This document shows, one piece after another, positions 1-64,000 of a stretch of DNA of 64,000 nt (the stretch's first letter is position 1; every line of letters begins with the position of its first letter). The stretch is from Rhododendron vialii (Eukaryota > Streptophyta > Magnoliopsida > Ericales > Ericaceae). A model generated the notes under the pieces. That model searched no databases and had not been told where the DNA came from. It saw nothing but the letters and a program-made list of their open reading frames with translations. The stretch is from the NCBI RefSeq assembly GCF_030253575.1, contig NC_080568.1, positions 6,919,501-6,983,500 of the forward strand, in the 5' to 3' direction. The position numbers were made by a program, and so were the translations under genes.

Positions 1-1991
1 TCACTCCCCAAATAAATAATGTCACTCCTAAAAGGGAGTGCGGTTATCAATTTGGGAAATCCATATAGGGATTTGGGGAGTGACATTATAAATTTGGGGA
101 GTGGCATCATCTTTGTGCAGACTGATGCTATAGACTATCAATGAAGGAAGCATGATAATGTGTACATAAATTGAATTGGGTCTCTAGGTCTACCCTCTTT
201 GATGTCATTTGGCTTTGATTTGGGGCATAGTTCCACAGCAAAACACGTATAATGGGGCTACTATTTAAGTGGTATTCTGAGATCAACCATTTTGTACATA
301 TTGTTAAAAGTTAGGTCTGTTTCCAATCCTCCTCTGCTCATACCCGCCAATGATTGGGGACTACATGGGTTCTATTGCTGCTGTTGTTGTTGGAGTGGCA
401 TTATCGATGCCCAAAATTAAAATTAGTCTTTTTTTATACTCTATGTGCAAATGAAAAACATCATTTACTATAGTTGTTATTATGTTATTTTAATTTTTTT
501 TCTGGAACCGATGACTATTAATATTGTAATGCATCTTTTTATTTTTTTAGTATATATTTCGCCATTGCTAGGGTAAAATCCTGGTTCCGTCCTTACTCGC
601 GTCACTACTCTAGAACCTTGTATTGTGTTTGCGCTATTAATTCTTGTTAAAAGCATATTTAACAAGTCCAGTATGCATTTTAAAGACGTTTTTACTTTTG
701 CGCTTGTTTCAAAAACAATTTTTTACTTATGTGCTCGCCCTTCCGTTCACGCATACACACACAAATTATGTGCATGTAACCCTTCCGAGCACGTAAAAGT
801 AGTTTCTAGAAGAGTTCCAGTAGTACTACTTGAGATGCGGTGCGTGTTCAATGTTCAGCCATTTATATCACCAACAACCAACCCCCCAGACACAACCTAC
901 CTCCCCGACAGTACCTCCCCGACAATAAGCAATTGCATGTACGTCCCTACCACGGTACCACTGCTGGGGCAATGTGGCCTAGTTTTTTTCTTAAAAACTT
1001 ATTCAATAAAAATGCTAAATTTTGAATATTTTTCAATAAAATAATACAATTAAGTATTTTTCAATATTCGATCGGCTTAATTTTGACATGAACTCTTATT
1101 TTCAAATGGATTTTTAAAGTCTCAGGCCAAAACCACTTGACCAACCGATATGAGTTAATTTTTTCACGACTTGCTAATTTATAGCTCGAGATTAGCAAAA
1201 TAAACCGTGTTGGTGGTTGTTAATAACACTGATGAGTACAACTTTCCATCACAAAGATTATTTACTCACGTGGATCATCCCACAAGAATATTCTTTACAC
1301 GTAAATATAAGGAATTACTCATTTATAGAAGAGAAAATCTTCTTTACGGCTGTTCGGTAAAGAAGTTATGGAGTTCAATAGCGACCGTCTAAAGTGTTTT
1401 TGGACGATCCGGATTAAAAATCAATTATGACCGGTAATAATTGATTGTGATTAACTTTTTTTCAAAAAAATTTCATTAAAATCTGAACCGTCCAAAACCA
1501 AAAATTTCTTTATAGAAACCTTCCTTAATTCTCCTTATTGTATCCTACTTTCCATTATAATTCAACTGCACGAGAGATTATTCCATGTCTCTGAGCGGTG
1601 CCACAGATCTTTTTCAACAACACATCGAATGGAGCCTACATACTTATTTTGGATCCCACACTAAAATGTACGGTGGAATCAGGTCTTGGCACACCAAGTA
1701 GCGGTGCCCCAAATGTATTGAACAAATTTTCCAACTGCACACTTAAACGTAAGAGGATCCGCATCTTCAAACCTATCCTTCTTCAAGAGAGATTTTATTT
1801 ACCTCACCGTCAATGCCATTTTTCTACAGTCGGACTATGTGCACAAATTTGCGGTCTACAGAACCCCTACGGCCCACTTTTAGGTCTCACACGAATAATT
1901 CGGGTCATTCTTTAACTTTAACTTAATTTTTCGAGTGGCTTCGTGAAACAAAATATTTTAAAAACTCGGATTGTTCGTGTAAGACCCTTAA
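1..1991. other. intergenic, no gene seen
   Basis: No reading frame here resembles a known protein. Bases 1-110 hold a degenerate fold-back built from GGGAGTG/CACTCCC words, and 270-370 is a diverged copy of the repeat found twice at 10.7-11.2 kb (shared words such as AACCATTTTGTACATAT and CCGCCAATGATTG). Related fold-back DNA recurs at 11270-11400. The rest is AT-rich single-copy-looking DNA. Confidence 0.5.
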
Positions 1992-2237
1992 GGCCCCGTT
2001 CCATAACGATAAATAAGTACTTATTTTTTAAGAAGGCAATTTCAAGCTCAAAAATCATGTACTTACGCAGATAATTTTTCTATCACTATGGATCTTGTTT
2101 GATAGATCTCACTGAGATCTTTAATCTTTAATATGGTGCAAAAAAAATTGAAAAAATATTTTTTATTTAAATTATTTTTGAGTTTAAAAATGTAAAATAA
2201 GCTACTTATTTTTTAAAAAGATTTCTGGAACGGGGCC
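1992..2237. mobile_element. PIF/Harbinger MITE, GGCCCCGTTCC family, copy 1
   Basis: The ends are GGCCCCGTTCCATAA and its inverted partner, flanked by TAA on both sides (1989-1991 and 2238-2240). A 3-bp TWA target duplication with GG...CC ends is typical of Tourist-like PIF/Harbinger MITEs. The 246-bp interior has no coding capacity and shares GATAGATCTCACTGAGATCT-type words with the copies at 4264, 6812 and 57201. Confidence 0.85.
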
Positions 2238-2529
2238 TAAGTGAGCTCCATAAGACGATCTATGCACAACAAATCTGTGCCCATATCCTTAGCGCTTTTT
2301 TCTAATTCACGCATTTAGCTGTGGACCTCACGATAACATGTGATAGTGTGAGGCATTGCATTATAGCAAAGAAATGTCAAAGAAAAATTGTACCTTGCTC
2401 AGGAACACCGTCATACGATGCCTCAAACTTATTCACATCGACATAGGATCTCAAAATCAAATATTTGAGTTTCGCATATCAATGTAGTGAAAAAAGGAGC
2501 CTAAAATACCACATGATTCAAACGAAACA

Positions 2530-2820
2530 TGTTGATTGAGATCAGCTCAAGACTCGGCTTGTTACGTCCCGACTTTGTTCTACTCGATTACTAACCGAGT
2601 TCGAGCTTAAGTTTGAGTTTTAGGCTCATAAAGCAAAGCAGAGCTCGACACACTAAAGCTCGACACTCATACGTATAGTTGAGCTCAGTTATAGAGGCTC
2701 GTTTAGTAGATAAACAAAGGACTCGACTCGTTTACAAAAGAGCTGAGCTCTAGTTTTAGTCTTGTTTCGTAAACAAACTGAGCTCGAAACACCACAAAAA
2801 GCTCGTCTCGTCTACACCTG
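2530..2820. repeat. degenerate GAGCTCG-rich repeat
   Basis: Irregular iterations of GAGCTCGA, ACTCGTTTAC and GTAAACAAA words on both strands, ending about 100 bp before the TATA box of the GSTU gene. It looks like a decayed short inverted-repeat element. No terminal repeats could be fixed. Confidence 0.5.
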
Positions 2821-2926
2821 TACGTGACGGTGTCCCAATAACACCAAATAATGTCTCATTCACAACCCCCATCCCCATGCACCATCAATATGTTCACACT
2901 CTTTATTCACGCTTATCATCCCCTCC

Positions 2927-2935
2927 TATTTATAC
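2927..2935 (+). promoter_or_regulatory. TATA box of GSTU-1
   Basis: CTATTTATA lies about 105 bp before the ATG at 3039. The minus-strand GSTU gene at 52858 has a TATA motif at nearly the same distance, which supports both assignments. No further cis-elements could be assigned. Confidence 0.6.
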
Positions 2936-3020
2936 CCACACAAACACACACTTCCCTTGAACCAAAACCAGCCACATCGACCTCTTTAACGAAACCAACA
3001 CCTCATTTCCCTCTCACTAA

Positions 3021-5169
<2,149 letters not shown>

Positions 5170-6811
5170 AGTAAGATCCTTTAAAGGGGTGTTTATTGTA
5201 GGTTTTTTTTTTGTGCTTTGTCGGGATCCATGTCGCCGTAGTTTATGCTTTTGCTTATGGGCAAAATAGCTTAAATAAGTTGAAAATGGAAAGTAATCAG
5301 GAAGCTTTTATTTTGATGGTTTTTAGGTTTGTTGGTAGCAAAATCAGGTTTTACCCCAGTTTATTGAGGCACCAAACACCTAGTTGGTTTTTTGTGCTTG
5401 TAGTAGTTGGGAATATGTTTTGGAGTTAATGATGTTAAACCCCTTTTGTCTGGTTCTATTCGAGTAGTTAAACATCGTGTGGTTGTTAGGAGTAATTGGA
5501 GTCCCTACGAAGAATCTTTAGAGAATTTGTATGCTTGTTTAATAGCCGAAAAATGATTTGAACATTGACGTTTGAATACATTCGGACACAGATATGTCGA
5601 CAAGCCTCCGAGGAGGGTGACGTTCGCATACATAGCGTCCGAATTTATATCCAGATACTTGTTGCCGAATGTTTGTATTAGTAGCTCTTACTAGCCTCTG
5701 TTTGTACTCTGGGCCTGTTTTGTGACAAAATAGGCAATTCAATTCCAACTACCTTTTTGGATATCGGTGGGTACCATGTGGCCATGCTCACGTGGAGCCA
5801 GAATAGCTCATTCGGGCTATTTAAAAGTGTATTCGACGGCCTAGATTGAAACTCTCTTTCTCCTCTCACCCCACCATTCTCTCTCCTCTCTCTCCAAAAT
5901 TTGAGCCGTTCAAAATCGAAATGGACGATCCGAATGCACTGAACGAGCATCCCGTGTTATCCACTGACACTGAAAAATTTCTTACCTTTTTGTCATCACA
6001 AATCATACCCACTTTTGTGCCCCCCATAAATCATTAAATCTCAACGATATTTTGAAGCTGAAGTTGATGTTGTATGGCCCTAGCTTTGTCCAATGGTGGG
6101 TGCTCTTGACCATGCTGTCTAATCCACACGGAGCGCAGCTGTCAATTCCAGATTGGCTTACTGCTGGAGAATCAATGTTGTCCATATGGTTGATCTTTTT
6201 CATAATCATAATGATGAAACGTATGCCAGTGTTCTGTTCGTGATTTTAATGTACACCTCACACACTTTAACTATTAGTTTTAGCTTTCTTTTGTCCATGA
6301 TTTGGCCGCATGCACACCTCACACACTTTTCATGTTCCGTTCTTCAGGCCTTTGTTGGCCTTCGCTTGTCGTCGGCGTTTCTAGGCCTTTTGTTGGCCTT
6401 TATTCTCTGACGATAGCATAATTGTTTGTCTTTTGTGTTTTGTGGATCAGTACGCATTGTTCTATTCCTCATACCCTAGTTTGGTCTTTGCTCGTTGCTG
6501 ACGTGTCTTCATTATTGTATTGGCGATAGCACAATTGTACTTTTATTATTATTATTATTATTAATGCATTTCTTGCTCTTCTACCAAAAAAAAAAGTACC
6601 AACTCTACGAACCCGCATTACATAATCTTTCAGTAGACCCTTTCATCATCCATTCTCGTTCTTAACTTTTGGGCTCAGGAATCCAAATAGCTTAAACCAT
6701 TTCGAAAGGTTCTTTCACATTCTCGCTCCTATTTCCATTTTTACTACGCTTGCGCATGCATGTTGTTGGATACGACTAGCGTTTATATGATCATACCGAC
6801 TTTTTTAATTA
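5170..6811. other. GSTU-1 downstream DNA; possible LINE 3' tail
   Basis: The 3' untranslated region of GSTU-1 should lie in the first few hundred bases, but no single polyadenylation signal stands out. From about 6320 to 6592 a T/G-rich stretch ends in (TTA)n at 6541-6564 and an A10 run, as plant LINE 3' ends do. No reverse-transcriptase frame precedes it. The frame at 5846-6037 matches nothing I know. Confidence 0.35.
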
Positions 6812-7162
6812 GGTTCCGTTCCAGAAATCTTCTTAAAAAATAAGTACTTATTTTGAAACTTCTCAAAGAAAAATAAAAAGGGTTGTTCCAGAAAACTCAA
6901 ATAAGCAGGTTATTTCACATTTTCAAACTAAAAAATAACGTAAATGAAAAATAATTTTTTAATTTTTTTTGCACCGTATTAAAAATCTCAATGAGATCTA
7001 TCAAATAAGATTCATATAGATAGGAAAATTATTTACGTAAATACATGATTTTTAAGCTTAAAGTTGCCTTAACTAAAAAATAAGTACTTACTTTTTATTT
7101 TGTAGAACAAGCTTTATTATTGAACAAAAAATAAGAACTTATTCAAGTTCTGGAACGGGGCC
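6812..7162. mobile_element. PIF/Harbinger MITE, GGCCCCGTTCC family, copy 3
   Basis: TTA flanks both sides (6809-6811 and 7163-7165). The left end has drifted to GGTTCCGTTCCAGAA, while the right end keeps TTCTGGAACGGGGCC. The 351-bp interior shares its central palindromic words with the other copies. Confidence 0.85.
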
Positions 7163-7234
7163 TTAGTCATATACCAGCAAATGACATCGCCCTTGCACTG
7201 TACACATGAGCACATTCTCACTTTTGTATAGCCT

Positions 7235-8035
7235 ATACTTAGTAATTAGGAATTACACAATGTTGCGATGGAAAGAGGTGTTGATGCACCAGCGGCACCA
7301 CGGGAGAGTGTGTGTATGGGGCAATTGACATTTAATAATCTTTTTTTTTAAACATGGATGTAAAGTCTAGTCATTTATCCAACATAATTGTGGGTATGGC
7401 CAAATTTTTTGAAAAATTCAACAAACATCATGTTTTTTTTCTTCTTTATAATGGACATTGCGAGACCTCAAATCCCTATACTTGTATTCGCTTATACAGG
7501 TTTATTGTATTGAAAACTAAAGAAACACAATGAAAACTTATGCTTAACCAACATGAAAAATGGCTCAAACTTCCATGCTAGTCCTTGCTATAAAACCAAA
7601 GACATCTCCCTTTTGCTTCTTGCGTTATTGGAATTTTAAAAAATCAGCCAAATCTGAAGTTACTTTTATATGTTCCGCAGCGACATTTACCAGCATTACA
7701 AGGTATCTTACGTGACCTGGTAAGTTGACTAGGGGTGAGCGAAAATCTGACCAATCAAATGAACCCCTACCGACCCGAGCAACAATCCAATGAGTTGCCT
7801 TGTTGATTACAGCCTGAGGATTGGGCGATAGCGGGTTACAAATCAGCAAAACCCGATAACTTCATAATTCGGGTTTCAAAATCCAACCCCAGAGCAGCCC
7901 GTGCACATTCTCTCCGGGTAAAATCCAACCTACAAGAATTACCTCCACTTATGGATCGATAACCAATTTTCAGCATATTCAAGCTATTTTTGATCCAGTA
8001 GATAACTTATAGCAAAATCTGGAAACAACATTTTT
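7235..8035. repeat. copy of GSTU downstream flank without its GSTU
   Basis: Aligns by eye, in the same orientation, to 61310-61690 and in part to 49500-49740. Shared words include CGAGCAACAATCCAATGAG, CCTACAAGAATTACC and GGAAACAACA. In the other two places this DNA lies just beyond the stop codon of a minus-strand GSTU. Here no GSTU exon follows; the next recognisable coding DNA is the WAT1-like piece. Either a GSTU was lost here or this is a dispersed repeat. Confidence 0.65.
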
Positions 8036-8315
8036 GAAGAGTGATGCTACAGGTACCGACGGGGTCGGTACCGAAATCGTAGGGACGGCCGCGCCGGGCC
8101 GTCTCCGGCCACCGGACGGCCGATCTAAGCCGTCCAAAAATTCTATAAAAAAAAAACGAGGGGGCCTACGCGAAAATCAATGGCATCCAAGGTGTGTAAG
8201 GTGTTTGATCCGAACATCATTTTTTCGTGTATATATGTATATTCTCAATTCTACATTCTCATGTAAACTTCTGGCTTCCCCACTGTCACATTTTGCATCG
8301 GGCTCCTCTTCTCTA

Positions 8316-9092
8316 TCATGGCCGGCAGTGTTCGTCGCGACCATCTCTCCGTTCTTTCCCCCACACAACCGCATAGAGCCCAATGACAATCAGGACTGAC
8401 CCTACAACACTTAACATTGGAAAAAAATAGCTTCTTTGTTATCAACCAACATGTATCAAACTATTTGCTCGAATTCAAAGGAAAAAAATGAAATAGAAGA
8501 ACTTGTACGTACGTCCCAACATATAATTTCTCTTGCAGAACCATCCAATTGATAATCACTGCAATGATCAGTGGGAGTGGGTGGAACGCTGAGATGAATA
8601 GAGGACCTTTCTTTTTAATACCCCATGACATGAGGTAATATGCAAGTGCATTTACTACACACAATTGCCATTGTTACAAAGATTAATAGAAACAAGGAAT
8701 GATGGCATCGAACCCCTAACCCAAGACCTAAACGATTTACAATGCTACAAGTAATCCTATGCCCATCCGAGACCCAATCCCCAAGTTTGGCAAGAAACCA
8801 AATACGGGAAACCCATTGGAACGAAGCCCACACCCGTTGGCCTAAATACCCAGATAAATAAATGAAAGACCAAAGGTAATTAATAACTAATTAACTGATG
8901 TAATTATTAAATAAAAAGATGGAGAGTTTGTACCACATAAAGAGTTGAAATAACTCTGATGCTGGGACGTAGCGACCATGCAGATAGGTCACGTTTGGCA
9001 ATGAATGCAATGATTCCACTCTCTATGCATGCCATCAAGCATATTAATGTCGAGCTTGTAAATGGAGCGGAATAATTCACACCCATTCTTGC
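8316..9092 (-). pseudogene. WAT1/EamA-type transporter, 3' exons only
   Basis: Three exon-like blocks encode the last part of a plant drug/metabolite (EamA, WAT1-related, nodulin MtN21-like) membrane transporter. Block 9092-8934 contains SSTLICLMACIESGIIAF and AWSLRP. Block about 8654-8513 reads ALAYYLMSWGIKKKGPLF, then AFHPLPLIIAVI and QEKLYVG. Block 8409-8316 reads VVGSVLIVIGLYAVVWGK and ends at TGA. The junction between the last two (GGGAC|GTACGT to TTAAG|TGTTG) restores frame exactly. The first junction does not: the only AG acceptor (8656-8655) gives the wrong phase with either nearby donor. The earlier exons, about two thirds of the usual 350-400 residues, are not found upstream. These proteins sit in membranes and move small metabolites or auxin. 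Confidence 0.75.
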
Positions 9093-9404
9093 CTGTAGGG
9101 ATCAATAAAAGAAAACCTTCAAAACTTACACCAAACAAATCACTGTATTTTATACCTTTTCAAATTAGGTTACCTACGGCTACGTACATCCAAGCACAAT
9201 ATTTGGAAAGGAGATTCTAAAGACTTTGCTCACCCAATCCCAAAATAAAAACTCCAATCAATATTTCTATTTCCCAGCACATATTGCCTCACTTGAACTT
9301 TGCAAAATCATAAATCTACCCTTCACGTTTGATTTCAAAGTGGGGACCAATGAAGTCACAAAAGTGACTGACCTTTAAAAGAAATTTGGGCCAAACTTGG
9401 ATAT

Positions 9405-9645
9405 GCTGTTAGGGTTTGGTTTGGGCTGGGATGGGATGGGCTTTAATTATTGGAACTGGGCAGTTTTGGCCTTTGGTTTGTTTATTTGAGTTGTATTTGT
9501 TTGATCCGGCATTTGAGGCCTTTAGGTGTTCGGGGTTTTGTCCCCTCGGGTGTTTTTGTAATCTTTGATTGAATTCCCCTCCTCTCTCTCCCTCACTTGA
9601 TGTATCCTTATTAAGTTTCTTAATATTATTTTGCTGTTTCAAAAA
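9405..9645 (+). mobile_element. possible LINE 3' end
   Basis: A G/T-rich stretch (GGTTTGGTTTGGGCTGGGA) passes into TTTGTAATC, a CT-rich segment, TATCCTTATTAAG and a short A run at about 9640. This is the usual look of a plant L1-type 3' untranslated end. No reverse transcriptase or endonuclease frame is attached, and no target duplication was found. Confidence 0.35.
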
Positions 9646-10441
9646 AATGGATTTGTAGAATCAATCCACTTGCATCCACATATTCTACAATAATGTCGTG
9701 TTTTGAACATCAAATTTTCATTTCCCCGGTTTGTACTTTTTCCCAATATTATAAATTTGGACAAGGGAGTTTAGAATTTCAATATTCAAAATTTTTATCG
9801 TACCTCAATTATTTCTTCTTTTTGTATACTCAACGATGTTTTGACGGAATTACTTTGTTATTCTTCGGAGTAGGACTATGTTTAGCACGGTAGTGCAAAA
9901 CTCGATTGCATCATTATAGCAGACTATTCCAACGATCACAGTCCAAATAGCGTTGATTACTCAGTTTGTGTAAAGAGGCGTAGAAAAATTGATCGATGAA
10001 AATTATGAATGTGTAAACGCGTGTAACGCATCACTTGAAATTCCGATTGAGATTGTAAATAATTTGCTTGCATCTCTGTAACCAAGATGTTCGTCAAGTA
10101 AAACAAATAATTAATTGGTCTTTATCTTTTTAATCTTAGCTAGCTAGCAGCGCTATGTGTTTTATTAAACACAACAAAGAGCATGTAAACATATATAATT
10201 ATAGTTGGTATTTTTTTTAATCTGATTTAAAGTTGGTGTTTGAGAATTACCAACCTATCTGGTTGGCCCTTCTTCTATAACTACTGTATATACGGGAGGA
10301 GTCCATCACAAATTAAGCTCAATAACGTACGGAAACAAACTTTATTTTGTGAATCATAAGGAAATTTTGTGTGTGTGTGTGAGTAAAGAGATCGATCGAA
10401 CTTTGTAGAGTTGAAAACAAATTGCATACAGATCATTATTA
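9646..10441. other. intergenic, nothing recognised
   Basis: AT-rich DNA with no frame resembling a known protein and no terminal repeats that I can pair. A short GT run lies at about 10370-10381. Confidence 0.4.
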
Positions 10442-10657
10442 CTCCATCTGTCCAAATTTTTTGTGTATGTTTTCTTTTTGGAACCTCTCAAAAAATTATC
10501 TTATATCTTTTGATCTATAATATTTTAAATTTTCAATATGGATCGTTTGATAGATCTCAATTAATTTTGTTAACCAAAAATTTCAAAATAATAAAAAAAT
10601 GTTATAGATTGTGGAATATAGGTAAGTTTTTGAGAGGTCCCAAAAAAAGACCTAGCT
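10442..10657. mobile_element. decayed Stowaway-like MITE
   Basis: The left end CTCCATCTGTCCAAATT follows TA and resembles the CTCCCTCCGTCCC terminus of the copy at 37032. Internal words such as TATGGATCGTTTGATAGATC and GAGAGGTC also match. The right terminus has decayed, so the end coordinate is approximate. Confidence 0.5.
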
Positions 10658-10713
10658 AGAACGACACTTTTATTTTTTACAAAAATCATAAGTAAGGTGA
10701 AGTAAAACGTTCC

Positions 10714-11267
10714 TTTACCTCCTCTCTTCTTGGAGGCATAGGGAGACCATTGTCTCAGTAGTGTTCTGAGAGCAACCATTTTGTGCATATATTGCTAAAA
10801 GTTAAGTTTATCTCCAATTCAGCCCGCCAATATGATTGTGGAATAGATGGGTCCATGCAGCCCAAGATATGGCGCTGGCTATGACGAGAAAATTAAGGTC
10901 CCAAAAACAAGTTGTTGCTTCGGGTTCGGGTGCTGGAATTCCCTTCACCAATAATGTTTTTTGGTACAAATGTCATGATCTTTATTTATTTTTACCTCCT
11001 CTCTTCTTGGAGGTATAGGAAGACTACTATCTCAGTAGTGTTCTGAGAATAACCACTTTGTGCATATATTGCTAAAGGTTAAGTCTATTTCCAATCAAGC
11101 CAGCCAATATGATTGTGGACTAGATAGGTCCATGCAACCCAAGATATGGTGCTGGCTATGACGAGAAAATTAAGGCCCAAAAAACAAGTTGTTGCTTCGG
11201 GTTCGGGTGCTTGAATTCCCTTCACCAATAATGTTTGTCCAGGTGGTAGTTAAAAGGGGGTTAATGT
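10714..11267. repeat. 277-bp tandem duplication
   Basis: The unit beginning TTTACCTCCTCTCTTCTTGG at 10714 recurs at 10991. Both units continue through GTAGTGTTCTGAGA, GGTCCATGCA, CTGGCTATGACGAGAAAATT and end in CCCTTCACCAATAATGTTT. Differences are scattered point changes. A third, more diverged partial copy lies at 270-370. No coding frame is shared between units. Confidence 0.85.
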
Positions 11268-11483
11268 AATTTTCCCAATTTATAATGCCACTCTGCAAAT
11301 TTATAATGTCACTCCCAAAAAGAAGTACGGTTATCAATTTAGAAAATGACATTATCAATATGAAATTGATTATAAATTTAAAGAGTTACATTATCAATTG
11401 ACCTTATTATTTATGTGTTCTCCGAAACACCAAACAATGAAGAAAACAAATCATTACGAAACAGGTAGTTCCCTGAAGCATTA

Positions 11484-11938
11484 GAGCATCCACAATGTAA
11501 TAATCAAAACTAAAAGGTTGCTAAAGTTAGCAATATTTGTTCAAAAAAGTGTTCACATTGTAATAACCAAACTTAGCAACCTCTTAGCAACTCATCAAAT
11601 TTTGATCTTTGAATAACCAAACTTAACAACTTTTACCAATAACCAAAACTCAATAACCAAACCCAATAACCAAATTCAAATCTAAAAAATTAAAAAACAC
11701 CTCACATTAGAATCGTCTTATCGAAACGAATAATTTGGTGTGGTCAGGTGCGTGATTGGAACTCATTTGCAATTGGACATAGATGCATTGCGTATTGTGG
11801 GGGGTTTTTTATAGGAATACAAAAATAACCAATGTGGAGATCAAGTTTGTTAGGTTTGATTATAAACTAAATGGATAATCAAATGCTGACGTGGCACATT
11901 TTGGTTATTGATTTTGATTATTCCCATTGCGGATGCTC
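11484..11938. mobile_element. PIF/Harbinger-like MITE, GAGCATCCACA family, copy 1
   Basis: TTA (11481-11483) then GAGCATCCACAATG at the left. The right end is CATTGCGGATGCTC then TTA (11939-11941). Internal words GTTGCTAAAGTTAGCAA and AACCAAACTTAGCAAC recur in the copies at 51672 and about 39060. No coding capacity in 455 bp. Confidence 0.8.
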
Positions 11939-12170
11939 TTAGGCCAACATAGATCGGTCTATATTTGGAAATTAGATCTCTTCTATTTTCGACAAACAAG
12001 AAACCCAGCAAAAAATAAGTTTTCAAAAATAATCTTTGATGTTAGGTGTTCAACAATTTAGATCTAAAGATACCCATCCAAGGAAAAATGTGTTACTTAT
12101 CATGGCCTGAACCCAAAAAAAAAAATTTGATGATGACAGTGGTAACAAAGATTTTCATCAATTGGGTGAC

Positions 12171-15100
12171 CTATCTGCCGAAGAAAATCCTGTTTACAAC
12201 ATCAACAGGTAAAGCATAAGCTGGATCTATGGCTTTCAATCCTGGATATTCAAGAAGTGAGAGACCTGCAAAATGAACAAACAGAACAAAGTCAGTGAGT
12301 TATGGAATCTTAAAAAGTCTACATAAATGGAGTTTGGCTCCAGTCCAGTGAAATTAGATAGTAAGAAATAACCACAAGTGGTAAGCCTAGCGGAAAGTTG
12401 AACCATGATAAGCAACACAGGAACTTCATGAGTAGAAATTCCATGGACCTCTTGGACACAATCAAGATCCTAACTTAAAATCAGAAAGTAATCTTCATTC
12501 GAATCTCATATTTGGCTCAGCCACCTACTCATCTTTCACAATGAAGAGATCAAATTCACTCTAAACCTTTTGATTTTTTTTTCCAGTGGAATTGTTTACT
12601 TCATGGTGGGCTGAGACTGGAACCTTAAAACATGTGAAGTGTCCCTCTTAGTCAAAAGATGATTGGGAAATAGTATGAATTATGTTGAACAATTTCTAGG
12701 AAGACGGGAGGCCCATTAAGAAAAGTAGTACTCAGAGCACAAGGCTCCCACCTCCTACACTCAATTCCCTCCAACCAAAAGCGCCTGAGGGAAATAGAAA
12801 CTACAAACGTGGCAGTTTAAATGGCAACCAATCCGATGCTAGCTGGATTTGTGACCCAGAACACCGCCCAAAATATGCTAGAAGGAAACATTTGAAGGTA
12901 GTACCATCTTGGATTTTATTCTAGGAAATCCCAATTAACAAAATGGCTCAAGAAACTCTTAAACATAACAAGGGGTTGACATGAAAATTGATAACAAATA
13001 ATTAACTACATCAGCAGATAATAAAATGCCCACATAAAGAGAACAATAAGCTTTCTCCCCCAAACTAAGAATTAAACCGGGAAACAGACTAAAAATTGGA
13101 GGACAAGAAATCCAACAGTTGCATACCAAAAACTGATTTTGCCTCAAAAGAAAAAGAAAACATACCAGCAACTCCGAAATACGTATGGAAAACATCAACA
13201 GCATCATTTGGCCGATCAGAAATGCCTCCCTTCTCTTTATCCTGCATTTATGACATGTAACAGCAACAATATCAGGTAAAACCACAAATAACAGTATGAA
13301 ATTTTCCAGGACTGGAAGTGGCTCACTAGATTCAAAAGCAACCTGACAGTCCAAGATATATTTAACAAGCTTTTCCTTGTCAATCCAATGAACTCTGTCT
13401 ATCATGATCAAGCTAGAAAGAACCCACCAAGAGTAGCAGACCTGTGCAATTTGATCATCAGGAACATTTAATTTACAGATTTAAACAAAATCTCAGTTGG
13501 AAAAAATGATAACCAACATCTGGAAGCTTCTCCGGACGTCCGTTTAGACCTCCAGATTTATCTTGTCGCTCACATAACCACCACCCAAGGAGGTCCTTAT
13601 CAATTTGATGTAGAGAACCAGTTATCGCAAGAGCAGCCACACAGCAGAAAACTGCAGTTATAATGGTCATACTGGCCGTGAAATTAATGTGTAGAGTCTA
13701 GTTTAGGGATATAAACATTTTTCAAACCATACACATAACTGATAAACCAAAGTGATATTAGCTCACTGAATATAATCTTAAAGAGATATTCATACTCTTG
13801 ATTGAGGATTTCTAACAGATTAACCGTCAGAGTGATTACTTAGTCAACTGAAAGATCATCCCCAAACAGAAGCGATTTTGGCCAGCTATCAATAACAGAA
13901 TCTATCTGCAATTAACAAAGTCTAAGCCCTACGCAAATAGATTGGAAGCTTCAACTATTGGATAGCATCAACATAATAAGATCAATATTTCCATAATCTT
14001 GGGCTTCTTTTGCTGACAATCTGATGGTAAGTGCTGTCTATCAGCTTATACAGACTAGCGGCCGGTGCACTCTGAATGATTCAGGGAAAAATTAGTTCTA
14101 AGGCTTCTAAGCGATGGCAAAGTTCGTCTCCCTTTTGTCTCTTGATGAGCAACAAAATCTTTCACAAGTACAATAAAAGCTGGTCCAAGAAATAAAAAGC
14201 AGGGACAAAATGTCCCCTAAAGAAAATGGAAAAAACATAAGAGAACAGAAATACTTGTCACAAAATGCTGCCAATCCCTACTTATAAAAAACAGTTAGAT
14301 CCCCTTAAAGAGGAAGTCAGTGAAATCCTAACCAAAGAAAATAAGAGATATTATTCCCACTTTTTCGAACTTATCCTCAGAAAAGAAAATTTGGTCAGCC
14401 CTCTAGGCATACCTTATTAGGGAAGGTTGGTTTCCATGACAACCAATTGTATTACCCTATGTTAGAATATAGTATTGGTATTAGTCCCCCATTGGTTAAA
14501 GTAGTCTTATGTTATGATTTTCCATTATATAAATAAGAGTTGATTGTGTTAAGGTTAGTTAACACTTTTTCTTCCTAAACAACATGGTATCAGAGCGGGT
14601 TCACAATCCACCTTAGATATACAAAACCCTAGCCGCCACCCTCTACCGCCATCATCATCTCACCACGAAACCCTAAAATCAAAACCCTAATCCTGGCCTC
14701 TATCTTAACCCTAATCTCTTCCACCCATCAAAATCCCAAACTGAAATCTATAGCCATTAACCACTGTTCACCGATTACTGTTCACTGTCGGTACTGTTCA
14801 TGTATTACTGTTCATCATCAGTACTATACACTTGTTACTGTTCATCGCTGTTTAGTACTGTCCATCACTCATGGCTGGTCAGATCTGTTCTATGGTTCTG
14901 CTTTTGATTGCCGAAGGTATATTCGTATTGGTATTGTTGGTAATTGTTTAATGCTTACTTTTAGTTGGTAGAATATTGGTGGTTGATCCGTTGGTTGCCT
15001 CTCATTGCACGGTGACATTTTTGCAATGAAATCTGATTCTGATTCTGCTTCCGCTTCCGTTGTCTCTAGTGGGTGTGGTTCTTCATTCAACCATGGTCAT

Positions 15101-17699
15101 GGTCGCAGCCGTGATTTTGGGTATCGTGGTCGGATTTTTGGCCATGCTTTTGGTGAGTGTGGTAACATATATTATTTTGTTGTCTATTTTGCTGACGTTG
15201 GTAGTTGGTTGCTGGTAGTTAAAGTTGGTTGCTGTTGGTTGTTGAAGTCGTTCGTTGATCGTTGAAGTCATTTCGTTGGTCGTTGAATTCGTTCGTTGTT
15301 CGTTGGTCGTTGAATTCGTTCGTTGGTCGTTGAAATTATTTCGTTGAAGTCGTAGAAGTTGTTTCATTCGTTGAAGTAGTTTCGTTGGTCGTTGCTATTG
15401 AAAGTTGTTCAATTGTTTTTAACAAGTTGGTTGTTCTTCGTTATTGCTGATTAGTAGTTGAGGTAATTGTTTTGTTGGTTGATATGTAACAAGCTGTAGA
15501 GTCTCCAGCTTGAGGGGGGTGTTAGAATATAGTATTGGTATTAGTCCCACATTGGTTAATGTAGTTATGATTTTCCATAATATAAATAAGAGTTGATTGT
15601 GTTAAGGTTAGTTAACACAACACCCAACACACTTTTCCTTCTTAAACAACAATTCCTGTAAAGAGAGGCTAAAGGCATGTGTAACGTTGGGCAACCAAAT
15701 CAGTGCAACCATTACAAGTTCTGGACTTCTAGAAGTTCTCCATGAATTTCATGTTAACATTACTTAAGTACACAATTCTCATTGAAGTACTTGTGGCTGC
15801 ATCACGGAGGGTAACAAACATCTTTTTGACAACTCACTCCATAGAAGGTGGTCTTTGTTAAAAGAATAAAAGAAAAGGAAGAGAAAGAAACACCAAAGAA
15901 TATTCTAATAATTACAGAAGAAAAGATAAAACTTATCGCGTTTTGAAACCGGGTAATTTTATAAAAGGGACCACACCCAAAAACTCAAGGGGATGGCCTT
16001 GAGAGTGCGAATGGAGAGCAATAAAAAGAGTCATAGAAAACGAACGAAGGAGAAAAATAGAAGGACGTTCTAAGGAAACAGCTGCTTCATTCACAAGCTA
16101 GAATGCCTATCCTTAAAAAGGCTACTAGTAAGGAGAGCTTTCAGTTTGACTTTGTGAACTCACAGAAGATGTATGTGCTTCTATCTTGGCTAACTATTAA
16201 CAAGGATTTCAACAGTGCAATATGAAATCTATAAGAAAACTCTGTATTTAGGACTTCGCTGCAGTGCATTTCTCGTTTTGGAAATTGGAGAGCACTCACG
16301 AAAGTTGAGCTATCTAGAAATGGGACAAACTCACAGTTTGAAGGATAAGCAACTTGAGTTACTCCCAAAAATCAGAACAAAGAATACTGCATAAAACATG
16401 TGTAATATGTGCAACATACTTTGCCCTGCATGAGATTCGGCACCTGGTGTGCATCCAAATCCACCATCCAGATTCTTGCAACTCACAACGTACTTTACAG
16501 CTTTTTCCACATTGATTTTATCCAAACGGTGCAATAATGCAAGAGAACATATAGCAATGTAAGAGAACCTACAAAAGACCTATTCTAGTTAATAATTTTC
16601 CACCCAAATAAATGAGAATTTCAAGATAAATTATCATGCAGAGGAAACAAGGATGTTATACGAATGACATACCGTGTATCAACTTCACCCCACATGTCCC
16701 CTGAAAAAGATCCATCTTCATTCTGCAGCCCAACGATATCTGATTTGAATTTCAGGTATAACAAAAAGTTTCTGGAGGCAAAATTGTTCTTACCATTGCT
16801 TAACACTTCGATAATACTCCATCTAGTCGATGTTGAAACATTTAAAGAGGAACCCTTTCACATACTTGTTACCTTTACATATTTCACATATTAGCGTAGG
16901 ACTTCTACCAATAACAGGAGAACAACTACATATGAAACATGTGCTTAAATATATCAACTGTATATGGTATCTCGAACAAAAGTTATAGCTTATACGAACT
17001 GATGGTAATATGATTGAGAAAATGGATCAATATGTACGGAAATATCTGACAACAACAAAACTAGATGCTGAAGGATACAGTTTGACACCTTATCAATGTC
17101 AAGTACATTTATCTTGTCAAAAAGGGCTAAAATCTGTACAGCACTGAGGGTATACAGTATATGCGGGTCATGCCCAATGTTACCACCAAATCCACCTATA
17201 TGAATAGCAAGGTGGTAAAAGATTAGTTCCAGTTCCAAATAATTTACCAGTGCTGAATTCAATTTGTAGAATTTAAATTGTCAAGAACCACAACAATTCA
17301 GAATGATTAGCACTTTATCCATAAAAACCGAAAGAATATCAGATGTGAAATGAGATAAAATCTAGAATGACATTTACAAACCCGATTCATGTTGGCACTC
17401 CAAGACCCATGAAACAACATCCTTAGAATCCACTTCACCAATCTTCCCCAAAAGATCCAGAGTGGTCAGCCCCCAGTATGCACCATTGATCCGTATGTGT
17501 TCCATCACCACAGATTCAAAATCGTTCTTCTTCTGAGGAAACAATTTCCAAAAATCCCATTAAAATGTGAAAACAAGGGTAAACTACACATATTTCTTTC
17601 CATACAACCAAAATTTAATAAGAAAATTAGAGGAGTGCAGACCTTCTCTACGGATAAAATGTAGTTAACATGTTTCTCGGCTTCTAGCTCCTCCCCCAT
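12171..17699 (-). CDS. RGTB: Rab geranylgeranyltransferase beta subunit, nine exons
   Basis: Exons on the minus strand: 17699-17643, 17532-17382, 17195-17079, 16739-16673, 16568-16420, 13651-13518, 13441-13343, 13241-13166, 12265-12171. All have GT donors and AG acceptors and join in frame to 314 aa, the normal plant length. With the alpha subunit and Rab escort protein, it adds geranylgeranyl groups to C-terminal cysteines of Rab GTPases. The alpha-alpha barrel repeats are visible: [52 protein letters not shown]. Predicted zinc ligands are present: Asp and Cys of PDVCYSWW and His of FHTYFG. The start is [11 protein letters not shown]; a further in-frame ATG lies 24 bp upstream. Intron 5 (2.8 kb) holds a TRIM element. 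The donor of intron 1 is an unusual GTCTGC. Its 5' third is duplicated at 33.6-34.4 kb. Confidence 0.95.
14460..15651 (+). mobile_element. TRIM, short non-coding LTR element in RGTB intron 5
   Basis: Direct terminal repeats lie at 14460-14584 and 15520-15651, both starting TGTTAGAATATAG and ending AACAACA. TGGTATCAGAGC (14585-14596), a primer-binding site for initiator methionine tRNA, follows the first repeat. A purine tract AGCTTGAGGGGGG precedes the second. The 0.9-kb interior has no gag or pol and consists partly of simple iterations (ACTGTTCA words at 14760-14870; CGTTGGTCGTTGAA words at 15240-15400). Terminal repeats remain close to each other apart from a small length difference, so insertion is not ancient. 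A clear target duplication was not seen. Confidence 0.85.
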
Positions 17700-17813
17700 T
17701 CTGTAACTGTACCAACTAAACATGCAAATTGTGAATTCTTAAAGTTGGAGAAAGGAATCAGAATAAAAAACAAGTTCCTATTTGCTATTTGCTTTTAGCG
17801 TTGCATCATCATC

Positions 17814-18491
17814 TATGGAGCATGGGTACCGGTACGCAATACGGTACGGGTACGGGAAACGGTAAAACCCCAAAAAAGTGGGGTATGGGTACGGCGTATA
17901 CATATATAATTAATTTTGGCGGCTGAATTTGCCATTCCCTTTTTTGTTAATGGCACTCCCTGCAAGTGTATTTTGCACAAAAATACACTTGTAGGGAGTG
18001 CCATTAACAAAAAAAGAAGTGGCAAAATCATTTCCCATAATTTTTTACTATATATATATATATCACAGTGCATTCAATCAGATACATATATACATATCTA
18101 CTGACTTAACTAGCATTCAGATACGTAGATACATATACACATACATATATACACACAGAGAGAGAAGCGCGGGGGGGGGGGGGGGGGGGGGGGGGGGGAA
18201 CAAAGAGAGAGAGAACTTACGATTTGGAGACCCAAATTGATCGATGTCGTCACTGTGGCTTGAGGCTTGAGCTCTATGTGTATTTAAAGGAAAAATTACA
18301 CAATAAGCCCAATATTTTATAATTATTTACAAAAAATTCAAAATTTTATTTTGGGCAAAAACGCACACCCAAACGTAGTGATAGAATATCCTTGCCGTAC
18401 CCAAATGTACCAAAAGTATCCGATACGATTTTGCCGTACCCGTACCCCAGTGCGCGTACGACGACATTTCCGAAGTACTCGTGCATCAAAG
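17814..18491. mobile_element. hAT-type non-autonomous element upstream of RGTB, copy A
   Basis: Perfect 8-bp target duplication ATCATCAT at 17806-17813 and 18492-18499. The ends CTATGGAGCATGGGTACC and GTACTCGTGCATCAAAG form an imperfect inverted repeat. Subterminal GGTACGG/CCGTACC words and an internal palindrome (GGCACTCCCTGCAAGTG, 17950-18010) are present. There is no transposase. It starts 115 bp before the RGTB ATG, so it occupies most of the promoter region. The same insertion is in the duplicate at 34540. Confidence 0.85.
18171..18198. repeat. poly-G run of 28
   Basis: Uninterrupted G inside the hAT element, following GAGAGAAGCGC. Copy B has GGGCGAAACAAAG at the matching place, so the run expanded after duplication or shrank in copy B. 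Its length may be unreliable in the assembly. Confidence 0.9.
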
Positions 18492-18645
18492 ATCATCATA
18501 AAGTCCACACATATTATTAATTATGTTTCTGTGGGTGTTTTTTCCCCAATGTAATTGTAAGTATTAATGGCAAAGAAATCTGATGTGCCCGTTTCAAATC
18601 CAGTCATTAATCGAATACAAGAAAAATATTACTCCATTTTTTTTA

Positions 18646-18860
18646 GGGAGAATTTTCCATAAGTCCACTATAGCAGTTTCAAAATCCATCTAGTCCACTG
18701 CTAAACTTCATAACCCACTAAGTCCCCTAGCCTACAAAAATACCAATATAACCCACTATATGTAGCCCTAATCACTATATGTAGCCCTATATATACCCCA
18801 CTATATGTAGTTTCTTTTCCATTTCCTTCAAACGGGGGGGAGCGAGAGAGAGAGAGAGAT
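18646..18860. mobile_element. left end of a MULE, truncated
   Basis: Begins GGGAGAATTTTCCATAAGTCC after T8A, exactly as the whole MULE at 35340 does. It runs through the CTATATGTAG repeats and the start of the (GA)n tract, then is cut off where the CACTA-like sequence begins. Confidence 0.8.
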
Positions 18861-18863
18861 CAC

Positions 18864-19462
18864 CACTACAAGAAATCAAGCCTTTTGCGAGGAAATATAT
18901 TTCTCGCTAATGGCAAAATTCTCCTCGCAAAAGGGCTTTTGCGACAAAATTTCATTCGTCGTCCATTCCTCGCAAATGGGTAGTCTCCAATTCTTTTTAG
19001 CGACCAAATATTTTTTCCTCGCCAAAGGGTTATTTTTTGCAAGGAAATTTTGGTCATTGCTATTGAATGAACCATTTTGCGAGGAATATCATTGGACACT
19101 GATGTAAAACAAATTAGTAGCTATAAGTATCCCGTTCCTCGCCAAATATACATGTTTGGCGACCAATCATTTCCTCGCAAAAAGGGTGCATTCAATAGCA
19201 ACAACTCGAATTTCCTCGCAAAATTTAAATGTTTAGCAACGAAAAAATTCCTCGCAAAATGGCCCCTCAATAGCAACAACACATGTTTCCTTGCCCAATA
19301 TATGTGTTTGGTGAGGAAATCAAATTTTATCCCAAAACAAGAAATGCATTTTGCAAAGAAACTCATCATCGCAAATAAAAAATAGTTTTCTTATCACAAA
19401 TAAATCTTTTAGCGACAAAAAAAACCCTTGGTGATTGTTCTTTTTTTGCTTCTTGTCATACA
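18864..19462. mobile_element. CACTA (En/Spm) terminal and subterminal region
   Basis: CACTACAAGAAATC at 18864 is the standard CACTA-superfamily terminus. It is followed by many subterminal repeats on both strands (TTTGCGAGGAAA, CCTCGCAAA, TTAGCGACCAAA) up to about 19400. A weak inverted partner, TTCTTGTCATAC, lies at about 19450-19462. If that is the right end, this is a 0.6-kb non-autonomous copy. Otherwise its right part may be the similar tract at 33330-33622. Confidence 0.75.
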
Positions 19463-20119
19463 ATGATCTGCTATATTATTCAAGTAACACAATCCATCAA
19501 ACTCAAAAGTAATTGCAGGAACATTAAAACAATTTCCAAATGTCAAAACATGGTACCTCAATTTCCAAAACATAATATCAAGTATCTAAACAAAAACCAC
19601 AATGAAGTACTATATTATGTACTGTTAAGTACCAAAAGCCTCCTTCCAATATCCTCCACAATGAAGTACTATATCATGTTGTTAAGTACATGAAGTCCTT
19701 TAAACAAAAAGCAACAATAAAGTACCAATCATGTACTGTTGAGTACCAAAAACTAATTGCATCCTTCAAGTAGAATCCGAAACGAAAAACCTAACCCATA
19801 ATTTTCCTTACCTCACATATCAATCCCTCACCCAGGGTTACATAGAAACTATGCTCAAGACCTGAAAGGGCTAAACAGATTGGAAACAATAGACGGGGGC
19901 TTAATCTACTATGAAGTGGTCACAGAGCAACAACAACAATTTGTATTGGTATTGGTCACCTGTCAGATCACACATTGCAACGGGCAAGATCTTACAAAAC
20001 TCAAGTCCTAAAAGTAAAACGTATAGTATAGGATAGGAGTGTAGAGGAGAGGAGTGGCTTACGAAATTGGACGACTTCATACAATACAAACAAAGGTCAT
20101 ATAAGTTATATAACACGTA

Positions 20120-20165
20120 GGTCTGGATCCATCAAATACCAAAAAAAAAAGGTCTGGATCCATCA
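20120..20165 (+). mobile_element. tail-only retroposition scar
   Basis: GGTCTGGATCCATCA (20120-20134) is repeated perfectly at 20151-20165 and brackets only AATACCAAAAAAAAAA. This is what remains when a LINE-type reverse transcriptase copies just the poly-A end of a template: a 15-bp target duplication around a 16-nt insert. Confidence 0.75.
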
Positions 20166-20546
20166 GGATTCAGGACCATCACCTACAATACAAAGTTACA
20201 AACAAGTGATACACGCTACAAAGTTTCAAACTTTCAGGCTATTGAGAGCATATAGCGAAAGGCAAATTCATCTTCCTGTGTTGTCAACTTAGGGTATTTT
20301 TCCATTAACGTACTTCTTATACACACACAAAAATCATGAAATCTAGGGTCATACAACAGAGGTTAATGGTAAATTGCAAATCACAGAATGGTTGCAGAAA
20401 ATAAATAAACCAAATCGATAGCTGAATTTCAGGAGAAGTAATTGCTTAAAGCTATCAGTAACAGAAACAATACAAACGAAGCACAAAGACTCTTGGAGAT
20501 CCACAACCAATTTCACCCAAGTATGAATACTCAGGGTTAAGCATCT

Positions 20547-20608
20547 GGAGACCCTTATTTCTCGTTTTTTTTTGGAGACCCTTGTTTCTCGTTTTTTTTT
20601 TTTTTTTT
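20547..20608 (-). mobile_element. second tail-like direct repeat with poly-T
   Basis: GGAGACCCTTATTTCTCG (20547-20564), nine T, GGAGACCCTTGTTTCTCG (20574-20591), then 17 T. The 18-bp direct repeat around poly-T fits a minus-strand tail-only insertion. Slippage duplication is the alternative. Confidence 0.5.
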
Positions 20609-20774
20609 GGAGTTCGTAAAAAAGATAAAGGGTGAGACCGTGAGAGAACCCACAACGGCGCAACCCACAACCAGATCTAGATCGAGATCAATGTAGAGTT
20701 CTTTGTTTTTGTTTTTGAAGGAAAATCAAAATAGTGATGGACCGGATGGTGAAGCTCTGTGGCTGTGACTGTGC

Positions 20775-20828
<54 letters not shown>

Positions 20829-21759
20829 GGAGAGACGTACCAGTGGTACCACTGTGGGTGTGGGTCGATCGTCGGCGAGAGGAGGAGTGGACTGCCGTGT
20901 GGATCGATCGTCGGCGGGAGGAGGAGTGGACGTGGGCGTGGGCGGAGTGCGGGAGTGGGCGGCGTCGCTGCCTCCCTGGCGTGGACTGTGGAGAGTGGAG
21001 ACTGGAATCAGAAAAGAGGAGAATGAGGCCCCTTTCCGCTTTGTCCCAAAATCTTAATTTTTTTTTTAAAAAGATAGCTGATTTTAAACTCAATTGCATC
21101 GGTTAAAAGATTTCAATGAGATATATCAAATAAGATTCATGTTAGTAGAAAAATTAGAGTTAGTTTTGTTCACCTTCCACTTAAGAGGATGAACATTACC
21201 CTATTTTCTAGTGGTTGAAATGATATGCGCCCTACCTCAAAGTGATATCATGCTTACCAAAAAGTGTATTGCATAGTAAGCATGACATCACTATATGGCA
21301 GGATCCACACCATTTCAACCAATGAAAATGAGAGTAATGTTCAACGGTGAATAAAATTGCACTCGAAAAATTATTTACGTCAACATATGATTTTTGACCT
21401 TAAAATTATATATTTTTTCCTAAATCCTTCTTTTTTAGAAAGTGGAACTCCACCTGAGTGGCTAGGGTTTTTGTAGGACTAGTATTTTCCTTTTTTCCCA
21501 AATGATGCCGCTTTTGTTTTCTTTTTTTTTCCCTCCCGCGCGCCATTCCTTTTTCCCAATCCCGCCATTCACTAACAAAATTCTACCAGCATCAGAGACG
21601 TTTTAAAGAGAACCACGCAGAGAAAAACGCATTTGGCCCCATTTCGGGTTCCGACAAAATTTAGAAAAATATCCATAAATTTTTGAATATTATTTTATGG
21701 GGCCCTGTAAAAAATCAGCTCTAACGGATATCGGTAAGTATTACTTTTACATTCAACCA

Positions 21760-21985
21760 TCATATCACCACCACAACCACCATCACCACTCCACCACCAC
21801 CACCGCTCCTACCACCACTCCACCACCACCGCCACTCCACCACCACAACCATCACTACACCACCACCACCACTCCCACATACCACTCCACCACCACCACT
21901 CTACCACCTCCACCACTCCACCACCACCACCACCACCACCTCCACCTCCACCTCCACCTCCACCACTCCTCCACCATTACCATAA
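21760..21985 (+). repeat. (CCA)n/(CAC)n low-complexity tract
   Basis: About 225 bp of imperfect CCA, CAC and CTCCAC iterations. A 104-codon open frame through it encodes only His/Thr/Pro and is a by-product of the repeat. Confidence 0.95.
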
Positions 21986-22152
21986 GTATATTATGCTTGT
22001 TAGTAAATTAAAAGATAATTGGAACAAAATTAATTCATCATTTTTTTAATTCAGTACTTAATATATTTATCAAACAGCTTTTTAGTTTAAAAATTTCAGC
22101 TTTCAGTACTTAATTTTTCAGCTTTCAGTTTCAGTTTTATCAAACAGCCCCT

Positions 22153-22475
22153 AAATCTTGTGCAGTAGTTGAATGTACAGTAGCCACGCGACCATGACAC
22201 AATAATGACAATCAAGATCGTTGATTTTGTTGGACTTATTGATTAAGCAATCATGTAAATTTTTGGCTCAATCGTGTTGAGAAAGCCCCTTCATTGGGAC
22301 GCAATTGATAGTAAACTAAGTCTTGTGCAATTGTTGATGTTCAATAACCACATGGTCGCGACATAATCATGACGATCAAGATCGTTGATTTTGTTGTGCT
22401 TGTCGATTAAATCATTCATGTAAACTTTTTGCTCGATTAGGTATTAAAAGTCCCTTCATCGGGATGCAAATTTAT
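22153..22475. repeat. 165-bp tandem duplication
   Basis: The unit starting at TCTTGTGCAGTAGTTGA (22156) recurs at 22321 as TCTTGTGCAATTGTTGA. Both contain CAAGATCGTTGATTTTGTTG and CCCTTCAT(T/C)GGGA at the same spacing. The copies are diverged, so the event is old. Confidence 0.8.
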
Positions 22476-22647
22476 TAAAAAAATGACATTTCTCGTTCGA
22501 TCAAGTGTCTAACGAATACATGATTAATTGTAATGAATGATCTGATTAATCCGTATTTCGCAAAACCCTCAAAAAATATTTACAATGTAATATTATAATG
22601 ATAAATTTCATTTTTTTTTTTTGTAAAAACTAAGATATAATGACATT

Positions 22648-22940
22648 TCCAGAGGCGCCTATAAAGGAATGGAGTTCCTAGAAGTGGCTTACACTTTTTT
22701 GCCATCTCCGGACGATTATGCCCCTCGCTCCGAAAACTAGCTGATTGAATTTGCTTCTTTGGAGTTTTGGGCGTTTCCGTCATTTTACGCTCAAAAGTGG
22801 TGGGCCATAGACACTATTTGGGTTATTTCCGAATTACTTTAACGGGTTTTCGGACTTTCGATGTTTTCCGTTTGCGTCCTGGATTTTCTACACTATTTTG
22901 TCACGTAGTGATCTTGGCCTTGGGGGCTTTCCGGTAAAAT
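22648..22940 (+). repeat. 290-bp repeat R290, copy 1 (possible Helitron 5' end)
   Basis: Begins TCCAGAGGCGCCTATAAAGG and shares GGCTTACACTTT, AAGTGGTGGGCCATAGAC, TTACTTTAACGG and GGTAAAAT with copies at 27143 and 29676, all in the same orientation. Flanks differ on the left side in all three, so the left edge is a true boundary. TC starts fit Helitron 5' ends, but the expected host A before them is absent, so this assignment is tentative. Confidence 0.7.
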
Positions 22941-23619
22941 TGCACCCTATTGTTACTGTGTTCACGTGGATCCTGCCTGGAATCAAGGCTTTTGCTCTTT
23001 CCCTTTTCCACCCATTCGTTTCTGTACGTCTTCTTCCCATTTCCCATTTCCCATTTCCATTCAGTTGTCTACCACAGTTTCCGCGGCAGACGGCGAGTCC
23101 GGCTTCCTAGAGCAGATGATGGCCGATTAGCTGTGGGAGGAGAAGATTTGGAGAGGAAAGTTAGGGAGGAGGTCATCGGCTGGGTTGTCTTCGGCTCCAA
23201 AATTATATACGAGGACGACGCAAATATGGTCCATGGTCGGTTGTTTCGGAACTGTGCCAAATCCTGAGGTATGGTTGATGGAGAAAATCATGCGTCAATT
23301 ACTAATTGATTGTAGATTTTTTGCTCTCTGTCAAAACGTTTTCATGTTTTCGGAGAAACCCCAAAATGGCCGTATTTCTAGCGCTGAAATCTGATTCCCA
23401 AAAAAATTTGAGGGATGTGTAAAGGCCAATTTCGTGATTACTGTGCTCTGTGATGACAATAATTTTTGATGATTCCTGTAAATTCAGGTAGTGTCTTTCG
23501 CGCAACAAGAATTAAAAAGATAGGTGCAAGAAAATGTGCCGTGGTGGCGTACTCTCTGGCACAAAATAGGGAAAACTATTGAAGGATAAAAAACGCTGTT
23601 CTTGTTCTCCATCTTTAAA

Positions 23620-25110
23620 AGGGTCCTTGTTATTGTTCATCTTTAGGCACTCTAAGTACGAAAAGCCAAGTAGTTGGTTTAGTTCACTCGCTTGAGAAGG
23701 ATGATATCCATCTTTAAAAAGGCCCTTGTTATTGTTCATCTTTAGGCACTCTAGGTAAAATAGGCCAAGTAGCCGGTTTAGTTCACTTGTTTGATAACTT
23801 GATATGCTTGAATTGATGCGGAAGGAAACAATAATAAAAGTTTTGTAGTGTTGCATGAAAACATAGGTTGAGAGCATGCGAATACATTTCGTTCATATTT
23901 TTTAATTTAATTACCAGTAGCGAGCAACAGAAACCGTGAAAACTTAATACGTTCGCGTTTTAGTACCTTTTCTTTCGCTTGGGCTGAAAATGTAGCGGGG
24001 TAAGCCAAGGGATGGATTTGTATCCTGGCTAGCATGGCTTTAGGGGAAGTCATTGTTGGATGATGTGGAAAAACCTATAGGGTGAAAGGTGGTTTAGGCG
24101 CGATAGTTTAGGCAGCCCCTTTGACTCCCTCACGTAGGAAGGATGACAGATGTAGGAATCGGTGACTCAATATACCCAAAATGATCTAAAAGGAAAGAGT
24201 AATGAAAGTTTGGTAGTGCTCCGCAGAATAACGGGCTGAAAGCAGGCGTAGTTACCAACACCAAATAAGGAAAAAGCGCGAAAACGTAATACTTTCACAT
24301 TTTCCAGCTTTGGTTCTGAAGTGGAGCAAAGGACAGCTTTATTCAATTCTTGTAGCTTCTTCGTGGCAAGGAACAAGGCAAAGAATTACTTTTTGGAACA
24401 AAGGAAGTAAAAACTCTTATGTGGCGTGGCTTGATTAACCAAAAGCTCCTATGTGGCATGTATGGTCCTATCCCGAATTGTTGATGATGAGATTTTTTCC
24501 ATCTCTTTTAGAGCATACCTTCAGTAATGGGGTAAGCCAAAGAATGGATTTGTAACCTGATTGGCGTGGCTTTAAGGGAAGTCATTGTTGGATGATGTGG
24601 ATAAACCTGTGGAATGAAAGGTAGTTTAGACACGATAGGTTCCGCCCTTTGCTTTGTATTGGAGGATTAAAAGGGTAAGTTAAAAAATAAAACCTCTGGA
24701 GTGAAAGGAGCTCAGAATATCTAGGCCCTTCCTTTCATATTTTTCGGCGAGATTGCCGATAACAAATAACAGAAAACGTGAAAACTTAATGCATTCGCAT
24801 TTTGCTAGCTTTTCTTTTGCTTTCCATTAGTTTTGTAGCTTGGGATGTAGGTGTAGCGGGGCAAGCTAGGGAATGGATTTGTAATCTGACTAGAATGACT
24901 TATAGGGAAGTTGTTGTTGGATGGTGTGCAGGAGTTGTACGGTGAAAGAAATTCAAAATATCAAGTACTTTGTTATTCTTTGTCTTTAGGCAGTTTCAAC
25001 ACGATGAGGGGCTCGCTCACATGGGAAGGATGATATATGGGAATCGGTAATTCAATGTACCTGAAATGACCCGAAAGGAAAGAGTAATGAAACTTTGCCA
25101 GTTGACACTC
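23620..25110. repeat. decayed long-period repeats
   Basis: The phrase GGGGTAAGCCAAGGGATGG with TGTTGGATGATGTGG recurs at about 23998, 24530 and 24858. CGTGAAAACTTAATACGTTC-like words recur at about 23935, 24275 and 24775. AAAGGAAAGAGTAATGAAA recurs at about 24190 and 25075. A shorter pair (TTGTTATTGTTCATCTTTAGG) lies at about 23628 and 23725. The spacing is irregular, so these are fragments of a once more regular array or nested copies. Nothing coding was recognised. Confidence 0.7.
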
Positions 25111-25599
25111 TCATGTAGCATGGCTTAACTAACTTACTCCGCTGATTCTTTTTGAACAGGCACATTTTTTCATGAGTTGCCTAATCAAATTTTATTCCTG
25201 TTATGGTCCCATCCCAAATTGTTGGTGAGGGCCTTTTTCTCATCTCTTTTACAGCATGCCTTGAATAGCAGTATAAGGACTCAAACAAAGGGCTTGCCAT
25301 GTATGAGAGAAACAAATACTGGGGTAGGGTTTTCGAGGTCAGACGAACATGGGGCGGGTTGCGTTTAAGAGCTCCGTCGTAGTTCAAGCTTCAAATCCCG
25401 AAAGAGAAGAAGTGAATTCGAGCACGGAGGAGTCCGGCCGTGCCTTCACATCTCTGGTCTGCCTCTCAACTCTCTCTCTGCTTTGTTATGCTTACCTGCT
25501 AGGGTTTGATCGGTTGATTTATGCATGCATATGTTCTTGTCTAGGTTGGGTTTGATCATCTTTAACCAGAGAGAGAGAGAGAGAATCAAGTCAGTGCAA

Positions 25600-27142
25600 A
25601 CAATCGTTAAATAAAAAGAAATAGCATGCATTTTAAAAATCATTTTTGTTGATATTTTAGGTTGGGTTTTATCCTTCTTATTCTTCTTCTTCTTCTTTTG
25701 TGGTATTGTTGGTCTATGAAATTGGTCCCAGATTTGGATTTGTTCCAAATTTTTTCTCTAAAAATCGTATGATTTTTCGCGGTTTGTAGCCTAGAATGAA
25801 TATCGAACTAATATCTATTCACTTGCAAAAATCCAAGCTAGGCGTTAAAGATTTGTGGTTATTTGCCGGCATACCATTGTTCTTGCTCATTCAAATCACT
25901 TCTATACAAAGAATTTCTTGATTGTTGTCTCATATACTGTTCTAATATTATTTTCTCTTGGCGATGCCGAGTATTGAGTAAGAAGAGGAATTATCTCCCC
26001 CTATCGTGGTACCCGATACCATTTTAATGAATTTAGAAACCGTGAAACAATGAGATGCATAGAAATCCTAATCCTAAAGTCCAACAAACACAAAAAGGAA
26101 ATTTCAAGAAGAGAATAGAGAATGGGTTAGCAAAAGGGATGAGGCTGGGAGATTTTCCATTGTAGGTCAGGACAATAAGTATGATAATCTTTAGAACTTG
26201 TATGTGTGTAATACTGATTCATGAGGTACATGGTTTGGTATCAATGTGAAAGGTACCTCTTACTGTTTTAGAATGTAAATTGGTCGATTACCCAAATACG
26301 GGACTCGGGAGATTGGTAAGATTTTTAGTGTATTTGGTAGTCTATTATTTTTGCATGACTTGTAGCCACTTGAGCAAACAAGCACATTGTATCCTTTCAG
26401 TTACCTTGAATGGTAGCTCCTAAGATTCATAATAGAGATCAGGAATGTATGGGTTGTATGTCTAAAAGTAAATGACTTCTTTTTTAAATGAGATGATGTA
26501 GAAATTAGCTTGCAGGTCAATTTTATGCCTGCTTTGCTATCATTCTTTTCAATTGGTGGAATTTAAAGATAAAAAGCTGGTCCCTGATAAAATGGATCTC
26601 CAGGAAGTGTAAAGCAAGTCCCATCTCTCAGGATATTAGTCATGCGACCATTCATTGGTTTTAATTTTGTTTTTCACGTCAAGGAAAAGTAACTTGTAAG
26701 ACCCAGCTCTTATTTAAACAAAAGAGAAGATAATAATTTATTGTATTAAAAGTTAGATTTGTTTTTATGTGGGCCTTCTGCGAGATTTCCTTAAATAATG
26801 GGAGTTGATAGCAAGATAATGAAAGAGGTATGTGCTGGTGTGCACGTGGACTTCTTAGGGGGTGAGTGTGTGCACGTGGAACTTAATGGTGAGGGTGAGC
26901 TGTGAGCCGTGGGATATTTTGCATGATTTTACCTTATATACTCTTTAACACTTCAGTTAGAGGGGGAAAAAGTTTCCCTGGTGGGAAATAAAAAAAATTG
27001 GGTTAGAGAAGGGGAGGGAGGAATTCAGGAGAGGGGAAAATGGTTTGTTAAAGGGGTTGCAACGCACAGTAGAAAAATGAACGATAAGATGAGAGGAAGA
27101 GAGTGAGGTATATTGTACAGGTAATGGTATGTGGAAAGTGTT
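25600..27142. other. island DNA, nothing recognised
   Basis: AT-rich sequence with a short (TTC)n at 25681-25695 and no protein-like frame. The preceding stretch at 25318-25365 (ACTGGGGTAGGGTTTTCGAG) has a relative at 30148-30195, which ties the R290 copy 1 and copy 3 segments together. Confidence 0.4.
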
Positions 27143-27435
27143 TCCACAAAGGGGCCTATAAAGGAACATAGATTCAAGGATAGGCTTACACTTTCACCAG
27201 CTCCGGATGAAAATGCCCCCAAGTCAGGAAACTAGCGGGTTGAATCTACTCCTTTTGGGTTTTGGGCATTTTAGTAATTTCATACTCAAAAGTGGTGGGC
27301 CATAGACACCATTTAGGTTATTTACAGATTACTTTAACGGATTTTCGGACTTTTGATGTTTTCCTTCTGTGTCCCGGTTTTTATACATTATTTCGTCCTT
27401 TAGTAGTGTTGGGCTTGAAGGCTTTTTGGTAAAAT
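27143..27435 (+). repeat. 290-bp repeat R290, copy 2
   Basis: Begins TCCACAAAGGGGCCTATAAAGG-like sequence and follows copy 1 through AAGTGGTGGGCCATAGACACC and TTTTTGGTAAAAT. DNA immediately upstream is unrelated to that before copies 1 and 3. The IMP4-like exon lies between this copy and copy 3. Confidence 0.7.
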
Positions 27436-28607
27436 CACATCATTATTATACTATGCATGCGGAAATTTCAGTTGAAATTCAGCCCAGTGTCTCCAACTCA
27501 ATCAGCCAGTCCATTGTCTTTCCTCCAGTCTATTGTCCAGTTCGCGTTTTTTGGGCTCATTTGAGGCCCAAAATTTTAATCGGAATCATTCATCATGTAG
27601 ATCTCGTCAAAACAAACTACAATACCAAAAATCAAAGCCCATCGGATATGAATTGATACCTGATCGATACACATGTATTTGATAAAAATGGTATTGGGCA
27701 CAATGGATATAACCTGTTTTTAGCAAGTTTATATGTTCCGATCAGTTATCAATACATATTCGATGGACTTGATTTTTGTTGTGGTGGCTCGTCTTGACGA
27801 AATCTACATGATGAGCGGTTTCGATTATCAACGTGAATCAAACAACGAGGAACAAGGATGGAGAAATTATGTGATAGAAAGAGAGTGATGAGTGGGTCAG
27901 AGAGACAAATGGTGGTGGCGGTGGTGAGAGAGGGAGGGGCGAAGACTTCGTGCTTTAGGTTCAGATCCAGAAAATCGAGAGAGAGAGAGAGAAGGAGAAG
28001 GAGAAGGAGAAGAAGAAGAAGGAGGTGGTATCGCCGGTGATCGGTGGTGGTGTCGGTGGCCGTAGATTTTGATGTAAGGGCAGAGGTTGAGAGGTTGCAG
28101 AGGCGTCTTCTCCTTGGGGTATTTTGCCTTAATCACCTGCTGCCGTCTTTAAATTTACCAAAACTCACCCACGGCGAGCTCACCAATGCCTTGCGCAAGG
28201 TAATTATCAGCTAGGGTTTTGTGCAGATTTTCATTTCTAAGGTCTGATTTAATTTTTTATCTACCTGGTTAATATTAGGGATTTTGATTTTATAATTTGC
28301 TGGAACCATTGGAGCTGGGGCTATTGGGATCAAGAACGCGCGATAGGGTTTGCTTTGGTTTTTATCTTTTGCAAGTTCATGCTTTTGATTTTTTCATTCA
28401 ACTTGTGGGAAGATTTTGCTTTTGACATAAGTTGAAATTTTCTGTTTTGCTGCGAAGTGAGTTGTCGTTTATCTATGCTACTAAACTACATGTCCTTGTA
28501 TTTGCAATTGGAGCCGAAGAAACAGATGAATTTTGTCGAAAATTGGTGTATTCTAATACGGTACTTATTTTGATTCCTTTCTTATGCTTGTGTTTTGCTG
28601 TTTGCAG

Positions 28608-28689
28608 AGGGAAAACCAATCCCTACCGAGCTCAGAAACAAAGAAGCCGAACTACGCCGGGATATCAACCTAGAGGACAAAAACTGCCA
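28608..28689 (+). pseudogene. captured exon of IMP4 (U3 snoRNP protein)
   Basis: One 82-bp exon with intact borders (TTTGCAG before, GTATGT after) encodes EGKPIPTELRNKEAELRR followed by INLEDKN. This matches the conserved N-terminal segment of IMP4, a Brix-domain protein of the U3 small nucleolar RNP needed for 18S rRNA processing. The rest of IMP4, including the Brix domain, is absent within several kb. A donor-like site (CGCAAG|GTAATT) at about 28199 could be a neighbouring exon but does not match IMP4. Its place among transposon repeats indicates capture, not an ordinary gene. Confidence 0.8.
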
Positions 28690-29675
28690 GTATGTATCTC
28701 TTTTATATGTTGTTTTTGTGCACATATTGAGTTTGATTCACTTGCTTCAATTGGTGAAGATGCAATTTGTTTATGGGGTGTTACGTTAAAGGCTTCATTT
28801 GCTTGCTGATAAAATTCAATAAAGAAGGAAATAGTGAATTTGCAGTATTTAATTTGCGTGGGACATGAAAACAAAAGTCTCTGTTATTAAAAGTAGGACA
28901 TAGAACTATAGAAGTTCTAATCTTTAGTTCCGTCATTGATTCTTGCACCCAAGGGAAGGAGTTTGTTGGGAGCGGTTGTGACATGTGACCTAATACGATG
29001 GCAGCACTATTGTTGCAGTAGAGAGGTGCAGATATGTGTCCCCAAAAAAAGCTTTTCCACCCCGTAAAATGGGGTAACCTTCATGAAAAATGGGTTAAAG
29101 GTTGCCTATCTGGTATCTGCTACATCTCCCGACCTTGCTGTAAAATGGCTGGCTTGTGCATTGGGTGACACCTTGCCCTGCGTACCCATATCTTAGCTGG
29201 TAAAGGAATATACTAGCATGGGTAGTGGTGTGAACTTAGAACTTAGACCCTTGGGCCTTGAGCATAAGCTCTGCTTCTTTGATCGACAAAGCCGCCAATT
29301 CCTTCAAACTCACCAAATCCTGTGAGTCCTTTTTTATTTGTTTCCTTTTCGGTTATCGATTGGGGTACTTTAGTACTTTAGTCATTTCATTCATGCCATA
29401 CCATGTTTCTGGGGTAATAAAACTAGAACTCTGACCTCTTAAGGCAGAAGAGTTCAAAATTCAGTTCTCTGTACTAACTTGGAACAATAACTAATTAAGG
29501 TGAAATTTTGGTTGATAAACAAGATGGTTTCATTTTTCTGTTTCACCAGGAAGAATTAATTGATGAATGGAAAGACAGTTCCTTCTTTTAAACTTGTTCG
29601 TTGTTATTCCTATTTTACAACAAGCAAGTCTATTTTATAGTTTCATGGACCGCTGTGAGCCCGTGATGTCCTTTT

Positions 29676-30004
29676 TCAGAGGCGCCTATAAAGGAATGCC
29701 TTACCAAAGTGTGGCTTACACTTTGGTAGAAACAGAAAAAAATGCCCCTGACTTCGTATACTTGGGGGCTGAATCTGGTCCTTCTTAGTTTTAGGCGTTT
29801 AGGAAATTTTACGCGTAAAAGTGGGGGGCCATAGGTACTATTTAGGTTATTTTCAAATTACTTTAACGGGTTTTCAGACTTTGATGTTTTCCCTCTGTAT
29901 CCTTTTTTTACATCCTATTTTGTCCATTAGTGCTGTTGGGTTAGAGGTTTTTTTTTTTGTAAAATCGCCTACTCAAGACACTGTTTTTGCTACCGGAATT
30001 CACG

Positions 30005-30043
<39 letters not shown>

Positions 30044-33000
30044 TGGCACGAAAACTTCACCTGGCAGAAATCGATGGAGAAGAGAGAGAGAGAGGAGGAG
30101 GAGGGACTCAGAGGTCGGTTAGGGTTTTAGGAGGGAGACGAGTACTGGGGCAGAGTTTTTGAGGTCGGACGAACATAGGGTGGGTTGGGTTTTGGGTTTT
30201 CGAACTGGATAAGGACTAAGGAGGAGAAATCTGCTCGTTCCAGCATTGGCGAATACAATCTTGTGATAAGTTTTGCAATATCTTGCTTTGATGCGTCTGT
30301 TCTTTCTTAATTTTTGGGGTTTCTTATTAACTCCCTCAGGTACACTTTGTTTTGGGTTACTCTTTGTTTCTCAGCCACAACCTCCACGAAATCGTCCAGA
30401 ATACTGAGCCAATTTGGAAATTGATTTACCCCATTTGAGTTCACTCTCAACCAGTTTAAAGCTGTCTCCAAAGATAGGAATGTACGTGTGTTTATATATA
30501 TAGGTGTAGGTACCGTGTTTTCCTTGGTCTTGTTTTTTTGTGTTACATATAGTTGCCATTTTGTATCGGATACATAGCAAACGAATCCATACTGTGTAAT
30601 AAATGTGTCACTTATCCACATCCATGGATTATAGAAAGCATTAGAAAAGATGATGGCATAATAAACTAGATTTGAGCAATTAAATAAAAGACTTAAGTGA
30701 AAAGAGAAGTGCACAATAAAGGCTGTGGATTGTTCTACTCTTTCACTGTGAACAATTGAGACTTACAATGGAAACGCGTTGTCTGTGCGGCCCATTAAAA
30801 ATAAAGAAGTAAACTTGCTTTGAACCCATAGCTAATAGTTAATTGCTGAATTTCAAATCTTGTATCAGAAAACTACGATGTTTCGTGGTTTTCTTTATAT
30901 TATGTACCAAAGAATGCTTGAATTTTTCTTCACAGACAGACTTAGTCTACCGTTAATGTATGATTTGTTTGTTATGTGTTTTGTTGTTATCCTTGTATCT
31001 AAACTCTATAGCGTACCATGTATACTTGGTATGTATATGAGCATCGTTGTGCAACTGTGGCATTTCTAACTAATGAGCCACAGTGGTAGGTGGTTTGGTT
31101 TGAAGAAAAAAGAGATCACGAAGGGCAATATCATTCTGTATGGGAGTTTTGTAAGAAAGTTTTGTATTTATAGCATTGATATATGTACTTTAACTTTTGC
31201 AGGTAATCACAAAAGAGTCTTTTTTGGCTGCACAGGTAAAAGAGAAACATCCTTTTATTTACCTTTTGTGTTGTTGTTGTGAATATATCAGCTTTTTCTT
31301 GAAAGATTGAAATTTTAGCTCCTGTGCATTATTTTAGAGGCAAGATTTGCATAGGTTAAAGGATTTGCCGTCTCTGGGAGAATTTCACGCCTCTGGGAGA
31401 ATTTCACGCCTGGACTCTACTCATTCATTTTCGCTGGGATGTGGAGAAGTTTGCGGTGCTTGTGGAGAAGTCATAAATAGAAAGATGAGGAAATAACAGG
31501 AAGTTCTTTCTTGTTTGATGAAGCGGGTGCAACTGTAGTTGAAAAACATGATCTTGATTCATCTCCGTTTGCCACTATGGCATGCAATATTTGCATGGAG
31601 GATGCACCTGGTACTGTAGTGACAAAAATGGAATGTGGCCACAACTTTTGCAACAACTGTAAGCTTGGTTCTTTTTTCTGTTGGCTTGCTAGCTTTATTA
31701 CCTTATAGTAGTTATCTAAGGACGTTTCCGAAACCATGGACTAGCCTATGGGCCACCTTAATGCACAGGCCCACAGAACTTGCAGATTTTAGATGACGCT
31801 TAGGATCCAGTTATTGTATTTATGCTCCTGGTACTGTTCTACCTATTCAATACTTTGGAATTACCTTCCTCGGGAGTTTTTAACTTCTTGTTGGGAAGTG
31901 TATTTACTACTAGGTTGTTTAGAAATATAACTTATTGGGGAAAAATCATTTTGAATCATATAATTTATATTGGGGTTTTTGTTTTTTCTTTCATATATTT
32001 GGGTTCTTACTTTTAGGTTGGACGGATCATTTTATTGTGAAGATAAATGAGGGTTAGAGTAAAGCATATTAGGTGCATGGCTCACAAATGTAACACTCTG
32101 TGATGAAGCTATTATCAGAAATCTTGTTAGGATGAGGCATCCTGATTGAGAGGGGAAATTTGATTGTTTTCTGCTTGAGTTGTATATTGAGGATAATAAA
32201 ATGGTTATATGGTGCCCAAGTACTTCCCACTGTGGGAATGCGATTCGTGTTGAAAATGATGAATTTTGCAAGGTTGAATGTTCTTGTGGTTTACAATTCT
32301 GTTTCAGTTGCACACTCACCCTATTCGTGTTTGATGCCGGAGCTATGGACCAGGAAGTGTCATGATGAGTCTGAGACAGTTAATTGGATTACTGTACATA
32401 CAATACCTTGTCCAAAGTGTCACAAACGAATGGAAAAGGACAGTAGCTGCAACTTGGTGAGCTGCATATGTCGGCAAGCATTTTGGTGAGATTTCTTTAT
32501 GTTTGCATTAGTTTCATTTTAGGGGTTGGTGCTATTTTTGTGAATCACCTGTATCAGAGATTCAGAATCCTATGTTGTTCATAATTGGCTTCCTGATAGT
32601 TTATAATGTGAAATAAATGAGCAGCTTTCTTTAGACCTCACCATTGTTATATAAATCGTATTTCTTTTCTAAAGATCCTTGAACTAGCTTTCTTCTTGTG
32701 TTTCTTCTTTCTTCTTCTTGTGTTTGATGCAACATTATTTCTTTTTGAAGGAAAAAATCTGGAATTCTTTTGTTCATGGCCATGTGAAGAAAGCTTGTGA
32801 TATTTGTCCTTTGGTGTGGGCGAGAATGTTTTATTCATCGTCGGACTTGTTCGAAGGATGCTTGCAAGCGTGTTCATACTTTGTGTCTGAAGACGAGGGA
32901 GCTGTTCTTGCAAGACATGGCTCAAAGACTTGGTTTCTACCTTTGATGATGAAGTTGGTTGCGATAGAGATTTGTTCTTTAATTTTGGTTTTTCGGAGAT

Positions 33001-33262
33001 TGGTTCTATTTTAGTCGTGTATCTTTCTCTATAACAAATCTTATATTAGGAAGATAGAAGTCAAGACCTTAATCTTTGGTTTTTGATTAAGGTGATTGGA
33101 ATCGAGAGTTCTTTGGGTTAGGCTTCCGAGCTGAGTTTTGCCCTACAACATACTAGCTTTCTTATACCATTAATAAATTTCTAATAAACGCACAGCAAAA
33201 ACTCAAAGTCGACACATTATAATGAACACGCGATTCGTGCAACGCACGAATGGTGACACTAG
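29676..33262 (+). mobile_element. Helitron with captured host exons (3' end certain, 5' end proposed)
   Basis: The 3' end is diagnostic: an 8-bp perfect hairpin ATTCGTGC AAC GCACGAAT (33233-33251), seven bases, then CTAG at 33259-33262 followed by T. The proposed 5' end is R290 copy 3 (TCAGAGGCGCCTATAAAGG). Inside are a (CT)n tract at 30010-30039 and ARIADNE exons. No Rep/helicase frame is present, so it is non-autonomous. If R290 copies 1 or 2 are the real start, the element is about 10.6 or 6.1 kb. Confidence 0.75.
31500..32485 (+). pseudogene. ARIADNE-type RBR E3 ligase fragment
   Basis: Exon 31500-31658 encodes DEAGATVVE and the start of RING1 (CNICMEDAPG, CGHNFCNNC). The AACT|GTAAGC donor and TTTTAG|GTTGG acceptor (exon from 32017 to 32485) join in frame. 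The second exon continues WTDHFIVKINEG, then the IBR domain (WCPSTSHCGNAIRVEND, CSCGLQFCFSC) and the start of RING2 (SETVNWITVHTIPCPKC). It is broken by stops at 32055-32057 and 32147-32149 and by frame changes around 32070-32090 and 32310. The N-terminal acidic region and C-terminal Ariadne domain are missing. ARI proteins pass ubiquitin through a RING2 cysteine. It lies inside the Helitron, so it is a captured piece of a gene elsewhere. Confidence 0.85.
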
Positions 33263-33329
33263 TATTTCAAAAAAGGGCAACAATAGTATAAAACTACCAA
33301 AGGTCACACTTAAAGAATACTGATGCTTT

Positions 33330-33622
33330 TTTGTTGAACTTTTTTTGCGACCATCACATTTCCTCGTAAAATGTTTTTACTGCACTATCAAACAAAGTAT
33401 AGACTTTTAGCGACCAATGCTTCATTTCCTCGCAAATAACCACTATTTTTGCTAGAAACATAATTCCTCGCAAAATGATTACAACTTTAGCATCCAAATA
33501 AGTTTGACACAAAAAAACTTTACAACCTTTCGGCGACAATTTTTTTTGTTTCCTCGCAAATTCATTTTTCCTGCCTACATACAAAAATCCCGCGACGTTC
33601 TTGGCGGCAAGAATTAGCGAGG
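33330..33622. mobile_element. CACTA-type subterminal tract, right side
   Basis: CATTTCCTCGTAAAAT, TAGCGACCAATG, TTCCTCGCAAAT and CGGCGACAA are the same subterminal words as at 18.9-19.4 kb. The tract stops at TTAGCGAGG, where the second RGTB copy starts. The terminal CACTA motif itself is missing here. Confidence 0.65.
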
Positions 33623-33802
33623 ACTTCTACCAATAACAGGAGAATAGCTACATAGGAAACATGTGCTTAAATATATCAACTGTATATGGTATATCTCGAA
33701 CAAAAGTTATAGCTCATACGAACTGATGGTAATATGATTGAGAAAATGGATCAATATGTACGGAAATATCTGACAACAACAAAACTAGATGCTGAAGGAT
33801 AT

Positions 33803-34427
33803 AGTTTGACACCTTGTCAATGTCAAGTACATTTATCTTGTCAAAAAGGGCTAAAATCTGTACAACACTGAGGGTATACAGTATATGCGGGTCATGCCCA
33901 ATGTTACCACCAAATCCACCTATACGAATAGCAAGGTGGTAAAAGATTAGTTCCAGTTCCAAATAATTTTACCAGTGCTGAATTCAATTTGTAGAATTTA
34001 AATTGTCAAGAACCACAACAATTCAGAATGATTAGCACTTTATCCATAAAAACCGAAAGAACATCAAATGTGAAATGAGATAAAATCTAGAATGACATAT
34101 TTACAAACCCGATTCATGTTGGCACTCCAAGACCCATGAAACAACTTCCTTAGAATCCACTGCACCAATCTTCCCCAAAAGATCCAGAGTGGTCAGCCCC
34201 CAGTATGCACCATTGATCCGTGTGTGTTGCATCACCACAGATTCAAAATCGTTCTTCTTCTGAGGAAACAATTTCCAAAAATCCCATTTATATGTGAAAA
34301 CAAGGGGTAAACTACACATATTTCTTTCCATACAACCAAAATTTAATAAGAAAATTAGAGGAGTGCAGACCTTCCCTACGGATAAAATGTAGTTAACATG
34401 TTTCTCGGCTTCTATCTCCTCCCCTAT
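33803..34427 (-). pseudogene. truncated RGTB copy, exons 1-3
   Basis: Exons 34427-34371, 34259-34109 and 33919-33803 correspond one to one to RGTB exons 1-3 and keep all splice dinucleotides and open frames ([36 protein letters not shown]). The ATG used by the intact gene has become ATA, although an in-frame ATG 24 bp upstream survives. Everything after exon 3 is missing because the duplication starts in intron 3. No zinc-binding residues are encoded, so it cannot make active enzyme. A short transcript remains possible. Confidence 0.9.
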
Positions 34428-34539
34428 TCCGTAACTGTACCAACTAAACATGCAATCGTGAATTCTTAAAGTTGGAGAAAGGAATCAGAGTAAAAAACAA
34501 GTTCCTATTTGCTATTTGCTTTCAGCGTTGCATCATCAT

Positions 34540-35186
34540 CTATGGAGCACGGGTACCGTTACGCAATATGGTATGGGTATGGAAAACGGCAAAACCCCAA
34601 AAAAGTAGGATACGGGTACGGCGTGGGTACGGCATATATATATATATATATAATTTTGGCAGCTGATTTTGCCACTCTTTTTTTTTAATTAACGGTACTC
34701 CCTACAAGTGTATTTTTGCACAATGCAGGGAGTGCTGTTAACAAAAAAAGAAGTGACAAAATTATTTCCCATAATTTTTTACTATTTTTGTATATATATC
34801 ACAGTGCATTCAATCAGATACGTAGATACATATATACATACACACAGAGAGAGACGAAGATAGAGAGAGAGAGAGAGGGCGAAACAAAGAGAGAGAGAAC
34901 TTATGATTTGGAGACCCAGATCGATCGATGTCGTCGCCGTGGCTTGAGGCTTGAGCTCTATGTGTATGTAAAGGACAAATTACACAATAAGCCCAATATT
35001 TTATAATTATTTACAAAAAATTCAAAATTTTATTTTGGACAAAAACGCACACCCAAACGTACCGACAGAATATCCTTGCCATACCCAAATATACCAAAAG
35101 TATCCGATACGATTTTGCCGTACCGACGCCGTACCCGTACCCTAGTGCACGTACGACGACATTTCCGAAGTACTCGTGCATCATAG
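34540..35186. mobile_element. hAT-type element, copy B (in RGTB duplicate)
   Basis: Same insertion as 17814-18491, carried by the duplication. ATCATCAT flanks it at 34532-34539 and 35187-35194. The ends are CTATGGAGCACGGGTACC and GTACTCGTGCATCATAG, which pair better than in copy A. It lacks the long poly-G run. Confidence 0.85.
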
Positions 35187-35519
35187 ATCATCATAAAGTC
35201 CACACATATTACTAATTCTGTTTCTGTGGGTGTTTTTCCCCCAATGTAATTGTAAGTATTAGGGCAGAGAAATCTGATGTGCCCGTTTCGAATCTAGTCA
35301 TTAATCGAATACAAGAAAAATATTACTCCATTTTTTTTAGGGAGAATTTTCCATCAGTCCACTATAGCAGTTTCAAAACCCATCTAGTCTATTTCTAAAC
35401 TTCATAGCCCATAAGTCCACTAGTCTACAAAAATACCAATATAATCCACTATATGTAGCCCTATATATACCCCACTATATGTAGTTTCTTTTCCATTTCC
35501 TTCAAACGAGGGGAGGGGG

Positions 35520-35600
<81 letters not shown>

Positions 35601-36599
35601 AGGGACAAGCATCTCGTTCCAGCCTCCTGTCGTCGTTGCCATCGCCACCCATTTCTCGTCGCCGTCACATCCCTTCCCAACCTCCCATCGCTGTCGCCAT
35701 CGCCACCCACCTCCTGTCGCCGTCGCATCCCATCCTAGCCTCGCCGTCGCCATAGCATCTCACCTCCGCGTCACCATCGTGTTCGACAAAAGTATAGGTC
35801 ACCAACGCGTCACCAAACGAGATCTGCACAAATCTCCACAAGATCGCCGTCCTTTCCCACCGTCGGCTTTGTTTCCACCATTGCCGTTGTTTTCAACACA
35901 AACAGGTAAGTTGAGTTTAATTTAGGGTTGAATATATAAGGTTATTTGTTACTATTTGTTCAGATTTGGTTTGGTTAGGATTTTGGATGAACTTATGGGA
36001 TCATATAATGTTATATCTGAGCTTCTGAAATTATTTTCATTACAATTGAAGAACATATGATGCTACACCCTCAGATGTAATGTTATGTGTTATTGCGTAA
36101 CATTATATGACGTTATATATTCTCCTGTTGGTTGTTTATAAATGTCATTTTGTTCTGTGAAGATGTATGGTATTTTATCATTTTGTTCAGTTGTCATTTT
36201 GTTTTGTGAATACATATGGTTATATATTCAGGTCTATAAGCCGCTGCGCGAACCTATTCAATAACGTAAATTTCGTAGTTTTATTAGTTTTCATGTATAA
36301 ATTTATTAGTTTTATTTGTACATGTAAACATATTTTAAGAAAATACGGTATATTCTCTGTATATGAGACATATATGGTTATATATCCAATTTATGTACCA
36401 TGTATCATGTCATCATTCCTAATATATATGGTTATGTGATTTTTTGTTATAGTGTATCATGAGATAAATAACATTTAGGTTTTCGTTTGACAACTGATAT
36501 CGTAAAACATATATGATTATATGTGAATTCTTGAATCCTTTTTTAACATATAAAGCTATATGTTTTCATCTATTTAACTTTTTTCTTATATGTGCAGAC

Positions 36600-36812
36600 A
36601 TGACAAATCCATAAGAAATAGGAGTATGGTTTCATGAAGTGCCTAATCCAATTTATTACAAATTGGAGTATCATCACAATGACACCGTGATAATGGAGTT
36701 TAGGATGAACTCCAACCTCAGAAGAGCCCTCCACATCAAATCGTTCTACCGAAGGTACCTCATGATGTTGAAGAGTCACATTAGGATCGTTGATCCTGAT
36801 AAGACAGCCTAG
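36600..36812 (+). other. unidentified 71-codon exon-like frame in the MULE
   Basis: Preceded by TATGTGCAG (an acceptor-like site) and starting ATG ACA AAT CCA. One stop (codon 5) is followed by an open run to TAG at 36810-36812 containing GVWFHEVPNPIYYKLEYHH, then MEFRMNSNLRRALHI and SFYRRYLMMLK. The composition is protein-like, not repeat-like. I do not recognise the family. It may be an exon captured by the MULE. Confidence 0.4.
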
Positions 36813-37031
36813 AACATTAAATTTAGAATTTTAATTTGGTTAACATCTTTTGGTGTAATTTCTTTGTCTTATTTTCATATTGCTATTCAGAAGACTCTGA
36901 ATCCGTTTTGTAGATCTATCGATCAAATTTATAACTACGTAGTTGAACAATAGCAGATTCTGAATCCATTTGTCATTTATTTTGAACACAGATATTTTGA
37001 TTGGCGGATGTAATGGTTTCAATAATTGATA

Positions 37032-37284
37032 CTCCCTCCGTCCCAATTTGTTTGTCCAATTGTTGAATTACGTGTTTTTCAAAAATATACTTATATCTTA
37101 TATTTTATAATGTTTTTTTTTATGATTTTGAAGATTTTGTATAATAAAACTAATTGAGATCCATCAAACAAGATCCATATTGCATATTAAAAACATTACA
37201 AATTGAAAATTATAGCCAATTCTTTGAGAGGTCAAACGCTCTCAAAAAGTCAAAAAGTGGACAAACAAACCGGGACGGAGGGAG
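37032..37284. mobile_element. Stowaway (Tc1/mariner) MITE
   Basis: Classic ends CTCCCTCCGTCCCAATTTG and its complement (CGGGACGGAGGGAG), flanked by TA (37030-37031 and 37285-37286). It is inserted in the first of two tandem 150-bp units. The second unit (from about 37429) keeps the empty site AATAATTGTTACTTGTT. Confidence 0.95.
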
Positions 37285-37912
37285 TACTTGTTAAAACTTG
37301 AACATATATATGCATAAACATATAACCATATACATAACCATATACAATTTTATATGAATTGATCCGCGCATCTGCTTAACAGACCTAAATATATAATGTT
37401 ATATGTGCAGCGATAGAGTAAGTGAGTGGTTTCAATAATTGTTACTTGTTAAAACTTGACCATATATATGCATAAACGTATAACCATAATCATATATAAC
37501 CATATATAAAACCATAGACAACCTTATTTGAATTGGTTCACGCAGCGGCTTAACATACCTGAACATATTATGTTATATGTGCAGCGACAGAGCGGTTGAG
37601 ATCTGAAATGTAGAGAGAGAGAGAGCTATCAAAATTCTAAAAAATAGAAAAAAAATGAAAAAAAGCTGGCAGTGGCATTTTTGTCTTGTATTAATTCCTT
37701 TTTGACTTGACAAGAGCCCAGTTTGGCAACACAAAAAATGAAAAAGAATAAAAATATATTTTTTTGTCTAAGCCAAACAAGGCCCTTTTTTGAGTGTACT
37801 TAGTGGGTTACAAACTTGAAATGTGGATTTGGTGGGTTACAAATATGCTATAATGGACCCTAGACCAATTTTTTATTTTTTTTATCGGCAAAAATGTTAA
37901 CCAATTGAAACA

Positions 37913-37913
<1 letters not shown>

Positions 37914-37962
<49 letters not shown>
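37914..37962. repeat. (GA)n microsatellite
   Basis: About 24 uninterrupted GA units just outside the MULE. Similar tracts at 35524-35592 and 54053-54106 sit inside elements, and a (CT)n tract lies at 39291-39320. Confidence 0.95.
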
Positions 37963-37966
<4 letters not shown>

Positions 37967-38094
37967 CTACCGTAGAGATGATGAGTGCGGTCAGTGATAT
38001 GTATGGCATAGTGCGATGGGCAAAATAGTTGTGGAGACGAGTTCTTGAAGAGGCCCTAGCTAGGTATTTTGATTCCCAAATACTGGGGTGATTT

Positions 38095-38910
38095 TTTATT
38101 TTTATTTTTCAAAATGTTAGGAGTTTTTATTGATAGGAGAAACAGTACGTCAAGAAGTGCAAGATTCCCACAACACAATGAGCGAATCAAGCCACAAAGG
38201 AGAAGTCAACAAGAAAACACCCCAGTCTCACACACCTTCTGGGCACAAAATTCGCCGCAGAAAGAATACACAACCAAACCAAAGGAAAACCCGAAGGGGA
38301 GGAAACAGCCCCATCAGGGGTAGGAAACCAAAAAACCAAACGCAGTAGAGAAAAATAAACCAAAACCTATAAAAACAGATCTACACTCTTAAATCTGGTC
38401 ACTGAGATCGCATATCACCGCAGCAACCACACCCCAACATCCAGTAACACCAACAGCTATCTCCGTCCCACAGCAACCACCTTATCAGGGCTTGAACAAG
38501 CGACGCCTAAACGACTAGGCCGAGCTGCACGGTGAAGAAGATTGGAAAAGAGAGCACATAGGCGAACTACAAGCGGATGATTGGCGCCATCGACGGAGAG
38601 CACCAAACTTAGGGAGGGACAGATCTGGAGAGGGAAAGGAGGAGGAGGAAACAGAACCCTAGCCGTAATCATGTCATCGGACAAACCGCCGCTCCGATTC
38701 CAGGGGCTTATTTGCCGAAGGATCTCACCAAGCGGCCCAACAACCCATCATAGCAAAGAGTAGACGCCTGGTGATGGAGGGGTGGGGTGGGGTGGGATGA
38801 GGTGGCAGCCCCAGCCTCCCTATCAGGAAACCATACTAGATGTTTGTAGGGAGAAGGCAGAGAAAAGAAAAGTTAGATATATAGAGAGATAATAGATCGG
38901 ATTCAATCCC
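38095..38910 (-). mobile_element. LINE-derived non-LTR insertion with 14-bp target duplication
   Basis: TACTGGGGTGATTT is repeated perfectly at 38081-38094 and 38911-38924. The insert reads on the minus strand from 38910, with a poly-A-like 3' end (AAAAATAAAAATAAAAA, about 38095-38110) after CTATCAATAAAAACTCC. The 816-bp body has no reverse transcriptase; it looks like a LINE leader fused to its 3' end, or a 5'-truncated copy with internal deletion. The minus-strand frame at 38684-38457 is not a known protein. Confidence 0.85.
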
Positions 38911-39059
38911 TACTGGGGTGATTTGGGAGTTTTTAAATACTTTTTGACTTTTTGACTTTTTAGACTGTGACCAAAATGCAATTTGAATCTGTAATGTATT
39001 TTGAGATATGTGAGGAGTGGTTTTTGCAAGTATAAATTATTAGTTTATTTTTCACCATG

Positions 39060-39282
39060 TTGCCCTTAGAATAACCAAAATTATAAAATTAGCAGTCTAA
39101 AATCATAAAATTAGCAATTTTTTTTTCAAAAAAGTGCTCACAGTTGTATAACCAAACTTACCAATCTCCTAGCAACCGATCAAATTTTAGCTTTAGATAA
39201 TCAAAATTAACAACCTTTTATCAATAACCAAATTTAGTGGTCTCCACATTTTCTCAATCAAGTACAACCATCATTACACAAA

Positions 39283-39323
<41 letters not shown>

Positions 39324-39620
39324 TTTTAAAAGAAGTTTTTGGTTTTTTTAAATTTTTTTTCCGAAAAGTGTTTTTTTAAAATAAAAATTTTCAAAAAATT
39401 ATTTTCTATTTCTAATAACTTGTTTTTATTAGTTTGAAAACTCTTTTTAAAAAAATTGTTTTATATGGTGCAATTTTTTAATTTTTATATGTTGAAAAAG
39501 TGATGTGACAAGTTTTGATTATACCATTGTGGACATCTACATTGTTAACCTTAGCAATCTCTTAAATCGATAACCAAAAGATGATGCGATAATTTTTGAT
39601 TATTCCACTCTGCATGCTGT
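39060..39620. mobile_element. decayed PIF/Harbinger-like MITE, GAGCATCCACA family
   Basis: Internal words match the copies at 11484 and 51672 (ACCAAACTTACCAATCTCCTAGCAAC, in parts; TTTGATTATACCATTGTGGACATC), but termini are eroded (CATGCTGTTA at the right). A (CT)n tract at 39291-39320 interrupts it. A nested partial copy is likely. Confidence 0.55.
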
Positions 39621-40163
39621 TACACAAGTTAAAAAGTCTTACGAAGAAATTAAAGTGTTATACGTGAAATGAAGGATAATGCAAACTTAGTGGTAATTTG
39701 GATATTACCAGAATATGTGGAGGGCATTATTGTCTTTAAAAAAGTCGGTCCAAAAAAGAGAAGTTGAAATGGACCTCTCAAGTCTCACCCTATTTTATCA
39801 CTTTTGCACCAGAACTTCAAAAACCAAGAATTCATTTTGCCAAAATTCTTTTTCCCCACAATCAGCCAAACACCCAAACTAAAATGAGAAGTTTTTTTTT
39901 TTTATCCTTAAAATGAGAAGTTGAAAACGTAAAAAAGAGGCGCCCAAACAGGCATGACTCTCTTTTTCTAATCGGCAAAATCAATTATAAGCCTTGCAAC
40001 CATGCACATTAATTGGGATTCTTCTGCTTTTCCTAGTTCCTAAAATGTATTTAATCACTTTACTGATTATTTGAACTTGGGTGTTTGGATAGCTATTTTT
40101 TTCATTTTCGTTTTCGTATTTTTGAATTCTAGGTGTTTGGGTAGATGTTCCCAAAATGAGTTA

Positions 40164-41237
40164 GGGGGCATTTGGATGGTGGCTTTTCCCATTTTCCACT
40201 TCTGATTTTTGGCTTTTGGCTGCTTGGCTGGCAGAGGGAAAATGGGTTTTCCATTTTCAGGTTTCTAAAACAAAAGCTAGCTAGAAAGAGCTCAGAGGAG
40301 CTTTTCACATTCTCATTTTGTTCTCCTGTCATGCCAAAAGACATCTCTACCCTCTCCTTTTTGAGATAATTCCACAAAGCCCTGGTTTGTCCCCTCTACT
40401 GATTTCCTTCACATTCTCACATTTCTCACATACTAGGAGAAAACGAGGAGAGAGATGCCGGAGCAGACGACTGGACCTTCGACCAAAGTGGAGAAATCGT
40501 TCACCTCTTTCACACTTCTGCATCTCCCACCACAAGAACAGAGAGAACTTCTTCTGGGTTAGAATTATGATTTCCATTTCGATCTGACCATGGAAGAACC
40601 CAGAACATAAAATAGACTCTGTATCTTCCATTTCAACATACAAATTTTGACAAAAATTAAACCCATCAAACATGACAAATTGTATTGTTTCGCTTGTTTT
40701 TTCCGTTTCCAACAATTAAACCCACTACATATCCATCTACTCCACTAAAAACTCTAAAATACCCACTAGATTCAATTTCGAAACCCTATGGTCTCCGAGA
40801 CCACCTCTCCCAGATCCGCCCCGCCGATTTTGATTTTGTATGAGAGTGAAGGGGGGGGGGGGGGGGGGGGGGGGGGATGGGTGTGTGTGTGTGTGTGTGG
40901 CGCTGTTGGTTTTTAGGAGGATAATGGGCTCTTGATTTGTAGAAATGGAGATTGGGTATGGGAGGAGGAGAGAGAGAAATGGGTTTGGAATTGGTTCGTG
41001 CGTGGGTGAAAGAGAGAAATTTTGGTTTGTCTCAAAACAAGGGCAATATAGTAAAAAAATAACTCATAATTCATTTTATCGCATATTTCCCAAACACTAT
41101 TCTTGCTGTAAAATGCATTCTACACATTTCATCCAAACACTCTACCAATTTAAAATACATTCTGATCAAAATTAAAAAAGCCAAAAAGCTAAAAAGTTAA
41201 AAATGAAAAGTCAAAAAGTAGATTTTCAAACACCCTC
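40164..41237. mobile_element. PIF/Harbinger-like element, GGGGGCATTTGG family
   Basis: TTA on both sides (40161-40163, 41238-41240). The left end is GGGGGCATTTGGATGG and the right end TTTTCAAACACCCTC, which are imperfect inverted partners. The 1.07-kb interior includes a 26-G run (40851-40876) next to (GT)n and has no transposase frame. Confidence 0.6.
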
Positions 41238-41472
41238 TTAGGGGAGAATGGGATTTTGGTTTTGAGGTTTAGAGAGTAAAAAAGAAGGGGAGGGTGTTTG
41301 GCTCCTTCCTTTTTCCATTTTCATATTCTCCTTTTCCTATTTTGAGTGTTTGGAGAGCTACTTCTGAAATAGCTTTTTTGAAAACTCATTCACCATTTTT
41401 GGAGTTAGAGGCCAAAAGTGAGAAGTTGGTCCGGAAGTACTTTTCCCATTTTTATATTTTCTCCTTTTTGGT

Positions 41473-42967
<1,495 letters not shown>

Positions 42968-43867
42968 CTATTGATAATTTATACTATGGTTTTGGCTTGG
43001 GGAAGAAGATGGTGCCTTGCTTAACTTTATCCTACGTACGCCACCAAACTATTTTATATCCAATCAACCGGGTTCAAAAGAAAGATCTAAATCGTTCACC
43101 TCATTTGAGAGTTTTAAGGGAGGTTTTTGAAAGTAATGACTGGAGAGATAGATAGAGAAAGTTTATTGAATACTGTGCCCAAAGAATTTGAGTCCCCCAA
43201 ACGAACAAGGTCATGTGATTTATCATCTTGATAAAAAATTATAAGTGTATCAAACAATCGTTTAGTGGATATATATATAGTTAATATGGTTCTAACTTAA
43301 CTTGCCCTCTTTATATGATGATTGGTTTATATAACTATTGATTTCTGATCAAACTAATTTTCAATTTGGTACCCATGTTCTTGAATGTAAGACCTAGGAA
43401 ATGAACAATTCAAGTATTCTCCTTTTGAACTCGGGATGACACACAAAAAAATCATTTTTAATGAGATTTGAAGGATAAGGGCGAGGAGGGGAGTTTAACC
43501 CAATGGGACTTGATCCTAGTGTTTAAGTGTTTGTGGTCTATTTTGATGAGGTGGAATATCAATCGTTATACGATTCCATCTATATTTTAAACCAATGAAA
43601 TCCCATCCGGCCCTTTAATTTATGTTCAAAAATCTAAATATATCGTGGTTAAGATTACTATTTTATCGACATCTATGTAATAAAACACAAGGGTGTTTAG
43701 AAATATTCTTTAGGAACATATTTTCTCAACGGTTCAGATTTCTCCACCTTTCACATACAAACCAATGGTATCTTCGTCAATAACTTACATTGTTTGGCCA
43801 AAATTTTTATGGCATGTTTCGGAAATAGTGTGCATTCAACGCCCGGATCCAAAGAGTTTAATATATT

Positions 43868-44286
43868 AAAAAAATAGTTAAAAGATTAAGTGTTTCAATT
43901 TTTAATCCGTTTGAACCGGTGCGAAGATCTTATTTTCCTGATCATTTTATCTTAAAGGGTCGTAATTAATTTTTTTATTATAAGGCTTTTATTTTATCTT
44001 AATCTTATAACCATATTTGGTTCTACAGTTATCTCAGGACTCTAACAGAAAGGCTTTAGAATCAAAAATTAATTACGACCCTTTGTGGTAAAATAATCAA
44101 TTAATTAAGATCTTCGCGTCGGTTCAAACGGATTGAAAATTGGAACACTTAATCTTTTAACTATTTTTTAAGAATTTTATATATTAAAAAAATAGTTAAA
44201 AGATTGTCTTGAAAAAATAGTTAAAAGATTAAGTGTTCCAATTTTCAATTTGTTTGAACCGATGCAAAGATCTTATTTTCCTGATC
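43868..44286. repeat. fold-back: inverted arms plus a third direct copy
   Basis: Arm 43868-43988 (ATAGTTAAAAGATTAAGTG ... AAGGGTCGTAATTAATTTTT) recurs inverted at 44053-44170 and again in the first orientation at about 44185-44286. The arms are about 118 bp with a 65-bp loop. It lies precisely in the spacer between the two GSTU pseudogene units. Confidence 0.8.
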
Positions 44287-44415
44287 TGTAGAGACCTGTG
44301 TTTTAAATTCAATAATTTCGGTGCTTAAATAAAAATTAGAAAATCGGGATAATGTGAAACGTCGTGTGAATATAAGATCTGGGGTGAATGTGCTAGAACT
44401 TGGAGGTGAAAGGTG

Positions 44416-45676
<1,261 letters not shown>

Positions 45677-46399
45677 CATGCAGACTTTGAAATGGAAGCA
45701 GAATGGAACTGGGTTGTTCCCTACCGTACCGTTATCCTACGTACGCCACCAAACTATTTTATATCCAATCGATGGGGTTCAAAAGGAAGATCTAAATCGT
45801 TCACCTCATTTGGGGGTTTTGACGGAGGTTTTTGAGAGTAATGAGTGAAGAGATAGATAGATAGAGAGTTTATTGGATACTATGCCCAGGGGATTTGAGT
45901 CCCCCAAACGAACAAGGTCATGTGATTTATCATCTTGATAAAAAATAATAAGTGTATCAAACAATCGTTTAGTGGATATATAGTTAATCTGGTTCTAACT
46001 TAACTCGCCGTCTTTATATGATTGGTTTATATAACTATTGATTTCTGATCAAACTAATTTTCAATTCGGTACCCATGTTCTTGAATGTAAGATCTAGGAA
46101 ATGAACAATTCATGTATTCCTTTTGAACTCGGGATGACACACCAAAAAAATCATTTTTAATGAGATTTGAAGGATAAGGGCAAGGAGGGGAGCTTAACCC
46201 AATGGGACTTGATCCTCATGTTTAAGCGTTTGTGGTCTATTTTGATGAGGTGGAATATCAATCGTCATATGATATAATCCATCTATTTTTTTAACCTATT
46301 AGTTCCCATCCGGCACTTTAATTTATGTTCTAAAATCTAAATATATCGTGGTTAGGATTACTATTTTATCGACATTGCTTTATATATAATCAATATTTG

Positions 46400-48112
46400 A
46401 CGAATAAAAAAAATAAAATTCATCACCTAAATGAGTTCAAAAAAACCTTATAAAAGACTACAACAGGGTGGTTGAATCCCAAAGAGGTGCGAATATCCTT
46501 TTCCTTTTGAAAGGGAGGAAGGCTGAAGTGTGAATCGAGCATTTAGCTCGGAAAGGGGTTAAGTTTACAATGTGATCACCTACTTTTTAAATTTTGTTTA
46601 CTTAGTTCCTCAAATTATAGATAGTGAATTAGGTTATGTTCCGCTAAGTTTCTTATTTTTTAAGTTATTATTTTTCGCTTTACAAGGCATATTATTTTTC
46701 ACAATATATTACTAGAAAACCCTAGCTTGTCTAGGTTTATAAACGATTTGCTATGTTCAATCTCTTAATGAAAATTATCTGCCAACCAATATATAAGCTA
46801 ATCACACAAACGAAAAGCAATAAAAAGACGAACGCAAGGAAATAAGTGGAAACCCGATCAGAAGGGGAAAAAACTACGAGAAAGAATCAAACACTATAAA
46901 CATTGTGTAGTTATAAGTAATCTTATCTTACGATTTGAATCCTCACAATTGAGCCTAAGACATACTTGTCGAATCCATGTTCACCACACCCGGTGCTTGA
47001 CTGCCACTGCCTTGAATCCACAAGCCTTTTATTTGCCTCCCAGAATCCATCGAAGGACTTTGCTCAGAAAGTAAGTTGATGTTGGAAAATTGTATTGAAC
47101 GCTAAATAATCCATCAATCAAAATCCAAGGCAATTAAAGACCCCCTTCAATATTTTCTAAAGTTAGAAAGAGTTTTGGGGCGGCTATATCATATGCGGTC
47201 ACTTCAAACTCTAATAAGCCGCGTATATATAAGCTACGTACTGAAAAATAGACAAGTTGCTCGAGCAATTCCTGTAGCTTGTCCGGCACTTTCTTGAAAC
47301 CTTGATTTCCTTTCCTTTCAAAGTTGCCATACATCGAAACCTTGATTTCCTTTCCTTTCGAAGTTGCTAAATATTAAAACTCTTGATTGCTTTGATTTCT
47401 TCCACTTCAATTTTCTAAAAACTCAACCTCTTAATTAGATAAGATGTGATTTCCTTCTATTTTCTAAACAGACACTTCAGAAATAAATCTATCTAAATTG
47501 TAAAACGGAGCGGTTTTTGTCTACACATACGTACAAACAAAAGCAACTCTCTAGCCGTTAGATCAAATTTTCAATAGGTTATAACTGTTCGATCAAGAGA
47601 ACACTTCTTAATATAAACCTCCTAACCTTATTATGACAAGTAATAATTGTTTTTAGGTTGTTTTCTTAAAAGACTTTATCATTTTTTTGACTTAAATCAA
47701 CTCAATAATTGATTTTCTTCTAATGTTAATTTCCTTACATTCATTTCAATATTTGCTTTTAAATTGTTTCCGTTTAGGTTGATTTCCCAACAGTAAAAAA
47801 GGAAACAATTCTTTTTAATTGGATTTATATTCGAAAAGAAAACAACCATTTTTCTTTTAGGTGTAATCATTGTATGTTCCCTTAAATAGTTGAAATTCCC
47901 AAAAGGGATTCTCAATTTGAAACGGAGGGAGTAATAATTAACATTCACATATGTGCTTCTTCGGAAACCCCTCCCCCCACTCCCCCCCTCTATTTTCAAT
48001 AATAATCTGGGCTATACTTAGGTTTTCCTTTGTAATCATACGTACATACGATTCTTCTAATTCATCAGCCTCTCCACGAAAAGGAGAAATCAGTTTTTGT
48101 TTCATACCTTTA
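46400..48112. other. spacer, no gene recognised
   Basis: 46400-46640 matches the unit that is tandemly duplicated at 53.5-60.7 kb (CCTTATAAAAGACTACAACAG, GAAAGGGAGGAAGGC, TTTGTTTACTTAGTT) and shows it without insertions. The remainder is AT-rich with no protein-like frame. A lone Stowaway-like end (AACGGAGGGAGTA) sits at 47921-47933. Confidence 0.45.
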
Positions 48113-48590
48113 GGCTCAGTTTGGATGGTAAGAATCTTGAGCAGGAATGGGAATGTCATACCATACTTCCATAATTTCGACGTTTGGAAGGAACATAAAT
48201 AAGAATGTGATGCTACACTCTCAGGATTCCCATGTTTGGGAGAGGCAGAAATAAGATTATGATTTCTGATGACACATCCGATCATGAATCACATTACCAG
48301 ATTGAGTCGGAATCTGATCCCTCCCTTACCCCATGGGAATCTTAAATTCCTGTCTCAATCAATAAAAAAAAAAATATTGACTTTGATAAATTTCCAAAAT
48401 ATTTGATTCCTGCATAAGATTACTAAATTAATCCAAACACTGAAATGAAATTCTTTTAGGTATTGTATTCCTAGGAATTTCATTCCTAGTAATCATATTA
48501 CTATTCCCACTCAATCAAATTCGTAAGAATTTGATTCCTGGTAATCAAGTTTCTAATCCTACTGAAGATTCCGATCATTCAAATTGAGCC
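48113..48590. mobile_element. PIF/Harbinger-like MITE, GGCTCAGTTTGG family
   Basis: TTA on both sides (48110-48112, 48591-48593). Ends GGCTCAGTTTGGATGG and ATTCAAATTGAGCC are inverted partners. The interior repeats AGGAATGGGAATG- and ATTCCTAGTAATC-type words and is non-coding. Confidence 0.75.
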
Positions 48591-48864
48591 TTATTGGAGA
48601 AAGAGAGGTTCATAATCTATTCTAAATGCGAATAGATGAGATCCATGATTAAGGTAACTTATTTTCGTCAACATTTTACTTTAAAGAATTCTTACTCAGT
48701 TATTATTTTTCGTATGTTTTCGTGTTGTTATTCATATTCTTAATTATGCTCTTTGAAGAAGTAGGTATGCGTTCAGGATTAATGAAGACATTTAAAGGCA
48801 AATTTTTTGGGCTATGATCGTTTTACGGAATACGATCTTCTATGGGGTGCACTCTATTTAGCTA

Positions 48865-49103
48865 CTCTCTGTCCCAAAATGTTGGTCCTCTTTGGAAGTG
48901 CGTGTTTATTTTTTAATTGATTATATCTTACAATTTATAATCTTTTAGGTAATTTTAAAAACTTTGTATAATAGAGCTTATTGAGATCTATCAAATAAGA
49001 TCCATATTTTATTTTAAAAAAATATTATAAATTTAAAGATATAGCCAATCTTTTGAGACTTCCAAAAAAGGAAAGAGGACCAAGAATTTGGGATGGAGGG
49101 AGT
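48865..49103. mobile_element. Stowaway MITE
   Basis: CTCTCTGTCCCAAAATGTTG at the left and TTTGGGATGGAGGGAG at the right, each next to TA (48863-48864, 49104-49105). Internal GAGATCTATCAAATAAGATC is shared with other members. Confidence 0.85.
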
Positions 49104-49340
49104 ACATTTGTGTATGAATTTGACTCTATTATTTTGTAGCTTTTATGTCATGTTTGAACTTGGATCTTATGAATGCAACATGGTATTGGGTTGAATTTGT
49201 TGGCTCAAATTTATGTGATTTGCATGATCATTGGTAATGTTGTGCGCACAAGTTAAATGTTATATTTGTTATTAGAAAATTGAAAATAACGATCGAGGGA
49301 TAAAAGCAAAACTTTTTTGTGTTCAAAATGTGTTGCTTCG

Positions 49341-49368
49341 CGTGCTTTTAGGCACGGGCAATACCTAG
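49341..49368 (+). mobile_element. 3' end of a second Helitron
   Basis: Hairpin CGTGC TTTTAG GCACG (49341-49356), then GGCAATAC and CTAG at 49365-49368 followed by T. This is the standard Helitron 3' architecture with the common plant GTGC/GCAC stem. The 5' end was not found; the body lies to the left and may include the MITEs at 48113 and 48865. Confidence 0.7.
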
Positions 49369-49950
49369 TAATAAATAAATAAATTACAACTTGATAAACG
49401 GGGATACACGCCAATGTGTGTTTTAACGTGAAATTGCCAAATAAGAGAGACCGCGGAATTTAGACCTTAGAATTACATTTAACAAATCCTAGATTTTGCT
49501 ACAAAAATTTTCGTCCAACCCCAGAACAACCCGCGCAGATCCTCTGCCGTTAACAATCCTACCTACAAGAATTACCCATCCAATTTTTATAGGGATGTGA
49601 TTTAGCACTTCACTTTTAATTTTGTTTTCTCACATGATTAAGACACAAAGTGGAATGTCTATGACTAAAAATGGAGTGCCAAAATCAATTTCCTTTTTGA
49701 TATGGTACAAAACTTGTAGCAAAACCTGGAAACAACACTCTTGCATGCAAAAAAACAGAACCACAAAAAGCAAAAACTATAAAGCAACTCCAAAACTATT
49801 ACAAACAAGAACCACTCTTGAATTACAAAACTCAGAAGAAAAACAAACCAAACTTGAAAAAGAAACTCAAAAGACAAAGACAAAAAAGGCCATCTTGAGT
49901 AATCTAAGCAGCCCAATTTTATTTGAATTGGTGACAACCGAATTGGAAAA

Positions 49951-52942
<2,992 letters not shown>

Positions 52943-52960
52943 TTAAGGAGGAGCGATTGA

Positions 52961-52969
52961 TAATTTATA
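52961..52969 (-). promoter_or_regulatory. TATA box of the GSTU gene at 52858
   Basis: TATAAATTA on the minus strand about 105 bp before the ATG. Pseudogene 1 keeps the same motif at 42975-42983. Pseudogene 2 has lost it with the 5' half of exon 1. Confidence 0.6.
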
Positions 52970-53629
52970 ATATGGTTTTGGCTTGGGGAAGAAGATGGTG
53001 CCTTGCTTAACGTAATTGAACACGTCATGACTTTGAAATGGAAGCAGAATATGGAACGGGGTTGTTCCCCACCATACCGTTATCCTACGTACGCCACCAA
53101 ACTATTTTATATCCAATCGATCGGATTGGATCAAAAGAAAGATCTAAATCGTTCACCTCGTAGATCTCCTATTCATGAGTACATATGTGATTTATCATCT
53201 TAATCGAAAACCAATAAGTTAATCAAACAATCGTTTAGTGGATATATAATTAATATGTTTCTGAGCTTAACTCGTCCTCTTTATACGAATGGTTAATATA
53301 ACTATCGGTTGCTGATCAAACTGATTTTTTGATACTCATGTTCTTGAATGCATGACCTAGGAAATGAACAATTCATGTATTCCTATTCAACTCTGGATGA
53401 CACCAAAAAAATCAAGTTTAATGAGATTTGAAAGATAAGGGTACGGAGGGGAGCTTAACCGAATGAGACTTGAACCTCATATTTGCCATTTGTGGTCTAT
53501 CTTGATAAGGTGGAATATCGATCGTCATATGACTACATTTATTTTTGTAACCAATGAGTTCTGATACGGCACTTAAATTTATGTTACAAAAAATAAATAT
53601 ATCGTGGTTATACATCTATCATTATTTTA

Positions 53630-54048
53630 GGGAGCCGTTAATGCCACGACCCTTTTCTTTAAAGCCACGACAAATCAATTCAGCTTCCAATTTTACCCCC
53701 AAGTTGCTTCTCTCCCACTTTTGTACCAGAGATAACTCTCTACACAAGGCGAAAACCCACTTCCATCTCCTCCCTTTCTTCTCCTAGCCTTTGTTTTCAT
53801 GATTTCTTTGATTACATGCATGCTTTTGTTTGTATTTCTAAGACCGAACCAATTTTCGTTGCTAAAATCAAGTGTATTTTACCAATCAACAAATTTCTGG
53901 GTCTATTATATGCTCTGAGTCAAATACAAGAATATGGGTGCAGGTAGGACACTATATCTTGATTCGAAAATTTCTAATATTATGTTCAACGATTTTGTTG
54001 GGTCTGGTCATGAAACAGGAGAAAGTGGATTGGTCTATGCTGTTGCAA

Positions 54049-54108
<60 letters not shown>

Positions 54109-54237
54109 TGGTGAGAGGGGCTACAGAGAAGATAATGAATGTAGAAAATATGAATGGTGGGTTTCAAGGGTAATTTTTGTCGGACAGCGTAAATTGTCGT
54201 GGCACTAAAAAAAGCTGTCGTGGCTTTATCAGTCTCC
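53630..54237. mobile_element. DNA element with 8-bp target duplication, GCCACGAC ends
   Basis: TTATTTTA at 53622-53629 and 54238-54245 flanks it. Ends GGGAGCCGTTAATGCCACGA and the complement of GGAGACTGATAAAGCCACGA are inverted partners. The empty site is visible at 58118-58125. The 608-bp interior has (GA)n at 54053-54106 and no transposase. The 8-bp duplication suggests hAT, but the termini are not the usual CA..TG, so the superfamily is open. Confidence 0.8.
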
Positions 54238-54267
54238 TTATTTTATCGACATTGCTTTATATATGAG

Positions 54268-55507
54268 TGACCGCATCGTTCCGTGTCAAAAATATATTTA
54301 TAAAACTGAGAATTAACTACTACTCTGTAAAATAGTGGTCAAGTCCGAGTATCGTTCCAACGGAGACAGTATGGCTGAGTTACGACAAATTCGATTAATT
54401 TTTAGATTAATTCGGGCAAAGGAAGTTTGGTTGTTTGAATTTGGAGAATTTATTAAATCTAAGACAATAAATTAAATGGAAAGTTTGTAACGATTGGAGA
54501 GAAAATTTAGGGTTCGAATCCACCTCGACCGTGTAACTCCAACATGCATAGGCAAGATTAATTATTCGAATCAGAAGGGATTATTACTAGGGCTTACAAA
54601 TCCTAGCAATAATCATCTAGAAAATAATTGAGTTGTTAAAAGGTATAGATTATCCCATAGCATGGACCGTCTCTAAAGTACGGTCTGGCTGCCTAACGGC
54701 ACGATCCGTCTTACGAGTATAATCTATCTCAGAACTCCAACTACAATCGATGAAAACCATTGTATAACTCGTATTTGAAAGCATGCATATAAATACTCAA
54801 TAGATTAAAACCATCAAAATCATTCTATTCAATTGAAACGGAAAGGGTTTTTAGTTATACAATCGATCCGAATAATAAACCTAAAACCCATACATAAAAA
54901 ATAGAGTTACTTGGTGCGAAGTTTCATATTCACCTTAGAAAAGGGGTTTAGCCAGCTATGGAGAAGAAAGATGCGATTGAGATCGAAAAAGACATGAAAG
55001 ACATGAAAGATTTCCTTGAAATCCTCTTGCCTCTCTCTCTCTAATCGTTGCTGGAAAAGAACGTAATATATTTCCGCTCCTAATAGCTGCTGGGAATAAT
55101 CAAAATGTAACCTACATAATAAGCTCTGGCCTCCTTTTATAGTCTTGGCCCAAAAACAATCAGACTTAAAAATGTAAAGCAGATTTCCGTTTGCAGCGGC
55201 TGCTGTCCGCTGGTCCGGACCAGCAATTACATTGGCCGGACCAGAAAAATAGCTTGTTCATATCGTGCTCCAGTTTTGGTCGTCCGGACCAGCATAGCCT
55301 TGGTCCGGACCAGATTTTCAGCTTTCACCTTTTCGCCGCGGATCCTTCCGGAACGTCCTTAACTCACAATTATTACTCCAAAACTTGTCCGAATGCTCCG
55401 TAAGCCCTAAAACACTACAAACCAATTAAATCTCATTAAATAACATTAGATAGGACTGACAAAACCTAAGTTAATGGGAAAAAATTTGTGCTTTTCAGCA
55501 CCTATCA
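54268..55507 (-). mobile_element. solo LTR, 1240 bp
   Basis: Begins TGACCGCATCG and ends CACCTATCA, with a perfect 5-bp duplication ATGAG at 54263-54267 and 55508-55512. The empty site (TATATGAGCAATATT) remains in copy B at about 58140-58155. No internal region or second LTR is present, so the element was reduced by LTR recombination. Orientation (start TGATAGGTGCTG on the minus strand) is inferred; superfamily not determined, Gypsy-type possible. Confidence 0.8.
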
Positions 55508-55602
55508 ATGAGCAATATTTGACGAATAAAAATAAAATAAAATTCATCTTCTAAATGAGTTCAAAAAGACCTTATAAAATACTGCAACAGGGCAGTCAAA
55601 TC

Positions 55603-56997
55603 CAAAGTTCTGAATACCGTTTCGGACAGAGTATCGGTTTTCTTATTGGTACGGTACGTATCGGTACCAGTCAGGTATCGGGTACCGTTTCGGATTTACC
55701 GCAACTATAATTATATATAATTATAACTCAAATTTTTTTCCGATACCATGTAATTTCTTCTATAATAAATCAATAAATTTCAAGTAATTGACTTTTCCTC
55801 TACCCAACAAACCCATTTCTTCTCTTCCTTTTTTTTATGGAGTAAATCGGAAAATTACTGCACTTGGACCACTTCCATTCCCTTTTACGGAGTAAATCGG
55901 AAAATTACTGCACTTGGACCACTTCCATTCCCAAACCATGTGCTAAAACCACTGGTTTTGTACACAAAAAAATCCATAGCCTTTTTAACTTTCCCCAATC
56001 CAACTAAACACTCACTCTCTCTCTTCTCTCTCTCTCTCTCTCTCCTCAGACAAACGGAAAACCAGATGGAGACCCGCTTGAGTCTTAAAATTTCCATGAT
56101 GCCCCAGTGTGGTATTGGGGTATCATGCCCCCATTTAATATAGACCACTAGATTAGGTTTTAGGTTAATCTGGACCCTTGGATCAAAACCATCTCCTAAA
56201 AGTAAGGTGGTTTTGTGTTTTTTCAACCATTATACTTACCATGAACACTGGCTCTTCTTACCATACTATATGCTGATACTTACCACAAAATAAGACACAC
56301 TTACCACAACTAAAGGCTGTACTTCAACGTTTTTAGGTGTTTTCAAAATAATTTTAGGAGGGAGGGGGATGGATCCAAGGGATACTAGGAGAGAGGGGCA
56401 TGAATCCAAGGGTTGAGATCGAAAGAAGAGATCCAAAAGTGTTTAAAAAAAAATTGAGGGCATGATGCCCCAATACCGCTTTGGGGCATGGTAGCCGGTG
56501 CCCTTGAGTCTTCCTCTCTCTTTTCTCTCTCTCATACTTACAGTCTTACACGGTTACACCGCTCCATTTTCCTTAACCAGTGGGAAGATCTAATTTCGTC
56601 ACCCTTCTCTTTTATTCTAATTTCTCTAAGTGGATTGTATTATGTATTGTTGAGAGGGATTCCAATGGGAAGATCTATGTAAGTAATCACTTCCAGCCAC
56701 AGTCGGATAAGCTGGAGAAGACCACGAGGAGCCTTTTTTTTTTTTTTTTTCTGATTTCCTCTTTTCTCTTTTTTTTCCTTCTATTTCTCCATTTTCTCCA
56801 CTGCCTGGTGTGAAATGGCCCTGTTTTGCAAAATTCCGTCTGGAATCTCCGGTACCTCCATCTCGTCTGAGATCGTCCGGAATCGCCGGTACTCGCCGGT
56901 AATATCCGAGATTAGAGCCGGAACGGTATTTGAGGTATAAGTTACCGGTTTTATGCAAATCCGATACGTACCGGTCGGTACGGGATTAACAACATTG
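55603..56997. mobile_element. hAT-type non-autonomous element, CAAAGTTCTG family, copy 1
   Basis: GTCAAATC at 55595-55602 and 56998-57005 is a perfect 8-bp duplication. Ends CAAAGTTCTGAATACCG and the complement CAATGTTGTTAATCCCG pair imperfectly, with CCGGTACCG-type subterminal repeats. The empty site is in copy B at 58230-58237. It contains a MULE-like insert at 56087-56502, a local 50-bp duplication near 55845-55930 and a (CT)n tract. No transposase. Confidence 0.9.
56087..56502. mobile_element. MULE-like insert nested in the hAT element
   Basis: CTTGAGTCTT at 56077-56086 and 56503-56512 brackets 416 bp that the sister hAT copy (58793-58802, ATTGAGTCTT) lacks. Each end carries a small hairpin-forming GATGCCCCA...TTGGGG motif. 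A 9-10-bp duplication is the size used by Mutator-like elements. Non-coding. Confidence 0.75.
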
Positions 56998-57200
56998 GTC
57001 AAATCTCAAAGAGGAGCGAATATCCTCTTCCTTTTGAAAGGGAGGAAAGGCCGAAGTGCAAATCGAGTCTTAAGCCCGAAAGGGGTTAAAATTTTACCAT
57101 GATAACGTACTATTTAAATTTGAGAACGGGTAGGGTGTACACTTGCATACGATATGCCTATGTAATCTTTATCATTGAGAGACGTAAAATTTACCACTTA

Positions 57201-57439
57201 GGCTCCGTTCCAGAACACCTTCTTAAAAAATAAGTACTTATTTCACATTTTCAAACTCAAAAATAATATAAATGAAAAATTATTTTTTAATTTTTTTTTC
57301 ACCGTATAAGAGATCTCAATGAGATCTATCAAACAAGATCCATATTGATAAGAAAATTATTGACATAAACACATGATTTTTGAGCTTGAAATTGCCTTCT
57401 TAAAAAATAAGTACTTATTTCCGTTTCCGGAACGGGGCC
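57201..57439. mobile_element. PIF/Harbinger MITE, GGCCCCGTTCC family, copy 4
   Basis: TTA at 57198-57200 and 57440-57442; ends GGCTCCGTTCCAGAAC and TTCCGGAACGGGGCC. The empty site is in copy B at about 59340 (ATCACTCAGAGGCAT). It is the shortest and best preserved of the four copies. Confidence 0.9.
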
Positions 57440-58378
57440 TTAGAGGCATAAAAGTTTAGCAATAGGCGTAACACCTGTAGAGAGTGCATATCATATGCAC
57501 TCTTAACTACTGAAAGGCGTAACCATTTCAAACATAGGCGTAGCATTTTTCAAAAGTAGGGGTGTGTATTGAAGGTTTTTTGCATTGGTGGATTAGGAAA
57601 AATGATTGGGACAAAAATTTAAACACAAGTGCGTTCAAAAAATTGTTCGATTTGCATGGGTTCCATTCAAAGTCACATACTCCTTCAGTGGACACAACAT
57701 TCTCGTGCTCGATTCTCACTCTGCGCTTGCAATCTCAATTCTTGCTCTTGCAAATTTTAGTGGTTTAGAATGTTCTTATGAAAGACATTTTCACACCCGC
57801 CCTCTCGCTCTCACTCTTGCACACAAATGCGCGTTATGCGAAATAGGTTCCACATGGATATTGTGGGGAGAAAGGAGAGTGAAGATGGAACAATGGGCCG
57901 GGTTTCAGTTTGCAGAGTGAAATGGAAAGGAGTTTCCGTTAGTATTGAGAAGATGATAAACACGATTAGAATTTTCCCCCTTTTCCGTTTGAAATGATCA
58001 ATCAAATCCCACATAATTAGACAACTACGCACATTTATTTTTGTAACCAATGAGTTCTGATCCGGCACTTTAATTTATGTTATAAAAAATAAATATATCG
58101 TGGTTATACATCTATCATTATTTTATTGACATTGTTTTATATATGAGCAATATTTGACGAATAAAAATAAAATAAAATTCATCTTCTATATGAGTTCAAA
58201 AAGACCTTATAAAATACTGCAACAGGGCGGTCAAATCTCAAAGAGGAGCAAATATCCTCTTCCTTTTGAAAGGGAGGAAGGCCGAAGTGCGAATCGAGTG
58301 TTAAGCCCGGAAGGGGTTAATTTTACTGTGAAAACCTACTATTAAAATTTGAGAATGGGTTGGGTGTACACTTGCGTA

Positions 58379-59288
58379 CAAAGTTCTGAATACCGTTTCG
58401 GACAGAGTACCGGTTTTCTTATTGGTACGGTACGTACCGGTACCAGTCAGGTACCGGGAACCGTTTCGGATTTACCGCAACTATAATTATATATAAGTAT
58501 AACTCAAATTTTTTTTCGATACCATGCAATTTCTTCTATAATAAATCAATAAATTTCAAGTAATTGACTTTTCCTCTTCCCAACAAACCCATTTCTTCTC
58601 TTCCTTTTTTTTAAATCGGAAAATTACTGCACTTGGACCACTTCCATTCCCAAACCATGTGCTAAAACCACTGATTTTGTACACATAAAAAAATCCACAG
58701 CTTTTTAACTTTTCCCAATCCAACTAAACACTCACTCTCTCTTCTCTCTCTCTCTCTCTCCTCAGACAAACGGAAAACTAGATGAAGACCCGATTGAGTC
58801 TTCCTCTCTCTTTTCTCTCTCTCATACTTACAGTCTTACACGGTTACACCACTCCATTTTCCTTAACCAGTGGGAAGATCTAATTTCATCACCCTTCTCT
58901 TTTATTCTAATTTCTCTAAGTGGGTTGTATTATGTATTGTTGAGAGGGATTCCAATGGGAAGATCTATGTAAGTAATCACTTCCAGTCACGGTCGGATAA
59001 ACAGGAGAAGACCATGAGGAGCCACTTTTTTTTTTCCGATTTCCTCTTTTCTCTTTTTTTTTCTTTCTATTTCTCCATTTTCTCCACTGCCTGGTGTGAA
59101 ATGGCCCTGTTTTGCAAAATTTCGGCCGGAATCTCCGGTACCTCCATCTCGTCCGAGATCGTCCGGAATCGCCGGTACTCGCCGGTAATATCCGAGATTA
59201 GAGCCGGAATGGTATTTGAGGTATAAGTTACCAGTTTTACGCAAATCCGATACGTACTGGCCGGTACGGTACGGGATTAACAACATTG
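58379..59288. mobile_element. hAT-type non-autonomous element, CAAAGTTCTG family, copy 2
   Basis: Perfect 8-bp duplication CTTGCGTA at 58371-58378 and 59289-59296. The empty site is CTTGCATA at 57142-57149 in copy A. It is 910 bp, shorter than copy 1 because it lacks the nested insert and a local duplication. Since its insertion site differs, this is an independent transposition and not a by-product of the tandem duplication. Confidence 0.92.
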
Positions 59289-59752
59289 CTTGCGTATGAT
59301 ATGCACCTGTAACCTTTATCATTGAGAAGCGTAACATTTATCACTCAGAGGCATAAAAATTTACCAATAGGCGTAACACCTGTCATATGCACTCCTAACC
59401 ACTGAGAGGCGTAACATTTTCAAATATAGGCGCAACATTTTTCAAACGTAGGGGGTGTGTATTGGAGATTTTCTCTTTAAATTTTGTTTACTTAGTTTTC
59501 CAAAAATTATAGGTAGTGAATTAATTAAACGAGGATGAAGAAACTTGTTAACTCTTTCTACTCAAAAGAAAAAAAAATTGAAAAAAATGATTGGGACACA
59601 AATGCGTTCAAAAAATTGTTCGATTTGCATGGGTTCCATACAGAGTCACATACTTCTTCAGTGTACACAACATTCTCGCGCTCGATTCTCACTTTGTGCT
59701 TGCACTCTCAATTTCCGCTCTTGTAAATTTTAGTTGTTTGGAATGTTTTTAT

Positions 59753-60452
59753 TGTTGGATTTTTTCCCATAAAAATAGGCCCAATATAATTTTGTTTCGC
59801 CAAAAAGACTAATGTGTGGGCTAGTTTTTTTGGTGGAATATTCTACACAACTTGGCACATGTTTGGCACATGTGTGTGGGTGTCTAACTTAACTTCTCTT
59901 GGAAGCAAATAAGTTTTTTGTCTCCTGGAAAAAAGCAGAGAGAGCGAGAGCGAGCGAGCGAGAGAGAGAGAGAGAGAGAGAGCGGAAGAATAGAAAAGAG
60001 AGAAAAAGGTGTGTGCGCGCTTTCAGTGGAGAAGTGAAAAATCGTGAGTGTGCTACGGTGACTTAAGGAGAAGGCTTGGGGCAGCCATCTTTCTTCTCTG
60101 TTGAAGCAGATTTGGAACAGCTACTTCAGGCTCATTTGGGGCAGATTTGTTCTCGGTTTCGGGCTCCAAATTCAGCTGCTTTTGGAGGGTTTGAAAGCAC
60201 TAGTTTGGTGAGATCTTTCCACTATTTTGTTGTATTTGGTTGGATGCATTTAGAGTGTGTGTGATCTCTTGGAAACCCATTTGTAATTATTGGTGATAGT
60301 GGAAATTGCTTTCTCTCTCCTGTATATGTATCCGAATTTGAGTAATCACGTATATTGGCTGTTATCATTGTGCCTTGTTTATTGTGTGTGTTAATTTTTC
60401 TGACTACGCTTCCGTTTGCGTGTAGGATTGTTTAGGGGGAATAATCCCAACA
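59753..60452 (+). mobile_element. solo LTR, 700 bp
   Basis: Starts TGTTGGATTTTTTCCC and ends AATAATCCCAACA. The 5-bp flanks are TTTAT (59748-59752) and CTTAT (60453-60457), and the empty site in copy A at about 57774-57778 is CTTAT. A purine-rich (GAGC)n/(GA)n tract lies at 59938-59982. No internal coding region; family not determined. Confidence 0.85.
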
Positions 60453-60740
60453 CTTATGAAAGACATTTTCACACCCGCCCTCTCGCTTTCACTCTCGCAT
60501 ACAAATGCGTATTATGCGACATAGGCCTTGACAATTTTTTTAGGGGCTTTTTGGCGGTGATAGGTTCCCCGTGCATATTGTGGGGGGAAAAGAGAGTGAA
60601 GATGGAACAATGGGCTGGGTTTCAGTTTGCCGAGTGAATGGAAAGGAGTTTCCGTTAGTTTTGAGAAGAAGATAAACACTATTAGAATTTCCTCCCTTTT
60701 CCGTTTGAAATGATCAATCAAATCCCACATAATTAGACAG

Positions 60741-61309
60741 TTACATGTACATAGATCATACAAGTCAAAAGGATGGCAACATCAAAAACATTACCGGCTG
60801 TCAAAAAGACGGGAATTGTAACCACCCTCGAGCTAACCTGCTAACCCTGACCCTTAGTCTAATCACGTGTCTCAAAAGATTAATCTTGAGTTATATAGTA
60901 GCTGGTCGGAATCACTTATATACCAATTATACTTTCCTTTTTTGGCCGATATGAGACTGAGTTGGGTGTCAGAATCTTCCCACCTTTTGATGCAATAACC
61001 TTGTTACATTGGCCCAGCAACCTTTCCCTGGTGGTCATGATGTAACATTTAGTTTTGTATATAGCACATCCTTGTGCTTGTACTAGATTCTAGAGGTGCC
61101 TCTCACCATGTAAACCAGGGTTATATGCTCTGATATTAATTGTAACGATCTCGCTCCCGTCTTGTACAATATGATCATACAGGGCGGGAGCGGGTCGATA
61201 CAGGAATGACTATTCAATGGCACGGGTTATTGTCAAGCGGCGTCCAAACTTTTTCTTTATTTTTTTTGCTCGGCAACTTTTTCTTTATTACGAATTCGTA
61301 TAGCCTCCG
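60741..61309. other. spacer, no gene recognised
   Basis: No protein-like frame. The wording around 61100-61200 (TGATATTAATTGTAACGATCTC, in parts) resembles LTR-element ends, but no pair of repeats or target duplication could be found. Confidence 0.35.
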
Positions 61310-62121
61310 CACACTTAATAGCGGGAATTACACATTCTTATGATGAATAGAGGTGTTAGTGCACCAGGTGACAAGGCGTGTGGGGCTGGCAACGTGCATT
61401 TATATGTTCTGCAGCAACATTTACAGGGATTACAAGGTACCCGAGCAACAATCCAATGAGCTGATTTCTAACGGGTTAGAAATCAGCTCATTAAATCTGC
61501 TAACTTCAGTTCGGGTGACGAATCCAGTTCAAATCCAACCCTAGAACGACCGCCTGGATTCTCTGCTGTGAACAATCCTACCTAGCTACAAGGATTACCT
61601 CTCCTTATGGATGACCAATTTTCAGACTACTCAAGCTTTGATCTAGTACATAACTTAATAGCAAAACCTGGAAACAACATTGTCGCAAAAACTCACGGAA
61701 AAGACTACAATACACACCCCTTATTTTGGTGTGTATCATATGTATCCTCAAAAATGTTATGAATTATAAAGAAAATGTTACGAATCGTATTACTAAAAAG
61801 TTACGAACGTATAAAGGTTACGAGATACACCAATATGTTATGAATCATAATGAAAATGTTACGAATCGTATTGTTGAAAGGTTATGAATTATAGAACAAA
61901 AGTTACGAAACACACTAAAATTTTATGAATGAATAATAAAATAGGTGCATATGGAACACCATTTTAAGGGGCGTATATTGTAAACTTTCCCAAAACTCTA
62001 AAACAACAAAAAGCAAAAACTACTCCAAAAACTGCTACAAACAAGAACAGTTATTGAATAACAAAACTCAGAAGACCATCTTGAGTAGCCCAATTTTATT
62101 TGAGTTGGTGACAACCGAAAA
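61310..62121. other. downstream flank of the partial GSTU
   Basis: 61310-61690 matches 7235-8035 and in part 49500-49740. A TTATGAATCATAATGAAAATG-type stretch (about 61740-61930) with repeated GTTACGAAT words follows and is absent from the other copies, so it may be a small insertion. Confidence 0.5.
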
Positions 62122-64000
62122 TTATTGAGCGTTGGCTCCAGCAGCAAACTTCTTGATTACCTTCACAAACACTTCTGTTTTTGGAATAATATCCTTCACA
62201 GCAGCATTCGAACGAAACATCTTGGCCCATTCGAACAGACCAGGGGTCTTGGTTTCGTCGAGCATCTTTACATTGGCAATCACTTCGATCCCACTTATCC
62301 ACCCCAAGAAGCTGCCGAAGGCTATATCAAGGTATCCAATGGTGTCACCGCCGAAGAAGTCTTTTCCCTTGCTACATTTGGCGAAAGCATCCTCCAATGG
62401 CATGAGCCCTTCAATAACTTTCTCTAGTGCTGGTGCTTGTGCCTCCTCTCCCACTGCGTTACGAAGCACCATAATTGTTGGCCACCACTGCGCAATCATG
62501 TACAGTACAATACGATCATTGTGTACTGTGAAAAAATTCCTTTACAAAATATAACTTTCATAAACAAGCTCATCTGTCGCGTAGTGAAGGTGAAACTTAA
62601 GACGCAGAATTTAGCGTAATCAAATTCCTATACCTCTTATAACCTATTTGAATCAATATTCGATCAACCTTGTTAATAGGTTTTCAAAAAATCTATACAA
62701 ACTTTTAAACTAGTAAAGAAGATAGGGCATCTTTAAATGTGACAACCAAAAAAACTTGGGTAAATTTCACTAATTTTTTGGGTAAATTTCACTAACCTCC
62801 CTTGAGCCTTGAGGGTTCTGAAAGATGCAGGGACTTCCCCCCTCAGGTTCTTAAAATTATATTGCCCTCTCTTACTTTACATAGCAATTTATGGATAGTA
62901 ATTTTTTTTCCAATTTTCCATGAAAAGAAAATTGTCAATGAAGCCTACAAGATAAGCGTTTCAAATTATCTTAAGTTGTGGTGTTGGTATGCATCTTAAA
63001 AATAAAAAAGTGTTGAGGTTTGAATGATCGAGAGACCATGGACATGCTTCAGATGAAATTTGGTTTATAAGTCATACTGCTTATCCAGTAATTTCGTAAA
63101 ATTTAATTTGAGCCATGGGCTCATAGTTTTATCTTGTAATTAACTATTTTCGTTGGATAATTAATATTCACTACACTGAGCTAGCTTTGGCGTATGAATT
63201 TGAATAACTATTGTTCAGTTACAATAATTTTGTGAACAATTTTCAATGTTTTAAAGACCAGTAAGCCTTAGTCTTTTTGGACAAAATTTTTAGTGGCTTT
63301 TTGGCACAATCTTTTTAATTGTTTGATCTTAATTTTTACAAGCTTCTGGTTAGAATTTTACATCTTTTTTAGTTTAGACTAGAGGAATCAAAAATAAAAA
63401 AAAATATAGACCAAAGATTGAAAAAATTCACATAAGACGATGGAAAGATCCAAAGTTTTCATTGTCTTATATGGTTTTTTTTCAACTTTGGTCTATGCTT
63501 TTATATTTTTCCGATTTCTCTCATTGAGACTAAAAAAGATAATGTAAAAATCTAACCCGAATAAAAATTAAGAAAAAATAACCAAAGATAAAGAGCTCAC
63601 AAGTCAGTCACTGGCATTAACCCATGGATTTGGGTGGTGACAGAAGGATTTCTCAATCATAAATTTCAAAACTCAATAATTAACCGATCTCCAATTAGTT
63701 AAAGTGTGCATGCATGAAATCATTACAACACCTGTTTATTTCCAAAAAGAAAAGGATCCAGAGAAGTCTCTGCAGTCTCATCTTGTCTATTTATTTTAGC
63801 TATCAATAGTTTAGATTTTAAAAAACTTTTTTTTTCACGAGCGAGGAGAGAATAATTTCTTCCCGCAAAGAGTCTTTCAAAAAATCTATTCATTAAAAAC
63901 ACTTTAGTTTTTTTTTTGTCATTCATTAATCCTAAGCTACACTATTCTAGGGGACTTGGGAGAGGGGAATGGTGCTTACAGAGATCGAACCCTGCTCAAG
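62122..64000 (-). CDS. GSTU: GSTU gene, 3' part (exon 2 plus intron; exon 1 off the window)
   Basis: Exon 2 (62487-62122) is open from the acceptor TGCGCAG|TGGTGGCC to TAA. It encodes 121 residues including AFAKCSKGKDFFGG, DTIGYLDIAFGSFLGW and the C-terminus KFAAGANAQ, very like exon 2 of the gene at 49951. The intron (62488 to beyond 64000) matches that gene's intron by eye up to the right edge (for example GATCGAGAGACC, TTAACCCATGGATTTGGGTGG), so exon 1 should lie shortly beyond. Nothing visible is broken. Confidence 0.85.

Follow-up and report, generated by a model that had tools for sequence, protein, structure and literature searches.

Upstream of a GST gene of Rhododendron vialii, two adjoining copies of a single unit show long gaps when aligned with each other. 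The locus raises the question of whether these gaps record insertions into one copy or losses from the other, and on which side of the duplication the events fall.

The tandem unit and its GST setting

The window, meaning the whole 64,000-bp stretch of DNA that was analysed, contains the following copies of the unit and its nearest coding landmark, together with one copy from elsewhere in the genome (E1, LTR_A and hAT_A are elements of copy A).

53535..58030, + strand: copy A of the tandem unit, 990 bp once its insertions are removed
58031..60744, + strand: copy B of the tandem unit, 1091 bp once its insertions are removed
46279..46631, + strand: copy C, an outgroup in which the sites of E1, LTR_A, hAT_A and an older MITE are all empty
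L009:2790-3106, outside the window: fourth copy D, an outgroup, empty at the E1, LTR_A and hAT_A sites
52502..52942, - strand: ORF with GST exon 1 (Pfam GST_N)

The two tandem copies of about 1 kb noticed in the sequence-only reading are present and, with insertions removed, 90.3% identical (971 aligned bases); their limits needed revision, as the unit begins at 53535, not 53545, and copy C occupies 46279-46631 rather than 46400-46640. The unit is an upstream stretch of a GST gene lying in a plant GST cluster: copy A starts approximately 0.6 kb upstream of the exon 1 ORF, Pfam GST domains were found in 6/6 ORFs tried, and the 5' third of the unit occurs at 10 places among the matches listed, all on C12 and no more than 35 kb from one another (9/9 candidates scored). 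Over this common 5' third, the K2P distance is 0.052 between A and B, 0.090-0.101 to D, and 0.150-0.162 to C, and A and B group together to the exclusion of C and D. Divergence between A and B is nevertheless uneven, rising from that value in the 5' third to 0.152 in the older MITE and 0.094 in the 3' part, so that the duplication cannot be dated with certainty and one part may have undergone gene conversion.

Seven insertions and their empty sites

The elements that interrupt the two copies are listed below without strand.

53630..54237: E1, 608 bp, non-autonomous and Mutator-like; 8-bp target-site duplication (TSD) TTATTTTA/TTATTTTA
54268..55507: solo LTR_A, 1240 bp, TG...CA; TSD ATGAG/ATGAG; empty in B, C and D
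55603..56997: hAT_A, 1395 bp counting the insert nested in it, a non-autonomous hAT; TSD GTCAAATC/GTCAAATC
55833..55932: 50-bp segment of hAT_A present as two tandem copies; single in hAT_B
56087..56503: MULE-like MITE inside hAT_A, 417 bp; 9-bp TSD TTGAGTCTT/TTGAGTCTT
57201..57439: PIF/Harbinger-type MITE, 239 bp; TSD TTA/TTA
58379..59288: hAT_B, 910 bp, of the hAT_A subfamily but at a different site; TSD CTTGCGTA/CTTGCGTA
59753..60452: solo LTR_B, 700 bp, TGTTGG...CCAACA; TSD TTTAT/CTTAT, 1 mismatch

When each insertion was left out, with one copy of the target kept, and the resulting join was compared with its sister, all seven joins proved colinear and free of gaps, with matches of 45/47 for E1, 45/47 for LTR_A, 48/50 for hAT_A, 47/50 for the nested MULE-like MITE, 43/50 for the PIF MITE, 42/50 for hAT_B, and 47/50 for LTR_B. 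The proposal that a sister copy or sister element supplies the uninterrupted target in every case is thereby upheld, as is the expectation that edges and target duplications can be read directly, six of the latter being exact and the seventh, that of LTR_B, carrying one mismatch. Deletions lacking target duplications would have spoken against insertion; a TSD is present at each of the seven gaps.

The empty controls differ in number among the insertions. Copies C and D both cover the E1, LTR_A and hAT_A sites and both are empty there, as is B, which gives three empty copies for each; hAT_B and LTR_B have one empty copy each (A). Four sister hATs lack the nested MITE, namely hAT_B, L004, L005 and, with one gap in the comparison, L003, and the PIF site is empty in the sister copy and in two members of the host-MITE family (1-2 gaps). 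Small differences in the sister's target were seen at two sites, where A carries CTTGCATA at the hAT_B site (one base different from CTTGCGTA) and B carries TCA instead of the PIF target TTA (again one base different). At the LTR_B site, A carries CTTAT.

The probability of finding such duplications by chance in exact register, estimated by placing the edges at random within the window 200,000 times, is 4e-5 to 7e-5 for the four TSDs of 8-9 bp, 0.0017 for ATGAG, 0.019 for TTA, and 0.021 for TTTAT/CTTAT; with each edge free to move by 2 bp (20,000 placements), the corresponding values are 2.5e-4 to 8e-4, 0.034, 0.32, and 0.28. The TSDs of the PIF MITE and LTR_B are thus individually weak, and the case for these two insertions draws on their termini, their family and the empty site, and not simply on the TSD.

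The list of seven drawn up from the sequence held throughout, but it had missed three further differences, namely an older MITE shared by both copies, a deletion in A, and a short filler in B.

57122..57590: older, putatively MULE-like MITE in copy A, host of the PIF MITE; the deletion removed its right edge, so the end is approximate
58351..59475: older MITE as found in copy B, interrupted by hAT_B and 207 bp long once hAT_B is removed; flanks TTAAAATTT/TTTAAATTT; site empty in copy C
60526..60559: filler of 34 bp inserted in B between ATAGG and ATAGG; not present in A

The older MITE is an eighth insertion, common to A and B and absent from C, and both the PIF MITE (in A) and hAT_B (in B) sit within it. 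Read against the empty site in C, where the target TTTAAATTT occurs once, its putative TSD is TTTAAATTT, with one mismatch in the left copy in B; as copy D breaks off at this site, C is the only empty control for the older insertion. Short matches to the MITE on 12/13 contigs (40/43 candidates scored) mark it as repetitive, and its terminal inverted repeat is no better than those of shuffled sequences (121/300 as good or better). A segment at 61686-61990 resembles its ends, with no clean TSD by eye, and was set aside. The deletion in A amounts to about 80 bp net at the 3' edge of the MITE, and some of what B has kept there is also present in C, at 46583-46631.

Element classes and their relatives

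Mutator-like elements create TSDs of 8-11 bp, usually 9 bp. The first element of copy A had been described merely by its 8-bp TSD; the insertion and its duplication stand, and the class can now be added, as E1 is a Mutator-like element, with 9-bp TSDs in 3/5 relatives in which both ends could be read (L035, L043, and L044) and a TSD of its own within the Mutator-like range. Relatives at the C4 locus (L038-L041 and L045) have a TSD of about 8 bp, and no clear TSD was seen for L046, in which both ends are present. The nested 417-bp MITE has the 9-bp target duplication typical of Mutator-like elements; no second copy of it was found within the window. The PIF MITE, with termini GGCTCCGTTCC...GGAACGGGGCC, combines a 3-bp TSD of the TTA/TAA type with a terminal repeat of the GGCC type, and a full-length relative at 1992-2237 (- strand) is likewise flanked by TTA/TTA.

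LTR_B shows the marks of a solo LTR, with TG...CA ends, a 5-bp TSD (one mismatch), and paired LTRs elsewhere: of 59 matches to the LTR, some form five pairs on the same strand at spacings of 2.2-2.9 kb. LTR_A likewise has TG...CA ends and a 5-bp TSD; no further copy was found within the window. Both would have arisen from LTR retrotransposons by recombination between an element's own two LTRs.

hAT_A and hAT_B have 8-bp TSDs and short terminal inverted repeats beginning with CA (CAAAGTTCTGAATACC / CAATGTTGTTAATCCC, identified by eye, without statistics). Perfect 8-bp TSDs also flank full-length relatives at other loci (L003, CTCTCTAC; L004, CTATTAAC; L005, GTTTTATC), and the more distant relative L060 has the 8-bp TSD GAGAGTAC; L007, L008, and other distant relatives, which end differently in the alignment, were left out of TSD scoring. 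The close subfamily comprises at least five full-length copies and one partial copy in 532.6 Mb, a lower bound in that 40/883 first-look candidates were scored. The tree of the five full-length copies is star-like, with support of 27-56 among them (200 bootstraps), and hAT_A and hAT_B are members of a small burst of recent date.

hAT elements are known to transpose locally, and the starts of hAT_A and hAT_B lie 2776 bp apart, whereas uniform insertion of six copies would be expected to yield about 0.00016 close pairs; it might therefore be asked whether one is the offspring of the other. The copy number behind that expectation is itself a lower bound, however, and the two are not nearest relatives (K2P 0.040, against 0.030 for hAT_B-L003, with L003-L004 at 0.031), bootstrap support is low, and the single derived state exclusive to the pair is matched by the same count in each of five other pairs. 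A local hop in either direction is accordingly rather unlikely, and hAT_B as a direct offspring of hAT_A was discarded, being unsupported by distances, tree or shared derived states. Also doubtful is a further suggestion, in which two members of this very small, recently active subfamily entered the two tandem copies independently, pointing to duplicated GST promoters as a local hotspot of insertion or a site of local hopping.

History of the locus and its known parallels

The edges, target duplications, empty sites and copy relationships are direct observations, and the history that best accommodates them, to which we assign a probability of about 0.93, is that the tandem copies were hit independently by DNA transposons and LTR retrotransposons after the older MITE and after the duplication. 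A probably Mutator-like MITE would have entered the GST-upstream stretch of about 1 kb, which would then have been duplicated in tandem to give A and B. Copy A would subsequently have gained E1, an LTR element, a hAT (later hit by the MULE-like MITE), and the PIF MITE, while copy B would have gained a second member of that hAT subfamily and a different LTR element. The non-autonomous DNA transposons presumably moved by cut-and-paste through transposases of their own classes, each class leaving its own target duplication. The earlier claim that all seven insertions postdate the duplication is supported by the empty copies, and the A-B distance of 0.052 and the hAT_A-hAT_B distance of 0.040 fit it without constituting proof.

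Since hAT, MULE and PIF elements are capable of excision and gene conversion can take place between tandem copies, some elements might instead predate the duplication and have been lost from one copy by precise excision or by conversion from an empty copy, a possibility with which the uneven divergence along the unit would agree. Prior presence is nevertheless improbable for the three of seven insertions (E1, LTR_A, and hAT_A) with three empty copies, the loss of either LTR would require precise removal of the LTR together with one TSD, and hAT excision usually leaves a footprint, whereas all seven joins are gap-free; this history is considered very unlikely. The converse reading, in which the gaps are deletions in one copy, describes one length difference correctly, the loss in A at the 3' edge of the MITE. 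For the seven gaps it was discarded as practically untenable in view of the joins, the class-specific target duplications, the empty sister copies (joined by empty outgroups in three cases), and the relatives of the hATs, E1 and the PIF MITE that bear TSDs of their own elsewhere.

Independent insertion after the duplication has familiar counterparts. Related-empty-site (RESite) checks have been applied to MITEs and other elements, and here too a paralogous uninterrupted copy reveals insertion edges and target duplications; the difference is that an adjacent tandem copy serves as the paralogue and that several classes fall within one 7-kb stretch. Plant non-autonomous hAT, Mutator-like and PIF/Harbinger MITEs have 8-bp, 9-bp and TTA TSDs, respectively, with short terminal inverted repeats, and the present elements are alike in both respects, with no difference in kind seen. 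Nothing in the seven insertions departs from known transposon behaviour; they are ordinary genome history. A further parallel is the maize P1-wr / p1-p2 cluster, described as eleven 12-kb gene repeats with large retrotransposons, in which nested insertions could be placed in temporal order and a solo LTR flanked by identical TSDs was attributed to intra-element recombination (PMC2686159). Tandem copies, time-ordered nested elements and a solo LTR are thus common to both, whereas the Rhododendron locus consists of two 1-kb upstream units and mostly small non-autonomous elements.

In summary, the locus allows the insertion edges and relative ages of non-autonomous plant elements to be read without a second species, which aids annotation, and shows how the sequence upstream of a tandemly arranged GST gene fills with elements, while the view of how hAT, MULE, PIF and LTR elements work is unchanged.

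The GST cluster and copies of the unit

GST N- or C-terminal domains (Pfam) were found in all six ORFs submitted, one of which has the duplicated unit ~0.6 kb upstream.

GST ORFs (Pfam) and copies of the unit
3021-3383, GST-domain ORF
4666-5169, GST-domain ORF
42527-42967, GST-domain ORF
46279-46631, unit copy C, next to a partial GST exon-1 match (45479-45674)
49951-50370, GST-domain ORF
52502-52942 (-), GST exon ORF, the one downstream of the unit
53535-58030, unit copy A, adjoining B in the same orientation
58031-60744, unit copy B
62122-62541, GST-domain ORF
L009:2790-3106 (C12:6984290-6984606), unit copy D, just past the window end

Without the seven insertions, A measures 990 bp and B 1091 bp, with 90.3% identity (K2P 0.105 ± 0.011; 971 aligned bases, insertions removed). 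Over the shared 5' third, the A-B distance (0.052) is smaller than those of A/B to D (0.090-0.101) and to C (0.150-0.162), and A and B are thus sisters. Across the genome searched (532.6 Mb, 13 contigs; window at C12:6919501-6983500), the 5' third of B matched 10 places, all on C12 at 6963077-6997766 (9 of 9 first-look candidates scored). The A/B junction shows microhomology of a few bases at most plus two extra bases, from which no mechanism is drawn. The exon-1 match near C is probably a pseudogene fragment, and past the window end, L009:6209-7774 contains one more copy of GST plus its upstream sequence, with an interruption at 7367-7694. The unit's 3' part (59674-59752) matches short stretches on at least 7 of the 13 contigs, and the unit therefore probably contains another old repeat.

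Empty sites and target duplications

The sequence-only reading had named seven insertions, each with an uninterrupted target in its sister and all later than the tandem duplication, and had proposed excising each element and rejoining its flanks; both claims are right in substance. The edges of each element and its target duplication were taken from the sequence by script, and the element was removed with a single target copy and 22-25 bp per side retained. All seven joins were colinear with the sister and gap-free (E1 and LTR_A, 45/47; hAT_A, 48/50; nested MULE and LTR_B, 47/50; PIF, 43/50; hAT_B, 42/50), the flanks rejoining as in the sister. C and D are both empty at the three sites covered by both; the E1 join scored 36/41 against C and 45/47 against D, with one gap in each, and the LTR_A join had two gaps against D. 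The nested MULE site is empty in the hAT relatives L003 (42/50, one gap), L004 (49/50), and L005 (47/49), as is the PIF site in L025 (two gaps) and L033 (one gap), both from the host MITE's family. At two sites a single base separates the sister's target from the duplication: PIF, where B has TCA, and hAT_B, where A has CTTGCATA.

When stretches of matching length were placed at random within the window, duplications of 8 and 9 bp arose at rates of 4e-5 to 7e-5 (2.5e-4 to 8e-4 with edges free by 2 bp), ATGAG of LTR_A at 0.0017 (0.034), TTA of PIF at 0.019 (0.32), and TTTAT/CTTAT of LTR_B at 0.021 (0.28); given these high rates, the last two are weak on their own.

Further changes within the unit

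The list of seven stands, having missed a putative older MITE common to A and B, a deletion in A (~80 bp net), and a 34-bp insertion in B. In C, CTTTTTAAATTT is joined directly to TGTTTACTTAG with nothing between; in A and B a stretch beginning GAGAA is preceded by TTTAAATTT and TTAAAATTT, respectively, and in B it ends TTCTC, followed by a second TTTAAATTT and TGTTTACTTAG. This stretch, 207 bp in B without hAT_B, is read as a putative older MITE insertion, with the PIF MITE (in A) and hAT_B (in B) nested inside. Its short stretches recur on at least 12 of 13 contigs (40 of 43 candidates scored), and nine loci were compared. The interval separating the matched parts is 123 bp long in B (59473-59595) and 43 bp in A (57580-57622); because C shares 46583-46631 with B's side, most if not all of the ~80-bp net difference is sequence deleted from A. 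B's 34-bp insertion (60526-60559) lies between two ATAGG, partly resembles 63280-63305 (26 bp, 88%, E 1e-4), and is possibly templated filler from break repair.

At 46625-46660, C departs from the B match at GTGAATTA, and GGTTATGTTCCGC, directly after the end of that match, looks like the start of another inserted PIF-type MITE. An element at 61686-61990 resembles the older MITE at its ends (CAATACACACCCC) and carries ~21-bp internal repeats; its flanks showed no clean TSD.

Element families and history of the locus

E1, with its 8-bp TSD left unclassified by the sequence-only reading, is filed as Mutator-like because of the TSDs of its relatives. Among the five relatives with both ends read (others matched one end or parts), L035 is full-length (87%) with a 9-bp duplication, TTAATAAAA, L043 and L044 have TTTTAAAAC and TAGAAATAT, a C4 locus (L038-L041, L045) has ~8 bp, and L046 has no clear duplication; a further place, C1:44644213-44645085, lies outside these five. 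The PIF MITE has a full-length relative at 1992-2237 (-), flanked by TTA/TTA, and neither LTR_A nor the nested MULE has a second copy within the 64-kb window. LTR_B gave at least 59 matches (40 of 395 candidates scored), and those listed include five same-strand pairs with starts 2.2-2.9 kb apart and one more pair on C12, 10.7 kb apart.

Same-strand LTR_B-family pairs (starts)
C11:25377521/25380432
C12:9713198/9715525
C13:12538177/12540361
C13:34117288/34119551
C3:1842654/1844933

A spacing of 2.2-2.3 kb would be consistent with a short LTR element whose interior spans roughly 1.6 kb.

The close hAT subfamily comprises at least five full-length copies (hAT_A, hAT_B, L003, L004, L005) and at least one partial (L006, 316 bp), a lower bound with 40 of 883 candidates scored. 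Identity to hAT_B is 93.8-97.2% for L003-L006 and 96.1% of aligned bases for hAT_A, and L003, L004, and L005 have perfect 8-bp TSDs at their own loci. Because pairwise distances among the five full-length copies are 0.030-0.053, tree support among them (L006 left out) is 27-56, and their shared derived states do not specially pair hAT_A with hAT_B, these five belong to a single small burst and cannot be shown to be parent and offspring. Ten further places (15 of the 37 remaining search rows) are more diverged or match in parts only, one of them (L060) with the 8-bp TSD GAGAGTAC; the 22 rows outside that comparison are matches of roughly 120-180 bp.

Very probably, the older MITE inserted into the unit before its tandem duplication into A and B, which was followed by seven independent insertions: E1, LTR_A, hAT_A, the nested MULE, and PIF in A, and hAT_B and LTR_B in B. 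The solo LTRs would have formed, most simply, via recombination between each element's two LTRs; PMC2686159 explains a solo LTR with identical TSDs likewise. All components are of known kinds. Six hAT copies placed at random would give ~0.00016 pairs within 2776 bp, a pointer only, the hAT_A/hAT_B pair having been noticed before testing; the modest extra of the locus is that a single small hAT subfamily struck both unit copies.
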